Of a stretch of DNA of 64,000 bases, positions 1 through 64,000 are shown one piece after another (position 1 is the stretch's first letter; each line of letters starts with the position of its first letter). The notes under the pieces were generated by a model. The model did no database searches, was not told the origin of the DNA, and saw nothing but the letters and a program-made list of their open reading frames with translations. Made by a program: the position numbers and the translations under genes. The DNA is taken from NCBI RefSeq assembly GCF_003751445.1, contig NZ_RJUU01000002.1, positions 682,001 through 746,000 of the forward strand, given 5' to 3'. Origin of the DNA: Streptomyces sp. 840.1 (GTDB taxonomy: Bacteria; Actinomycetota; Actinomycetes; Streptomycetales; Streptomycetaceae).

Positions 1-3000
1 CGCGAGCCGGGCCCACTCGGCGGCCCCTGCCGTAGAGACGTCCCCTTCGGGCCGGGAGTCGGGCCGGCTGCCGCGCCACATATCGAGTCCGGTGTCGAGT
101 CGCGTGTCCGACTGAGTGTCGAGTCGGGTGTCGAGCCGGTCGGTCAGTTGCTGGAACCGTTCGGCCAGTTCCGGAAACGCGGCCTGCAGGTCACTGATGT
201 CCGCGCGGGCCTCGATGCGGCGCGCCAACAGCAGGCCACGGCCGCGTTCGAGCAGTTCGGCGGCACGGGCGACGTCGGCGCCCCGGACCGTCCGGCCCGG
301 GGCGGGGAGGCTGTCGGGGCCGGGCCGCTGCCCCGCGGCCAGGGCGCGCACGTCCCGTTCCATCAGCCGCACCCGCTCCTCGATCCGCACGGCGGACTCG
401 CGCAGATCGAGGGCGCACAGGATCAGCTCGACGACCCCTCGGATGTCGCCCTCGAAGGTGGACAGGCCGTGCTCGGCGGATGCCTGGTCGCTGCCTCGGT
501 CGGTGATCCCCGCCATCGCCTCGACGGCCGCTTCGAGATGCGTCAGTGCCGGTCCGATCCCCTGCTCCCCGCCGCTGATCGCGCGGGCCGCTGCCCCGAT
601 CTCGTTGTTGGCGCGCATCCAAGCGGAACCGACGAGGTCGTCCCAGCCCTTGGCGGGCTCGCGGCCGGCGAGGCGGGAGCGGAGCCCGTCGGCGAAGGCG
701 GCGAGCGGACCGAGCAGGAGGCCGGCGCCCCGCGCCGGCTCGGAGGCGGTGTCGCCGGCCACGGATGTATCCGGGCGGCGCACGGGGTCAGGGGCGTCCG
801 TGACGGATATATCCGGGAGGCGGTCGCGGCCGATGAGGTCGAACATCGGGCCCATCACGTCGGCCAGGTCGATCGGTGACCCGTCCGGCGTCAGATCCTT
901 CAGAACGCCCTCCAGGCTCCGCGCCTCGGTGAGCAGCGCCCGTGCCCTCTCCGGTTCGACGGCGCGAAGGGCGGCGGAACGCTGCATCAGGACCCTGACG
1001 AGCGTCATCGTCGCCATGATCCGCATCGGATGTCCGACGGGGCATGCCGCGAACGTCCTGCGGCACTGTGCGACGACCCCGTCGTCGAGGTCGGGCCGGG
1101 GGCCTCCCGGCCCCACGGATTCGACCAGGTCGACATAAGCGTCGCCCATCAGGTCGAACCAGGGCGGTTCCTCCCCGTCGGCCGCCCCGGCCCGGGTGGT
1201 CTCCCGCAGCCCGTGGGCGATGCGCCGGGCACGCTCCAACTGCGCGGGCTCATGGCCGAACACGTAGTTCTGCAGGGCGTTGTGGAACTCCGTGCGTGCT
1301 GCCAGCACCTCCTGGTCGGTCCGGCTCAGGCCGGCGCCCTCCTGAAGGGCGGCCTCCTCGGGAGTCGGCGCGGGAGCCGAGGCGAGCAGGGCCGCCGCCT
1401 CACGCGCGCCTTCCGCGTCGTGGGAGCCGAGCGACAGTATGCTGAGGGCGTGGGCGAGTATCCGGTCGTACTCGCTGGGCGAGCCACCGGAGTTGGCTCC
1501 GGCCTCACGGAGCAGCCGTACGACCTCTTCGAGGACGGCGGGATCGGGCCGTTCCGCGATACCGGCGGACAGGATGCTGCCGAGCGCCCCGGACAGGTGA
1601 CGGCGCAGCTCGGGGTCGTCATCGTCTGTGACGTCGAGGATCTCGCGGAGCGTCGTTGCGGCGGAGTCGAGGTCCTCGGGACTGTCGAGGCGGATCTCGG
1701 ACATCCGGGACAACGCCTCGACTGCCCGGCGGATCTCGTCGGGCATGTCCTCGTCCCGCGCGATGTCCGCCGTGATCGTGAGGGCGGCAACGGGCAGCGC
1801 GACAACGAGGATTCCCCGGCGCAGCAGATCCGTCGCGGGGAATCCGGGCGGGGCGAGGGCGAGCGCCTCCTCGGCCAGCCCGCGGGACTCGGCCTCGAGC
1901 AGCCCCGCGCGGGCGGGCGCACGGTGGCGCAGGGCCTCGGCGCGCAGCCCGGTGAGGGCGGCCAGGACCGCGAGATGAGCATGCCGCTTGGGGTGGTCGG
2001 AGGGGAGCACGGCGAGGGCGGAGCGGTAGCGGCCGATACGCTCATCGGCGCCCTCTCCAGGAGGTCCTCCCACACCTACCTCAGCGCCGACTGCACCGTC
2101 CTCGCAGCCGTCCCCGCGGCTGTCCCCGCAGCCGCCCTCCCAGCCGTCCCCGCCTCCAGCGCCGCCACCTCGGCCTCCAGCACCACCGTCGCTGCCTTCA
2201 GCGCGCTCGCCCTCGCCTCCAGCGCCCCCGCCTCCGTCGTTGGCGTCGTCGTCGGGGGCGAATCCGAATATCAGCGACAGGGCTTCGACTTCGAGGTCGA
2301 CCTGTCGGCCCTCGCGGGCGGCGTCCTTCCTCTCCTGCGCGGCGAGGCGGTCGAGCAGCGGCGCGGCCCGTCTCATGGCGTCCGGGTCGTCGCTCTCGGC
2401 CAACGACGCGAACTCCTGGTACGTCGCGAGCATGTCGCTGCGTTCCTCGCTCAGGGCGCCGCCCGAGGCGAGGAGCCGATCCGCTTCCAGGGCCGCGTCC
2501 TCGTCCTCGCACGCCTGGGCGAGCGCGGCGAGCGCCCTGCCGAGGGCCAAGGCGACCGCGCCGCGTTCGGGGTGCCCGGCCGGAGTGTCGGTGTATGCCG
2601 CCCGCAGCCGGCGTACACCGCACGCGACACGTCCCGCGTCCTGCTCGGCCACACCCGCTTCAACGATCAACGAGCCCATGCGCAGGTCGAACTCACCTGG
2701 CCGGCCGACGGGCTGGGCAGCCAGCATCCGCAGCAATCGCAGCCCTTCCGCAGCCTCCGGGGTGAGGGTGTCGTCCGGGACCTCCGTGACCAGCCGTTCG
2801 ACCCGTGCGAGCCCGGGAGAGCCGAGCAGCCGGGCGGAGTCGATCACCGTACGCAGACAGGCCGAGGCCGCGGCGCGCGCTGTCTCCGGGTCGAACAGGC
2901 CGGGCGCGACGGCCAGCCGCCTGCACACCTCGCGGCCGTAGCGGGCGGCATTGGCCAGCCCGTCCGGATCGGCCTGCGTCTGGAACCGGAGAATCCACAA

Positions 3001-3510
3001 GTCGTGTGCGTAGACGGCGAGCTCGACGAAGCCGAGCTGGTCGTCGGCATGCACCGACTCAAGAGAGGCATCGGACCAGGCGAGTGCGCGGTCCAACGCC
3101 GCCGCCCGCTCCTGAGGCGCTCCGCTCACCGCGACGCCGGCATGCACCGAACAGACCAGGTGCGCGAACCGTGCTTCGTGGGACGGGTCGGCGGCGTCGA
3201 AGCCCTCCTTCAGGGAATCAGGGAGTCCGGCCTCCGCGGGAAGGCGCGGGCACAGGAAGCCGAAGACGGAGACCACGACCGTCGTGTTCTGCACGGCGTC
3301 CGGATCATCGGCGCCCTGGTGGCGGCCCCAGAACGTCCAGAACACCGCGGCCACCGCGTCGAGATCGATCGGGTCCTCCGGTGAAGGCGTCGCCTCGGCG
3401 AGCAGGGCCAGCGCCTCGACCACCGCCTCCTGGTCGCGCAACGGCGTGACGTCACCGGTGCCGAACGCCGCGGTGAGACGCTCGACCACTCGTACCCGTA
3501 ACTCGGACAT
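1..3510 (-). CDS. Very large helical TPR-like protein, probable CHAT-family conflict protein (3' end outside window)
   Basis: An uninterrupted minus-strand frame runs from an ATG at 3510 (MSELRVRVVERL) to the window edge, giving at least 1,170 residues. The visible part is almost all short amphipathic Ala/Leu/Arg/Glu-rich helices typical of degenerate TPR solenoids, broken at about residues 420-475 by a Gly/Asp/Glu-rich low-complexity linker. Actinobacterial proteins of this shape usually end in a CHAT caspase-like protease domain. That end would lie left of base 1, so the CHAT assignment is inference. Codon 4 is TTA (3499-3501), rare in Streptomyces and read by the bldA tRNA. The gene is divergent from two genes (3577 and 3967) that look like companions of CHAT systems, with 66 bases between. 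The family is uncertain; the CDS itself is secure. Confidence 0.72.
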   Translation of the reverse strand, partial: MSELRVRVVERLTAAFGTGDVTPLRDQEAVVEALALLAEATPSPEDPIDLDAVAAVFWTFWGRHQGADDPDAVQNTTVVVSVFGFLCPRLPAEAGLPDSLKEGFDAADPSHEARFAHLVCSVHAGVAVSGAPQERAAALDRALAWSDASLESVHADDQLGFVELAVYAHDLWILRFQTQADPDGLANAARYGREVCRRLAVAPGLFDPETARAAASACLRTVIDSARLLGSPGLARVERLVTEVPDDTLTPEAAEGLRLLRMLAAQPVGRPGEFDLRMGSLIVEAGVAEQDAGRVACGVRRLRAAYTDTPAGHPERGAVALALGRALAALAQACEDEDAALEADRLLASGGALSEERSDMLATYQEFASLAESDDPDAMRRAAPLLDRLAAQERKDAAREGRQVDLEVEALSLIFGFAPDDDANDGGGGAGGEGERAEGSDGGAGGRGGGAGGGDGWEGGCGDSRGDGCEDGAVGAEVGVGGPPGEGADERIGRYRSALAVLPSDHPKRHAHLAVLAALTGLRAEALRHRAPARAGLLEAESRGLAEEALALAPPGFPATDLLRRGILVVALPVAALTITADIARDEDMPDEIRRAVEALSRMSEIRLDSPEDLDSAATTLREILDVTDDDDPELRRHLSGALGSILSAGIAERPDPAVLEEVVRLLREAGANSGGSPSEYDRILAHALSILSLGSHDAEGAREAAALLASAPAPTPEEAALQEGAGLSRTDQEVLAARTEFHNALQNYVFGHEPAQLERARRIAHGLRETTRAGAADGEEPPWFDLMGDAYVDLVESVGPGGPRPDLDDGVVAQCRRTFAACPVGHPMRIMATMTLVRVLMQRSAALRAVEPERARALLTEARSLEGVLKDLTPDGSPIDLADVMGPMFDLIGRDRLPDISVTDAPDPVRRPDTSVAGDTASEPARGAGLLLGPLAAFADGLRSRLAGREPAKGWDDLVGSAWMRANNEIGAAARAISGGEQGIGPALTHLEAAVEAMAGITDRGSDQASAEHGLSTFEGDIRGVVELILCALDLRESAVRIEERVRLMERDVRALAAGQRPGPDSLPAPGRTVRGADVARAAELLERGRGLLLARRIEARADISDLQAAFPELAERFQQLTDRLDTRLDTQSDTRLDTGLDMWRGSRPDSRPEGDVSTAGAAEWARLA

Positions 3511-3576
3511 CGCACCTACATTAGTCTGATCAACAGTCAGGGAGCCTGGTGAATACCGGATTTCGAGGAGGACCGG

Positions 3577-3963
3577 GTGAGTGACGGGGCGAAGGCCCGC
3601 AGGGTGTACGAGGACGCCGTGGAATACCTGTGCCGCAACGTCGAGGAGCTGCGTCCGCTCATCCCGCCCACCGTGTGGGAAGCGGCCTTCCCTGTCGTAC
3701 GGGACGCGGCCCCGGCCGGTGCCGAGTGGCGGGACGCCGTACGCGCGCTGCACGACGCGGTCGAGTCGGCCGGCATCCCGAACGGTCTCGGACTGCCCGC
3801 CACCATGGGGGTCGGTGACTGGCCAGGAGCTCCCACCCCGCAGTCGGTGGGCTGGGTCTGCCCAACGAGCCGCTGCGCCCGGGTCGAACTGCGCGGCGGG
3901 GCGGTGACCGCCGCCCCGGCCTGTGAGCTCGCCGGTGGCCCGATGCGCCTGGTGGACGGCTGA
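3577..3963 (+). CDS. Small protein with Cys-containing C-terminal segment, possible CHAT-system partner
   Basis: 128 residues from a GTG preceded by GAGGAGGACC. The N-terminal 70 residues are predicted helical (YEDAVEYLCRNVEELRPL). The C-terminal part has GWVCPTSRCARVEL and later PACELAGG, so three Cys are spaced like a degenerate zinc ribbon or small beta domain. Three bases separate it from the downstream membrane protein gene, so the two are probably cotranscribed. It is divergent from the giant TPR-type gene. I do not recognise a named family. The context suggests an adaptor or sensor in the same system, but no function is assigned. Confidence 0.65.
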   Translation: MSDGAKARRVYEDAVEYLCRNVEELRPLIPPTVWEAAFPVVRDAAPAGAEWRDAVRALHDAVESAGIPNGLGLPATMGVGDWPGAPTPQSVGWVCPTSRCARVELRGGAVTAAPACELAGGPMRLVDG

Positions 3964-3966
3964 CCG

Positions 3967-4794
3967 GTGATGGGTCTGCTCATCGAGCTGCAGAAGCGCA
4001 TACCCGACGGCTGGTTCCTGCGGCGGCTGCTGCCCGCCGTGCTGTTCGTCGTTGTCGCGGTGGTCGGCGGCAGGGACCTCGGCCACGCCCACTGGAACGA
4101 CATCGCCCTCGCGCGCCAACGGATGGCCGACGCACTGCGTACGGGTGGCGGCCCGACAGCGGACACGTTCGCCTCGCTCGTACTCGTCGCGGTTCCGGTG
4201 CTGGGAGCCGCGTTCACCGTGCCCTACGCGGCGACCGCGGTCGGCTCTCTTGCTGCTGGGGCCTGGCCGTGGTGGCTGATGCCGGTGGGGCGGCGGGTGA
4301 CCAAGTGGCGGGTGCGGCGCTGGGCCGAACCGGACGTGCTGGCCCGGCGCTCCGTGCGCGCCCGCGCCGACGGCCACGTACTGCGCGCCGACCGGCTCGA
4401 TGCCCGGATCGCCAGGGCCGGAACGGGCGGGCGGCCGAAGTCCCCGACCTGGTGCGGCGACTGCCTCCGCCGCACCGAGGAGAACGTCGCACGACAGACC
4501 GGCGGGGATCTCGCCGACGGCTGGACCGCCCTCCTGTTCGGTGCGGCCGAGCAGCCCCGCGCGGCACTGACCCGGACCCGCGACGCCTACGACGCGGCTT
4601 GCGAAGGCCTCGCCTGGAGCGTGGCCTTCACGGTGCTCGGCGCCTGGTGGTGGCCTGCGGCCCCTTTCGGCGTCCTGCTGGGGCTGGCCTCCTGGCGCTC
4701 ACTGCGCCACGCGGTGCAGGCGCTGTGCCGCACAACGGAGGCGGCATTCGCACTGCGCGGGACGGGGCAGCCGGGCGAGGGCGCGCAGCCGTGA
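3967..4794 (+). CDS. Four-segment membrane protein, putative partner of CHAT/vWA-MoxR-type conflict systems
   Basis: 275 residues from a GTG at 3967; an ATG one codon later is equally possible. Hydrophobic segments lie at about residues 20-38, 68-100 and 218-245, and a basic cytosolic stretch (about 108-150) separates the two halves. The C-terminal half carries the pattern SPTWCGD, then a W-x-x-L stretch, then R-x-A-x-DAA, then VLGAWWWPA. I recall this pattern from streptomycete membrane proteins encoded beside CHAT or vWA/MoxR conflict proteins; that is memory, not a search result. It follows the 128-residue gene by three bases. A role anchoring or triggering the system at the membrane is inference. 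Confidence 0.65.
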   Translation: MMGLLIELQKRIPDGWFLRRLLPAVLFVVVAVVGGRDLGHAHWNDIALARQRMADALRTGGGPTADTFASLVLVAVPVLGAAFTVPYAATAVGSLAAGAWPWWLMPVGRRVTKWRVRRWAEPDVLARRSVRARADGHVLRADRLDARIARAGTGGRPKSPTWCGDCLRRTEENVARQTGGDLADGWTALLFGAAEQPRAALTRTRDAYDAACEGLAWSVAFTVLGAWWWPAAPFGVLLGLASWRSLRHAVQALCRTTEAAFALRGTGQPGEGAQP

Positions 4795-4941
4795 GCCGGG
4801 GGGCGGGGGCGCGACAGCGAAGCCGCCGCCCTGCCCACCAGTGCCGGAGCGCGCCCAACGTCCGGGGACGTCCGGTCGGCGATGGGCTGCCGAGCAGCGG
4901 GGACGGCGCGAACCACCCGCAGGGGGCCGCCGGTGCCGCAC

Positions 4942-6108
4942 TCATGACAGTTGTTCGTCCTCGGCCTTCATATCGGCCTCGGCTGTCATGTCGTCCTCGG
5001 TCATCATGGCGATCCAGCTGTGGGGCGCGTTCTCGCCGAGCATGATGCCGTAGACGTCCTCGCCCGCCGCTTCGGCGGCGCGCGCGAACATGGCCTGCTC
5101 GTACTCGGCCAGCGCCTTCTCCGTGTCCCCGGGGTGCCGGGCGATGGACCGGCCGAGCTCGGCGCCGTCCAGCATGGCCAGATTCGCGCCCTCACCGTTC
5201 GGCGGGGTGAGATGGGCGGCGTCACCCAGCAGTGTGACCCCGGGGCGCGGACTCCAGCGGTGCCCCACCGGGAGCGTGTAGAGGCGGCGCAGAAAAGGTG
5301 CCGTGTCGCTCTCCGTGAGGAGAGCGGTGAGGTGCGGGGCCCATCCGTCGAACTCCGCGAGGACCCGCGCCGTCACGGTCGAGGCGTCGGTGAGATCGGT
5401 GCCGGCGAGCCAGTCGAGCGGCTTCACGAGCTGTGCGTAGGAGTGCAGGTTCCCATCGGCCTCCCGCATGGCCAGGAATCCCTTTCCCGGCGCGAGCGCG
5501 AACAGTGAGCCGGCGCCCACTGCGGCCGCGGTGGCGGGATGGCGGGTGGCCGTATCGGACAGGAAGGTCTCGACGGAGACGACGCCTGCATACGCCGGGG
5601 TGGCGTCCGACAGAACGGGCCGGACTCTTGACCAGGCCCCGTCGGCCCCGATCAGCAGGCTCGCGGTGACCGTGCCGCCGTCAGCGAAGCGCACTTCGTG
5701 GCCACCGCCGTCAACGGCTCGCACGCCGGTGGCCTTGTGCCCCCACCGGACGGTGCCGTCCGGCAGCGAGTCGAGCAGCAGCCGGCGCAGTTGCCCGCGC
5801 TGCACCTCTGGACGCGAGCCCGTCCCGTCGTCGGGCAGGTCGAGCAGTACGGACCCCGTCCGGTCCAGGACCCGGTAGGACTCGCGCCCCTCCAGGACGA
5901 GGCCTCGGAACTCCTCGATCAGGCCGGCGGCAGCCAGGGCGCGCCGGCCGTTCCAGGGATGTATGTCGAGCATGCCGCCCTGGGCGCGTGCGCTCGCGGA
6001 GGCTTCCGCTTCGTAGACGGTGGCCGGGATGCCGTGGATGTGCAGGACGCGGGCCAGTGCGAGACCGCCGAGGCCGGCTCCGATGACGGTGACTTCGGGT
6101 GACGTCAT
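4942..6108 (-). CDS. TetX-like FAD-dependent monooxygenase
   Basis: 388 residues from an ATG at 6108 (MTSPEVTVIGAGLGG). This is a class A flavoprotein monooxygenase of the PHBH/TetX type. The Rossmann fingerprint GAGLGG lies near residues 9-14, the TetX-like segment GGMLDIHPWNG near 44-54, the DG motif (IGADGAWSRVRP) near 155-165, and the ribityl-binding GDAAHLTPPNGEGAN near 285-300. Length and motif spacing match TetX and related flavin hydroxylases that inactivate or decorate aromatic polyketides. The substrate cannot be deduced. The frame stays open upstream to 6819, but the chosen ATG is where homology begins and sits just inside the divergent promoter. The neighbouring TetR-type gene is the likely repressor. 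Confidence 0.9.
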   Translation of the reverse strand: MTSPEVTVIGAGLGGLALARVLHIHGIPATVYEAEASASARAQGGMLDIHPWNGRRALAAAGLIEEFRGLVLEGRESYRVLDRTGSVLLDLPDDGTGSRPEVQRGQLRRLLLDSLPDGTVRWGHKATGVRAVDGGGHEVRFADGGTVTASLLIGADGAWSRVRPVLSDATPAYAGVVSVETFLSDTATRHPATAAAVGAGSLFALAPGKGFLAMREADGNLHSYAQLVKPLDWLAGTDLTDASTVTARVLAEFDGWAPHLTALLTESDTAPFLRRLYTLPVGHRWSPRPGVTLLGDAAHLTPPNGEGANLAMLDGAELGRSIARHPGDTEKALAEYEQAMFARAAEAAGEDVYGIMLGENAPHSWIAMMTEDDMTAEADMKAEDEQLS

Positions 6109-6143
6109 CTCTATCTCCAGAGTTGAACGGGTGGTCGGAATCG

Positions 6144-6193
6144 ATTGGATCGACACTCCAATAAAACGTACACCGTTTGGATTGACGATCCAA
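6144..6193. promoter_or_regulatory. Twin palindromes, likely TetR-type operator
   Basis: The 102-base intergenic region between the monooxygenase and the TetR gene holds three inverted repeats. ATTGGA-N7-TCCAAT is at 6144-6162, TTGGAT-N5-ATCCAA at 6177-6193, and AAACG-N5-CGTTT at 6164-6178 lies between them. The outer arms also pair with each other (TTGGATCG at 6145 with CGATCCAA at 6186). Such repeats between a TetR gene and its target are the usual autoregulatory operator. Binding itself is inferred. Confidence 0.7.
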
Positions 6194-6210
6194 CGTGGCA
6201 GAATGAGGCC

Positions 6211-6903
6211 ATGACAACCAAGGGCCACAGGGTGGCGCGACGCACCGACGCGCTGTCCAAAGAGGTGATCGTCCAGGCCGCGACCGAGATTCTGGACGCC
6301 GAGGGCGAGGCGGCACTGACGTTCCGCGCGCTCACCCGCCACCTGCACACCGGCTATGGGGCGATCTATCACCGCGTGGCGAACAAGAGCGATCTGCTCG
6401 CGGCGGCCGCCGACGGTGTGATCGCTCGGGTCATGACCGGGCCGGCCGTCGACGGGAAGCCCCAGGAAGTGCTGCGCGCGCTCGCGCTCGGCCTGTTCGA
6501 CGCGATTGACGCGCACCCCTGGGCCGGTGCTCAGCTCACCCGGGAGCCCTGGCGGCCCACGCTGCTGGAGGTCTACAAGAGTGTCGGTGAGCAGTTGCAG
6601 GCACTCGACGTACCCGAGGACGCAGTGTTCGACTCGGCGGGCGCGCTCGTGAACTACATCCTCGGAGTCGCCGGGCAGAACGCCGCGAACGCCCGCGTGC
6701 TCGCCGGCAGTGAGACCGAACGGGACCGCCTTCTCGCGGAGGTCGCAGAGCAGTGGGCCCAGCTCGACCCCGTGCAGCACCCATGGGCGCGCAATGCGGC
6801 GAAGCGCCTGCCGGAACACGACGACCGTGCCCAGTTCCTGGCCGGCGTCGATCTCATCCTGGCCGGTATCGAAGCCGTCAACCGTGGGCGCAGCGAGAGC
6901 TGA
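6211..6903 (+). CDS. TetR/AcrR-family transcriptional regulator
   Basis: 230 residues from an ATG preceded by GAATGAGG. The N-terminal helix-turn-helix domain (about residues 14-60) contains ILDAEGEAALTFRALTRHL followed by YGAIYHRVANKSDLL, the standard TetR core with its Tyr in helix 3. The rest is a helical ligand-binding domain with the late-position Trp/His pattern of TetR_C-type regulators. It is divergent from the TetX-like monooxygenase and faces the paired palindromes at 6144-6193. It most likely represses both genes and is released by the monooxygenase substrate or a relative; that ligand is unknown. Confidence 0.9.
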   Translation: MTTKGHRVARRTDALSKEVIVQAATEILDAEGEAALTFRALTRHLHTGYGAIYHRVANKSDLLAAAADGVIARVMTGPAVDGKPQEVLRALALGLFDAIDAHPWAGAQLTREPWRPTLLEVYKSVGEQLQALDVPEDAVFDSAGALVNYILGVAGQNAANARVLAGSETERDRLLAEVAEQWAQLDPVQHPWARNAAKRLPEHDDRAQFLAGVDLILAGIEAVNRGRSES

Positions 6904-6981
6904 CCCCGGCTCTTGCCGCCTGTGCTGCTGCGGGTTTCAGGTCTCTGCCGTCTGCGTGACTCGACGGTGTGCGCAGGGGGG

Positions 6982-7404
6982 TTACCAGGCCGTGCGGCCG
7001 GTGAGTTCGGTGACGGGCTGAGGGGCGGCGCGGGGCAGGCCGAGCTGCCGGCGGGCCCGGTGGACGGCGGCGAGCTGGCCGGCGGCCGCGTCACCCCAGT
7101 CGAAGAGCGACAGAGCCTGCTCCGGGGTGGCCAGGACACGGGTGCGGGTTCGGCCACCGGCCGGACCGGGCCGTTCCGGGCCCGCCTCGGTGAGGGCGGC
7201 GGCATAACGCAGGTACCCGTGTGGTGCCGAGGGGTCGTTGACGTACCCGAGGAGCACCGGAGCCGCGAACGTGGCCGCACCTTCCTCCTCGGCCTCCCGG
7301 CGCAGAGTGGAGACGGCACCGCCCCGGTCCTGTTCCTCGGGTGAGCCGCCGGGAAGCGTGGCGACTCCGGTGCCGGGTTCGAGGAGCACGAGAACGCGCC
7401 CGTC
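6982..7404 (-). pseudogene. 3' half of a split tandem-NUDIX gene (C-terminal NUDIX domain)
   Basis: From the Asp codon at 7402-7404 (DGRVLVLLEPG) to the stop at 6982 this is the second half of a two-domain NUDIX protein. The first half is at 16438-17112. The domain contains LPGGSPEEQ...LRREAEEEGA, a NUDIX box one residue short of the consensus, so it may have been a non-catalytic second domain. An ATG at 7470 inside the mobile element could give a 162-residue chimeric protein whose first 22 residues are element-derived. In the rejoined gene the protein would be 364 residues. A second, intact tandem NUDIX gene lies at 17857-18969. Confidence 0.85.
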
Positions 7405-7405
7405 C
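7402..7405. repeat. GTCC at left junction of the 9-kb element
   Basis: GTCC precedes the first base of the element (GTTAT at 7406). The same four bases follow the last base of the element at 16438-16441. They are read as the crossover core shared by the two ends, or as a short target duplication. Confidence 0.8.
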
Positions 7406-7424
7406 GTTATCGCGGCAGTATGAG

Positions 7425-7469
7425 GTGTCTCAAAGATCACCGGGTTATCTGACTGCCCGGTGTGTCTCA
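7425..7469. repeat. Two GTGTCTCA copies near the left end of the element
   Basis: GTGTCTCA occurs at 7425-7432 and 7462-7469, 37 bases apart, 20-64 bases inside the left terminus. Related copies on the other strand lie just inside the right terminus (16397-16404 and the GTTGGACACA pair). They are candidate recombinase-binding sites. Confidence 0.5.
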
Positions 7470-7497
7470 TGCTGCCAGGTGGCAAGGGGTGAGTTCG

Positions 7498-8970
7498 GTG
7501 CGTACAGAAGAGGGCGGCGTTGCGGAAGCGGTGGTCGCGAGCCATCGCACGGTGGTCGAGCTGGGTGAGATAGCGGGTGTGCAGGACGCGGACGATGTGC
7601 TGCGACGGGCAGGTGTTGCGGAGGGGCAGCGATTCATTCTGGGGCCTGACGGCTCGTATGACCTGGCACTGAATCGGATGCTGCGTGATCTGCCGAGCTG
7701 GGGCGTCCCCTCCCGCAACGGCCAGGAAGCGTACTGCTCGGAGCTGATGTTGACCTGCCGCTTTCTGCACGAGGCCAGGGGCGGGAAGACGATCTGGGAG
7801 ATGGACGGCGCGGACCTGCGCGCCTTGAAACAGTCCCGGCTCTTCGCGGAGGACCCGGGCGAGCGGATCGAATTCGGCTCATGGCAGCGGTACATCGCGG
7901 CCCTGGACAAGTGGGTGGCGTGGTCTCTGGATGCCGAGATCCTGGCCGCCGAGCCGTTCCGGTACGTCGACAAGGTGGTGATGACGCCGCACGGACCCAA
8001 GCAGGTGCGGATGAACTCGGAATCGGAACCCGGCAAGGGCGGCCAGCCGGTCCGATTCCTGCCCTACGAGGACTACTTGCTCTGGCGGGACGTGGGACTG
8101 CGCGGCTTCCTTCCTGACGGCGGGCGGGACCCGAAGTGGCGAGGCCGTAACGGAGAGCGGAACGCGCTGTTCGCGGACCTCCTGGTTTGCACCGGGATGC
8201 GACTGACCGAGGCGTCGTGCTTGCTGCTGCCGGAGGTTCCGCCCCTGGCGCACGGCCAAGGCGGCTTTCGCCTTTCCAAGGCGACAACGAAGCGGACCAG
8301 GACGAGGACGGTGTATGCGCGTCGGCGCGTACTGCGGGACCTCCACCACTACATCGCGATCGAACGCGACGAGTTGGTGCAGCGCAAGCGCACGGCCGGC
8401 GTCTACGGGCGGGAGGACGGCCACCGAGTCGTACGCTCGAGCCGGCAGGCGCTGGCCGTCGAAGGTCGTTCCCGCGCCTGGACCTACGCGAGCCTCACGT
8501 ACGAGGACAGGCTCCGTCTCCTGTCAGTGGATGCCCGCGGGGCTGAGCTGGGGCCGCTGTGGCTGTGGCTGGGGGAGAGCGGACTTCCGCTGAGGAGTTC
8601 GACGTGGCAGTCGGCCTTTTGCCGCGCGAACGAACGATGCGCAGCCCTCGGCCTCGACTTCGACGTTCATCCGCACACGCTAAGGCACACGTTTGCTGTC
8701 CACATGCTGGGGCTGTTGCTCCGCCAGACCGTTCGTGCGCTGGGGATGAGGGAGGACCGCCGCTTCACTCTCGCCCAGATCAAGCGGCTGCTGATCGGCA
8801 ATCCGATGCGCAAGCTGCAGCTTCTTCTCGGGCATGCGCACGAGCACACGGTTCACCAGTACCTCGACGTGCTGGATGAGGCTCAGGAGATCGTGCTGGC
8901 AGCGTTGGCGGAGTGGGACGAACATTCCGCCGTGCTGGAGGGCCTGCAGGTTGACGAGGTGAGCCGGTGA
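7498..8970 (+). CDS. Tyrosine recombinase, first of three (TnpA-like)
   Basis: Start chosen at GTG 7498 because AAGGGGTGAG lies six bases upstream; an ATG 12 codons earlier is in frame. This gives 490 residues. The N-terminal half (SAM-like, DNA-core binding) includes a Gly/Lys-rich linker at about 170-185. The C-terminal catalytic half has the first Arg box TGMRLTEASCL, the second box HPHTLRHTFAVHML, the LLGHAHEHT box and the probable nucleophile Tyr in VHQYLDVL. All the usual R-H-x-x-R-H-Y residues therefore look present. It overlaps the next recombinase by GTGA, so translation is coupled. It probably performs strand exchange at the element ends together with its two partners. Confidence 0.9.
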   Translation: MRTEEGGVAEAVVASHRTVVELGEIAGVQDADDVLRRAGVAEGQRFILGPDGSYDLALNRMLRDLPSWGVPSRNGQEAYCSELMLTCRFLHEARGGKTIWEMDGADLRALKQSRLFAEDPGERIEFGSWQRYIAALDKWVAWSLDAEILAAEPFRYVDKVVMTPHGPKQVRMNSESEPGKGGQPVRFLPYEDYLLWRDVGLRGFLPDGGRDPKWRGRNGERNALFADLLVCTGMRLTEASCLLLPEVPPLAHGQGGFRLSKATTKRTRTRTVYARRRVLRDLHHYIAIERDELVQRKRTAGVYGREDGHRVVRSSRQALAVEGRSRAWTYASLTYEDRLRLLSVDARGAELGPLWLWLGESGLPLRSSTWQSAFCRANERCAALGLDFDVHPHTLRHTFAVHMLGLLLRQTVRALGMREDRRFTLAQIKRLLIGNPMRKLQLLLGHAHEHTVHQYLDVLDEAQEIVLAALAEWDEHSAVLEGLQVDEVSR

Positions 8971-10784
8971 GCGCACGCCGTGTCAGGTTCAGCCCTGCGG
9001 ACTCCGCACAGGCACCTGCGGCCGTGCCGGATCTGGGGCTTATCGCGTTCACTATGCCGATGCCGTCTGGACCAGGCGAGGAGGTGGACCTCTCCGATAT
9101 CGGGGTGCCCCGGCTCGTGCGGCCTTTCGCGAAGGCCGTCGTGGAAGAGGTGGAGCGGATCGAGACACACCGGAGGCGGGAAGTCCTGCGCCGGTACGTC
9201 AAGATGCTGCGGGACTTCGTGTTGTTCACCCGCGTGATGTGTCCGGAGTTCGGCGAGGAGATCGACCTGGGCGACCTGGAGCCCGACCTCCTGGACGCCT
9301 ACGAGGCGAGGCTTCCGGTGAGGCGCGAGGCCAACAGCGCCTCGCGGAGGAGGCGGATGCGGGAGGTGTGCCGCCTGTTGCAGCACACCGAGCAGTACAG
9401 CCCGGCCTCGTTCACCCTCACCTTCCGACAGCGCCTCGACCTGCCGGTCAGTGTGGAGGAGGGCTCGGAGCGGCCGCTGGACGCATATCCCTTCACTGTG
9501 TTCGACGTCCTGGAGGCCGCAGCACTGGGCGAAGTGGGAAGGATCCGAGACCGCATCCTGGAGGGTGAGCGACTGGCCGCTGCCGGCCGAGACCCCGACC
9601 TGCACGGCTGGGACGCGTTGGAGAACATCTGCTGGTACATCGCCCATCGCGGGCCGCTGGTGCCAGGGCAGCAGGACATCCCCGGGGTTCTGGAGCACGG
9701 GAGGCTGCGCCGGCTCAACGCGAGGCTGTACCTGAGCTTGAACGATGTGATCAGGTTCCAGATCCTGCTGGGCTGCCAGACGGGCATGGAACCCGAATGC
9801 ATCGGCACCCTGAAGGCCGGCTGCCTGATCAGCCCGACGAAGGGGTACGTAAGCGTCCAGTACCTCAAACGGCGGGCGCACGGTGCCTGGGACAAGTCGA
9901 TGCGCGTGCGCGACGGCGGCAACCTCCGCACGCCCGGAGGCGTGATCCGGCTCGCGATGCGGCTCGGACAGCGGGCCCGGGACATGGCGGGCGTCGATGA
10001 CCTGTTCGTCCCCGTGAATCAGATGACCGGCGAGATAGCCCCCGTCTACGGACACAGGCCCACGTCGACGACGGGTCACCGGAGGCGGTTCCTGTCCGAG
10101 TGCGGGCTGGAGTCGCTGACCGACCGGGACGGGGCGCCGATCCGGTCGGTGGACCTGCGACGGCTGCGCAAAACCTACAAGTCGAAGCTGTACCTGAGTA
10201 CTGGGGGAGTGCTGCCGGACTTCACCAGCGGACATACACCGCAGATCGCGGGCCGCCACTACGCGGACATCCCCGCCCACGACGAGATCCACGATACGGC
10301 CGTCGAGGCCGGGCTCACCCAGGCCCTCGCCGTCACTCTGCCCGCCCCCGTCGTCCTCGACGACGAGGGCAATCGCCTGGATGAGGGCGAAGGGGAACTC
10401 GCGCCCGAAGCGGTCGCCGATGCGTTGTCCGGAGCGACGGACGTGTGGGTGTCGTCCTGCACCGACTTCTTCGCCTCCCCCTGGTCGAACAAGCCGGGTG
10501 CCCCGTGCCCGGTGCCGCCGTGGGTGTGCCTGGAATGCACGAACGCGGTGTTCACCAGCCGCCACCTGCCCGCCGTTCTCTCCATCCTGGACACGATCGA
10601 GCAGCAACGCGAGGAGTTCCCCACCGCCGAGTGGACCATCCGCTTCGGCCTGGCCCACGAGCGCATCACCACCGGCGTGCTCAACCGGTTCACCGCCCGC
10701 CAGATCGCCACCGCCAAGGCGATCGCCGAGGCAGACGGCGCACGTCTGGCTCTGCCGACGGCCTTTCTGGAGACGATTCGATGA
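8967..10784 (+). CDS. Tyrosine recombinase, second of three (TnpB-like), with Cys-rich C-terminus
   Basis: 605 residues from a GTG overlapping the previous stop. The catalytic half is recognisable from GCQTGMEPECI (first box), SVDLRRLRKTYKSKL (second box, with Leu/Arg where His-x-x-Arg is usual), and SGHTPQIAGRHYADI with a probable nucleophilic Tyr. The first Arg of the catalytic set is not evident in the first box, so activity may depend on partners. A C-terminal segment with CTDFFASPW...CPVPPWVCLECTN looks like a zinc-binding knuckle. Such extensions are seen on TnpB-type recombinases of Tn554-family elements. It overlaps the third recombinase by ATGA. Confidence 0.85.
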   Translation: MSARRVRFSPADSAQAPAAVPDLGLIAFTMPMPSGPGEEVDLSDIGVPRLVRPFAKAVVEEVERIETHRRREVLRRYVKMLRDFVLFTRVMCPEFGEEIDLGDLEPDLLDAYEARLPVRREANSASRRRRMREVCRLLQHTEQYSPASFTLTFRQRLDLPVSVEEGSERPLDAYPFTVFDVLEAAALGEVGRIRDRILEGERLAAAGRDPDLHGWDALENICWYIAHRGPLVPGQQDIPGVLEHGRLRRLNARLYLSLNDVIRFQILLGCQTGMEPECIGTLKAGCLISPTKGYVSVQYLKRRAHGAWDKSMRVRDGGNLRTPGGVIRLAMRLGQRARDMAGVDDLFVPVNQMTGEIAPVYGHRPTSTTGHRRRFLSECGLESLTDRDGAPIRSVDLRRLRKTYKSKLYLSTGGVLPDFTSGHTPQIAGRHYADIPAHDEIHDTAVEAGLTQALAVTLPAPVVLDDEGNRLDEGEGELAPEAVADALSGATDVWVSSCTDFFASPWSNKPGAPCPVPPWVCLECTNAVFTSRHLPAVLSILDTIEQQREEFPTAEWTIRFGLAHERITTGVLNRFTARQIATAKAIAEADGARLALPTAFLETIR

Positions 10785-12928
10785 CCGCCGCCCCAGCGCG
10801 GAAGAAGAAGCCCGCCGCCCACCGCTACCCCCGCGACACCGACTTCGTCCTGCCCGCGGCCCTGACCCTAGGACACCGCAGTCGCGGACCCAGGCTCGGA
10901 GAAAACACCTGGGACCTAAGGGACTTCATCCCCCGAACCAGCCGGCAAAGGTTCGTCAACCTCGCTGGCGCCACCAGCGACCTCGATCGCCGCACCATGA
11001 AGGAATACCTGTACGCACGTCTGCGTGTTCCGGTCGGACGGCTGGCCAAGCCAATCAAGGTGACCTGGCTCGCGGAGGACGGACGCAACTTCCTGCGGAC
11101 CATGCAGACACTCTCCGCGATCGGCGTACCCCGACTGCAGGACCTCCGCAAGGAACACCTCGACTCCTTCCTCACCCACGTGCGTCCCTTCGGGCCGGGC
11201 ACCGTCGAAAGCCAGATCGCCACGCTCAAGACCATCGCCGTGCTCGGCGACCACCTCAGCGCCGACCGGCTCACCATGGTGCCCTGGCCCTACCGCTCGG
11301 CCAGACAGATCTCCGGGCTGCAGCCGGGGACGGAGAACACCACCGCACGTATTCCCGAGGAGATCATGCGTCCCTTCCTGACCGGCGTGGTCTTCTACGT
11401 GGAGACCGCCGCTCAGGATGTGATCACAGCCCGCCGGGAACTGGCCCGCATCGACGCGACCGAAGTTCCCAGGAGCAGCCCGGGCGGGGCCCGCCAGAAA
11501 TTCGAGCAGTTCATCGCCGAGCGCAGAGCCCAGGGCCGGGGGATCCCCGCCCTGCCGCTGGAACGCCTGGCTCGAAGGCCGGCCGCTTCCGTCATCGACG
11601 GTGTCGTGCAGGCGCCCAACCTGGCTATGGCCGAACTGCTCACCCAGGTCCGCTGCGCTTACCACCTGCTTCCTCTGCTCGAGGAGGCGGGAAGCGAGCT
11701 GGGCTACGAAGAGGGGGGCCTGCCCTTCTCCCGCGCCGACTGGCCGTCGACGGGTCGCCCGTGGCGGCCCGAGTTCAGCCGGAGCACGCTGGAGGCGGAG
11801 ACCTCGTACGTGCGCACGGCCTGCTGGGCGGCGATTGCCTACCTTTCCGGCATGCGGGACGCCGAGGTACGGGATCTGCGGCGCGACTGCGCGCGAGTGG
11901 AGACAGCTGCGGACGGCCGCCCGCGGTACAAGATCCACGGGCGGGTCTACAAGGACCGCAAGGTCACCGGTGAGGAAGCGGACTGGGTGGTGCTCGATCT
12001 CGTGCACCGGGCCGTGAAGGTCCTGCTGGCAGTCAACGACGACCCAACGCACCTCTTCGGCTATACCGCTTCCCACGGCTCCCTGGGGCTGATCAGACAG
12101 ATACCTCAGCGGCTGAACGACTTCCGGGACCACCTCAATGAGCTTTTCAGCGACGATGCGGGGCTGTTCGTTCCGGCGCCTGCCGTCACCGGCACGGATA
12201 ACCCTGATCCGCAGGACGACGCGAGGGCGGTCAGCGACACTGGGACGGTGCCGGCCGAGCCGATGGCCTGGAGGTTCGACACGCTGCAGTTCCGCCGCAC
12301 GCTCGCCTGGCACATCGCGAACCAGCCCTTCGGGATGGTGGCGGGAACTCGGCAGTACAAACACGCCAGCTTCGCGATTTTCGAGGGATACGCGGGGACC
12401 TCGGCGTCAGGCTTCGCCGACGAGGTCGAAGCCGACAAGGCCACAGCAAAGCTCGACTATGTCGAAGACCTGTACCACGACTGGAACGAAGGAGGACAGT
12501 CCGCAGGCGGCGCCACCCCCCGCATCGAGGCCGAGTTCGACCGTATCCGGGCAGAGCTCGGCGATCTGCCCGGAACGGCCGCGAGCCCCGAGCGTCTGCG
12601 CACGATGTTGCGGCACCTGACCCGCACCCTGCACCCCGGCGTTCTCAACGACTGCTTCCACCAACCGGCCACAGCCGTCTGCGAGAAGCGATCCAAAGGG
12701 CTGGGTCGTCCGCTGCCCATGCTGAACATGTGCTTGACCTGCCCGAACTCGCGTCGCTCGTCGGTCCACCTACCTAGGCTCCACCAGACGCGCGCCAGCG
12801 CGGTCAACGAACTCGGCGACGCGAAAGACCTGCCGGCCCACCAGCAAAGCGCCCTGGGCCACTTCATCGCCACGCTCGACTCGCTGATCGACGAACTTCG
12901 ACAGACCAAGAGACCGGAAACCCCTTGA
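10781..12928 (+). CDS. Tyrosine recombinase, third of three, 715 residues
   Basis: The ATG at 10781 overlaps the previous stop (ATGA), preferred over the long upstream open frame. The N-terminal 330 residues are a long DNA-binding region. The catalytic part has YLSGMRDAEVRDLRRDC (first box), a Lys-rich beta hairpin (HGRVYKDRKVTGEE), TLQFRRTLAWHIA (second box), and GTRQYKHASFAIFEGYAG, which supplies a His and a probable nucleophile Tyr. The C-terminus carries CFHQPATAVCEK and CLTCPNSRR, a second zinc-knuckle-like tail. It overlaps the TnpC-like gene by four bases. It is the largest of the trio and probably acts in the same synapse. Confidence 0.85.
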   Translation: MTAAPARKKKPAAHRYPRDTDFVLPAALTLGHRSRGPRLGENTWDLRDFIPRTSRQRFVNLAGATSDLDRRTMKEYLYARLRVPVGRLAKPIKVTWLAEDGRNFLRTMQTLSAIGVPRLQDLRKEHLDSFLTHVRPFGPGTVESQIATLKTIAVLGDHLSADRLTMVPWPYRSARQISGLQPGTENTTARIPEEIMRPFLTGVVFYVETAAQDVITARRELARIDATEVPRSSPGGARQKFEQFIAERRAQGRGIPALPLERLARRPAASVIDGVVQAPNLAMAELLTQVRCAYHLLPLLEEAGSELGYEEGGLPFSRADWPSTGRPWRPEFSRSTLEAETSYVRTACWAAIAYLSGMRDAEVRDLRRDCARVETAADGRPRYKIHGRVYKDRKVTGEEADWVVLDLVHRAVKVLLAVNDDPTHLFGYTASHGSLGLIRQIPQRLNDFRDHLNELFSDDAGLFVPAPAVTGTDNPDPQDDARAVSDTGTVPAEPMAWRFDTLQFRRTLAWHIANQPFGMVAGTRQYKHASFAIFEGYAGTSASGFADEVEADKATAKLDYVEDLYHDWNEGGQSAGGATPRIEAEFDRIRAELGDLPGTAASPERLRTMLRHLTRTLHPGVLNDCFHQPATAVCEKRSKGLGRPLPMLNMCLTCPNSRRSSVHLPRLHQTRASAVNELGDAKDLPAHQQSALGHFIATLDSLIDELRQTKRPETP

Positions 12929-13455
12929 TGGCAAGCTCTCAGCACACCCGCACCGTCTTCGCTCGGCTCAGCCGTGAGAACAGCCTGACCGACACCGACC
13001 GGGTCATCATGCGAGCGTTCGAGCAGCTGATGGACGGCCGCCCGGAAATCTCCGACGGCTCAGTCACCGTGGTGAACATTGCCGCCGAGGCCGGCATCTC
13101 CCGGGCCTCGTACTACCGATCGCCTGCCGCGGCAGCCATCAAGGAGATCCTGGCCGCCCCTGCAACTCAACGACCAGAGGTCGACGAACTCCGGAGCGAA
13201 GCGGCCCGCTTGCGCAAGGAACTACGCAGGCAACGCCGCCAAAAGGCCGAGGAGATCAGCGAACTCAGACAAACGGTCGCCGCCTACGCGAATCACATCC
13301 AGGTTCTGACCCTGCGGAACACGGAGCTGGAAGGCGAGATCGCCATTCTGCGCGGTCAGATCAAGAAAGCGACCGGGGGCACGGTCCAACCCATCCGCGC
13401 CATGGCCCCTGACGCCGGTCCACCCGCACGTACACAGCAGACACCAGCCGTGTAG
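12925..13455 (+). CDS. TnpC-like coiled-coil accessory protein
   Basis: 176 residues, ATG overlapping the upstream stop by four bases. Residues 40-70 form a helix-turn-helix-like segment (VTVVNIAAEAGISRASYYR). They are followed by a long coiled coil at about 85-150, with heptad Leu/Ile and alternating Arg/Glu. This layout matches the small TnpC protein (DUF6262-like) that accompanies TnpA and TnpB in Tn554-type elements and is thought to influence efficiency and orientation of transposition. It closes the four-gene overlapping operon. The last 25 residues are Pro/Thr-rich and probably unstructured. Confidence 0.8.
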   Translation: MMASSQHTRTVFARLSRENSLTDTDRVIMRAFEQLMDGRPEISDGSVTVVNIAAEAGISRASYYRSPAAAAIKEILAAPATQRPEVDELRSEAARLRKELRRQRRQKAEEISELRQTVAAYANHIQVLTLRNTELEGEIAILRGQIKKATGGTVQPIRAMAPDAGPPARTQQTPAV

Positions 13456-13565
13456 CCCACACCGCACTGGCCCGGAAGAAACTGCTCGACCGGGATGCGC
13501 CGTGAAGGGAATCATGAGCGAGTGACGACGTCCGAAGCAGCAGCCACCAGTTGCCAGGAGGCGCC

Positions 13566-14033
13566 TTGACCACCGAGAAGCAGACGGGCAGATGCCGAGG
13601 CTGTTACCAGGAGCGTGTACTTACGGAAGACGGCACGGTCGTACACCATGAGGTCGCCCCTTTCGGAGCTTGCGACGGCTCCGAGCGCTACCCTCTCGGT
13701 CCCAACCTACTCGGCTGCACCTGGGCCGCGAGGTACCGCGTAGATGGACGTGACCACTCACGTATCCCCTACTACGCCGATGAGGGCACCTATGCTCTGC
13801 ACGGAACCCTTTCCGAGGCACACGCCGAGGCCGAGCCCCACATCCGCGCTCGCCTCGCCGAGCTGAACAACACCACGCCCGACAGAATTCATGGCCTGAG
13901 CTTCAGCATCCGCCCAGTCACCCATAAAAGGGGCCCGGAAGACCCCTATGGCGTGTACACCAAGCCCGTACCCGAGTACACGATCCGCAAGGGTCCCCGC
14001 GGCGACAATGGCACGGCAGCCCACGCCTTTTGA
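13566..14033 (+). CDS. Hypothetical element cargo protein with N-terminal Cys motif
   Basis: TTG at 13566 is preferred because AGGAGG lies four bases upstream; a TTG at 13551 is also in frame. 155 residues. CRGCYQERVLTEDG followed by GACDGSERYPL gives three Cys, suggesting a small metal site. The middle (RYRVDGRDHSRIPYYADEG) and the charged C-terminus show no recognised fold. Codon use is less GC-biased than in the host genes. I recall similar C-x-x-C starts in actinobacterial mobile-element proteins, but assign no function. Confidence 0.6.
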   Translation: MTTEKQTGRCRGCYQERVLTEDGTVVHHEVAPFGACDGSERYPLGPNLLGCTWAARYRVDGRDHSRIPYYADEGTYALHGTLSEAHAEAEPHIRARLAELNNTTPDRIHGLSFSIRPVTHKRGPEDPYGVYTKPVPEYTIRKGPRGDNGTAAHAF

Positions 14034-14284
14034 ACCGCGCTGGACCGTCGCGGCTCACGTCTACGGCGCGGGTGCGGGCTGCCCGTGCTCACGCCGTAGA
14101 CGGCGACGTCGAACGGGCGATGAGGTCTGGGGACATTCTGGCGGCGTCCTCGGCGAGGACCGGCGAGTTGCTGACGACCGCCCGGATTCTTCTGAATCGT
14201 GACCCGGTCGAGAGTGCGGCCGAAGTCCACCGCCTCGTGGCCCAACCCACAGTTCCCGCCGAACCCACAGATAAGCCGAGTTGA
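14030..14284 (+). pseudogene. Remnant of a TPR-type regulator C-terminus
   Basis: The frame reads ARAHAVDGDVERAMRSG followed by Ala/Leu/Arg-rich helix, then RDPVESAAEVHRL. This resembles the last TPR helices and tail of streptomycete HTH-TPR regulators, but the DNA-binding and most TPR regions are missing and no convincing start is present. It lies between the cargo gene and the IS. It is most likely a decayed end left by earlier insertion or deletion. Confidence 0.4.
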
Positions 14285-14420
14285 TGCAGACGGACCGACC
14301 CACGAGTTCCCACTGAATAGGCTTCGATTTCCCTGAACCCACCGGCCTCTGCGGCCTCGGTAGTGGTGGGCTCTCGTATTCAACTGTCGTCAATTCCCAG
14401 CCGCCCCCAGCCCGCTGATG

Positions 14421-15310
14421 ACTGAGCGTTTTCGGAGTGGCCACTGATCGGGTGACGGGGCGGTGTGGGTTCGGGGTGCGCAACGGACAGGGCTCCCGTG
14501 CCGTTGAGGGAGGTGTTCGACGTCTCAACTCAGCAGCACAGGAGCCCTGTTGGGTCCATATCCTGCCGTACTCGACCTGCCTCACGCCCTGGTCGAGTGG
14601 GTCACGATGCTCATCGTCACTCGTGAAGGTGACCGCCGGTGCAAGCTTCCACCGCACCGGCGGGCGTTGATCGCACTGGTGTACCTGCGCCGCCATGAAA
14701 CGCTGGCTCGTATCACCGCGGCCTTCGGGATATCCGTCGGCACCGCCCATGCCTACGTCACCGCGGTCACCGGCCTGCTCGCCGAGCAGGCGCCCGGCCT
14801 GCTGAAGACGCTGCGCGCACACGATCCGGACTTCGTTCTCCTGGACGGCACGCTCGCCGAGTGCGACCGCGTCGGGGACGGCAGGGCCGACTACTCGTCG
14901 AAACACAAGCGGCACGGGGTGAACGTGCAGGTCGTCACAGATCCCGGCGGGGAGATCCTGTGGTTGTCGCCAGCGCTGCCGGGCCGGACCCACGATCTGA
15001 CGGCAGCCCGCACGCACAAGATCCTTCGGATCTGCGAACGCCAGGGCGTCCCGATCCTGGCCGACATGGCCTACATCGGTGCCGGCGACTGGGTCACCAC
15101 CGCCAAGCGCCGCCCGCCAGGCGGCGAACTCACACCCACCGAGCAGACCGCGAACCGGGCCCTGTCCGCAGCCCGTGCACCCGTCGAACGAGGCATGGCA
15201 CGACTGAAGTCCTGGCAGATCTTCCGCAGATCCCGCATCAGCCCCAACCGAATGAGCGTCATCGCCAGAGCCGTCCTCACCCTCGATAGGCAACGCTGAA
15301 AACGCTCACT
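14421..15310. mobile_element. IS5-type insertion sequence nested in the element
   Basis: Imperfect 17-base terminal repeats bound the unit. ACTGAGCGTTTTCGGAG is at 14421-14437, and the complement of 15294-15310 reads AGTGAGCGTTTTCAGCG, with 14 of 17 positions matching. Total length is about 890 bp with one transposase gene. A target duplication is not obvious at the edges, so the outermost base is uncertain by one or two positions. Confidence 0.75.
14550..15299 (+). CDS. IS5-family DDE transposase
   Basis: 249 residues from a TTG at 14550 ([17 protein letters not shown]). An N-terminal helix-turn-helix (about 40-80, [16 protein letters not shown]) precedes a DDE domain. The first Asp is in [11 protein letters not shown], the second in [11 protein letters not shown] and the Glu in [13 protein letters not shown]. 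All three catalytic residues and the length agree with an intact single-ORF IS5-group transposase. The stop at 15297-15299 falls inside the right terminal repeat. Confidence 0.88.
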
Positions 15311-15376
15311 GTGTGTGATCTCCCGCAGGTCTGCGGGCTGGGTGAGCAAGTATCTGATGATCGAGTCATCGTTCGC

Positions 15377-15407
15377 TTGACTTGGTGCGGAGCCCCGTCA
15401 CTATGAA
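15377..15407 (+). promoter_or_regulatory. Possible promoter for the cargo gene at 15435
   Basis: TTGACT at 15377-15382 and TATGAA at 15402-15407 resemble -35 and -10 hexamers, with a 19-base spacer that is longer than ideal. The pair is 28 bases upstream of the start codon and 67 bases right of the IS. Confidence 0.35.
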
Positions 15408-15434
15408 GACTCGGTGCCGGAGACAAGGGGAACC

Positions 15435-16070
15435 ATGACGCACAGCCAAGAAACCCTGGCCCAGCGGGGAGATGTCCTGTCGATCTACGTGGAGTTTCTT
15501 ACGGGCTCGGCTGCCTGCGGGGATATCTGGGAGTGGCTGGATCGAGCAGAGGCCGCCGGCGAACCCCGCTCAACCGAGAACTCGCTCCTCCTCCAAGAGT
15601 TTCGGGGTCACCTCACGGCGCCCGGTACGGACCCGGCTTGGCGTGAAGTCAGCACGCACACGGTCTTCCGAACCATGCTCTATGGAGGGAAGAACAACAC
15701 TGGGGTCATCACCGTGGCAGCAACTGTTGCGGGGATGACTGTGACCGCTGCGGTTCTGCCCTTCATTCAGTCACTCGCCACACAGGCCGGGCAACGGGCA
15801 TTTGAAGCAGCAAGGGCGACTACCCGCCGTGTGATCAGCCAATATGCGGACGACGCCCCAGCCATTCATCGGCGTGCGCAGGTAGTCGTCGAAGAGACGG
15901 CCGCTGGTCTGCGCTTCATTGTGCCGCCGCGTCTCCCCGACGCGGCGCTGGCCGCCCTGGCCTCAACTGACCTCGAAGCCCTGGCAGCCCCTGATGAGGC
16001 TAATGGGACCGTGACTATCTACTGGGACGAGGGAACGAAGGAATGGAGGCGTCACGTCAGCAATGGCTGA
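15435..16070 (+). CDS. Hypothetical protein with one membrane segment (element cargo)
   Basis: 211 residues from an ATG with AAGGGGAA upstream; an in-frame GTG at 15414 lacks a ribosome site. Residues 1-85 are acidic-helical (DIWEWLDRAEAAGEP). One hydrophobic stretch at about 92-116 (GVITVAATVAGMTVTAAVL) is a probable membrane segment. It is followed by a basic helix and a C-terminal alpha/beta region ending in a Trp/Tyr-rich strand (TVTIYWDEGTKEWRR). The base composition is visibly less GC-rich than that of the flanking chromosome, consistent with acquired DNA. Family not recognised. Confidence 0.6.
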   Translation: MTHSQETLAQRGDVLSIYVEFLTGSAACGDIWEWLDRAEAAGEPRSTENSLLLQEFRGHLTAPGTDPAWREVSTHTVFRTMLYGGKNNTGVITVAATVAGMTVTAAVLPFIQSLATQAGQRAFEAARATTRRVISQYADDAPAIHRRAQVVVEETAAGLRFIVPPRLPDAALAALASTDLEALAAPDEANGTVTIYWDEGTKEWRRHVSNG

Positions 16071-16130
16071 GCAGGTGCGCTAACTAACGACCGGCGGCGG
16101 TCGTCCCATCGGTACAGCGGTTGGCGCTGA

Positions 16131-16331
16131 GAACGATCATGGCCGGGACGTGAGAGTGCTGACGCGGTTCTCGTACTCGCGGCGGGCCTTGCGCTGAGCC
16201 GGGATCGCCGGCGTGCCCGGGCCACCGTCGAGCGGCTGGCAGCGGGCGAGGAGTCGGTGGCGGCCGAGGTCGACGAAGTGTTGTGGTGGCACCGGCGCAT
16301 GGCCGAGTTGCGCACGGACTGCCGTCGGTGA
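16131..16331 (+). pseudogene. C-terminal remnant of an unidentified protein
   Basis: The open frame reads VLVLAAGLALSRDRRRARATV followed by EEVDEVLWWHRRMAELR-type helix to a stop at 16331. It begins with a hydrophobic stretch and continues as a charged coil, but has no plausible start codon and is cut off by a stop at 16128. It is probably the tail of a small membrane-anchored protein whose 5' part was lost. The NUDIX half-gene also reads through this stretch on the other strand before stopping. Confidence 0.35.
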
Positions 16332-16360
16332 ATAGGTGACCGCTCGCAGGATTCGCAGGC

Positions 16361-16420
16361 GTTGGACACAGGGGTCGCCGCCGCCTCCGTTTCAGACGAG
16401 ACACTTCAGGGTTGGACACA
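16361..16420. repeat. GTTGGACACA direct repeat near the right end of the element
   Basis: GTTGGACACA is at 16361-16370 and again at 16411-16420, with CGAGACAC (16397-16404) between. On the opposite strand these read TGTGTCC and GTGTCTCG, close to the GTGTCTCA copies inside the left end. They are probable recombinase-binding repeats. Confidence 0.5.
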
Positions 16421-16437
16421 CGTAGCGCTTGCATAAC

Positions 16438-16441
16438 GTCC
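16438..16441. repeat. GTCC at right junction of the 9-kb element
   Basis: GTCC follows the terminal ATAAC of the element and matches 7402-7405. It encodes part of the Asp codon at which the split NUDIX gene rejoins. Confidence 0.8.
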
Positions 16442-17112
16442 GGTGCGAAGAGCCATCCCCACACCTGCTTCACGGTGAGATCCTGCGGCGTCGCGCCGTC
16501 GTGCCACGGGTAGCGGCAGACGGGGCGGGCGGTCCGCAGGACGCCGAGGCGGTCCAGGACGGTCGGCGCGATCGGGAGACCGTTCGCCAGGAGTACGGTG
16601 CCGGCGGCGTTGATCCGGGCGCGCAGCGCGGACAGGGCGCGGCGGGCATCGGACGGCGCGAGCAGTTCGGGCAGCCGTGCGGGCTCGATGAACTCGACGC
16701 CGGTGATTTCGCTCGGGGGCAGACGGATCTCGGAGATCCGGGCGTCGTCCCAGGTGCCGCCGTCGAAGACGTGCAGGATCTCGCCGGGAAACCGCACAGC
16801 CGGGGCGGCGCCGGTGCTGTCGGCGCTGATCCAGTCGACGGCCAGGCCCTGATCGATGACAGCGGTGACACCGAGCTCCTCCATCAGCTCGCGGGCGGCA
16901 CCGTGTGCGGGGGACTCGCCCGCGTCAACACCGCCTCCCGGCAGGAGACAGGTGGCGAGATAGTCCACGTGCTGCACCAGAACGTGTCCGAACGTGTTCG
17001 TGATCAGCACAGAGGTCCCGGCCCACAGGGCGGCAGAGGCACGCAGCGCCCCGTACTCCTCGTCGGTCATGGAGGAGCCGGGCAGATCGTCGGGGGTTGG
17101 CTGCTGCGCCAT
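16438..17112 (-). pseudogene. 5' half of a split tandem-NUDIX gene (N-terminal NUDIX domain)
   Basis: ATG at 17112, 225 codons up to the Asp at 16438-16440. The first NUDIX domain is complete: LLPGGGVDAGES...RELMEELGV matches the G-x5-E-x7-RE-x2-EE-x-G box near residues 56-80. After the end of this domain (VKQVWGWLFAPD) the frame continues into the mobile element and stops at 16084, adding about 117 unrelated Arg/Pro-rich residues. The normal continuation is at 6982-7404. The N-terminal domain could still fold and hydrolyse a nucleoside diphosphate-linked substrate; the substrate is unknown. Confidence 0.85.
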
Positions 17113-17211
17113 GACGGTCCGATCAGTAGTCGGTACAGGCGAACGAGCGGAAGAAGAGCAGCCGCGTCGAGACGATCCGAGGCGACGGCGCTCAGCCGAT
17201 GGAGATCGTCG

Positions 17212-17286
17212 AGTACAAGTACAAGTACGAGCACAGGTACGGACGCGGTACGAGTTACGAGTACGGACGCGGTACGAGTACGGGGC
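17212..17286. repeat. GTAC-rich degenerate tandem repeat
   Basis: Between the NUDIX start and the SRPBCC stop the DNA repeats GTACAAGT and GTACGAG units. A perfect 19-base copy, GTACGGACGCGGTACGAGT, is at 17237-17255 and 17261-17279 (period 24). No coding or binding role is evident. Confidence 0.6.
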
Positions 17287-17316
17287 ACGGACCGGGTGGA
17301 GAGCGACCGGTGCCCT

Positions 17317-17778
17317 CTACTCCACAGTCCGCGCCAGGATGCCGAGCGTCGCGCGCAGTCCGGCCTCGGGGATGACCGGAAAGATACCCGCCTCCCGGTA
17401 GCGCTCGTCGATCTCGCTCCAGTCGTAGTACGACGTCACCAGCGTGCCGCCCGGGACGGGTTCCAGCTGGTAGCCGTAGATATGACGCATCGGAGGCTGC
17501 ACCTGGCCGGAGATGGTCCACTCGATGAGGGCGTCCTGCTCGAACCGCGTGATGATCACGGTGACGTCGTACTTGCCGAGCGGGTAGTCGTTGAGCGACT
17601 CCCGGTCCATGTGCACGATGAACTCCTCGCCGGCCGCGCGCACGGGATCGCCCTCGGCGGACTGCAGCATCCCCGAACTGTCGATCGCGACGTGTCCCGA
17701 GGGGGCGCTCAGCACAGCGAAGATCTTGTCCGGGGCCGCGGCGATCCGACGCCGCACATCGAATCGGTCTGTCGTCAT
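17317..17778 (-). CDS. SRPBCC-family (START-like) small-molecule-binding protein
   Basis: 153 residues from an ATG (MTTDRFDVRRRIAAAPDKIF). The N-terminal strand-helix start, the long central beta sheet (YDVTVIITRFEQDALIEW) and the C-terminal helix (GLRATLGILARTVE) form the helix-grip pattern of polyketide cyclase/START-like proteins. The PxxIF motif of actinobacterial SRPBCC proteins is present (APDKIF). Ligand unknown. It lies between two NUDIX genes on the same strand but 78 bases from the next, so operon membership is possible. Confidence 0.8.
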   Translation of the reverse strand: MTTDRFDVRRRIAAAPDKIFAVLSAPSGHVAIDSSGMLQSAEGDPVRAAGEEFIVHMDRESLNDYPLGKYDVTVIITRFEQDALIEWTISGQVQPPMRHIYGYQLEPVPGGTLVTSYYDWSEIDERYREAGIFPVIPEAGLRATLGILARTVE

Positions 17779-17856
17779 GCCGGTCAGCCTCGCACAGACC
17801 GCCCCCGCGCAAGCCGCCCCGCACTGGCCGGACAGCGGCCGACGGCGGCACGATGC

Positions 17857-18969
17857 TCAGCCGTTCCCCCAGCCCCAGGAGTCGAAGTAGGCGGTCGTGC
17901 CGGTCAGCCGGGCCGTCATCACCGCCTCCAGGCGGGCGTAGTCCTGCGAGGGCATGAGCGGTTCCCATTCCTTCAACGTGAGGACACGCAGCGCGTCGTG
18001 CTCGTCCGGGTCCAGGACGATGGACCGGATCTGCGCGTCGGAGAGCCGGCCGCCGTCGAAGACACACCCGGTCGTACTGAACGGCCAGCCGCCCCCGGGC
18101 GGTCCGAAGACCGAGGCGAGCAGTCGGGGCGGCCCTGCCACGTCGAGCCCGGTCTCCTCGCGGCATTCGCGCTGGGCCGTTTCCCACGGCCGCTCGCCGT
18201 GGTCCATCGTGCCGCCGGGAAACTGCCAGGGGTGCGCCTGGGAGTAGGTGGCCCGCAACTGCACCGGACGGTTGTCCCGGTCGGTGAAGAAGATGAAGGC
18301 CGATCCGGTCGACTTGGGTACGGACGACGCGTACTCCTCCGGCGGCAGCAGTACGCGGGCGGTGCGCGGCTCAGCGATCCGGCCGGCTGCCTGCCCGGCC
18401 ATCGCGCGGACCCGGACTTCCGGCCCGCCCGACTGGAGCGGGATGGCGCGGGCGGTCGGGACCGGGTCGCTGCGATCGGCGTCCGGGGCGTACGGGATCA
18501 GGTCGTCCGGGTCCTGGAAGTGCAGGGCCAGGTGCCGGCCGCTGCGGTATGCGTCGAGCCCGGCCCGGCAGTAGGCGACCATGGGCGAGACCAGGTGCTC
18601 CAGCCGGAACCAGGCCATGCCGTCGCACACCGCAGGTTCCAGAATGCGGGGCGAGCCCTGCCAGTTGAGAACCTCGAAGAAGAACCCGACCCGGGCCGCG
18701 GTGCCGGCCGGAGCACGGTGGTGCACCGCGACCGCGAAGCTGACGTGGGCCGGGTCGATCAGCACCCCCGTCTCCTCGCGCGCTTCGCGGATCAGCGCTT
18801 CGCGGATGTCCTCGCCGTCCTCCGTATGCCCGGACGGAAGATGCCAGAGGCCCGCCGCGTAGACGTCTCCGGCGCGGCGCGACAGCAGGATCTCCGGTCC
18901 TGCGGGTGTTTCGCGGCGCAGGATCAGGTGGACGTCGACGGGCTGCTTGTAGCGCTGCTCGCGGGTCAC
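17857..18969 (-). CDS. Tandem NUDIX hydrolase (two intact NUDIX boxes)
   Basis: GTG at 18969 is preferred over 18987 because GGGAGG lies nine bases upstream. 370 residues. The first domain (about 1-165) has LPSGHTEDGED...REAREETGV. The second (about 215-350) has FPGGTMDHGER...RECREETGL. Both contain the REx2EExG core, so both may bind metal and hydrolyse nucleotide-linked pyrophosphates. The Trp/Tyr-rich C-terminus (TTAYFDSWGWGNG) is unusual. The architecture parallels the NUDIX gene disrupted next door, although the two differ in sequence. Substrates cannot be deduced. Confidence 0.85.
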   Translation of the reverse strand: MTREQRYKQPVDVHLILRRETPAGPEILLSRRAGDVYAAGLWHLPSGHTEDGEDIREALIREAREETGVLIDPAHVSFAVAVHHRAPAGTAARVGFFFEVLNWQGSPRILEPAVCDGMAWFRLEHLVSPMVAYCRAGLDAYRSGRHLALHFQDPDDLIPYAPDADRSDPVPTARAIPLQSGGPEVRVRAMAGQAAGRIAEPRTARVLLPPEEYASSVPKSTGSAFIFFTDRDNRPVQLRATYSQAHPWQFPGGTMDHGERPWETAQRECREETGLDVAGPPRLLASVFGPPGGGWPFSTTGCVFDGGRLSDAQIRSIVLDPDEHDALRVLTLKEWEPLMPSQDYARLEAVMTARLTGTTAYFDSWGWGNG

Positions 18970-19172
18970 GACACACCTCCCGGCCACCGGGCGAGCACGG
19001 CCGCGTTCACGTCGGCCGGATCGACGTGCGCCGGGGCCGGTACGACGGGGTCGGCGGCAATTCCGCCGGGAGGTGTGATCACTGTGTGTCTCCGTGGGAG
19101 GGGTGGCTCGTCCGGGAGCCGGGTCGGTTTGCGGCGGGGCTGACGGCTCGCTGCCCCACGGCCGGTCTCACG

Positions 19173-21185
19173 TCACGCGTGGGTTCCGTATGTGTCGTCG
19201 TTCGCCTCGGAGGTGACCTGGTAGGAGAGCAACTGCCTGAACAGGCCCTCCTGTGCGGCGAGATCCTTGTACGTGCCCTCCTGCACGACCCTGCCCCCGT
19301 CCAGGACCACGATGCGGTCGGCGACGGCCACGTTCGTGATCCGGTGGGTGACCAGCAACACCACGCGGTCCCGTGCCAGGTCCCGGAGCCGTTGGAAGAT
19401 CCTGTACTCGGCGCGGGGGTCGAGGTTCGCGGTCGGCTCGTCCAGGACCAGGAGGCCTGCCTCGCGGAAGAATGCCCGCGCGAGGGCGATGCGCTGCCAC
19501 TGGCCGCCGCTCAGCTCCTCGCCGTTCAGCCACTCACGGGCCAGGAGGGTGTCCAGGCCGGCGCCGAGCTGGTCGACGACCTCGTCCGCGTCAGCGGCCT
19601 CACAGGCCTCGTGGACCGCGGCGTCGCCCCGGGCGGTGGGCTGGCCCTGGGTCACGTTCTCGCGCACCGTCAGCGGCCAGTGGGCGTAGTCCTGTGGCAC
19701 CAGGGCCACTTGCTGCCACAGTGCCTGCGGGTCGGCGTCGCCGGTGGGGACGCCGTCCCACAGCACCTGTCCGCCGGTGGGCAGGTAGAGACCGCTGACC
19801 AGCTTCGACAAGGTCGACTTCCCCGAGCCGTTGAAGCCCACCAGTGCGGTCACCTCGCCGCGGCGCAGGGTGAGCGAGACGCCGGACAGCGCGTCCTGGT
19901 CCTTTCCGGCGTAGCGGTGCGAGACCGACCTGATCTCGATCTCGTCCGGTGGCTCCGGCCGGTGCTCGCCGCGGCGCATGGCGTACCCGCCGGCCAGGTC
20001 GAGGAATCTGCTCCAGTCGTCCATGTACAGCCCCGTGCGCACCGCTCTGGCCCCGACGGCGACGAGCCCCCGTACCGACTGGCCCACCGTCTGCAGGGCG
20101 AAGACGGCCGTTCCGGCATGCCCGACGCTGATGCGGCCGGTGGCGAGCAGCCACACCACCGCCGCCCACACGACGGTCGAGCCGAGGCCGCCGCACAGTG
20201 CGCCGATCAGCGACATGCGGGCGCCCTTGTCGGCTGCGACGCGGTCCTCGTGGTTGATCCGGGCGACTGTCTGCCGGTAGCGGCCGGACAGGAAGCCGGC
20301 CATCGTGCCGGCCCGGATCTGGTCGGCGGCATCCCGGGTGAAGATGTGCCAGCGCAGTACCGAGAGCATGCGGTTGTCGCCGTTGCTGCGGAGGTTGGCC
20401 AGGTAGCGGACCCGGGCGGCGCTGACCTGAGCGAGGGCCTGCGGCAGGCTGGCCGCGACCAGGAGGGGGAGGAGCATCCAGTTCACCCCGGCGAGCACCG
20501 CGGCACCCGCGAGGAAGGACGCGGTCGAGGCGATCAGGTCCTGGCCCTCGTTGATCAGGTCGCCGGTGACCTGCGCCCCTCGGTCGGCGGCTTCCCGGTC
20601 GCGGTTGAAGTCGGGGTCGTCGTAGGCGGACAGCTCCACCGAGGCGCAGCCGGTGAGCAGCATCTGCTCGGCCTCGCGCGACATCAGTGGGCTCAGCCGG
20701 GAGGAGAGCCAGCTGACGGTGATCCCCAGCAGGGCCCGTACCCCGGACGCGGTCGCCAGCAGGGCCACGGACGGCCAGGCCTGAAGAAGCCGGTGGTAGA
20801 CGTCACCGCCGGTCAGCAGGGCCGTGAGGGTGCCGCTGATCGCGATCAGGCCCAGGGCCTGCATCACGCCCGCCACCGACTGGCACAGCAGCAGGCCGAG
20901 AGTGGCCCGCCGGTCGACGCGCCAGGCGAGGGCGAGGGAGCGCCGGACCAGCTGGGGCAGGCGGCGGGCCATGTCACGCATCCGGATGGACCGTCCGGCT
21001 GCTTCACGGCTGCCGGTCAGGTCCACGTACCGCATCTCCGGCGCGGGGGAGGCCTGCTCCGCAGCGGCGGCCGTCGCGTGCTCCGCCGACCCGGGCGGCG
21101 GGGCGGGCGGAAGAGGAGCGGGCGGAAGGGGGGCGGGGCGCGGTCCGGGGACGTTCCCGGTCGTTTCATCGGTCGGCTCGCTCAT
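19173..21185 (-). CDS. ABC transporter, fused membrane and ATPase domains (type IV exporter fold)
   Basis: 670 residues from an ATG at 21185 with GGGTGG upstream. A Pro/Ala-rich N-terminal 50 residues precede about six hydrophobic segments (residues 95-400). The ATPase domain has Walker A GFNGSGKSTLSK near 455, the signature LSGGQWQRIALARAF near 560, Walker B LLVLDEPTANLD near 580 and the switch His in VTHR near 613. The fused half-transporter layout is that of exporters acting as homodimers. Similar proteins export lanthipeptides and other small products in Streptomyces. No cluster borders it here; the RiPP-type genes are 20 kb away, so a link is speculative. Confidence 0.88.
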   Translation of the reverse strand: MSEPTDETTGNVPGPRPAPLPPAPLPPAPPPGSAEHATAAAAEQASPAPEMRYVDLTGSREAAGRSIRMRDMARRLPQLVRRSLALAWRVDRRATLGLLLCQSVAGVMQALGLIAISGTLTALLTGGDVYHRLLQAWPSVALLATASGVRALLGITVSWLSSRLSPLMSREAEQMLLTGCASVELSAYDDPDFNRDREAADRGAQVTGDLINEGQDLIASTASFLAGAAVLAGVNWMLLPLLVAASLPQALAQVSAARVRYLANLRSNGDNRMLSVLRWHIFTRDAADQIRAGTMAGFLSGRYRQTVARINHEDRVAADKGARMSLIGALCGGLGSTVVWAAVVWLLATGRISVGHAGTAVFALQTVGQSVRGLVAVGARAVRTGLYMDDWSRFLDLAGGYAMRRGEHRPEPPDEIEIRSVSHRYAGKDQDALSGVSLTLRRGEVTALVGFNGSGKSTLSKLVSGLYLPTGGQVLWDGVPTGDADPQALWQQVALVPQDYAHWPLTVRENVTQGQPTARGDAAVHEACEAADADEVVDQLGAGLDTLLAREWLNGEELSGGQWQRIALARAFFREAGLLVLDEPTANLDPRAEYRIFQRLRDLARDRVVLLVTHRITNVAVADRIVVLDGGRVVQEGTYKDLAAQEGLFRQLLSYQVTSEANDDTYGTHA

Positions 21186-21698
21186 GCCACCCACCCCGTA
21201 TCCGGACAGGTTGAGCGGCGGGTGCGGTCGGTGCGGCCCACCGGCACGGCGGCAGGTCGCTGTTCGATTCCAGAGGGCTGATGCACGGGAGTGGGGGCGG
21301 GGATCACGGCGTTGCTCCATCCGAGCGGCGAAGTGGCACTAGTGCTCTAAAAACGCGTCGGATCGGGCTCCGTCACGGCTCATTTTGTGAACGCATGTTC
21401 TGATCGGGCCGATTGGGCGGGCAGGGCGCGGCGGCGGGCGCTGAAATCAGTTCGACGCGGCCGCTCACTCCTCCGGGGGATTGCCGTGCCGGCCCCGGAC
21501 TCGGTGCGGCGGTGTGCGACGGCATGGCTGAGCGCGCCGTGGCGGGGAGAGAGGCGCGGCCCTGTAGTGATCTTCGTCCGGCAGTGCTGCGGCAGCGCTG
21601 CGTTGGTGCTCGCTATGGCGGCGCGGGCCTTCGTCGGCCGGCGGCATCCCGGTACCGGTACGGGCGACGGTCTGCCGCCGCGCCGAGTCGCCGGACGG
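21186..21698. other. Non-coding stretch between ABC transporter and SGNH hydrolase
   Basis: 513 bases. The only long frames run against codon bias and have no ribosome sites. I see no tRNA, strong hairpin or clear operator. The promoter of the ABC gene is presumably near 21186-21400, where the local composition falls (CTCTAAAAACGCG at about 21343). Confidence 0.5.
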
Positions 21699-22541
21699 CT
21701 ATTCGCCCGCGTCCACCCGGCGCCACGTGGCGACCGGCCCAGGGGCCGCGGCGTCGTCAGGGGTGACCCAGAAGGCCCGTCCCAGCTCGGCGCTGAACTG
21801 GGCTCCCGAGCGCCCGTCCCCCGAGGAGCGGCCGGTCAGGCGCCGTCCTATCCAGGGGAACAGGTGCTCGCGCGCGAAGCGGGCGTCGTCGACGCGCCGG
21901 GTGGCCCACCGCGGCGGGACGGCGGCGGGCAGCACTGTCTGCCAGTCGTTCTCGGCGGGCAGGCCCAGCGTCTGCCACACCGCCTCGGCCACCCTGCGAT
22001 GGCCCTCGGCGGTCAGGTGCAGCCGGTCGACGTCCCACATCCGGGGGTCGCCCAGGACCTGTGACCCGTACAGATCGACGACCTCCGCGCCATGCCGGGC
22101 GGCCAGATCGTCGACCAGGGCGAACAGCTCCTCCATCCGGGGGCGGAACCGTTCCATCACGGGTCCGTTGCGCCCCGGGCTGCGCATCAGCACCAGCTTC
22201 TTGCACGACGGCGCGAGGCGTTCGACGGCCTCTTCCAGCCGCCCCCGGACCATGCCCATGTCGCACTTGGGGCGAAGGGTGTCGTTGAGCCCGCCCACCA
22301 GCGTCACCACGTCCGGTCGCAGCGCTGCGGCGACGTCCACCTGCTCGTCGACGATCTGGCCGATGAGCTTGCCGCGTACGGCGAGGTTGGCGTACCGGAA
22401 TCCGGGAGTCCGGGCTGCGAGCCGGGTAGCGAGGACGTCCGCCCAGCCCCGGTACGAACCGTCCGGCAGCCGGTCCGACATGCCCTCGGTGAACGAGTCG
22501 CCGATCGCGACGAGACTGGTGTAGGTGGCATTCAATTCCAT
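21699..22541 (-). CDS. SGNH/GDSL-family hydrolase
   Basis: 280 residues from an ATG at 22541 (MELNATYTSLVAIGDSFTEGM). Block I (GDSFTEG, nucleophile Ser) is near residue 15, block II Gly in AVRGK, block III (GGLNDTL) near 80, and block V (DRLHLTAEGHRRVAE) with Asp and His near 190. The catalytic set of an SGNH esterase/lipase is therefore complete. No signal peptide is visible, so it is probably cytosolic. The C-terminal 70 residues beyond the SGNH core are Arg/Trp-rich and typical of the streptomycete subfamily. Substrate unknown. Confidence 0.9.
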   Translation of the reverse strand: MELNATYTSLVAIGDSFTEGMSDRLPDGSYRGWADVLATRLAARTPGFRYANLAVRGKLIGQIVDEQVDVAAALRPDVVTLVGGLNDTLRPKCDMGMVRGRLEEAVERLAPSCKKLVLMRSPGRNGPVMERFRPRMEELFALVDDLAARHGAEVVDLYGSQVLGDPRMWDVDRLHLTAEGHRRVAEAVWQTLGLPAENDWQTVLPAAVPPRWATRRVDDARFAREHLFPWIGRRLTGRSSGDGRSGAQFSAELGRAFWVTPDDAAAPGPVATWRRVDAGE

Positions 22542-22678
22542 GGCGATGTGATGATATCGCGCAGCCGGCCCGCCCTGCCCGAATGCCGGGCGGGGCAGGC
22601 CCGACCCGGGCCTGCCGGGGCCGGTCCCGGCTCGGGGGTCCGAGCCGGGACCGGGGCGGGGCTGGTCAGCGGGGCTGG

Positions 22679-23698
22679 TCAGCGGGCCTGCGGCCGTCCC
22701 ACGAGCTCCCGGAGCACATCCTCCATCGTCACCATCCCGGCCAGCCGGTCGTCCTCGTCGACGACCGCCGCGAGGTGCGTACGGCTGCGCCGCAGCGCGG
22801 TCAGCACGTCGTCGAGGGGCGTGGAGGCCCGTACCCGGGCGATCGGCCGCATCGCCGTCACCGGGAAGGGCTCGTCGCGCGGCGTGACATCGAGGGCGTC
22901 CTTCACGTGGAGGTAGCCCAGGATCCGCTGCTCGCTGTCCATCACCGGGAAACGTGAGAACCCGGTCTCGGACGAGAGCCGCTCCAGCTCCTCCGGGCTC
23001 GTACCGACCCTCGTGTACATCACCCGGTCCACAGGCAGCACCACGTCGCGCACGGGCCTGCGGCCCAGCTCCAGCGCGTGGTGCAGCCGCTCCGCCGCCC
23101 GGTCGTCGACCAGGCCCGCATCCCCGGCGTCCTTCACCAGACGGGCCAGCTCGTCGTCCGAGAAGGTGGCGGACACCTCGTCCTTGGTCTCCACCCGCAA
23201 CAGCTTCAGCAGGGCGTTGGCGAAGGCGTTGATCGCGAAGATCACCGGGCGCAGTGCCCGTGCCAGCGCCACCAGCGGCGGACCCAGTACCAGCGCGGTC
23301 CGCACGGGCTCGGCGAGCGCGATGTTCTTCGGCACCATCTCGCCCAGCAGCATGTGCAGGTACGTCGCCACGGACAGCGCGATCACGAACGAGATCGGGT
23401 GGACCAGTCCGTGCGGCATGCCCACGGCGTTGAAGACCGGCTCCAGCAGATGCGCGATGGCCGGTTCGGCGACGATACCGAGGACCAGGGTGCAGAGCGT
23501 GATGCCCAGCTGGGCCGCGGCGAGCAGCGCGGAGACGTGTTCGAGCCCCCAGATGACGCTGCGCGCACGCCGGTTCCCGTCCTCCGCCTGCGGCTCGATC
23601 TGACTGCGCCGTACGGAGATGAGGGCGAACTCCGCACCGACGAAGAAGGCGTTCACGACCAGGGTCATCAGGCCGATGAAAAGCTGTACGGCGGTCAT
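22679..23698 (-). CDS. CNNM/CBS membrane protein (HlyC/CorC-type), second of pair
   Basis: 339 residues. The N-terminal CNNM transmembrane domain (about 1-190, three to four segments, GAEFALISVRRSQIE) includes the conserved LGEMVPKNIALAEP motif. Two CBS domains follow (about 205-335), beginning with VMYTRVG. It lacks the C-terminal CorC_HlyC domain of its neighbour. The start overlaps the stop of the upstream paralogue (ATGA), so the two are coupled and may form a heteromer. CNNM/CorC proteins are linked to Mg2+ or Co2+ efflux and are often annotated as hemolysins; the metal here is not determined. Confidence 0.88.
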   Translation of the reverse strand: MTAVQLFIGLMTLVVNAFFVGAEFALISVRRSQIEPQAEDGNRRARSVIWGLEHVSALLAAAQLGITLCTLVLGIVAEPAIAHLLEPVFNAVGMPHGLVHPISFVIALSVATYLHMLLGEMVPKNIALAEPVRTALVLGPPLVALARALRPVIFAINAFANALLKLLRVETKDEVSATFSDDELARLVKDAGDAGLVDDRAAERLHHALELGRRPVRDVVLPVDRVMYTRVGTSPEELERLSSETGFSRFPVMDSEQRILGYLHVKDALDVTPRDEPFPVTAMRPIARVRASTPLDDVLTALRRSRTHLAAVVDEDDRLAGMVTMEDVLRELVGRPQAR

Positions 23699-25032
23699 CG
23701 GTCGTCCTCCGACGGCTCGTCGGAGCCGGGCAGCGGCGCGTGCAGCAGCGCCCTCGCGGCGCGGCGCCCCGAGGCGTCCACCACATCGAGCCGCCAGCCG
23801 GCGAACTCGACCGAGTCACCGACGGCGGGGATCCGGCCCACCTCCGAGGCGATCAGCCCGGCGAGGGTCTCGTACGGTCCGTCCGGCACGCGCAGTCCGA
23901 TCCTCTCCAGCTGGTCGGTCCTGGCCGCGCCGTCGGCCGACCACAGGGTGCGGCCGTCTGCGTCCTCACCGGCGGGCGCGAGGTCCGGCGTCTCGTGCGG
24001 GTCGTGTTCGTCCCGCACCTCGCCGACGACCTCCTCGACGATGTCCTCCAGCGTCACCACACCGGCGGTGCCGCCGTACTCGTCGATGACGACCGCCATC
24101 GCGAGCTTGCCGGAGAGGCGGTCGAGCAACCGGTCCACGGTGAGCGTCTCCGGCACGAGCAGCGGCTCGCGCAGCATGTCGCCGATCCGCTTACGGGGCC
24201 GCTGCTCGGCGGGGATCGCCAGCACGTCCTTGATGTGGGCGACTCCGACGACGGTGTCGAGGCTGCCCCGGTACACGGGGAACCGGGACAGGCCGGTCGC
24301 CCGGGTGGCGTTCGCGACGTCCTCGGCCGTGGCCCGCACCTCCAGGGCGGTGACCTGGACCCGCGGGGTCATCACGTTCTCCGCGGTGAGCTCCGCGAGG
24401 TTGAGGGTGCGGACGAAGAGTTCGGCGGTGTCCGCCTCCAGGGCGCCGGCCTTGGCGGAGTGCCGGGCCAGGGCCACCAGCTCCTGGGGGCTGCGGGCCG
24501 TCGCCAGTTCCTCGGCGGGTTCGAGCCCGACCCGGCGCACGATCCGGTTGGCGGTGTTGTTGAGGTGGCTGATGAAGGGCCGGAAGAGGGCGGTGAAGAC
24601 CCGCTGCGGGGTGGCCACGGCCTTCGCGACCGCCAGCGGCGAGGAGATCGCCCAGTTCTTCGGGACGAGCTCGCCGACGACCATCAGGAACACGGTGGAC
24701 AGGGCCGTACCGATGACGAGCGCCACGGACGACGACACGCCGGGGGACAGCCCGACGGCCTCGATGGGCCCCCGGATGAGTTTCGCGATCGAGGGTTCGG
24801 AGAGCATGCCGACCACCAGGTTGGTGACGGTGATGCCCAGCTGGGCCCCGGAGAGCTGGAAGGTGAGGCTGCGTACGGCCTTCATGGCGCTCGACGCGCC
24901 ACGTTCACCCTGCTCGACGGCCCGTTCGAGCTGGCCGCGTTCGACTGTGGTCAGGGAGAACTCCGCCGCGACGAAGGCGCCGCAGGCAAGGGAGAGCAGT
25001 ACCGCCACGAGCAGCAGAAGCACTTCGGTCAT
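23695..25032 (-). CDS. CNNM/CBS/CorC_HlyC membrane protein, first of pair
   Basis: 445 residues. The CNNM domain (about 1-200) contains AAEFSLTTVERGQLE and VGELVPKNWAIS. Paired CBS domains (about 215-340) contain NVMTPRVQVTAL and DEYGGTAGVVTLEDIVEE. A C-terminal CorC_HlyC domain (about 355-435) completes the standard full-length architecture. It leads a two-gene operon with the shorter paralogue through a four-base overlap. Probable role in divalent cation transport at the cytoplasmic membrane. Confidence 0.9.
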   Translation of the reverse strand: MTEVLLLLVAVLLSLACGAFVAAEFSLTTVERGQLERAVEQGERGASSAMKAVRSLTFQLSGAQLGITVTNLVVGMLSEPSIAKLIRGPIEAVGLSPGVSSSVALVIGTALSTVFLMVVGELVPKNWAISSPLAVAKAVATPQRVFTALFRPFISHLNNTANRIVRRVGLEPAEELATARSPQELVALARHSAKAGALEADTAELFVRTLNLAELTAENVMTPRVQVTALEVRATAEDVANATRATGLSRFPVYRGSLDTVVGVAHIKDVLAIPAEQRPRKRIGDMLREPLLVPETLTVDRLLDRLSGKLAMAVVIDEYGGTAGVVTLEDIVEEVVGEVRDEHDPHETPDLAPAGEDADGRTLWSADGAARTDQLERIGLRVPDGPYETLAGLIASEVGRIPAVGDSVEFAGWRLDVVDASGRRAARALLHAPLPGSDEPSEDDR

Positions 25033-25229
25033 CGGTTCACCTCCGTCCCATGATCGGGCAGGGACGGGGGGATCGCTCGGTATCGGCGATGTCGGCTACT
25101 GGGAGGCTCGCCCATGGACGGACGCTCACACCTTTCGTATGGATCGGCAGGGGAACACCCATGGTAAAGGATCAGCAAAGTCGCTCGTGAGTGCGTGGCC
25201 GTTTACCGTCCGAAGCTCCCGAAGCGGCC

Positions 25230-25655
25230 TCATTCCCCCAGCGGCTTCACCCAGCGCCGCCAGTGGTCCTCGCGCTGATAGCCGGCCGCGTCCCAGGTGT
25301 GGTGCGCGCGCTCGTTGGCCTCCAGCACCATGGCGTCGACGCGCCGCCCGCCGAGGCCGGCGAACCGCTGCTCGGCCGAGGCCATCAGGGCGGTGGCTAT
25401 GCCTTGCCTGCGGCAGTCCGGGGCGACGGCCAGCCGGTAGGCGGAGCACCGCCACCCGTCGAAACCGGCGATGACGGTCCCCACCAGAACCCCGTCACGC
25501 TCCGCGAGGAGCAGGGCCTCGGGGTCGCGTGCGACGAGCCGCGCCACCCCGTCGTGGTCGTCGCTGATGCTCGTACCTTCTGCCGCCGTACGCCAGAACC
25601 TCAGCACGGCGTCGATGTCCGAGGGGGTGGCACACCGGATGTGGAGATCACTCAT
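25230..25655 (-). CDS. GNAT-family N-acetyltransferase
   Basis: 141 residues from an ATG at 25655 (MSDLHIRCATPSDIDAVLRFW). Motif A is RLAVAPDCRRQGIATALM near residues 70-87, with the acetyl-CoA pyrophosphate loop Q/R-x-x-G-x-G/A in RRQGIA. Motif B (EANERAHHTWDAAGYQRED) near 108-128 ends in the usual Tyr. It looks like the RimI-like single-domain type. Substrate unknown. It stands alone, with a hairpin separating it from the P450 gene upstream on the same strand. Confidence 0.85.
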   Translation of the reverse strand: MSDLHIRCATPSDIDAVLRFWRTAAEGTSISDDHDGVARLVARDPEALLLAERDGVLVGTVIAGFDGWRCSAYRLAVAPDCRRQGIATALMASAEQRFAGLGGRRVDAMVLEANERAHHTWDAAGYQREDHWRRWVKPLGE

Positions 25656-25697
25656 CCGGTGAGCCAAGCAGAGTGCCGTGCCGTGCCGCCAGCGAAT

Positions 25698-25727
25698 ACC
25701 CGCCCCTGCCGCGCGGTGCGGGCGGGT
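25698..25727 (-). terminator. Probable terminator of the P450 gene
   Basis: ACCCGCCC (25698-25705) pairs with GGGCGGGT (25720-25727), giving an eight-base GC-rich stem with a 14-base loop. It lies 14 bases past the P450 stop codon. Confidence 0.6.
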
Positions 25728-25740
25728 TTCCGTACCGGTC

Positions 25741-27033
25741 TCAGCGCAGGTGCACCGGCAGGGACTCGATGCCGTAGACGATCGACAGCTTGCGGAAGGC
25801 GAGGTCCTGCGGCGGCACGGCGAGCCGCATACCGGGAAACCGCCGGGCCAGCGCCGGGTAGGCCGACCGCAGCTCCATCCGGGCCAGTTCGGCGCCTATG
25901 CACCGGTGGATGCCGTGGCCGAAGGCGAGGTGCCCTGAGGGGGTGGCGCGGTCCAGGTCGAAGCGGCCGTCGTCCATCACGTACGACGCGTCCCGGTTGG
26001 CGCCGCTCAGCGAACAGAGGACCATGTCCCCGCGCGGAATGACGACCCCGGCTATCTCGATGTCCCGGCGGGCGAACCGGGGGAAGGCCATCTGTACGGC
26101 GGAGAGGTAGCGCAGCACCTCTTCGACGAACGGCGCGGTCGTCGTGTCGTCCTCGCGCAGCCGGGTGAGCACGTCCTCGTTCCGCAGCAGGACGAGCGAG
26201 CCGAGCGCGATCGTGCTGGCTGTCGTCTCGAACCCGCCGGTGAGCACGCCGTCGGCGAGGCCCGCGAGTTCCTCGTCGTCGACGCTGTCGCCGTGCTCGC
26301 GCACGATCATGCCGAGCAGGCCGTCGCCCGGCTTGGCGCGCTGCGCCCTGACGACCTCCCTGAAGTAGTCCAGGGACGCGGACATGGCGCCGAAGGGCGC
26401 TGTCGTCCCCCCGAAGAGGTCGAAGCGGTCCATCGCCAGCTGCTGGAAGTCGTTGCGGTCCTCGTAGGGCACGCCGAGCAGTTCGCAGATCGTGAGGGAG
26501 GGGATGGGCAGCGCGAACTCGTGCACCAGATCGACCGGGCCCCGCACGGACTCCATCGCGGCCAGCCGTTCCCCGACGATGGCGTCGATCCGCGGGGCCA
26601 GCCGGCGCAGCCGGCGCATGGTGAACTCGGGTGTGAGGATGCGGCGCAGCCGGGTGTGCACGGGCGGATCGCTGAACCCCAGTCCGCCGGGACTCTGCTC
26701 GGCGGCTATCCCGGCGTTCGTGGCGAGGTGGGCGAAGTCCGTGCTGAACCCCTCGGCGGAGCCGAGCACGGCCTTCGACTCCTCGTATCCGGTGACCACC
26801 CAGGCGTCCATGCCGAACGGCAGCGAGACCCTGGACACCGGCGCGGTGGCCCGCGCCCCGGCCAGTTCCCGGACCGGATCCAGGCCGTCCCTGCGCAGCA
26901 GCATCAGGAGATCCTCGGGCAGCAGCCTGATCGTGGAGGACCCGATTCCGTGCTTCTGAATCCTGGCCAGGTAGCTGCGGCCGAACCTGGCGGTGATACG
27001 AGAACGGAACGTCGTACTCAATGTGCACTCCAT
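25741..27033 (-). CDS. Cytochrome P450 (CYP107-like)
   Basis: 430 residues from an ATG at 27033. A TTG four codons later follows GGAG and could be the true start. Key signatures are the I-helix TGGFETTAS near residue 250, the ExxR Glu/Arg in EEVLRYLS near 285, and the heme loop FGHGIHRCIGAELAR near 355-369, whose Cys is the iron ligand. Length and motifs match soluble bacterial class I P450s that oxidise natural products or xenobiotics. No ferredoxin or reductase gene is adjacent, so electrons must come from elsewhere. Substrate not predictable. Confidence 0.92.
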   Translation of the reverse strand: MECTLSTTFRSRITARFGRSYLARIQKHGIGSSTIRLLPEDLLMLLRRDGLDPVRELAGARATAPVSRVSLPFGMDAWVVTGYEESKAVLGSAEGFSTDFAHLATNAGIAAEQSPGGLGFSDPPVHTRLRRILTPEFTMRRLRRLAPRIDAIVGERLAAMESVRGPVDLVHEFALPIPSLTICELLGVPYEDRNDFQQLAMDRFDLFGGTTAPFGAMSASLDYFREVVRAQRAKPGDGLLGMIVREHGDSVDDEELAGLADGVLTGGFETTASTIALGSLVLLRNEDVLTRLREDDTTTAPFVEEVLRYLSAVQMAFPRFARRDIEIAGVVIPRGDMVLCSLSGANRDASYVMDDGRFDLDRATPSGHLAFGHGIHRCIGAELARMELRSAYPALARRFPGMRLAVPPQDLAFRKLSIVYGIESLPVHLR

Positions 27034-27373
27034 GAGTAGTCGCGGGATCTGGACGGCCGGGCACATGATTCGACGCCGGGATGTGGTCGAGCGAATCGGC
27101 ATCGCCTGCCTGACCTGGAATTATGACTACTTGTTCGAGCGATCGGGCGATCGGGTGGGGTTTCCGTCGGTTATCTACCGACGGTAGGTGCGCCGGGGCG
27201 CCGACGCCTGTGCCCGGCCCGGCCGCCGGGACGGGCCCGACGGCCTGCGCGGATGCGCCGGGGCGGCCGGTGCGCGGGCCTGCCGCCCGAGCCCCGCCCA
27301 CCGTCGGACGGTCCCGGCGGCGCGGTCCGGACAGAGCGCGGCCCGTAACCGTACGCGCCGGTTCCTCTTGCCG

Positions 27374-27397
27374 ACGCTAGCGATCCCGCGCTAGCGT
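27374..27397 (+). promoter_or_regulatory. Double CGCTAGCG palindrome, candidate antitoxin operator
   Basis: ACGCTAGCG (27374-27382) and CGCTAGCGT (27389-27397) form a perfect nine-base inverted repeat around ATCCCG. Each arm is itself the palindrome CGCTAGCG. Two palindromes 14 bases apart, ending seven bases before the ribbon-helix-helix start codon, fit an autoregulatory operator bound by two RHH dimers. The rest of 27034-27373 shows nothing else that I can support. Confidence 0.65.
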
Positions 27398-27403
27398 GAT
27401 GGG

Positions 27404-27631
27404 GTGCCCAAGACTCAGCTGAACGTACGAGTGGACGAGGCCACCGCCGAGGCCGCGCGGCAGCGCGCGCTCCAGAGGGGGATGAGCGTGAACCGCTACA
27501 TAGAGGAGCTCGTCAAACAGGATGCCGGCGAGGTGGGACACACCTTCGTCGAAGCAGCCGCCGACTTCATGAAGCAGTACGAATCGGTGTTCGCCGAGGA
27601 GTTCGGCCCGGAGCGCAAAGGCACCCGTTGA
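27404..27631 (+). CDS. Ribbon-helix-helix antitoxin-like protein
   Basis: 75 residues from a GTG. KTQLNVRVDEATAEAARQRA gives the beta strand and first helix of an Arc/CopG-type DNA-binding fold, and GMSVNRYIEELVKQ the second. The C-terminal 30 residues (FVEAAADFMKQYESVF) form a helix that would wrap a toxin partner. It overlaps the next gene by four bases. It almost certainly represses its own operon through the double palindrome just upstream and neutralises the Fic-like protein. Confidence 0.82.
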   Translation: MPKTQLNVRVDEATAEAARQRALQRGMSVNRYIEELVKQDAGEVGHTFVEAAADFMKQYESVFAEEFGPERKGTR

Positions 27632-27999
27632 ATCTCCGGATCCATCTTTCCTGGCTGCTCATGGTCGCGGAGCACAAGACGCCCGGCGACCCGCAGGTCA
27701 CCGACTGGGGCGCACTCGTCGCCGCTGTCGCCCGGCACGAGGCGGAGATCTTCGGCAGCCCCGTCTACAGCGACCCGCACTCGAGAGCCGCATCACTGCT
27801 GCAGTTGCTGTTGCACGTGCCCGCGCTGGAACGGTCCAACGCGATGTTCGCCTCCGCCGTGGCCTACGGCTATCTCGTCGCATCGGGGCTGAAGGTCATC
27901 ACCTCGCCCGAGCAGGTGCGCGATCTGGCGCTACTGGTCAAGGAGGGCAAGTCGGACGTACGGGCGATCGCCGACGAGCTGCGCCAGTGGAGCCTGTGA
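27628..27999 (+). CDS. Fic/Doc-like toxin with altered catalytic loop
   Basis: 123 residues from a TTG overlapping the antitoxin stop. The helical layout and the segment LLHVPALERSNAMFASAVAYGYL align with the Fic/Doc core HPFxxGNKRTA. The His and Asn positions are kept, but Pro-Phe, Gly, Lys and Arg are replaced. I recall streptomycete proteins of this kind annotated as Fic-family toxin components. Canonical Fic/Doc proteins transfer AMP or phosphate to targets such as EF-Tu. Whether this variant still does so is doubtful, because the Arg that binds phosphate appears missing. Confidence 0.75.
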   Translation: MNLRIHLSWLLMVAEHKTPGDPQVTDWGALVAAVARHEAEIFGSPVYSDPHSRAASLLQLLLHVPALERSNAMFASAVAYGYLVASGLKVITSPEQVRDLALLVKEGKSDVRAIADELRQWSL

Positions 28000-28079
28000 T
28001 CGGCTGACCGCCCCGCCGACGACACGGCGCCGGTTCGCGCAGCCACGGGCCCGCGATCCGGAACGGACGACCCGCGCGG

Positions 28080-28802
28080 TCAGTGGTCCGCTGACCGCAC
28101 CGGTTCCTCTTCCTCCGCTTCCGCCGCCCAGGGCCGTCGCGCCACCCCGGCCACGCAGGCCGAGGTGGGCAGCCGGACACCGGTCTCGGGAATGCGGATG
28201 TCCCGGTGCGACTCCACCACGAACCCGGCCGCCTCGATCGCTGCCAGCGCGTCACGCGACGTGTGACAGCCACCGGCGAGCAGCGGCCACACGGTCCGGT
28301 CCAGCACCCGCTGCGCGGCGGCCATGCCCCTGGTCCCGGCCCGCACGTGTTCGAAGAAGCGCAGCTCGCCGCCGGGCCGCAGGACCCGCCGGATCTCCGC
28401 GAGCGACCCCCGCACGTCCCGCACGGTGCACAGCACCAACGAGAGGACGGCGGCGTCGAACTGCCCGTCGCCCACCGGCAGCGCCTCCGCCGTGCCCGGC
28501 ATGACATCGACCGGGACACCGGCCCCGAGCGCGGACCGCACCGCCAGCTGCCGCAGCGTGCGCTCCGGTTCGACCGCCACCACCTCGCGGACCGTGGACG
28601 GGTAGTGGGCGAAGTTGAGACCGTTGCCCGCCCCGACCTCGATGACCCGGCCCGAGAGACCGGACAGCAGCTCCGCCCGGACCGGCGCGATGCCCGCGGT
28701 GGTCTCCGCGGCCACGCTCATCCGGGCGTAGTAGCGGGCGAAGACGGGATGGTGCACCGCGTCCTGGGGGCCCTGGGGCGTCTTCGTACTCCGCAACCGC
28801 AT
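28080..28802 (-). CDS. Class I SAM-dependent methyltransferase
   Basis: 240 residues from an ATG at 28802. Motif I is VIEVGAGNGLNFAHYP near residues 53-68, followed by VVAVEPERTLRQLA (acidic residue for the ribose), the post-I GTAEALPVGDGQFDAAVLSLVL near 103-124, and LRPGGELRFFEHVR near 140-153. It resembles the UbiE/phosphatidylethanolamine type. It follows bioD by 86 bases on the same strand and may be cotranscribed, but it is not BioC in any evident way: it is shorter and lacks a specific BioC context. Substrate unknown. Confidence 0.85.
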   Translation of the reverse strand: MRLRSTKTPQGPQDAVHHPVFARYYARMSVAAETTAGIAPVRAELLSGLSGRVIEVGAGNGLNFAHYPSTVREVVAVEPERTLRQLAVRSALGAGVPVDVMPGTAEALPVGDGQFDAAVLSLVLCTVRDVRGSLAEIRRVLRPGGELRFFEHVRAGTRGMAAAQRVLDRTVWPLLAGGCHTSRDALAAIEAAGFVVESHRDIRIPETGVRLPTSACVAGVARRPWAAEAEEEEPVRSADH

Positions 28803-28888
28803 GACGTACCTCCTCGGCGTGCCGGTCGTCCCCCGCTACCCCGATTCTGCCCCGGATGCCGGTGGTTCGTCCCGCTCCGCCCGGCCGC

Positions 28889-29578
28889 TCAGCCCGGCGG
28901 ACGGACCCCGCCCAGCTCGGCGGCCAGCCAGCCACCGGCCCGCGCACGGAACTCCGCAGGCCGCAGCGCGCCCGCACCCGCCGGGATCACGCCCAGCAGC
29001 GGTGCACCCGCGGCCACCGGGAGATCCGTCAGGTTGCAGCGCTCCGCCAGATCCGGCTCGGCGGGCATGCTGCCGACCACCACCCCGAGGCAGTCGAGAC
29101 CACGGGCACGCAGCGCCTCCGAGGTCAGCGCCGTGGAGTTGAGGGTGCCGAGTCCGGCGGGTGTCACCACCAGGACCGGCGCGGAAAGCAGCCGTGCCGC
29201 GTCCGCCAGGGTGGCCCCCTCGTCGTCGAACCGTACGAGCAGCCCGCCCGCGCCCTCGACCAGGACGAGATCGTGCTCGGCCGCCAGCTTCTCGGCCGCC
29301 TCCGCCACCTCGTAGGGGCGCACAGGCGGGAGGCCGGCCCGTCTGGCTGCCGTGGCGGGCGCCAACGGCTCGGGGAAACGGGCCAGTTCCACGGCGGTCA
29401 CATGGCCGCCCGCCAGTCGTACGACCTCGGCGGCATCGCCCGGCTCACCGGGAGCCAGGCCTGTCTGGGCCGGTTTGAGCACGGCCACCCGGCGCCCGGC
29501 CGAGGCCGCCGCCACGGCTGCGGTCACGATCGTCTTGCCGATCTCCGTGCCCGTGCCCGTCACTACCAGGACGCTCAT
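28889..29578 (-). CDS. bioD: Dethiobiotin synthetase
   Basis: 229 residues from an ATG at 29578. The P-loop is [15 protein letters not shown] at residues 8-22, the substrate Lys/Thr segment VLKPAQTG is near 35, and [13 protein letters not shown] (catalytic Glu and Gly-rich loop) near 100-112. BioD closes the ureido ring of dethiobiotin from 7,8-diaminononanoate, CO2 and ATP. The gene starts one base after the bioA stop, so it is translated from the same message. Confidence 0.95.
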
Positions 29579-29579
29579 C

Positions 29580-30884
29580 TCAACCCTCCCGCGCAGCCGC
29601 GCACACCGCGCGGCAGATCCGTGCCACATCGTCGTCGCCGGTCACGTACGGCGGCATGGTGTAGACGAGATCGCGGAACGGCCGCAGCCACACGCCCTCG
29701 CGCACCGCCGCCCGCGTCGCCGCCGCCATGTCCACCTCGTGGTCGAGCTGGACGACGCCGATGGCACCGAGCACCCGCACGTCGCGGACTCCGGGCAGTT
29801 CTGCGGCGGCGGCCAGGCCGTCGCGCAGCCCCGCCTCGATCCGCTTGACCTCCTGCTCCCAGTCCTGGCCGAGCAGCAGCTCGATGGAGGCACAGGCGAC
29901 CGCCGAGGCGAGCGGGTTGCCCATGAACGTGGGGCCGTGGGCGAGCACCGGCACCTCGCCGCGCGAGATGCCCTCGGCCACCTCGCTCGTGCAGAGCGTC
30001 GCGGCCATCGTCAGATAACCGCCGGTCAGGGCCTTGCCCACGCACATCACATCGGGCGAGACCCCGGCGTGTCCAGCGGCGAAGAGCTTGCCCGTGCGGC
30101 CGAATCCGGTGGCGATCTCGTCGAACACCAGGAGTACACCGTTGGCGTCGCACGCCTCACGCAGCACGCGCAGATAGCCCGGCGAGTGGAACCGCATCCC
30201 GCCGGCCCCCTGAACCACCGGTTCCACGATCACCGCGGCCAGCTCATCGGCGTGGTGCGCGATCAGTTCGCGCAGATGCGTCACGTACGCGGCGTCCGGT
30301 TCCGCGTCGAAGCCGGCCGGGGGTTCGTCCGCGAAGACCTGTCGCGGCAGCGCCCCCGACCACAGTTCGTGCATGCCGCCCTCGGGGTCGCACACCGACA
30401 TGGGCTGCCAGGTGTCACCGTGGTACCCCCCGCGCCAGGTCAGCAGCCGCTGCTTCGCGGGCCGGCCGGCCGAACGCCAGTACTGGAGGCACATCTTCAC
30501 GGCGACCTCGACCGAGACCGAGCCGGAGTCGGCGAGGAACACGTGCCGCAGCGGCTCAGGGGTGATCTCGACCAGCCGGGCCGCCAGCCGCACGGCGGGC
30601 TCATGGGTGAGCCCGCCGAACATCACATGGCTCATCCGGTCCAGCTGGCCCCGGGCCGCCTCGTTGAGCACCGGATGGTTGTAGCCGTGCACCGCCGACC
30701 ACCAGGACGACATGCCGTCGACCAGCTCGCGCTGTCCGTGGGCCGGTTCGGCGAGCCGGAGCCGTACCCCGGACGCGGACTCCACGACCAGCGGCTCCTG
30801 GCGGCCCGGCATCGGGCCGTAGGGGTGCCAGACGTGGGCCCGGTCCAGGTCGCGCAGAGCGGCGGGGGAGAGCGGCTCAGGCAT
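29580..30884 (-). CDS. bioA: 7,8-diaminononanoate aminotransferase (DAPA synthase)
   Basis: 434 residues. ATG at 30884, overlapping the last eight bases of bioB. This is a class III PLP aminotransferase: HVWHPYGPM near residue 17 is the BioA N-terminal signature, [13 protein letters not shown] follows near 59, the Asp contacting PLP is in [15 protein letters not shown] near 245, and the Schiff-base Lys is in [11 protein letters not shown] near 274. It converts 7-keto-8-aminopelargonate to DAPA with SAM as amino donor. It sits between bioB and bioD in one operon. Confidence 0.95.
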
Positions 30885-32100
30885 TGGGTGCGAGATCCGT
30901 TCCCGCGCCGCGACGGCGGACCGACACCAGATCCGTCCGTGCCGCCGGGACCTCGGCGGGCGCGGCGGCATCGGCGGCATCCGCCTCCGCCCCGGACGCT
31001 TCGCCGCAGGGCGCACACCCGCCGGAGTGCGAACCGCACGCGTCCGACTGCGAACCGCACCCGTCGGAGTGCGAACCACAGCCGCCTCCCGCGTCTGCCC
31101 GGTGCCGGGGGAGCGTGGTCGTGCCCGCCCCCTCGACCTCGAAACCGGCGTCCGCGATCATGTCGAGGTCGGTCTGTCCGGCCTGGCCCTCGCTCGTCAG
31201 ATAGTCGCCCAGGAAGATCGAGTTGACGAGGTGCAGGGCGAGCGGCTGCATCGAACGCAGATGCACCTCGCGGCCGCCCGCGAGCCGTACCTCGACATCC
31301 GGGCAGACGAACCGCACCATCGCCAGGATCCGCAGGCAGCGCTGCGGAGTCAGGTTCCACTCCTTGGCGAGCGGGGTCCCCTCGAACGGGATCAGGAAGT
31401 TGACCGGCACCGAGTCGGGGTCGAGGTCGCGCAGCGCGAAGACGACGTCCACGAGATCGGAGTCGCTCTCACCCATGCCGGCGATCAGCCCCGAACAGGC
31501 GGAGAGCCCGGCCGCCTGCGCCTGGTGCACCGTGTCCACCCGGTCCGCGTAGGTGTGGGTGGTCGTGATCTCCCCGTACGTCCCCTCGGACGTGTTCAGG
31601 TTGTGGTTGTACGCATCGGCCCCCGCCGATCGCAGCCGGCCGGCCTGACCCTCGGAGAGCAGGCCGAGACAGGCGCAGACCTCGACGCCCTCGTGTCGCT
31701 CCTTGATCGCCTCGATGGTCTGCGAGACCCGGTCGACGTCCCGGTCGGTCGGACCACGGCCACTGGCCACCAGACAGACGCGCTTGGCGCCGCCCGCCAC
31801 GCCCGCGGCGGCCGCCTTCGAGGCCTCGTCGGGCTTCAGCCAGGTGTACTTGAGGATCTCGGCCTTGGAGCCCAGCCGCTGCGAACAGTACGAGCAGTCC
31901 TCCGGGCAGAGCCCCGACTTCAGATTGACCAGATAGTTGAGCTTCACGCGCCGCCCGAACCACTGGCGGCGCACCTTTCCGGCCGCGGCCACCACGTCGA
32001 GCAGATCGTCGTCCGGCGTGGCCAGTACGGCGAGCGCTTCTTCACGGGTCGGCAGCTCGCGCCGCAGCCCCTTCTCCGCCAGCGTGTTCAGGAGGTCCAT
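30877..32100 (-). CDS. bioB: Biotin synthase with Cys/His-rich C-terminal tail
   Basis: 407 residues from an ATG at 32100. The radical-SAM cluster motif is CPEDCSYC near residues 64-71. [11 protein letters not shown] and the GMGES region bind SAM. The Arg/Asn/Cys residues for the second cluster are in VCACLGLLS and [12 protein letters not shown]. BioB inserts sulfur into dethiobiotin. The body ends near residue 330, as in other BioBs. The following 75 residues are unusual: imperfect repeats of [14 protein letters not shown] and CGSHSGG, then CAPCGEAS, then an Ala-rich coil. The tail may bind metal or help supply iron or sulfur; that is inference. Confidence 0.95.
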
Positions 32101-32163
32101 GGCGATGATCCTGACGCACGGCACGCCTCCGAGCCAAGGAAGAACCGGACAACAGAGCACCAT

Positions 32164-32189
32164 CAGGGTGTGTGCATGGCCACACCCTG
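32164..32189. promoter_or_regulatory. Perfect 9-base inverted repeat between bioB and bioF
   Basis: CAGGGTGTG (32164-32172) and CACACCCTG (32181-32189) flank an eight-base spacer in the 141-base divergent region. Its position, 64 bases upstream of bioB and 52 upstream of bioF, suits an operator for a biotin-responsive repressor. I cannot name the factor. Confidence 0.55.
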
Positions 32190-32241
32190 TCCGGCTTCGC
32201 CCCCGGTTAAGGTCTGTGAGTTGCCTACAAAGGGACTGCAC

Positions 32242-33384
32242 ATGCCCTTCGCCCCGTTCGACTGGATGGACGACGAGGCCCGCCGCCGCGCGGACACCGG
32301 ACTCGTCCGGACGCTCCGGCCCCGGACCGCGGAATCGGAACTGCTGGATCTCGCCAGCAACGACTACCTCGGCCTGACCAGACACCCGGAAGTGACCGGT
32401 GCGGCGGCCGATGCCGCCCGTCGCTGGGGTGCCGGGGCCACCGGCTCCCGGCTCGTGACCGGTTCCACCGCGCTGCACGCCGAGCTCGAACAGGAACTGG
32501 CCGATTTCTGCGGTTTCGAGGCGGCCCTCGTGCTGTCCTCCGGCTACGCGGCCAACCTGGCCGCCCTCACCGCGCTCACCGGCCGGGGCGCCCTGATCGT
32601 GTCGGACGCGGGCAACCACGCCTCGATCGTCGACGGCTGCCGGCTCTCCCGGGCCGAGACCGCCGTCGTGCCGCACGCCGACCCCGAGGCCGTGCGCAAG
32701 ACCCTGCACGCGCACGACGGACGGGCGCTGGCGGTCACCGACTCGGTCTTCTCCGTCGACGGCGACGCCGCGCCGCTGGCCGCACTCGCCGAGGTCTGCC
32801 GTGACGGGGGCGCTGGGCTGCTCGTCGACGACGCGCACGGCCTTGGCGTCCTCGGCGAAGGCGGACGCGGCGCGCTCGCGGCAACCGGCCTCGCGGGCGC
32901 GGAGGGCGTGGTCGGCACGCTCACCCTCTCCAAGTCCCTGGGCAGCCAGGGCGGCGCGGTCCTCGGCTCGGCCCGGGTCATCGACCACCTGGTCAACACC
33001 GCCCGCACGTTCATCTTCGACACCGGGCTCGCCCCGGCCGCCGCCGGTGCCGCACTCGGCAGCCTGCGGCTGCTGCGCCGCGAACCGGAACGAGCGGGCC
33101 GGGCCCGTACGGTCGCCACCGCACTGTACGAACAGCTGACCGAGGCCGGTCTGACCGCCGTACGGCCGGACGCCGCCGTGGTCTCGGTACGCGCGCCCTC
33201 GGCCGACGCCGCGGTCCGCTGGGCGGCCGACTGCCGTGCGGCGGGTATGGCGGTCGGGTGCTTCCGGCCGCCCTCGGTACCGGACGGCATTTCCCGGCTG
33301 CGGCTGACGGCCCGCGCCGATCTGACGGACGAGCAGATCGCGACCGCGGTCGCGACCGTACGGCGGACCGCCCCCGAAGCCTGA
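32242..33384 (+). CDS. bioF: 8-amino-7-oxononanoate synthase
   Basis: 380 residues from an ATG at 32242 with AAAGGGA upstream. This is an alpha-oxoamine synthase (PLP fold I): [15 protein letters not shown] near residue 35, [17 protein letters not shown] near 67, the Asp/His of [11 protein letters not shown] near 190, and the Schiff-base Lys in [15 protein letters not shown] near 230. It condenses pimeloyl thioester with alanine. It faces bioBAD across the palindromic intergenic region. Length is standard. Confidence 0.95.
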
Positions 33385-33394
33385 GCGGTCCGCC
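33362..33394. terminator. Bidirectional terminator hairpin at the end of bioF
   Basis: GGCGGACCGC (33362-33371) pairs perfectly with GCGGTCCGCC (33385-33394) around a 13-base loop. The stem spans the bioF stop codon and lies just before the convergent DUF397 gene end. Confidence 0.65.
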
Positions 33395-33400
33395 GTCGGG

Positions 33401-33607
33401 TCAGCGGGCCGGGTCGGGGCTCAGACCGGTGACGAAGGAGGTCCACGCCGCAGTCGTGAACTGCAGCGGTGGCCTGGACACATCCTTGGAGTCGCGAACG
33501 GCGAGCCGCCCGCCGCCGAACGCTGCGGTTTCCACGCAGTTGTTCATTCCGGTGCTGCGGCTGCTGCGCCGCCAACGTAACGCGTGCTGTGCGAGGCAAT
33601 CCGACAT
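33401..33607 (-). CDS. DUF397 protein (WhiJ-system partner)
   Basis: 68 residues from an ATG at 33607. The family's W-R-R-S-x-x-S core appears as [19 protein letters not shown], followed by [19 protein letters not shown] and AWTSFVTGL. These match DUF397 proteins that pair with WhiJ-like regulators in Streptomyces development and antibiotic control. The Cys in NNCVE is the usual conserved one. It lies 25 bases downstream of the XRE gene on the same strand. Confidence 0.92.
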
Positions 33608-33632
33608 GACGCCCCCCTCGGGCAGTCCGTAG

Positions 33633-34493
33633 TTACTGACCGCCGCGGTCGATCGTGGCGATCAGGTCCAACGAGTGCTCCGGCGACAGCGCGTGCGCCT
33701 GCAGAGTGCGGAAGGCCGAGCTGTACGCCTCGAGGTCTTCTTTCCGCTCCAGATAGAGGCTACTCGTCAAGTGGTCAAGAACGACCACATCTAGATCAGA
33801 AGTGCTCGGAAAAGAGAAGATTACGAAAGGTCCGGTGAGGCCGACATATCCACCGACCGAGAAGGGCAGCAACTGAAGGTCCACATGCGGAAGCTGGGCC
33901 AGCCGGACGAGATGGCGAAGTTGCTCCCGCATGACCCGCCGGCCGCCGATCGCGCGCCTCAACACCGCCTCGTCGAGCACCGCGCTGAGCCTCAGCGGCG
34001 GCTCGCTCCGCAGCACGCCCTGCCGGGCGAGCCGCACCTCCACCAGCGAGTCCAACTGGCCGGAAGGCAGCCCGTCGAGCGCCGCGCGGGTCACCGCGCG
34101 GGCATAGTCGGCGGTCTGCAACAGGCCCGGCACCACCGATGTCTCCAGGGTGCGGGCGGTGCGCGCCTGTGACTCCAGGCTGATGAAGTCTCGGTACTGG
34201 GGCGGGATGAGGCCGCGATAGGCGTGCCACCAGCCCGCGCCACCGCCGCCCGCCGAGCCGGCGAGCGTCTCCAGGACCTCGCGCAACTGCGGGTCCTCGA
34301 CGGTGTACGCGTCCAGCAGCCGGGTGACGTCCGCCGGCCGCACCCCACTGACACCCGTCTCGATCCGGCTCACCTTCGACTGGTGCCAGCCGAGCAGTTG
34401 CGCGGCGTCCCGGCTGGTCAGTCCGGACGCGTGGCGCAGACTCCGCAGCTCCTCCCCGAGCTTGCGGCGTCGCACCGCAGGGCCGTGCTGCAT
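33633..34493 (-). CDS. WhiJ-like XRE regulator (DUF5753)
   Basis: 286 residues from an ATG at 34493 with GGGAGG upstream; the frame extends further but lacks a ribosome site. An XRE helix-turn-helix at about 10-65 (SRDAAQLLGWHQSKVSRIE) is followed by a DUF5753 region (about 95-280) with SLESQARTARTLETSVVPG, the characteristic mark of WhiJ/AbaA-type regulators. These repress developmental or antibiotic genes until a DUF397 partner modulates them. It is divergent from the anti-sigma-like ATPase, completing the common three-gene group. Confidence 0.92.
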   Translation of the reverse strand: MQHGPAVRRRKLGEELRSLRHASGLTSRDAAQLLGWHQSKVSRIETGVSGVRPADVTRLLDAYTVEDPQLREVLETLAGSAGGGGAGWWHAYRGLIPPQYRDFISLESQARTARTLETSVVPGLLQTADYARAVTRAALDGLPSGQLDSLVEVRLARQGVLRSEPPLRLSAVLDEAVLRRAIGGRRVMREQLRHLVRLAQLPHVDLQLLPFSVGGYVGLTGPFVIFSFPSTSDLDVVVLDHLTSSLYLERKEDLEAYSSAFRTLQAHALSPEHSLDLIATIDRGGQ

Positions 34494-34729
34494 GTGGTGT
34501 CTCCCTCCCGCTGCGCGCCGGCCACTTCCCGTTGCCGGCCACTGCGTACCGAGCGGACAGTGTGCCGCTCCCGCACGGTATCCAGCGAAGAGTTCACCGC
34601 TTTGAGCGACAGATATATGCATATCTTGGTGGATCGCCGTCGCAGAGGGCAGCATCAGTGGCAATCTGGCGCGAAGCACAGCACGGACCGATCGCGGGTC
34701 GGATCCGGGCGGGAAAGGGGCGGCCGGCC

Positions 34730-35161
34730 ATGGCGGACCATCAAGAGGCGAGCGTCACGCTGCCGAGCGAGCCGGTTTCGGTCTCCGCGGCCCGCAGGTA
34801 CGTGGCCCGGGTATTGGCCGAATGGGGACTGTCGGACGGGAGCGAGGCCGCCGACACCGTCCGGCTGATCGTCTCGGAGCTCACGACCAACGCCGTCCAG
34901 CACACGTTCGGCCAGTCGCCGACCTTCACCGTCGATCTCCGCCTGGAGCGCGAGGAGCAACTGCACCTCGGAGTGACGGACAGTCACCCCCGCTGGCCCC
35001 AGCGACTGCCTGCCGCCGTTCAGCAGGACAACGGGCGCGGCATGGTGATCATCCGCTCGCTGGCCAAGGAGTACGGTGGCCGGCTGACCGTCACACCCAC
35101 CGCCGACGGCGGCAAGACCGTCTGGATCGCGCTCCCCTGGAGCGTCCCCGTCCAGACCTGA
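34730..35161 (+). CDS. Anti-sigma-like ATP-binding protein (HATPase_c_2)
   Basis: 143 residues from an ATG at 34730 (MADHQEASVTLPSEPVSVSAARRYV). The N box is VSELTTNAVQHT near residues 48-59, the G1-type segment is GVTDSHPRWPQ near 83, and the ATP-lid GRGMVIIRSLAKEYG is near 104. This is the RsbW/SpoIIAB-like single-domain fold common in Streptomyces next to WhiJ/DUF397 genes. It could act as an anti-sigma factor or as a structural partner without kinase activity. Confidence 0.88.
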   Translation: MADHQEASVTLPSEPVSVSAARRYVARVLAEWGLSDGSEAADTVRLIVSELTTNAVQHTFGQSPTFTVDLRLEREEQLHLGVTDSHPRWPQRLPAAVQQDNGRGMVIIRSLAKEYGGRLTVTPTADGGKTVWIALPWSVPVQT

Positions 35162-35186
35162 CCGGCCCGCAGCAGGTCGCCCCGGG

Positions 35187-36131
35187 TCACTGGGATGCGG
35201 CGGCCCGGTTCCCCGGGGGTGCGGCGGCGGCCCGGCCGAACCCGCTCCGCAGCAGGGCCCGAAGGGTCGCCGCCGCCGCGCTCGACCGGTCACCGCGGTG
35301 CACCACCGAAATGGTCCGCCGGAACGCCGCCGGCTCCAGCCTCCGCACCGACAACGGCGTCGGGGACATGGCCGCGACCATCTCCGGCACCACCGCGATC
35401 CCGATGCCCGCGCTGACCAGTGCGCACACCAGGGCGTAGCCGGGCGACTCGCAGACCACCGCGGGCAGTGCGCCCGCCTCGGCCAGCGCGTTCTCCACCC
35501 CGCGCCGAGGCGGATGGGTGGGGGCGCTGCTGATCAGCGGCCGGCCCGCCAGGTCCGTCACCGGGAGCCGCCCGCTGCCATCGGCCAGCACCTGACCGAC
35601 CGCGGTGATCAGCACCAGCTCCTCGACCAGCAGCGGCTCGGCGCTGAGCCCCGAGGGGAGCGGCGCCGTGGCGGCCGGTTCGTACGCGTGCGTCAGCGCG
35701 AGGTCGACCTCGCCCCCGGCCACGGCCGCCACCCCGCCCGGCGGCTCGTACTCCGTGACGATCAGCTCCACGTCCGGGTGCGCCCGGCGGAAGGCGCTCA
35801 GCACGGGAGGCAGCAGATGGATGCCGGCCGTGGTGAAGGTGCCGACCCGCAGGCGCCCGCCGGAGAGCCCGGCCAGTCGCGCGAGCTCGTGGCGCGCCTG
35901 GTCCATCTCGTCCAGGACCCGCCGGGCCCGGCCGGCGAGCAGCTCGCCCGCAGCGGTCAGCCGGGCGCCCCGGTGGTGCCGCACCAGCAGCGCGGCACCG
36001 GCCTCCCGCTCCAGCTTGGCGAGCTGCTGGGAGAGCGCGGGGGCGGTGTAGCCGAGGCGGGCGGCGGCCCGGGTGATCGAACCGGCCTCGGCGACCGCCA
36101 CCAGCGCCGCCAGCCGTGTCGGGTCGTACAT
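35187..36131 (-). CDS. LysR-family transcriptional regulator
   Basis: 314 residues from an ATG at 36131. The winged HTH (MYDPTRLAALVAVAEAGSITRAAARLGYTA-type start, residues 1-60) is standard, with PALSQQLAKLEREAG for the recognition and linker helices. The effector domain (about 90-300) has GRLRVGTFTTAGIHLLPPV and ELVLITAVGQ. It is divergent from a LysE-type exporter, a pairing in which the regulator usually activates export when an amino acid or analogue accumulates. Confidence 0.9.
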   Translation of the reverse strand: MYDPTRLAALVAVAEAGSITRAAARLGYTAPALSQQLAKLEREAGAALLVRHHRGARLTAAGELLAGRARRVLDEMDQARHELARLAGLSGGRLRVGTFTTAGIHLLPPVLSAFRRAHPDVELIVTEYEPPGGVAAVAGGEVDLALTHAYEPAATAPLPSGLSAEPLLVEELVLITAVGQVLADGSGRLPVTDLAGRPLISSAPTHPPRRGVENALAEAGALPAVVCESPGYALVCALVSAGIGIAVVPEMVAAMSPTPLSVRRLEPAAFRRTISVVHRGDRSSAAAATLRALLRSGFGRAAAAPPGNRAAASQ

Positions 36132-36178
36132 TAAGCATTCCTTTTGGCAGACCCACAAGATTGCAAGTACATGCTAAA
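36131..36178. promoter_or_regulatory. Possible LysR site between lysR- and lysE-type genes
   Basis: TTAAGCAT (36131-36138) and ATGCTAAA (36171-36178) form a nearly perfect spaced inverted repeat (seven of eight) in the 72-base divergent region. The first arm touches the regulator start codon. Confidence 0.35.
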
Positions 36179-36203
36179 GGCTGTTCGGGTCCAGGGTGGA
36201 GCC

Positions 36204-36866
36204 ATGGATGCCCAGCTGACCGCCTTCCTCGGAGTCGCCGCCGCCATGGTCGCGCTGCCCGGAGCGGATTTCACCGTCGTCGTACGCAACGCTCTGGCCT
36301 CACGGTCGGCGGGGGTGGCGACCGCGCTCGGCGTGGCCGGGGGGCTGCTCGTCCACACCGCGCTCGCCGTGGCCGGGCTGGCCGCCGTGCTGGTGGCGGT
36401 GCCGGTGCTGTTCCGCACGGTGCAACTCCTGGGCGGGGCGTACGTCCTCTACCTGGGCATCAGCGCGCTGCGCTCGGCCCGGCACCGAAAGGGGCCGACG
36501 AACGGCACCGGGACCACGACGGACCACCCCGACGGCATGGCGAGCGCGGAGGCCGCCGTCGGGACCCGGCGCGCACTGCGCCAGGGCTTCCTGACCAACG
36601 CGCTGAACCCCAAGGCGCCGGTGCTCTTCCTCAGCCTGCTTCCGCAGTTCGTCCCGGCCGGGGCCGCCCCGCTGCCCAGGACGGTGCTGCTCGCCGCGAT
36701 CGTCGTGCTGCTGGCCCTGATCTGGTTCCCGGCCGTGGCGCTCCTGGTGGACCGGCTGGGCCGGTGGCTGCGCCGGCCGCGAACCGCCCGCGCGATCGAG
36801 GGCGGCAGCGGCGCGGCACTCACCGTGCTGGGGGCGGTGCTGGTGACCGGCACCCTGCTGCACTGA
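36204..36866 (+). CDS. LysE/RhtB-family exporter
   Basis: 220 residues from an ATG at 36204 with GGTGGAG upstream. Five to six hydrophobic segments, the N-terminal PGADFTVVVRNALASRS loop (the family's G-x-x-x-x-G/P region) and the second-half LTNALNPKAPVLFLSLLP motif identify a LysE/RhtB exporter of amino acids or homoserine lactone-like compounds. A polar Thr/Gly-rich cytosolic loop sits near residues 95-118. It is divergent from the LysR-type gene. Confidence 0.9.
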   Translation: MDAQLTAFLGVAAAMVALPGADFTVVVRNALASRSAGVATALGVAGGLLVHTALAVAGLAAVLVAVPVLFRTVQLLGGAYVLYLGISALRSARHRKGPTNGTGTTTDHPDGMASAEAAVGTRRALRQGFLTNALNPKAPVLFLSLLPQFVPAGAAPLPRTVLLAAIVVLLALIWFPAVALLVDRLGRWLRRPRTARAIEGGSGAALTVLGAVLVTGTLLH

Positions 36867-36900
36867 CGGGAGACGTCCGTCCGGTGGGGGAGCGGTGGAG

Positions 36901-37374
36901 TCAGCCGACCCGGCCGTAGTAGACGCTCCTGGTCCAGATCTTCTCCAGCCGCACCACGGCGCCGGTCTTCGGCGAGTGCCAGATCTTGCCGCTGCCCGCG
37001 TAGATGCCCACGTGGAAGATGCTGCGGCCCGAATGGAAGAAGACCAGATCGCCGCGTTGCCGCTTCGACGCCGAGATGTGGCGGGTCTTGTTGTACTGCT
37101 GCTGGGCCGTGCGCGGGAGCTTCTTGCCCGCCTTCTTGAACGAGTAGAGCGTCAGCCCGGAGCAGTCGAAACGGCTGGGTCCGGTGGCGCCCCACCGGTA
37201 GGGCGATCCCTTCTTCGACGCGGCGATGTTGAGCGCCTTCATCGAATGAGTCGCGGCCTGGGCGTCGGTCACGGCGCCGGGGACGAACAGCGTGCCGCCG
37301 ACGGCGGCGAGCGTCATGATCGAGGCCGTCGTGGCCCGAGCGAGGAGAGACGGGACATGAACCTGCGCAGTCAT
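36901..37374 (-). CDS. Secreted NlpC/P60 cell-wall hydrolase
   Basis: 157 residues from an ATG at 37374 with AAGGG upstream. The N-terminal signal peptide (about 1-40) has a hydrophobic core TASIMTLAAVGGTLFV and an Ala-x-Ala site in DAQAATHS. The NlpC/P60 domain starts at GSPYRWGATGPSRFDCSGL, with the catalytic Cys in DCSG. The catalytic His is in IFHVGIYAGSG, and a polar third residue is in IWHSPKTG. It should cleave stem peptides of peptidoglycan outside the cell. A c-di-AMP riboswitch leader precedes it, as for other streptomycete wall hydrolases. Confidence 0.92.
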   Translation of the reverse strand: MTAQVHVPSLLARATTASIMTLAAVGGTLFVPGAVTDAQAATHSMKALNIAASKKGSPYRWGATGPSRFDCSGLTLYSFKKAGKKLPRTAQQQYNKTRHISASKRQRGDLVFFHSGRSIFHVGIYAGSGKIWHSPKTGAVVRLEKIWTRSVYYGRVG

Positions 37375-37384
37375 GCGCAACCCT

Positions 37385-37600
37385 TCGTCAGCCGCCTGTG
37401 AAGGATGACCTGTCGGGTTCGGGCCGGCGAAGTCGCCCGGCCGCACAAGGCGGCTTCACCCCGAGGGACGACCGGAAGTCCGGTCGGCCCGTTGTGCTTG
37501 GGTCCTCCACTCCTGCCGATCCACTCCTGTCGACCAGGCATCCGGACAGCGGCAGGACTCGGCGTCCGCCCGGACCGCCCCGCCGCGGTGGCGGGGGCTT
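37385..37600 (-). promoter_or_regulatory. ydaO/yuaA-type c-di-AMP riboswitch
   Basis: Read on the minus strand, the leader shows the conserved ydaO blocks in order: CGGACGCCGAGTCCTGCCG (about 37551-37570), GGCAGGAG followed by GGAGGACCCAAG, CGGGGTGAAGCCGC (about 37450), and CCCGAACCCGACAGG near 37410-37425, then CCTTCACAGGCGG. These match the actinobacterial aptamers that sit before rpf and NlpC/P60 genes and switch expression off when c-di-AMP is high. The aptamer ends about 13 bases upstream of the start codon. Bases 37601-37879 beyond it hold only the presumed promoter. Confidence 0.85.
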
Positions 37601-37879
37601 GTCGTCCCAGGGATCTTGACTCACCGAACGCCGGATTTCCGAGGTGAAACGGTGATATGTGAGGCTCGTCACGGCTGACCCGTTCGGGTGGACAGGGGGT
37701 CTTCTGGGGAGTCGCCGCACTTCTCCAGCCGTTGCGGTACCAGGGGTGGAACGGGAGATTTCACCCATGGTCCACCTCGAAAGCGCAAGTTGACCTGTCC
37801 CTCGTGCGAGGTAACACCTACGCCGAACGAGCGAGAGAAATTGATCCACCCGTCGGGCGTGTCGGCGCAGGGGAGTTGA

Positions 37880-38188
37880 TCAACTCGGCGGGTCGGGTGG
37901 CACGGTGAGCCGCCCGGCGCGGCGCTCGCCGTCCAGCACCCGTAACGCCCGCGTCAACGTGGCGGAGTGGATCTGCCTCTCGCCCCGCTCGTGCATCAGC
38001 GCGAGCGCGTCCCGAAGCGCCACCGCGTGCGAGGCGAGCGCCTGTGCGGCGCGCAAGGCGCCGTAGGTACTGTCCGCGCGGGCCGGGTTGATCCGGCCCA
38101 GCTGGTCGACGACCTCCAGATAGCGGTCGATGAACTCGCCCTCCGCGCGGGTCAGGGCGGGCAGCGGCGGGAAATCCGGTGGCTGCAT
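37880..38188 (-). CDS. Small helical protein downstream of clpP-like gene
   Basis: 102 residues from an ATG at 38188, seven bases after the stop of the ClpP-like gene, so probably cotranscribed. It is almost wholly helical (ALTRAEGEFIDRYLEVVDQL and ALRAAQALASHAVALRDALAL), with a basic Pro-rich C-terminus. No recognised domain. The tight linkage suggests a partner or adaptor of the ClpP-like protein, but nothing in the sequence proves it. Confidence 0.65.
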   Translation of the reverse strand: MQPPDFPPLPALTRAEGEFIDRYLEVVDQLGRINPARADSTYGALRAAQALASHAVALRDALALMHERGERQIHSATLTRALRVLDGERRAGRLTVPPDPPS

Positions 38189-38195
38189 CAGCGGT

Positions 38196-38831
38196 TCACC
38201 TCGTGACGGACGGCAGCGCCGCGGGCCCGCGGTTCTGCACGATGTGGTCGACCAGTCCGTACGCCTTGGCGCCCTCGGCGTCGAGGATGAGATCGCGATC
38301 GGTGTCGGCGGTGATCTCCTCGGCGGGGCGGCCGGTGTGACGGGCCAGCATGCCCGTCAGCATCTCGCGCATCCGCAGCAGTTCCCGCGCCTCGATCTCC
38401 AGGTCGGACGGCTGTCCCTGCACGGGCTCGGCGAGTTCGGGCTGCTGCACCACGACCCGCGCCCCGGGCAGCGCGTGCCGGCGGCCGGGAGCTCCCGCGG
38501 CCAGCAGCACGGCAGCGCCGGCACCCGCCTGGCCGAGGCAGAAGGTCTCCACCTCGCAGGTCAGGTACTCCATCGTGTCGTACACCGCCGTCATCGCCGC
38601 GAACGAGCCGCCGGGCGAGTTGATGTAGAGCTGGATGGGCCGGTCGGGTGCGTCGTACTCCAGGTACATGAACTGTGCGACCAGGTCACTGGCCGCGATG
38701 TCGTCGACCGGAGTGCCCAGGAAGATGACCCGTTCGGCCAGCAGCTTGGAGTACGGGTCCAGCGTGCGGGTCCCCTGGGACGTGCGCTCGGTGAACTCGG
38801 GCAGTACGTGGCGTGCGGCGGGGCGGTACAT
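38196..38831 (-). CDS. ClpP-family protein lacking catalytic Ser and His
   Basis: 211 residues from an ATG at 38831. The fold is clearly Clp[21 protein letters not shown] near residue 22, [20 protein letters not shown] near 66, and [21 protein letters not shown] near 180. The nucleophile motif normally GQAAS reads [13 protein letters not shown], so Ser is replaced by Ala. The HQP motif reads [11 protein letters not shown], so His is replaced by Gln. Two of three catalytic residues are therefore missing. It resembles ClpP3-type streptomycete paralogues otherwise. It may act like a ClpR pseudo-subunit in mixed rings. Confidence 0.9.
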
Positions 38832-39125
38832 GGCGAAGACCTCTCCTCCGGGGCGCGCGGGGGCCTGGGAAGGGCGCCGCGCGCGTCCGTAAAAAACGTA
38901 CAGGACGTACAGAACGTTCTGATGGGAGCATGGCCCAGTGATCCACTGAAGTCCAGTGCCGGAGCCCGTTGTTGCTGTTCGCCCAGCGTGGACATCCCGC
39001 GGATCCGCCACGCGGTTCTGATGAAAGGCTGCTCAGCCCCGCTGAAGCCGGGGGAGGGGTGGGGCGGTGAGGGACGACGCTCTCGAATCCCGGCCGCACC
39101 CGGGCGAATCAGGCCAGGGCCTGCA

Positions 39126-42038
39126 TCACGGCTTCGTCAGCCGGGTCGACCACGCACACAGGTCCGCCCGGTCGGCCGCGTCCGTCTTGTTCATCAGGCT
39201 GGCGATGTGCTTCTCGACCGTGCGGGGGGAGATGAACAGCCGGTCGGCGATGTCCTTGTTGCTCAGCCGGTCGGCGAGGAGCACGAACGCCTCGTACTCG
39301 CGCACGGTGACGCCGAGGGCCCGCAGTTGCTCGGGGATGCCGTCCGTGCCGCTGCGGTGCTGGTGCACGGGGGCGCCCAGTCTTCGCAGGGCGGCGCGGC
39401 AGGCGTTCGTGACGGCGGGCACCCCCTGCTCGTGGAAGTGGTGCTCGGCCCGCCTGAGCCAGGCCACCGGCTCGCCCCAGCCGTCCTCGTGCGCCGCGTC
39501 CGCGACCAGCCGCAGGCCCAGGTGCAGGGCGGCCGGGTACACGGCGGCATCGCGCAGCGCGGCACCGATGCGCTCGGCCGCCCGTTCGCCCTGCCCCCGG
39601 CGGCCGAGCAGGACGGCGTCCGCGAGCGCGACGAACTGGCGGTTCCAGCGCATCTGCCCGACCGCCGTGGCGGCGACGCGCTCCTGCCGGGCGCGGTCCG
39701 CGTCACCGGCCAGCACGTCCAGCAGCAGCCCCACCCCGTGCGTGCCGCTGAGGTGGTAGGTCGTCGGGTTGTGCCGCTCCAGCGCCGACACCGCCCCGAG
39801 CTCCGCCCGTGCCAGGTCCCGGTCCTCCTCCATCAGGGCGCAGAAGGCGCGGGCCATGCCCAGCGTGAGGGGCTCCTCCTGTGAACCGGCCCCCTCCCAT
39901 TCGGCGAAGGAGTCGAGAGCGGCCTGCATCGCCCGCCGGTCGCCCTGGTGTGCCTCCAGTGACGCCAGTGACATCAGGAGGTACCGGACGGCGGGGGCGA
40001 GCCCGAGCCTGCGCACGACCGCCAGGCCCTCGGTTGCGGCTTCCCGCGTCGCGTCGCGGGCGCCCCGCATCACCCCGTCCAGGACCAGGATGCCGTCCAC
40101 GGTGTGGACGATGCTGATCGAGCCCAGTCGCAGGGCCTCCTCCCGGGCGGACAGCAGCCCGGTGGTGTCGCCCTCCGCCAGCCAGTCGTTGCCGCCGATG
40201 CGGGTCGCCGCGTACATCCGCCGCAGCGGGAGCTGGTGCCGTTCCGCCGTCGACAGGGCCTTTTCGAGCATGGCCCTGGATTCGGACGGGTCCCGTTCGC
40301 GGGCCACGGTCGCCAGTAGCTCCCACGCCTGGCAGGCGACCGAGGGGAGCGCGAAACGGTCGGCGGCGGCGGCCGCCGACCGGGCGAGCTGCTCCGCGTG
40401 CTGTATGCGGTCGGTGCCCGGGGTGTCCAGGGCGAGGTAGGCGGCGGTGACGTCGACGGCCGCTGTCGCGGCACCGTCCGGGCTCGGCCCCAGTACCTCG
40501 CGGGCCCGGTCGATCTGCCGGTTCCCGTCGCTCCAGCGTCCCGCTGTGTGCGCCACCTTGGCCAGCCGGGTGTGCAGGACCGCCAGACGTGACGCGCCCA
40601 GCCCCGCGCTGTCCAGGGCGTGCAGATGCTCGACCAGGCCCAGGGCCCGGTCGAAGTCGCCGGATTCGGCCAGCGCGGGCAGCAGGTGCTCCAGCGCACC
40701 CGCCCGCTCCTGCGGGTCGCCGGCCCGCGCCAGCAGGGTTTCGGCCTGGCTGAGCAAGGTCACCGCCGAACCGAGCGCGCCCGCCGCCAGGGCCCGCCGC
40801 CCCGCCTCGGTGAACAGCTTGCCGGCCGCCGCGTCCTCGCCGGCCTCGGACCGCAGCCCCGCCGCGAGCGCGCACCACTCGCCGGGTAACTGCGGGTGCA
40901 GCTTCTCCACCGCCTCCGCTCCCTGCCGTGCCAGTTCGCAGCGCTGACTGGGAGTCAGCTGTGTGAACAGGGCTTCCACGGTGGGTGAGTGGCGAAAGGA
41001 GTACCAGTCGGGTGCGGGTTCGTCCGGGACCACCAGGCGAGCGGCGACGCCGGCGTGCAGATGGCTGAGGAGTTCCCGGTCGTCGACTCCCGTCATCCGC
41101 TGGAGCACGGTCAGCGGGAAGCGTCTGCCCAGTACGGCCGCCGCCGACAGCAGGGTCAGGCCCTCCGCACCCAGCCGCTCGATGCGGCGCAGGATTCCCC
41201 GGGCCAGGGCGGAGGAGACGTCGCCGCGCGGGTCACCGACCGTTCGCCAGCCTTCCGGGCCCTGCACCAGGGTCCCCGCGCTGATCATGGACTGGAGTAA
41301 CTCCTCCACCAGGTACGGGCTGCCCGCGCTGCCCTCCCACAGCCGCTCCAGCACCGGCGTGGGCACTTCCTCCGGGGAGGTGCCCAACTGGCCCGCCACC
41401 AGTTCGCGTACCTGGGGGCGGGTCAGCGGCGGCAGTTCCACGACCGAGGCCGCGCCGCGCCGGCGGGCCGACTGGGCGAGATCCAGGGCGTCGCTGAAGT
41501 CCGTGCGGACGGTGGCGAGCAGCAGGACCGGGCTGTACTCCAGGTTGTCCACGAGATACTCCAGGACGCCCAGTGTCTCGGGATCGGCGTCGTGCAGGTC
41601 CTCCAGCACCAGGAGCCGGCCCCGGCCGTGATCGGTGGCCATGAGCAGGCGCAGCACGGCCTCGCCCAGGATCACCATGGAACTGCTGTCGCCGGCCCCG
41701 GTGTTCCAGTCGGGTATCAGCCTTCCCAGCACGGGTCTGTACGGTCCGAGCGGCAGTTCGTCCAGTGGTTCACCGGTGCGGAACAGCGACATCAGCGCCT
41801 CGGTCAGCGGCCGGAAGGGCACCACTGGGCCGGTGGTGCTGCTGCGTCCCCGCAGGACGCCCATCCCGGCCCCGAGCGCACTGCCCACGGCCTCTGCCGC
41901 CAGCCGGGACTTGCCGGCCCCGGCCTCGCCCACCAGGAAGACCACTCCACCGCGCCCCTGCTGGGCATCCGACAACGCGCGCCCGAGCAGACCCAGTTGG
42001 GCATCTCGGCCGATGAGGGAAGGTGCTTGGGAACGCAT
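39126..42038 (-). CDS. LAL-type (large ATP-binding LuxR) transcriptional regulator with two TTA codons
   Basis: 970 residues from an ATG at 42038. An N-terminal AAA domain has Walker A VGEAGAGKSRLAAEAV near residue 37 and Walker B LLVLEDLHDADPETLG near 140. A long TPR-like middle follows. The C-terminal LuxR helix-turn-helix (about 905-965) has VTVREYEAFVLLADRLSNKD and ISPRTVEKHIASLM. LAL proteins activate clustered antibiotic genes. Codons 247 (41298-41300) and 384 (40887-40889) are TTA, so translation should depend on bldA. The gene lies downstream of the RiPP-type precursor on the same strand and is the likely pathway activator of the LanM block. Confidence 0.92.
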   Translation of the reverse strand: MRSQAPSLIGRDAQLGLLGRALSDAQQGRGGVVFLVGEAGAGKSRLAAEAVGSALGAGMGVLRGRSSTTGPVVPFRPLTEALMSLFRTGEPLDELPLGPYRPVLGRLIPDWNTGAGDSSSMVILGEAVLRLLMATDHGRGRLLVLEDLHDADPETLGVLEYLVDNLEYSPVLLLATVRTDFSDALDLAQSARRRGAASVVELPPLTRPQVRELVAGQLGTSPEEVPTPVLERLWEGSAGSPYLVEELLQSMISAGTLVQGPEGWRTVGDPRGDVSSALARGILRRIERLGAEGLTLLSAAAVLGRRFPLTVLQRMTGVDDRELLSHLHAGVAARLVVPDEPAPDWYSFRHSPTVEALFTQLTPSQRCELARQGAEAVEKLHPQLPGEWCALAAGLRSEAGEDAAAGKLFTEAGRRALAAGALGSAVTLLSQAETLLARAGDPQERAGALEHLLPALAESGDFDRALGLVEHLHALDSAGLGASRLAVLHTRLAKVAHTAGRWSDGNRQIDRAREVLGPSPDGAATAAVDVTAAYLALDTPGTDRIQHAEQLARSAAAAADRFALPSVACQAWELLATVARERDPSESRAMLEKALSTAERHQLPLRRMYAATRIGGNDWLAEGDTTGLLSAREEALRLGSISIVHTVDGILVLDGVMRGARDATREAATEGLAVVRRLGLAPAVRYLLMSLASLEAHQGDRRAMQAALDSFAEWEGAGSQEEPLTLGMARAFCALMEEDRDLARAELGAVSALERHNPTTYHLSGTHGVGLLLDVLAGDADRARQERVAATAVGQMRWNRQFVALADAVLLGRRGQGERAAERIGAALRDAAVYPAALHLGLRLVADAAHEDGWGEPVAWLRRAEHHFHEQGVPAVTNACRAALRRLGAPVHQHRSGTDGIPEQLRALGVTVREYEAFVLLADRLSNKDIADRLFISPRTVEKHIASLMNKTDAADRADLCAWSTRLTKP

Positions 42039-42139
42039 GATCTCGAAGCATAAATCAGAAATTCCGGAACCGCGGTGTGCCGTTCGGATTTCGATTCCGG
42101 TTGTCCGGCGGAGACCGCCGGGGATCGGCCACGGGGTGG

Positions 42140-42364
42140 CTACTGGGGCGCGGAGACGGAGGTGTCGATCGAGCTCAGCGTGATGACGATGCCGCTGGTG
42201 AGCACCATCCCGGCCAGGATGCGGGCACGGGCGCAGGCGCGGTTGCGGCCCGAGAGGGTGATGCCGCCGGCCACGTCCTGCTCCTCGACGGCGGACGGGA
42301 GTGCCTCGGTGTCCGCGGCGTTGGTGGCGGTGACGGACGCGGCGTGGCTGGAGTGCTGGTTCAT
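42140..42364 (-). CDS. Class II-type lanthipeptide precursor candidate with a single Cys
   Basis: 74 residues from an ATG at 42364 with GGAAG upstream. The acidic leader ends EEQDVAGG, the double-Gly cleavage site typical of class II precursors, leaving a 40-residue core. The core has one Cys (NRACARAR), a hydrophobic middle (ILAGMVLTSGIVITL) and a Ser/Thr-rich end (SSIDTSVSAPQ). It lies 131 bases downstream of the LanM gene on the same strand. With one Cys, at most one thioether ring can form, so most dehydrated residues would stay dehydrated or be modified otherwise. No LanT-type protease/transporter is nearby. Confidence 0.78.
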   Translation of the reverse strand: MNQHSSHAASVTATNAADTEALPSAVEEQDVAGGITLSGRNRACARARILAGMVLTSGIVITLSSIDTSVSAPQ

Positions 42365-42495
42365 GGGGAGACTTCCTTCGTGTGGGAGTGCGTGGGTGAG
42401 GGGTTGAGCGGAGACCACGGGAGAGCGAGGAGGAGCGGAAGGAAAGCGGAGGGAGCTGAGGGGAGCCGGGGACCGGCTGACCGCAGTGCTCGTTG

Positions 42496-45400
42496 TCAGC
42501 AGAGGGGCAGGGGGCTCGGACAGCGGTGCTCCAGCAGGAGCGCGGACGGGACGCGTGCGGGGGAACAGAGGCGGAGCAGTCCGTAGCCGATGCCGGCGAG
42601 GCCCGTCAGCATCCCGGGAGAGGACACCTGGTCCGGAGTGGCGCAGCGGTGCTGCTGCGCCTCGACGGTCGCGAGTACCCGGCCGGCGGTGCGGGTCAGA
42701 GCGGCGGACGCCGTTGCGTCGCCCCGGCCGGCCAGGACCGTCAGGGCCTCCAGCGCTCCCAAGGCACCGTGGCCCGCGCTGAGGTCGGGGCCGTGGCCGA
42801 GGGCGGCCAGCCGGGCGGCGAGGTCGCCTCGGACCGGCAGGTGCGCGGTGGCGGCGGCGATCCCGGGCAGGCCGGTGGTCCACGAGGGGCCGTGCGCGGC
42901 GGCGCCATCGGTGCCGGCCGAGCGCAGCAGCCCGGCCGCCACCTCCGGGTGCCCCGTTCCGTCCGCCCGGTGATCCGCGTGGCGCCACAGCGCCCAGCCG
43001 ATGCCGGCGGCGCCCTCGGCGAACTCCGCGGTGCCACCGCCCCGCGCGGCGGCGGGGGCCAGGGCGTCGGCCACCGCGTCGGCCAGCTCCAGGGACCGGT
43101 GGAGACCCGTCGCGTCGTGTGCGGCGACCGCTGCCGCCAGGGCGCCGGCCGCGCCGTCCGCGAACCCGGGGTCCGCGCAGCCCGTCACGGCGTGTCCGAG
43201 TGCGGTGAGCGCGTCGGGCAGCGAGTGGGCGAGGTCGGCGTCCAGGAGGGCCGACAGCCGTACCAGGCCGTAGAGGATGCCGCCGATCCCGTCGTACGCT
43301 CCCGGCCCCACCGCGGCGCACAGTTCGGGGTCGGCGGCCAGCATCTTCAGCAGGGCCGGCAGCGGCCGTACCGCCTCGTGGGCGAGTGCCGTGTAGCGGT
43401 CGGCGCCGGCGAGCAGCCCGGCCTGGGCCAGGAAGAGCGCGACACCGGTGTATCCCTGGGCGAGTCCGGCACCCATCGGCAGGACCGACCAGTGCCCGCC
43501 CGGCATGCGTTCCAGGCCGATCCAGTTGGTGCGGCCGCCGGACCGCACCGCGCGGGCGGCGATCTCGTCGGCGATCCCGCAGGCCGCGGCGAGCAGCCGG
43601 GACGGTTCCGGCACCACGGCCGGCATGGGGGCCGGCACCAGCTCGGAGCGCGGCCGGACCGACGGGGAGCCCGCCTCGCGTGCGGCCAGTGCGGCCGACA
43701 CGATCCATTCCTGGTCCCGGCAGTCGACCTCGTCCATCCGGGCGATCTTGGCGCGGACCGCGTTCAGACTCGGCACCGGCAGCACGTCCGCGACCCAGGT
43801 CCCACCGGCCGTCCGCACCGCCGAGCCGGACGGCCGGTGGACGAAGAGGGGGATGTCCCCGCGCCACAGGTCCTCGGTCTCGTGCTCCACCAGCCGGCCG
43901 CGTGCCGGGTCGTGCGCCGACTCGGTCCACAGCACCGCGAACGCGGCGTCCCGGACGAGCGCGTCGCCGAGCAGCGCCGGGTGGGTGGACTCCTCCAGCA
44001 GGGTCGAGTACAGCCGGGTGGAGCGGACGATCAGGCGTGCGGGGCTGCCGGCGTGCCGGTCCAACAGGCCGCCGGGCCGGGTGAGTTCCCCGCCGTGCGC
44101 GCGGATCGCGGCGTATGTGGTGCGGAAGCCGTCCAGCAGCGCGGCACGGTGATCGGCGCCCTGGAGGCGCTGCCCGCCGGGCAGCGGCTGGTTCTGTGCG
44201 GCCGGACTGACCACCGGGCCCCGTACGGCGCGCATGGTGTCCAGCCCGCTGTCCTCCCAGCGCAGTCCCTCGCTCGGGTACGTGCCTTCCTCGGTGCGGC
44301 CCAGCGCGGAGATGTCCAGCGCGCCGTGCTCACCGATCAGCAGGTAGGGCAGCAGGCACGTCCGGTACACGGAGGCCTGGAGGGCGTCGGCCGCCGGGTC
44401 GGCCTCGGCCGTGGTGGCCTGCGGCAGCCCGGTGTGCAGCAGGGTTTCGGCGTCCACCAGGACCGGCTGGCCGCCGGCGGCGATGAGGTTCTCGTAGTGC
44501 ATGTCCGCGCCGTCCACCGCGTACAGCAGAGCCAGCAGTGCGCCCTGGCGCCGGTAGAAGGCGTCCGCCTCGGTCACCGAGGCGCACAGGCGGTGCTCGA
44601 TGAACTCCAGCCAGCCGTGCTTCTGCCGCCGCACCGTGCGCGGGGTGCGCAGTTCGAGTCCGTCGACCCGGCCGGTGAGCCAGTGCGTCAGATCGTCCAG
44701 CAGTGCGTGCTGCCCCAGCGGACGCGGCTTGTAGACCACCCGCGATCCGTCCGCGAACTCCAGCACCGCCACCGAGCGCCCGCCGCAGTGGGCGTCGCCC
44801 CGGCCCAGTTCGACGCGGGTGAGCGGGCCGGGGTCGCGCCCGTCGAGCAGGACGCTCACCAGTTCCCCGCGGTCGGTGAGCAGCCGCAGACCCAGTTCGG
44901 CGACCGCGTCGGCAGCGTCCAGCGCCGTCCGCGCCAGCATCCGGGCCAGCACGGGATAAGCGGTGAACAGCGTCCGCAGGCCGTCCGCACCGCTGTTGGC
45001 GGCGAGGAAGGAGACGAAGCGGTCGCGGGGCGTGGCCCCTGCGAGCCGGCCGGCGCGCCGGGCGCCGTCCAGCTCGCGGACGAGTGTGCGGGCCGCCTGC
45101 CTGGTCATCCGGCTCAGCAGCGATCGCTCGAACGAGGCGCGCAGGACCGCCCGTTCCGCCAGGGGAAGCGGCGCCAGCCGCTCGTCGAGTGCGTCCGAGG
45201 CCGGCGCCATCAGCGGTGCCACGACCTGTGCGAACACCTCGGGCCCGGTGGCGTCCCCGCCCGGCGCCGGCCGGCCGGCGACGTGGGCACGGCCCAGGGC
45301 CTCTTCGACGTAACCGGCCCAGCGCGGCGTACCGGCACGGTCCGCGAGTCGCTCAGGAGCCTCCCCGGCGAGGGCCCACACGGCGAGTTCGTCGAGGCCC

Positions 45401-45594
45401 AGGTGAGCCAGCCGCGCCGCGAAGCCCGCCGCGTCCCCGACGGCCCACGGGGCGCGGCCGGAGGTGACGGTGGTGGATGACGCCGCCGGACGGCCGGGGG
45501 CGCCGACGCGCTCGGCGAGGGAGAGCGCTGGGGCCCACCAGGCGAGCGGCAGGTCCGCGCTTCGGGGCATCGGGGGTGCGGCTGATTCGGTCAC
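42496..45594 (-). CDS. LanM-type lanthipeptide synthetase, cyclase zinc cysteines missing
   Basis: 1,032 residues. GTG at 45594 chosen because GGGA lies at a usable distance; an ATG eight codons later is possible. The DUF4135 dehydratase domain (about 90-560) keeps VVYKPRPLGQHALLDDL, the catalytic DMHYENLI and VLVDAETLLH. RLIVRSTRLYSTLLEES supplies the Arg/Thr pair for phosphate elimination. The C-terminal LanC-like domain (about 680-1020) keeps GPGAYDGIGG and GMLTGLAGIGYGLLRL. The zinc-ligand sites read SWTTGLPGI (Cys expected after Trp) and LSAGHGALGALE (Cys expected before His). Dehydration looks possible; zinc-dependent cyclisation does not. Confidence 0.92.
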   Translation of the reverse strand: MTESAAPPMPRSADLPLAWWAPALSLAERVGAPGRPAASSTTVTSGRAPWAVGDAAGFAARLAHLGLDELAVWALAGEAPERLADRAGTPRWAGYVEEALGRAHVAGRPAPGGDATGPEVFAQVVAPLMAPASDALDERLAPLPLAERAVLRASFERSLLSRMTRQAARTLVRELDGARRAGRLAGATPRDRFVSFLAANSGADGLRTLFTAYPVLARMLARTALDAADAVAELGLRLLTDRGELVSVLLDGRDPGPLTRVELGRGDAHCGGRSVAVLEFADGSRVVYKPRPLGQHALLDDLTHWLTGRVDGLELRTPRTVRRQKHGWLEFIEHRLCASVTEADAFYRRQGALLALLYAVDGADMHYENLIAAGGQPVLVDAETLLHTGLPQATTAEADPAADALQASVYRTCLLPYLLIGEHGALDISALGRTEEGTYPSEGLRWEDSGLDTMRAVRGPVVSPAAQNQPLPGGQRLQGADHRAALLDGFRTTYAAIRAHGGELTRPGGLLDRHAGSPARLIVRSTRLYSTLLEESTHPALLGDALVRDAAFAVLWTESAHDPARGRLVEHETEDLWRGDIPLFVHRPSGSAVRTAGGTWVADVLPVPSLNAVRAKIARMDEVDCRDQEWIVSAALAAREAGSPSVRPRSELVPAPMPAVVPEPSRLLAAACGIADEIAARAVRSGGRTNWIGLERMPGGHWSVLPMGAGLAQGYTGVALFLAQAGLLAGADRYTALAHEAVRPLPALLKMLAADPELCAAVGPGAYDGIGGILYGLVRLSALLDADLAHSLPDALTALGHAVTGCADPGFADGAAGALAAAVAAHDATGLHRSLELADAVADALAPAAARGGGTAEFAEGAAGIGWALWRHADHRADGTGHPEVAAGLLRSAGTDGAAAHGPSWTTGLPGIAAATAHLPVRGDLAARLAALGHGPDLSAGHGALGALEALTVLAGRGDATASAALTRTAGRVLATVEAQQHRCATPDQVSSPGMLTGLAGIGYGLLRLCSPARVPSALLLEHRCPSPLPLC

Positions 45595-45626
45595 AGGAGG
45601 AACGTCCCAGATACCGCACGGCCTCC

Positions 45627-45649
45627 ACATGGGGGAGTGTCCCCCATGT
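45627..45649. promoter_or_regulatory. Perfect palindrome upstream of the LanM gene
   Basis: Arms ACATGGGGGA (45627-45636) and TCCCCCATGT (45640-45649) flank GTG, 33 bases before the LanM start codon. The GGGGGA/TCCCCC core resembles operators of LuxR-type pathway regulators. The rest of 45650-45847 holds only the hairpin described next. Confidence 0.6.
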
Positions 45650-45656
45650 TCTGCGA

Positions 45657-45684
45657 CCGCCCCCCGCCGGTAGTGGGGGGGCGG
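45657..45684 (-). terminator. Hairpin between peptidase E-like gene and LanM
   Basis: CCGCCCCCC (45657-45665) pairs with GGGGGGCGG (45676-45684) around a 10-base loop. It lies 164 bases past the peptidase stop on the same strand and just upstream of the LanM operator palindrome, so it probably separates the two transcription units. Confidence 0.5.
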
Positions 45685-45847
45685 GGCGCGGCGAACCCGT
45701 GCGCACACGGCCCGTGTTCCCCGCGGCAGAGGCGGAACTCGCAGGTCACCGCCCGTACCCGTGGCGTCCGTGGATCGCACGGCCCGTCGGCACACCCGGC
45801 CGGGGGTACCGCCCCCACCCGCTGCGCAGTCGCCCGCGCGGAAGGGG

Positions 45848-46588
45848 TCAGTACCGGACCGGCGGCAGCAGGCGCGGCTCCAGACGCTCCTCCCGCACCC
45901 CGTCGCCCTCGCACGTCACCACGTAGGCCCCCTTGCCCGCCGACTCCGTGACCGCCTCCACGAGCCGGGTGCCGTGATAGACGAGCCCCACCCCGTCGTC
46001 GGTGCAGTGCGCCGTCGGCAGGGTGCCGTCCGCGACCAGCCGGTGGATCAGCGGACGGCGGCCCGGGTCGGAGTCGTAATGGACACCGTTGCCGTACGGC
46101 AGAAAGCCGAGCGCGTCCGCCACCGGCCGCAGTTCCGGTCCGTACGAGTCGGTCGCGCCGCCCTCGAACCAGCAGATCGACCCGGCGCTCACCCCGCTCA
46201 GCACCACCCCCGCCCGCCAGGCCCGCCGCAGCGCCCGGTCCAGGCCGTGCACCCGCCACACCGCCAGGAGGTTCGCCACCGAACCGCCCATGACCCACAC
46301 GACGTCGTGGTCGAGGAGGGTGCCCTCCACGTCGTCCACGTTCGGCATGGGGAACAGGTGCAGCGGCGTCAGGTCGAAGCCCGCCACCCTGGCCGCCTCG
46401 TGCATGCGCGCGGTGACGTGCTCCGCGTCCCCCACCGCCGTGCCCAGGTACAGGATGCGCGGACGGCGGCCGTGCACCCCCGAGAGGTCGACCGCGTGGT
46501 GGACCAGGGAGTCGAACAGCACCCGCGCGCGGGCACCGGCGCGATGCCCTCCGGAGGTGGCCAGGACGGTCGGCTGGGAGGCAGGCAT
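45848..46588 (-). CDS. Peptidase S51 (PepE-like)
   Basis: 246 residues from an ATG at 46588. The class I glutaminase-like fold has the nucleophile elbow VLSGVSAGSICWFEGG near residues 122-137, with Ser in GVSAGS. HDVVWVMGGSVANLL (oxyanion loop) is near 95, and an active-site His lies in the YGNGVHYDSD region. PepE-type enzymes release N-terminal Asp from dipeptides. Such genes are common as lone housekeeping genes in Streptomyces, and a hairpin separates it from LanM, so it may not belong to either biosynthetic block. Trimming of an Asp/Asn-containing product is possible but unproven. Confidence 0.85.
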   Translation of the reverse strand: MPASQPTVLATSGGHRAGARARVLFDSLVHHAVDLSGVHGRRPRILYLGTAVGDAEHVTARMHEAARVAGFDLTPLHLFPMPNVDDVEGTLLDHDVVWVMGGSVANLLAVWRVHGLDRALRRAWRAGVVLSGVSAGSICWFEGGATDSYGPELRPVADALGFLPYGNGVHYDSDPGRRPLIHRLVADGTLPTAHCTDDGVGLVYHGTRLVEAVTESAGKGAYVVTCEGDGVREERLEPRLLPPVRY

Positions 46589-46837
46589 GCGCGCGATCGT
46601 AACCCTGCCCGCCCCCGCGCGGCGCCCCGCCCGCCCCGAACGCAGGTCATGGGGAGCGTCCGCCACAACGTGGGTGGTCCGCCCGCATCCGCCGCCGCCC
46701 TGCCCCCGCTCTACTGAGACCAGGCCGACGGACTCCCGCAGCGGCACGGGACCGTTCCGCCCCGGCTCGTCGAGCGTCGTCCGATTCGACTCGTGACCAA
46801 CAGGTGCCGTACGGCCGAGACAACAGGAGTGAAGGAC

Positions 46838-47833
46838 ATGCGGACCTCTCTGGGTATCGACCCCCTCGCACGGAGTGTCTATCTCGCCATGGTCGACCTG
46901 CCCGGGGCCGGAGTCACCGAGCTGGCGCAGCAGTTGGAGGAGGCCGAGGACACGGTCAGGGAACGGCTGGAACGGCTGTCCGCCCTGCTGCTCCTGGTCC
47001 CCGGCGACACCGCCACCGGCTGGCGGCCGGTCGACCCGGGGGTGGGGCTGGCCGCGATGCTCGCCAGACAGCAGGACGAACTCGCCCGCCACCGGCTCCA
47101 GGTGGAGGACAGCCGGCTCGAAGTGACCCGGTTGCTGTCCGAGCACGCCCTCGGCGGCCGGGACAGCAAGCCCGGCGTCGAGTGGCTGGCCGGTGCGGAC
47201 GTCGTATGGCGGCGCGTCGCGGAACTCGCCGAGGGGTGCGAGCAGGAGTGGCTGACCGTTGGCCCCACCGAGCGGCTCGCCGCGCCCCTGGCCGAGTCCG
47301 CCCGGCCCGTCGACGAGATCCTGCGCCGGCGCGGCACCCCGGCCCGCACCATCGTCCTGGAGAGCGTCCGTAACGACCCCGAGGTGATGGGCCGGGTGCG
47401 GGGCAACGACGAGCGGATCGGCTCGATCCGCACGCTCCCGTCGCTGCCCGCGTGGATGATCCTCTGCGACCGTACCCACGCCGTGGTCCCGGTCGTCAGC
47501 GCCCGGTCCGTCGTCGGCGCCATGGTGTGCGGCGTCGGGTCGGTCACCGAGGCGTTCGCCGCCCTGTTCACCCGCCTCTGGCAGGAGGCGCTGCCGCTCG
47601 CCGAGGCGCGCCCCCGGACCCGGGGCGGTCTCTCCCTCCAGGAACAGCACGTCCTGCGGCTCTGGGCCCAGGGCCTCACCGACGCCGCCGCCGCCCGGCG
47701 GATGGACGTCTCGCTGCGCACGGTCCGCCGGCTCTCCGAGAAGCTGACCGACCGCTTCGGTGCGCAGAGCCGCTTCCAGCTCGGCGCCCTGGCCATCGCC
47801 CAGGGCGGCATCCAGGTCGAGGACATGGTCTGA
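46838..47833 (+). CDS. LuxR-type regulator with TrmB-like N-terminus
   Basis: 331 residues from an ATG at 46838; AGGAG is 12 bases upstream and a second purine run (GAAGGA) is closer. The N-terminal winged helix (about 1-60, RSVYLAMVDLPGAGVTELAQ) resembles TrmB. The centre (about 110-240) is a PLD-like effector domain. The C-terminal LuxR HTH (about 268-320) has SLQEQHVLRLWAQGLTDAA and MDVSLRTVRRLSEKL. Regulators of this shape are frequent beside streptomycete RiPP and NRPS loci. It ends at a strong hairpin facing the end of the NRPS gene, so it is its own unit and a candidate pathway-specific activator. Confidence 0.88.
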   Translation: MRTSLGIDPLARSVYLAMVDLPGAGVTELAQQLEEAEDTVRERLERLSALLLLVPGDTATGWRPVDPGVGLAAMLARQQDELARHRLQVEDSRLEVTRLLSEHALGGRDSKPGVEWLAGADVVWRRVAELAEGCEQEWLTVGPTERLAAPLAESARPVDEILRRRGTPARTIVLESVRNDPEVMGRVRGNDERIGSIRTLPSLPAWMILCDRTHAVVPVVSARSVVGAMVCGVGSVTEAFAALFTRLWQEALPLAEARPRTRGGLSLQEQHVLRLWAQGLTDAAAARRMDVSLRTVRRLSEKLTDRFGAQSRFQLGALAIAQGGIQVEDMV

Positions 47834-47851
47834 CGCCTGCGCCACGTGACC

Positions 47852-47888
47852 GTACGCCCCCGCCGCTGCCGTCGCGGTGGGGGCGTAC
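47852..47888. terminator. Bidirectional terminator between LuxR and NRPS genes
   Basis: GTACGCCCCC (47852-47861) pairs with GGGGGCGTAC (47879-47888), and the stem continues inward by one G-U and four more pairs to a seven-base loop. It lies between two convergent stop codons. Confidence 0.85.
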
Positions 47889-47892
47889 TCCG

Positions 47893-56721
<8,829 letters not shown>

Positions 56722-57104
56722 CGTTCACTCCCCATCATCGTCAGCACGTTGTCAGCGGTACAAGCGGCGGTCGCAGCAGAAGCGGCACAAGCGGTGTGAG
56801 CGGTTCGGTGCCGAGGACGTCCGCGCTCAGCACGTTAGGACGCGTGCGCGGGCGCCCCCAGTGGGCACAAGTGACGCTCCGGCGGCTGGCCACAAGTGCC
56901 CAGTGCCGCCGGGGATCACCGCTGGCCACGATGGACGACGTCACCCGCCGACAGCCCGGACGTCCGGAGCCGACTCCCAGAAGTTCCGCCGAACACCCGT
57001 AACAAGAAAGGGGCTTCGGGGACCCGGCCAGGACCGGGCACGCCCGGATGACCGGCCCGATCGCAGCGATCGCGGCCCCTACGGCGTCGAGAGGAAAGCC
57101 GGTC
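56722..57104. promoter_or_regulatory. Divergent promoter region with CACAAGTG repeats
   Basis: This 383-base stretch separates the NRPS gene from the mutase operon and must hold both promoters. CACAAGTG occurs at 56866-56873 and 56891-56898 (25 bases apart), within CAGTGGGCACAAGTG and CCACAAGTGCCCAGTG, which are partly inverted copies. ACAAGCGG-like variants occur nearer the NRPS. These are candidate operator sites, perhaps for the LuxR-type protein at 46838. Confidence 0.5.
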
Positions 57105-57575
57105 TTGTACCAGCGTCATCAGCCCCCGGAGAGCCCGCCCCGCGCGGTCCTGAGCACCATCCCCTCGGACGCGCACACCTGGAACCTGCTGTTCCTCCAC
57201 CTCCTGCTGGAGGAACAGGGATGGGAGGTCACCAACCTCGGAGCCTGCGTCCCGGTCGACACCCTGGTCACCGAGTCCGCCGCACAGCCCCCCGGCCTCG
57301 TCGTCGTGAGCACCGTCAACGGCCACGGCGCCGAGGAGGCCCCGGCCCTGGCACGCGCACTGCGTGCCGTGCCCGCCCTGGCCCGGGTACCGCTCGTCAT
57401 CGGCGGCAAACTCGACACCGAAGGGTCCATCGCCCCCGACGCCCACCCCGCGCTCACCGAGGCCGGCTTCGACGCCGTCCTGACCGGGCCGAACGCCGTA
57501 CCGCGCCTGCTCGCCCTGCTCGACTCCCTCTCCCAGCGCGGGCACGGAAGGGCCTACGCCGATGCCGTCCGCTGA
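57105..57575 (+). CDS. Glutamate (methylaspartate) mutase small subunit, B12-binding
   Basis: TTG at 57105 is preferred because GAGGAAAG lies seven bases upstream; an ATG at 57048 would add 19 residues. 156 residues. The cobalamin-binding fold shows STIPSDAHTWNLLFLHLLL, where Asp-x-His supplies the cobalt-ligating His, and LGACVPVDTLV follows. VVVSTVNGHGAEEA and LVIGGKLDTEG line the nucleotide pocket. Such subunits act with the large subunit to rearrange L-glutamate to (2S,3S)-3-methylaspartate, as in friulimicin-type and vicenistatin pathways. It overlaps the large-subunit gene by 14 bases. Confidence 0.88.
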   Translation: MYQRHQPPESPPRAVLSTIPSDAHTWNLLFLHLLLEEQGWEVTNLGACVPVDTLVTESAAQPPGLVVVSTVNGHGAEEAPALARALRAVPALARVPLVIGGKLDTEGSIAPDAHPALTEAGFDAVLTGPNAVPRLLALLDSLSQRGHGRAYADAVR

Positions 57576-58875
57576 CCCCGCCACCGGCAGCGCGACACCG
57601 CGCCCCGGCCCCGCCCATGGCGGCGACTTCCACCGCTTCATGGCGGATGCCGCACGCTCCGGCACGCTCGTCGTCCAGCCCCGCATGGGGTTCGCCGACC
57701 CCGCCAGGATGCGCGCCGGACTCCTCGCCACCCGGGGCGCCGCCGCCACCACCGTCGGCACCCTCACCCTCGACAGCTTCACCCGCGTCGGCGACTACGC
57801 CGCCGCCGCCCGCGCCGCCGCCCGGGGACACCCGCTCAACGGATACCCGCTCGTGAGCATGCCCCTCACCACCACCACCGGGCTGCTCGACGGCGTCCGG
57901 GGCGAGAACTTCCCCGTCCAGGTACGGCACGGCTCCGCACAGCCCGGCCGCATCGTCGAGGCACTGATCGACGCCGGACTCGACGCCACCGAGGGCGGCC
58001 CCGTCTCCTACTGCCTGCCCTACGGCCGCACCCCGCTGGCCACCTCCGTGCGGGCGTGGCGCGAGGCCTGCCGCACGCTCGCCGCACTCCGTACCTCCGG
58101 CATCGAACCGCACCTGGAGAGCTTCGGCGGCTGCATGCTGGGCCAGCTCTGCCCGCCCTCGCTGCTCATCGCCCTCTCCGTACTGGAAGGAATGTTCTTC
58201 CGGCAGCACGGCCTGCGCAGCGTCTCCCTGAGCTACGCCCAGCAGACCAGCGCCGAGCAGGACGAGGAAGCCGTCCACGCGCTGCGCGCCCTGGCCGCCG
58301 ATCACCTCCCGGACACCTCGTGGCACGTGGTCGTCTACGCCTACATGGGCGTCTACCCGGAGACCAGGTCCGGCGCGCTCGCCCTCGTCGCGGACGCCGC
58401 CCGCCTCGCGGCAAGGACCGGAGCCGCACGCCTCATCGTCAAGACGGCCGCCGAGGCCGCCCGCATTCCGTCGGTCGCCGAGAACGTCACTGCGCTGGAG
58501 ACGGCCACCGAAGCCGCACGGTCCGTCCGGCGAACCCCACCACCGCCGTCCACCGGCATCGAGGAGGAGGCCCGCGCCCTGGTGGAGGCCGTTCTCGGCC
58601 TGCACGACGACATCGGCCAGGCCCTGATCCGGGCCTTCGCCCGTGGCTACCTCGACGTCCCCTTCTGCCTGCACCCCGACAACGCGGGCCGCACCCGCAG
58701 CGTCATCTCCGAACAGGGCCGGCTGGAGTGGTCCCGCACCGGCTCCCTGCCGCTCGGCCCCACCACCGCCGTGCACAGCTCCCGCCGCCTGACCTCGTCG
58801 GGACTGATGTACGCGCTCCAGCACGTCAAGACCCGCTACGACGCGCCCGCCGGCCCGCTCGCCCGAGCGAGCTGA
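57562..58875 (+). CDS. Glutamate (methylaspartate) mutase large subunit
   Basis: 437 residues, ATG overlapping the small-subunit gene. The TIM-barrel catalytic subunit shows VQPRMGFADPARMRAGL near residue 37, LNGYPLVSMP near 92, VQVRHGSAQPGRIVEAL near 115, EGGPVSYCLPYGRTPL near 142, and HLESFGGCMLGQLCPPSL near 181. These are the conserved segments binding glutamate and the B12 tail. Together with the small subunit it should make 3-methylaspartate. Length matches other actinobacterial antibiotic-cluster mutases. It is followed by the AsnRS-like gene after 73 bases. Confidence 0.92.
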   Translation: MPSADPATGSATPRPGPAHGGDFHRFMADAARSGTLVVQPRMGFADPARMRAGLLATRGAAATTVGTLTLDSFTRVGDYAAAARAAARGHPLNGYPLVSMPLTTTTGLLDGVRGENFPVQVRHGSAQPGRIVEALIDAGLDATEGGPVSYCLPYGRTPLATSVRAWREACRTLAALRTSGIEPHLESFGGCMLGQLCPPSLLIALSVLEGMFFRQHGLRSVSLSYAQQTSAEQDEEAVHALRALAADHLPDTSWHVVVYAYMGVYPETRSGALALVADAARLAARTGAARLIVKTAAEAARIPSVAENVTALETATEAARSVRRTPPPPSTGIEEEARALVEAVLGLHDDIGQALIRAFARGYLDVPFCLHPDNAGRTRSVISEQGRLEWSRTGSLPLGPTTAVHSSRRLTSSGLMYALQHVKTRYDAPAGPLARAS

Positions 58876-58948
58876 CCACCCGTCACTCCACCCCCTCCGG
58901 TGCCCCTCCCGGGCCGGTGAACCGTACGTCGACCGGACAAGGACCGAC

Positions 58949-59965
58949 ATGACACTCCAGATCGATCACTCCCTCACGTTCCCCGCCGCCCCCGCCCTGC
59001 CCTCGCCGCTGGAACACCTGCGTGATCCGCGCACCAGGGCGGCCCTGCGCGTCCAGCAGGCCCTGGTCGCGGGCGCCCGCGCCTACCTGCGCGCCGACGA
59101 CGCGGTGGAAATGGCCCACCCGATCATCGGACCCGTCACCGACCCCGGCTCACGCGGCGCCAAGCAGGTCGATGTCGACTTCTACGGTCACCGCTACAAG
59201 CTGATGACCAGTGCCATCCTCTACAAGCAGGCGTCCCTGCTGGCGTATGACCGCATCTTCCTCATCGCGCCCAACGTCCGCCTGGAACCCGTGGAGACCA
59301 GCACGACCAACCGTCACCTTGCCGAGTTCCGGCAGATCGACGTCGAGTACGCGGGCGCCACCCGCGACGACGCCATGGACATCGCCGAGGGCCTCGTCCG
59401 CCACGCGGTCAACACCGCAGCCGACGAGTGCGGCGCCGAACTCGCCGTACTGGGCCGCGATCCCGACACCCTGCGCCGGTTCGTCGCCAGCCCGTTCGCC
59501 CGAGTGCCGCACGGCGAGGTCGTCGAACGGCTGCGCCGCGACGGCTACCCGCAGGCCGAGGGCACGGAGATCGAGTGGGAGGCGGAGGAGCGCGTCTCCC
59601 GCCAGGCCGATGCCCCGTTCTTCGTCGTCGGATACCCCAAGGGCTCGCGCGGCTTCTACGACAAGGAGAGCCCGGCCGAGCCCGGCACCCTGCTCAACTT
59701 CGACCTGATCGCACCCGAGTCCTGCGGTGAACTGTGCAGCGGCAGCGAGCGCGAGAGCGAGTACGCCGCCCTCGTCACCCGGATGCGGGAGACCGGCGAG
59801 AACCCCGCCAAGTACGCCTGGTACCTCGACGTCGCCCGGCACGGCATCCCCCGGAGCGCGGGCTTCGGCATCGGCCTGGAACGGCTCACCCGCTGGGTCG
59901 CCGGCCTCGACTCCGTCTGGCAGGCCACCGCCTTCCCGAAGCTCGCGGGGGTGGTGTCCCCGTGA
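58949..59965 (+). CDS. AsnRS-derived asparagine-synthetase-like enzyme
   Basis: 338 residues from an ATG at 58949. The class II aminoacyl-tRNA synthetase core is clear: STTNRHLAEFRQIDVEYAG is motif 2, and GFGIGLERLTRWVAG is motif 3, with ATP-binding Arg. The N-terminal OB-fold anticodon-binding domain of AsnRS is absent. This layout matches archaeal AsnRS-related asparagine synthetases, which adenylate aspartate and amidate it with ammonia. Next to a methylaspartate mutase, the substrate may be 3-methylaspartate, giving 3-methylasparagine for the Asn-type first NRPS module. That last step is inference. It overlaps the next gene by GTGA. Confidence 0.88.
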   Translation: MTLQIDHSLTFPAAPALPSPLEHLRDPRTRAALRVQQALVAGARAYLRADDAVEMAHPIIGPVTDPGSRGAKQVDVDFYGHRYKLMTSAILYKQASLLAYDRIFLIAPNVRLEPVETSTTNRHLAEFRQIDVEYAGATRDDAMDIAEGLVRHAVNTAADECGAELAVLGRDPDTLRRFVASPFARVPHGEVVERLRRDGYPQAEGTEIEWEAEERVSRQADAPFFVVGYPKGSRGFYDKESPAEPGTLLNFDLIAPESCGELCSGSERESEYAALVTRMRETGENPAKYAWYLDVARHGIPRSAGFGIGLERLTRWVAGLDSVWQATAFPKLAGVVSP

Positions 59966-61182
59966 CGTACCTGACCGCACCCGGCCTGCCCGAGGACAGC
60001 ATCCGCGCCCGTGCCCGCGACGGGGCCGCCGCCGTGTTCCCGCCCCTCGACAGCTACGGCACCGCCGTCTTCGGCGGGACGCGCGAGCAGGGCGACGAGA
60101 TCGACGCCCTGCGCCTCGCGCCGCCCGTCTTCATGCCCGGCCGCCTCGCCAAGCTCATCGACCTCGGGCGCGAGCCCCTCTACTCCGACGTGAACCTCGC
60201 CACCGGGCTCGGCGGCTTCGACGCCCCGCTGCCGGTGTACGTGTCCGCCCTCGGCTCCACCCGTGTCGCCGGCACCAGCCTCGCCCTCAGCCGCCAGGCC
60301 GGGCGCCTCGGCATCCCCATGGTCATCGGCGAGAACGTCGCCCCGATGAACGGCTTCCGCAGCAGCGGCGACGACCACCGCAAGGGCCTGCTGGAACGCA
60401 TCCTCGCCTACTGCGAGGAACTGCCCGACGGCGTCGGCGGCCTCTGCGTCCAGCAGAGCACCGAGGACGCCGATTCCGAGGTCTGGAACCACGTCTACAG
60501 CGACTCCGCCGTCTCCGGACTCCTCGCCTCGGGCCGCCTCGGCTTCGAGATGAAGGTCGGGCAGGGCGCCAAGCCGGGACTCGGCGGCCTCACCATGGTC
60601 AGCGAGGCGGTCGCCGCCGACCTCGAAGGACAGTACGCGGTCGAACGCCTCACCGACGGCGGCGCGGTCCTGCGCTGCTCGAGCCCCGGCACCTTCACCG
60701 ACGAGATCTTCCGCCGGCAGATCCAGCTCATGCGCAACAACTACCCGCGCGCCCGCTGCTGGGTGAAGCTCTTCCCCGGCCGGGACGTCGGCCGCGCCGC
60801 GGGCATCGCCTGGGACGCGGGCGCCCATGCCGTCACCGTTGACGGGGCCGAGGGCGGCACCGGGTGGGCCCCCACCGGCTTCCTGGGGCACGTGGGACTG
60901 CCGCTGGCCGAATGCCTGCGCCGCGTCGAACCCGCCGGCCGCACCCTGCTCGCCAGCGGCCGCGTCTGGGACGGAATCCGCGCCGTGAAACTGCTCGCCC
61001 TCGGCGCCCGCGCGGTCGGTCTCGGCCGCGCCGCGCTGGTGGCCGCCGACGAGGACCCCGTACACGGACTCGAACGCCTCCTGGACGCCATGGCCCTGGA
61101 GATGCGCATGGCCGTCAGCTCCCTCGGCAGGTACGCGGCGGACGAGACCGGCCCCGAGGACCTGTGGAGGCCCGAGTCATGA
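59962..61182 (+). CDS. Glutamate-synthase-like FMN-dependent enzyme (GltS domain alone)
   Basis: 406 residues from a GTG overlapping the previous stop. It has the FMN TIM barrel of the large subunit of glutamate synthase. GFEMKVGQGAKPGLGG near residue 195 and VDGAEGGTGWAPTGFLGH near 295 match the 2-oxoglutarate/FMN-binding GAKPGxGG and GGTG segments of GltB, and GARAVGLGRAALVA near 350 the phosphate loop. The glutaminase domain and the Cys-rich 3Fe-4S motif are lacking. It may aminate 2-oxoglutarate with free ammonia, recycling the 2-oxoglutarate released during diaminopropionate synthesis. A different role in supplying ammonia is possible. Confidence 0.85.
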   Translation: MTYLTAPGLPEDSIRARARDGAAAVFPPLDSYGTAVFGGTREQGDEIDALRLAPPVFMPGRLAKLIDLGREPLYSDVNLATGLGGFDAPLPVYVSALGSTRVAGTSLALSRQAGRLGIPMVIGENVAPMNGFRSSGDDHRKGLLERILAYCEELPDGVGGLCVQQSTEDADSEVWNHVYSDSAVSGLLASGRLGFEMKVGQGAKPGLGGLTMVSEAVAADLEGQYAVERLTDGGAVLRCSSPGTFTDEIFRRQIQLMRNNYPRARCWVKLFPGRDVGRAAGIAWDAGAHAVTVDGAEGGTGWAPTGFLGHVGLPLAECLRRVEPAGRTLLASGRVWDGIRAVKLLALGARAVGLGRAALVAADEDPVHGLERLLDAMALEMRMAVSSLGRYAADETGPEDLWRPES

Positions 61183-62126
61183 TCTACGAGCACACATACG
61201 AGATGGTCACCGACGACCTCTTCGTCCGCCTGCCACGGATGGCACCGGGTTGCGAGGTCTTCCTCAAGATCGAGGGGCTCAACCCGGCCGGCTCCGTCAA
61301 GCTCAAGACGGCACTGAGCCTGGTCGAGGACGCCGAGCACCGTGGCGTACTCACCCCCGGCGCCCGCGTCATCGAATCGTCCTCCGGAAACCTCGGAATC
61401 GCCCTCAGCTCCATCTGCGCCACCAAGGGATACGCCTTCACCTGCGTGGTCGACCCCAACACCAACGCGACCAGCATGGACCACATGCGCGCACTCGGCG
61501 CCGAGGTCGTCGTCGTGGACACCGTGGACGCCAACGGCGGCTTCCTCCAGTCCCGCATCGCCCACATCCGGCGCCGCGTCGAGGCGGACCCCGCCATGGT
61601 GTGGCTCAACCAGTACGCCAACCCGGCCAACCCGCACGCGCACTACGCGCAGACCGCGAGCACCCTGCTCAAGGAGCTCCAGCACATCGACTACCTCTTC
61701 GTCGGAGCGGGCTCCACCGGCACGTTCGTCGGCTGCTCCCGTTACCTGCGTGAGTTCTCCCCGGAGACCCGGATCGTCGCCGTGGACGCCGTCGGCTCGG
61801 TCATCTTCGGCGCACCGCCCGGACCCCGGCTCATTCCCGGGATCGGCGCCAGCCGCATCCCCGAACTCTTCGAGCCGGGCCTCGCTGACGACGTCGTGCT
61901 CGTCGCCGAGGAGGACGCGGTCCGCGAGTGCCGGCTGCTGGCCCGCACCCACGGCCTCCTGGTCGGCGGCTCCACCGGCTCCGTCCTGGCCGCGATCCGC
62001 CGGTACGCGGACGGGTTCCCCGCCGGCTCCCGTATCGCCGCCATCTCACCCGACCTGGGCGAGCGCTACCTCGGCACGGTCTACAACGACGCCTGGGTGA
62101 AGGAACACCTCGGCGCCCTCGCGTGA
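61179..62126 (+). CDS. sbnA: SbnA-like PLP enzyme for 2,3-diaminopropionate synthesis
   Basis: 315 residues, ATG overlapping the previous stop (ATGA). This is a cysteine-synthase-fold PLP enzyme: the Schiff-base Lys is in LNPAGSVKLKTAL near residue 46, the substrate loop SSSGNLGIALS near 67, and the phosphate-binding GAGSTGTFVGCSR near 175. In staphyloferrin B and other Dap pathways SbnA condenses O-phospho-L-serine with L-glutamate to give ACEGA. Pairing with an SbnB homologue downstream makes this assignment stronger than plain cysteine synthase. It supplies the predicted NRPS modules 2 and 3. Confidence 0.88.
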   Translation: MIYEHTYEMVTDDLFVRLPRMAPGCEVFLKIEGLNPAGSVKLKTALSLVEDAEHRGVLTPGARVIESSSGNLGIALSSICATKGYAFTCVVDPNTNATSMDHMRALGAEVVVVDTVDANGGFLQSRIAHIRRRVEADPAMVWLNQYANPANPHAHYAQTASTLLKELQHIDYLFVGAGSTGTFVGCSRYLREFSPETRIVAVDAVGSVIFGAPPGPRLIPGIGASRIPELFEPGLADDVVLVAEEDAVRECRLLARTHGLLVGGSTGSVLAAIRRYADGFPAGSRIAAISPDLGERYLGTVYNDAWVKEHLGALA

Positions 62127-62154
62127 GCACAGCCGCAGCCGCAACCGCATCCGT

Positions 62155-62188
62155 AGCCACAGCCACAGCCACAGCCACAGCCACAGCC
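62155..62188. repeat. AGCCAC hexamer tandem repeat between sbnA- and sbnB-like genes
   Basis: Five AGCCAC units in tandem, within a longer CAG/CCG/CAC-rich stretch (about 62129-62202), fill most of the 118-base gap. This is probably slipped-strand expansion; no coding role seen. Confidence 0.75.
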
Positions 62189-62244
62189 TCAACCGCAGCC
62201 ACCGCCCCGCGGGGCCCCGCGCCCGCCCGCGAAAGGGAACGCCC

Positions 62245-63252
62245 ATGCCCGCATTTCATGTGATTGACGGCGCCGTCGCCCGAGACGTCATCACTTCCGC
62301 ACCGTCCGAGATCCTGGAGATCGTGCGGGACACCTACCTCCAGCACAGCCGAGGCGACACGGTGAACCCCGACAGCTACTTCCTCCGCTTCCCCGAGAAC
62401 CCCGGCGCCCGCATCATCGCCCTCCCCGCCCACCTGGGCGGCGAGGCACCGGTCTCCGGCCTGAAGTGGATCGCCAGCTACCCGGAGAACGTGCGGCACA
62501 ACCTGCCCCGCGCCTCGGCGGTCCTGCTCCTCAACGACGCCGAGACCGGCTACCCGTTCGCCTGCCTGGAGGCGTCCCGCATCAGCGCCGCCCGTACCGC
62601 GGCCTCCGCCGCACTCGCCGTGGAGACCCTGGCCCCCGACGACGCGCCCCGCACCGTGCTCTTCGTCGGCGCCGGCGTCATCGGCCGTACGGTCTCCGAC
62701 TTCCTCGCGGCCCGCGGACTCAACGTCCGCGAATGTCTCGTCCACGACCACGTGGACTCGTACGCCGAGAAGTTCGCCACCTACGCGGCCGAAGCCCATG
62801 GGTGGCGGGCCAGAGCGGTCTCCGAGATCGACGCGGCCCTGGCCACCGCCGACCTGGTGGTCCTCGCGACCACGGCCCCGGCGCCGTGGCTTTCGGACGG
62901 CCAGCCCCTGCTGCCGGACCAGCTCATCCTCAACCTGTCCCTGCGTGACATTCACCCGACGGTCATGATCAAGTGCCACAACGTTCTCGACGACATCGAC
63001 CACTGCCTCACCGCCCAGACCTCGCCCCACCTCACCGAGACGGAGTACGGCACCCGCGACTTCATCGACGGCACCCTCGCCGACGTCCTGCGAGGCAAGG
63101 TCATCCTCGACCGGGACCGCCCCACCGTCTTCTCCCCGTTCGGCCTCGGCGTCCTGGACCTGGCGGTCGGCTGCCACATCTACCGGACGGCCCTGGAGAG
63201 CGGCCGCGCCACCGAGGTGCCCAACTTCATCCCGGAGCTGACACGGTGGTGA
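62245..63252 (+). CDS. sbnB: SbnB-like NAD-dependent dehydrogenase for 2,3-diaminopropionate synthesis
   Basis: 335 residues from an ATG at 62245 with AAAGGGAA upstream. It is a member of the ornithine cyclodeaminase/mu-crystallin family. LKWIASYPENVRHNLPRAS near residue 73 is the substrate-binding segment, VLFVGAGVIGRTVSDFLA near 134 the Rossmann NAD site, and LSLRDIHPTVMIKCHNVLDD near 233 the catalytic Asp region. SbnB oxidatively hydrolyses ACEGA to 2,3-diaminopropionate and 2-oxoglutarate. It is the last gene of the mutase-to-sbnB operon, which ends at the hairpin at 63281. Confidence 0.9.
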   Translation: MPAFHVIDGAVARDVITSAPSEILEIVRDTYLQHSRGDTVNPDSYFLRFPENPGARIIALPAHLGGEAPVSGLKWIASYPENVRHNLPRASAVLLLNDAETGYPFACLEASRISAARTAASAALAVETLAPDDAPRTVLFVGAGVIGRTVSDFLAARGLNVRECLVHDHVDSYAEKFATYAAEAHGWRARAVSEIDAALATADLVVLATTAPAPWLSDGQPLLPDQLILNLSLRDIHPTVMIKCHNVLDDIDHCLTAQTSPHLTETEYGTRDFIDGTLADVLRGKVILDRDRPTVFSPFGLGVLDLAVGCHIYRTALESGRATEVPNFIPELTRW

Positions 63253-63280
63253 GCTGACCGCTCCGCCACGGTCAACGACT

Positions 63281-63335
63281 CGCCCCGGCCCCGGCCTCCT
63301 CCCGCACGACGCGGAGGGAGCCCGGGGCCGGGGCG
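63281..63335. terminator. Strong terminator after the sbnB-like gene
   Basis: CGCCCCGGCCCCGG (63281-63294) pairs perfectly with CCGGGGCCGGGGCG (63322-63335), and the intervening 27 bases can add an inner GGAGGG/CCTCC-type stem. It marks the right edge of the biosynthetic block. The remaining bases to 63524 show nothing else I can support. Confidence 0.85.
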
Positions 63336-63524
63336 TTCGGCGCGACGCAGACGCGCGGGCCCGGCACCCTTGCCAGGGACGGCACGTTCAACTCGCCTGC
63401 ATGGGGGGCTATGTTCGACGTGTAGCTGCCCAACAGTGAGCCGAAGCTGCGGGCGGTCGTCGGGAGGCCGGCCACGAAGCCCGTTGTCGCCCCTGACCAG
63501 TTGAGCGCATGGAGTCGGACAGCC

Positions 63525-63860
63525 TCACAGGCAGCCGCAGCCCGTGGCATAGAGCAGCAGGAAGACGGCCGTCATGGCGATCAGGGTGAAGCCGGCAGTG
63601 GTCAGGACGGCGAGACCCCGGCGGCGGCCCTTCGCGGGAGTGCGGAAGGTCTGCCAGGCGCCGTGGGCGAGGAAGAGACTGAGCAGCCCGACCCCCGCAA
63701 TGGTCAGGCGGGGGCTGGAATGCCAGTTCAGGTAGCCGATCAGAGCCAGGCCGGCGAGCAGGCCGCAGGCAAGCAGACTGAGGATCACTTCGGCGACGGC
63801 ATCTCCCACTGTCCCGCTCAGGAAGTCGCCGACGCCCTTCGCTGTCCTGCGGACCCCCAC
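63525..63860 (-). CDS. Small membrane protein with three hydrophobic segments
   Basis: GTG at 63860 chosen because GGAGG lies six bases upstream; the frame is open further. 111 residues. Hydrophobic segments lie at about 25-45 (VILSLLACGLLAGLALIGY), 54-74 (LTIAGVGLLSLFLAHGA) and 87-108, separated by a basic loop (KGRRRG). The C-terminus ends TGCGCL. No recognised family. It lies beyond the terminator of the NRPS supply operon and in the opposite direction, so it is probably not part of that cluster. Confidence 0.65.
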   Translation of the reverse strand: MGVRRTAKGVGDFLSGTVGDAVAEVILSLLACGLLAGLALIGYLNWHSSPRLTIAGVGLLSLFLAHGAWQTFRTPAKGRRRGLAVLTTAGFTLIAMTAVFLLLYATGCGCL

Positions 63861-64000
63861 GACGTTCCTCCACCCTCGCGTCCGATGGCCCCGAACGGGC
63901 CCGGTACGGAGGACCCCTGCCGAGCCGGATTGGTTGCCGTAGCCCTCAGGAGTGGCCAACTGGGGCCCATCGTCACACCTTGACGAAGGACCTGAAAGCC

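Follow-up and report, generated by a model that had tools for sequence, protein, structure and literature searches.

The window analysed here is a stretch of 64,000 nucleotides from Streptomyces sp. 840.1, and its positions 6982-17112 hold a double-NUDIX gene that has been split in two by an inserted mobile element (Table 1). In brief, the element carries the genes of four recombination proteins, A to D, in an operon-like run, followed by cargo in which an insertion sequence is nested.

Table 1. Positions of the interrupted gene and of the features of the inserted element
Feature	Position	Strand	Basis
C-terminal part of double-NUDIX gene (second NUDIX-like domain)	6982..7406	-	tblastn, residues 224-364 of joined protein
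attL hexamer CGTCCG	7401..7406	.	flank overlap, homologue alignment
Mobile element body, 9,030 bp, termini TTAT...ATAA	7407..16436	+	ends kept in relatives, empty-site overlap
Left terminal motif TTAT-N15-TGTCTCA, probable recombinase site	7407..7432	+	sequence comparison
Second copy of TTAT...TGTCTCA motif, direct, 38 bp inward	7445..7469	+	element scan
Protein A, tyrosine recombinase, 502 aa from this start	7462..8970	+	PF00589, E 1.1e-10
Protein B, recombinase fold, 605 aa	8967..10784	+	motif comparison, AF2 model, Foldseek
Protein C, large recombinase, 715 aa	10781..12928	+	
Protein D, small protein, 176 aa	12925..13455	+	only sub-cutoff Pfam matches
Cargo ORF, 160 aa	13551..14033	+	no family match
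IS5-family insertion sequence, nested in cargo	14423..15311	+	ends from DNA matches; transposase ORF 14550-15299
Cargo ORF, 218 aa	15414..16070	+	no family match
Right terminal motif, imperfect inverted copy of left motif	16414..16436	-	sequence comparison
attR hexamer CGTCCG	16437..16442	.	flank overlap, homologue alignment
N-terminal part of double-NUDIX gene (first NUDIX domain)	16437..17112	-	Pfam, DNA identity

The interrupted gene and the limits of the element

As the original prediction had it, both NUDIX halves, the flanking GTCC and the GTTAT/ATAAC ends are present, and removal of the insert together with one repeat copy leaves an open frame of 364 codons that reads ...WGWLFAPDGRVLVLLEPG... 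The N-terminal part falls in an ORF (16084-17112) matching the Pfam NUDIX family PF00293 (E 3.1e-13), and the ORF holding the C-terminal half alone (6982-7770) has no Pfam match. In BLASTN comparisons with the intact locus L069, the N-terminal part is 82% and the C-terminal part 75% identical at the DNA level. Uninterrupted relatives were sought, and in 26 of the 27 homologous loci examined the match runs through the junction without a break; the sole exception is L020, where the match stops at residue 196. Continuous homologues of the joined protein were found by tblastn, for example in G023 (75% match, residues 5-364) and G065 (72% match, residues 2-360). The two halves are therefore not normally separate genes, and the joined gene exists in other genomes.

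The GTCC proposed as the duplicated unit does lie on both sides, but the true repeat is the 6-bp CGTCCG, which includes the first base of GTTAT and the last base of ATAAC. GTCC as the unit is ruled out by the flank overlap and the homologue alignments. The BLASTN matches of the left and right flanks have exactly 6 bp in common in L069 (8449-8454) and L070 (7681-7686); in the third intact locus, L071, the right-flank match begins further in and stops short of the site. The site alignment covered 17 of the 27 loci, four of which (L012, L014, L015 and L019) were mis-aligned and dropped. All 13 cleanly aligned intact homologues have exactly 6 bp between the flanks, and in seven of them these read CGTCCG. 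The match between the two hexamers is not due to chance: hexamers drawn at random from the window coincide in pairs with p = 0.00074, and both the frame and the NUDIX strand agree with the homologues.

Since the base before TTAT varies among related elements, we place the start of the conserved end at TTAT; the termini TTAT...ATAA are common to the window's element and its relatives, which have also kept its genes. The net insertion amounts to 9,036 bp, four more than the 9,032 bp first proposed. That the limits and the empty site can be read in one genome holds once each boundary is shifted by one base for the 6-bp repeat. The 38-bp spacing of the two direct motif copies recurs in 6 of 11 scanned elements (window, G225, G344, G350, G276 and R. 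opacus).

Recombination proteins and likeness to known elements

Protein A has the catalytic set R247, K277, H405xxR408, H458 and Y467, invariant in 13 sequences. Protein B lacks both the first catalytic Arg (TGMEPE) and the box-II His and retains R401, H423 and Y432, while protein C keeps R359, R505/R506, H528 and Y537 and is missing the box-II His. The AF2 models, built from nine sequences each, were no more than fair, with a mean pLDDT of 69.7 for B and 66.7 for C, and Foldseek gave no match at E 0.001 or better for either; the best match of B is Cre (prob 1.00, E 3.1e-3, TM(target) 0.58). Profile comparisons of A with B and of A with C found no similarity, and searching the PDB sequences with the profiles of B and C yielded no convincing match. 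Protein B led to 145 related proteins. An IMG/VR scan with protein B gave no match, and phage records searched with protein C gave one partial match. Protein D has an HTH-like N-terminus (AGISRASYYRS) and a coiled-coil-like C-terminus, and its position is that of TnpC, GinD and Srap. Neither cargo ORF has a match in Pfam, NCBIfam, PHROGs or PADLOC. A near-DNA plasmid search with the whole element matched the nested insertion sequence alone in the 15 matches listed of 64.

SEs are strand-biased circularizing integrative elements, for example SE-6945 and SE-6283, as described in the accessible parts of PMC9345347 and PMC10214605. SE-6945 was taken to be the element beside blaGMA-1 on pSEA1 from that cargo. 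Both it and the window's element encode, in this order, a complete recombinase, a non-catalytic recombinase-fold protein, a large recombinase and a small protein, of 408/581/720/135 aa on pSEA1 and 502/605/715/176 aa here. Order, sizes and motif states match the SE genes intA, tfp (no RHRY), intB and srap, with protein C itself lacking the box-II His. In profile comparisons protein C is homologous to SE-6945 IntB (prob 90.9, E 1.1e-6, 613 columns), protein D has a weak 35-column match to Srap over the HTH-like region (E 0.0042, prob 8), and protein A has no significant similarity to SE IntA. Protein B has no detectable similarity to SE Tfp (20 B against 18 Tfp sequences, 21 columns, P 0.059); therefore the element is not classed as an SE despite its SE gene order. 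Further SE-like features are the imperfect inverted ends, the 6-bp spacer, few preferred sites and, in the relatives, an attL equal to the target and an attR equal to the donor. The host is an actinomycete here and relatives occur in Alphaproteobacteria, whereas, according to the accessible part of PMC10214605, SEs were reported from Gammaproteobacteria only. We consider it likely that the window's element is a tyrosine-recombinase transposon with a preference for certain sites, belonging to an actinobacterial and alphaproteobacterial lineage, with an SE-like build and short imperfect inverted ends.

An assignment as a GInt in the strict sense, a genomic island with three integrases (ginABCD), appears unlikely. 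As in GInts, a four-gene recombination operon at one end is followed by cargo and a short far (3') end, the exchange is staggered by 6 nt, and GinC is likewise without the first Arg, as far as the accessible text of PMC5385486 goes. Judged by that description, the Arg-less protein is encoded by the third gene in GInts and by the second here, which sets the element apart. The same source states that GinD resembles TnpC, and its main text is without the words Actinobacteria and Streptomyces. The 6-bp footprint, the site preference and the small TnpC-type protein are shared with Tn554 and its related elements; by description (PMC3414803 and PMC10214605, both in part) Tn554 has two recombinases plus TnpC and no counterpart of B, unlike the three recombinase-type proteins plus D found here. 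Three adjacent recombinase-type genes are also typical of RIT elements. Their proteins measure 315-410 aa and without exception carry the catalytic Tyr, and their terminal repeats are 34 bp long, according to the accessible part of PMC10214605; the proteins here are of 502, 605 and 715 aa and the ends share short motifs only.

Hexamer pairs in related elements

Both ends were read in 17 elements, where the two hexamers are identical in 11 and differ by 1-3 mismatches in six. It should be noted that the 17 are not independent: by our own grouping they represent about eight lineages, with four copies of a mycobacterial and five copies of an alphaproteobacterial element. Left out were elements whose right end was not found (S. 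europaeiscabiei, Streptomyces NBC_01340 and G628), G335 (missing its left part), G011 (a fragment where a contig ends), and those of pNL1, Shinella and Agrobacterium and the second one of G225. In G225 and G046, the elements nearest to that of the window are inserted in other genes.

In all five unequal elements that could be tested, the recombinase-side hexamer, attL, is that of the target and the far one is foreign; the sixth, in M. chubuense, was not resolvable. For R. opacus, B. betae and P. versutus, attL was equated with the target by comparison with nine unoccupied homologues, selected from lists of 25, 75 and 448 records. All nine have 6 bp at the site, and in three of them the hexamer is not an exact match to either attL or attR. 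For G643 and G682, attL read in the host frame accords with the Ser-Thr of all six element-free homologues that were readable, among nine loci, in a motif scan allowing Ser or Cys. The accessible part of PMC9345347 reports the same rule, attL from the target and attR from the donor, as shown experimentally for SE-6945.

The 11 identical pairs are what would be expected if integration took place only where the target hexamer equals that of the circle, which we regard as improbable; in its strict form it is refuted by the six unequal pairs. A preference for identity, not a requirement, is possible, and for GInts a tenfold increase of integration with a better match is described in the accessible part of PMC5385486.

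The identical pairs would likewise fit an ordinary 6-bp target-site duplication of the DDE style with later mutations in the unequal hexamers, a highly improbable account. One 14,258-bp element occupies the same place of a related gene in four mycobacterial genomes with four different hexamer pairs: its copies differ by 1-9 mismatches over their whole length, yet three of the four pairs differ at 2-3 of the six bases. Moreover, in three of the six unequal elements the attR hexamer is a target hexamer elsewhere: those of G643 and G682 occur as the target hexamer in L117, and that of pTAV4 (ACGCCG) is the attL of the sister copies in pSR2 and B. betae. The element encodes recombinases, and the sole DDE enzyme lies in the nested insertion sequence. 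Plain duplication is rejected on the unoccupied-site comparison and the hexamer recount. That two natural NUDIX genes were never joined, or that the junction is an assembly artefact, is next to impossible: no point in its support was found, 26 of the 27 homologous loci are continuous at the junction, the flanks overlap by exactly 6 bp, and the window sits within a 1.46-Mb contig of a genome of four contigs whose completeness is stated as 100%.

Proposed origin of the element

Among the matches listed, the only literature bearing on such elements in Streptomyces is PMC3414803, the accessible part of which treats actinobacterial two-recombinase elements related to Tn554. The accessible parts of PMC5704250 name GInts in the reference list alone and none of this element kind in Streptomyces, and those of PMC8138268 hold nothing on it in that genus. 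The donor-footprint rule, known from a few Vibrio elements (PMC9345347 and PMC10214605, in part), is now readable in Rhodococcus, mycobacteria, Bradyrhizobium and Paracoccus, where unoccupied sites serve as controls, and a single genome thereby becomes informative on where a mobile element sat before its arrival. Proteins that are mostly named hypothetical, where named, in public sources also gain limits and a likely role from the analysis, and those who work on Streptomyces genetics have a model of the reaction that they can test.

For the tyrosine-recombinase transposon favoured above, the limits, the gene content, the 6-bp spacer and the identity of attL with the target in the five testable relatives, as read from the sequence, are consistent with the following reaction. 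A putative circle would bear a hexamer beside its left end and would recombine with the target across the 6-bp spacer. The target's own hexamer would then stand at attL, on the side of protein A, and the hexamer carried from the previous address would end up at attR. The order of strand exchange, and whether the donor copy stays in place, we only infer. These readings suggest that such elements carry six bases from their previous address, with one side reflecting the old home and the other the new. More tentatively, and with our opinion almost evenly divided, we speculate that the actinobacterial and alphaproteobacterial elements form a separate SE-like lineage with strand-biased copy-out/copy-in and a donor footprint, and that the site in the double-NUDIX gene is the home site of the clade to which the window's element belongs. 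If so, each copy would record its previous address at its right end, and chains of transfer could be read from single genomes.

Because attL and attR have the same hexamer in the window's element, the donor/target rule is readable in the relatives only. By that rule, the last address of the window's element would have had the same hexamer and was probably the same NUDIX site. The share of intact homologues with CGTCCG at this site (7/13), against a frequency of 0.0013 per window position, is about 400-fold in favour of a NUDIX donor.

The interrupted NUDIX gene and the limits of the element

The genome of strain 840.1 comprises 8.84 Mb in 4 contigs. When the insert and one copy of its flanking repeat are removed, the two NUDIX halves join to an open frame of 364 codons. 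Of 199 genomes searched with the joined protein, 172 contain a match, whatever its length, and full-length homologues include those of genomes G023 (75%, residues 5-364), G065 (72%) and G004 (65%). The junction was matched continuously by tblastn in 26 of 27 homologue loci; in the exception, L020, the match stops at residue 196. The continuous homologues bear out the original prediction of a split NUDIX gene, whereas each element boundary it gave moves by one base. Insertion of an element into a gene is, as such, ordinary.

BLASTN against the intact locus L069 aligned window 6983-7406 with L069 8031-8454 and window 16437-17094 with L069 8449-9106. The flank matches overlap by 6 bp on L069, and likewise on L070, and this overlap therefore sets both the repeat and the element. 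In L071 the right-flank match starts 89 bp inside, and so is uninformative on the overlap. Among 17 aligned homologues, 4 did not align cleanly at the site, which measures exactly 6 bp in each of the other 13 (CGTCCG in 7, CGTCGG in 4, CGTCTG and CGTCCT in 1 each). The hexamer is conserved because it lies in codons for Pro-Asp-Gly, within a NUDIX strand.

Features of the window and related elements in other genomes
Feature	Location	Strand	Remarks
NUDIX half	6982-7406	minus	
NUDIX half	16437-17112	minus	
Repeat CGTCCG	7401-7406 and 16437-16442		6-bp BLASTN overlap
Element	7407-16436		6-bp BLASTN overlap
14,258-bp element copies	G643, G682, G721, L065 (M. chubuense plasmid)		
9,701-bp A-B-C-D element	L123-L128		merBA cargo; Sinorhizobium (two plasmids), Aminobacter, Paracoccus, Bradyrhizobium

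The frame of the C-terminal NUDIX half (6982-7770, minus) stays open for about 360 bp into the left end of the element, and this half could be expressed as a fusion from an outward promoter. The adjacent ORF of 376 aa (17857-18987, minus) has two NUDIX-box-like motifs in translation and may be a second double-NUDIX gene in tandem with the interrupted one. The end of contig C42 of G011 (L089) carries an intact double-NUDIX homologue, with a protein C fragment about 5.5 kb away.

The hexamers of target and donor

Seventeen elements, about eight lineages by our own grouping, were readable at both ends. The left (attL) and right (attR) hexamers are equal in 11 and differ by 1-3 bases in 6. The chance that two hexamers of the window agree is p = 0.00074.

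Hexamers at the two ends of 17 elements
Element	Left	Right
Window	CGTCCG	CGTCCG
G225	CGCAGG	CGCAGG
G046	CGGTGA	CGGTGA
G344, G276	GGTCGT	GGTCGT
G350	TGTCGT	TGTCGT
G108	AAGGCC	AAGGCC
G721	CCACCG	CCACCG
pSR2	ACGCCG	ACGCCG
pSinA, pSinB	ACGCCA	ACGCCA
G643	CGACCG	GCACGG
G682	CAACGT	GCACGG
M. chubuense	CCACGG	CGACTG
R. opacus	CCGCGC	CGCCGC
pTAV4	GCGCCG	ACGCCG
B. betae	ACGCCG	ACGGAG

Four mycobacterial genomes carry the 14,258-bp element at the same position in a related gene, each copy with its own hexamer pair; any two copies show 1-9 mismatches. We regard it as a mercury-resistance transposon that spread recently; merA and merB are annotated within the L065 copy. The shared target is presumably of the PP-loop type, from its SYGxGxDST motif. 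A search with the right half of this gene supplied nine loci, which were scanned for the motif with Ser or Cys allowed; it was read in six, always with Ser-Thr, and the three that gave no reading include the G643 copy that the element interrupts. With the flanks read by eye, attL fits the Ser-Thr codons in the host frame of both G643 and G682, and attR does not. The attR of both is exactly the hexamer of L117, with another Ser codon; this motif-bearing locus is a broken gene.

Nine unoccupied homologues, picked by coverage from 25, 75 and 448 records for R. opacus, B. betae and P. versutus, respectively, all have a site of exactly 6 bp. They match attL exactly in 1/3, 3/3 and 2/3 cases, respectively, and attR in 0/9. 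The inexact hexamers are 1 base (two for R. opacus) or 2 bases (one for P. versutus) from attL, all being further from attR. Judged by this codon fit and these homologues, attL is the hexamer of the target in 5/5 testable of the 6 unequal cases, M. chubuense being left out. The attR of pTAV4 equals the attL of its sister copies in pSR2 and B. betae. PMC9345347 and PMC10214605 demonstrate the same rule for SE-6945, a strand-biased circularizing element (SE), in Vibrio and E. coli.

The window element has CGTCCG at both ends; should its attR come from the donor, the previous site carried CGTCCG as well. As its previous address, hexamer frequencies would favour a NUDIX site about 400-fold over a random one, because CGTCCG stands at 7/13 NUDIX sites vs 0.0013 of window positions.

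At the level of sequence, limits, spacer and genes are established, as is the target and donor assignment in relatives. Transposition would proceed through a circle carrying the left-hand hexamer, with strand exchange across the 6-bp spacer. Proteins A-D may all act together by analogy with GInts (ginABCD islands) and SEs, for which PMC5385486 and PMC10214605, respectively, describe all four proteins as needed and as likewise cooperating.

Relatives and known kinds

Genes are ordered as in SEs and encode proteins of similar sizes, and protein C, the large recombinase, is matched along its entire length by SE-6945 IntB. B, the recombinase-fold protein lacking the first catalytic Arg, has no detectable match to SE Tfp, even when profiles of 20 and 18 sequences are compared. 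We do not call the element an SE because this match was undetected and the hosts differ. In GInts, compared by description only, the Arg-less protein is third, whereas here it is second; Tn554 has no counterpart of B, and RIT proteins are smaller and all catalytic. We suggest that the element belongs with the SE/GInt/Tn554 kind as a variant not known before. Its family extends the donor-footprint rule to Actinobacteria and Alphaproteobacteria, where it is testable on existing genomes; this extension is what is out of the ordinary in our finding.

B-like proteins occur in Streptomyces, Rhodococcus and Mycolicibacterium (44-58%), further Streptomyces (26-37%) and Alphaproteobacteria (about 31-36%). 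Among the 120 of 145 B homologues listed, those named by a source are mostly called "hypothetical protein". At E <= 1e-60, protein C has matches in 8/392 genomes of the genus, a count that includes the source genome and two fragments; at E <= 1e-25 it has matches in 5/394 genomes of the class, the source genome again included. The left end is kept among relatives as TTAT...TGTC[T/G], the right end being its imperfect inverse, and 6/11 elements scanned have a second direct copy of the left motif 38 bp further in.

Other lineages also keep to one gene or a similar site. The elements of G344, G350 and G276 and the remnant in G335 all lie in one gene, which we take to be HNH-like from its peptide, and the PP-loop type gene is shared by the four mycobacteria. 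The 9,701-bp element has similar insertion sites in five alphaproteobacterial plasmids, four adjoining an annotated DUF3991/toprim gene and the fifth unannotated. In pNL1 (L120, 6176-11573), genes for A, B and C, without an annotated D, lie between two ORFs annotated as zincin-like metallopeptidase; element ends were looked for at this locus and not found. On contig C111 of G225 (L080, L081), the first element is followed further along by another of this general kind, distantly related (27% in A) and in opposite orientation.

The cargo of the window element includes an IS5-family insertion sequence (14423-15311), of which plasmids of Streptomyces, e.g. that of S. tendae, carry close copies (up to 93%). 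Close to the right end, a segment of about 150 bp (16107-16270) recurs with about 80-88% identity in at least a dozen Streptomyces genomes, and is perhaps a captured gene fragment.
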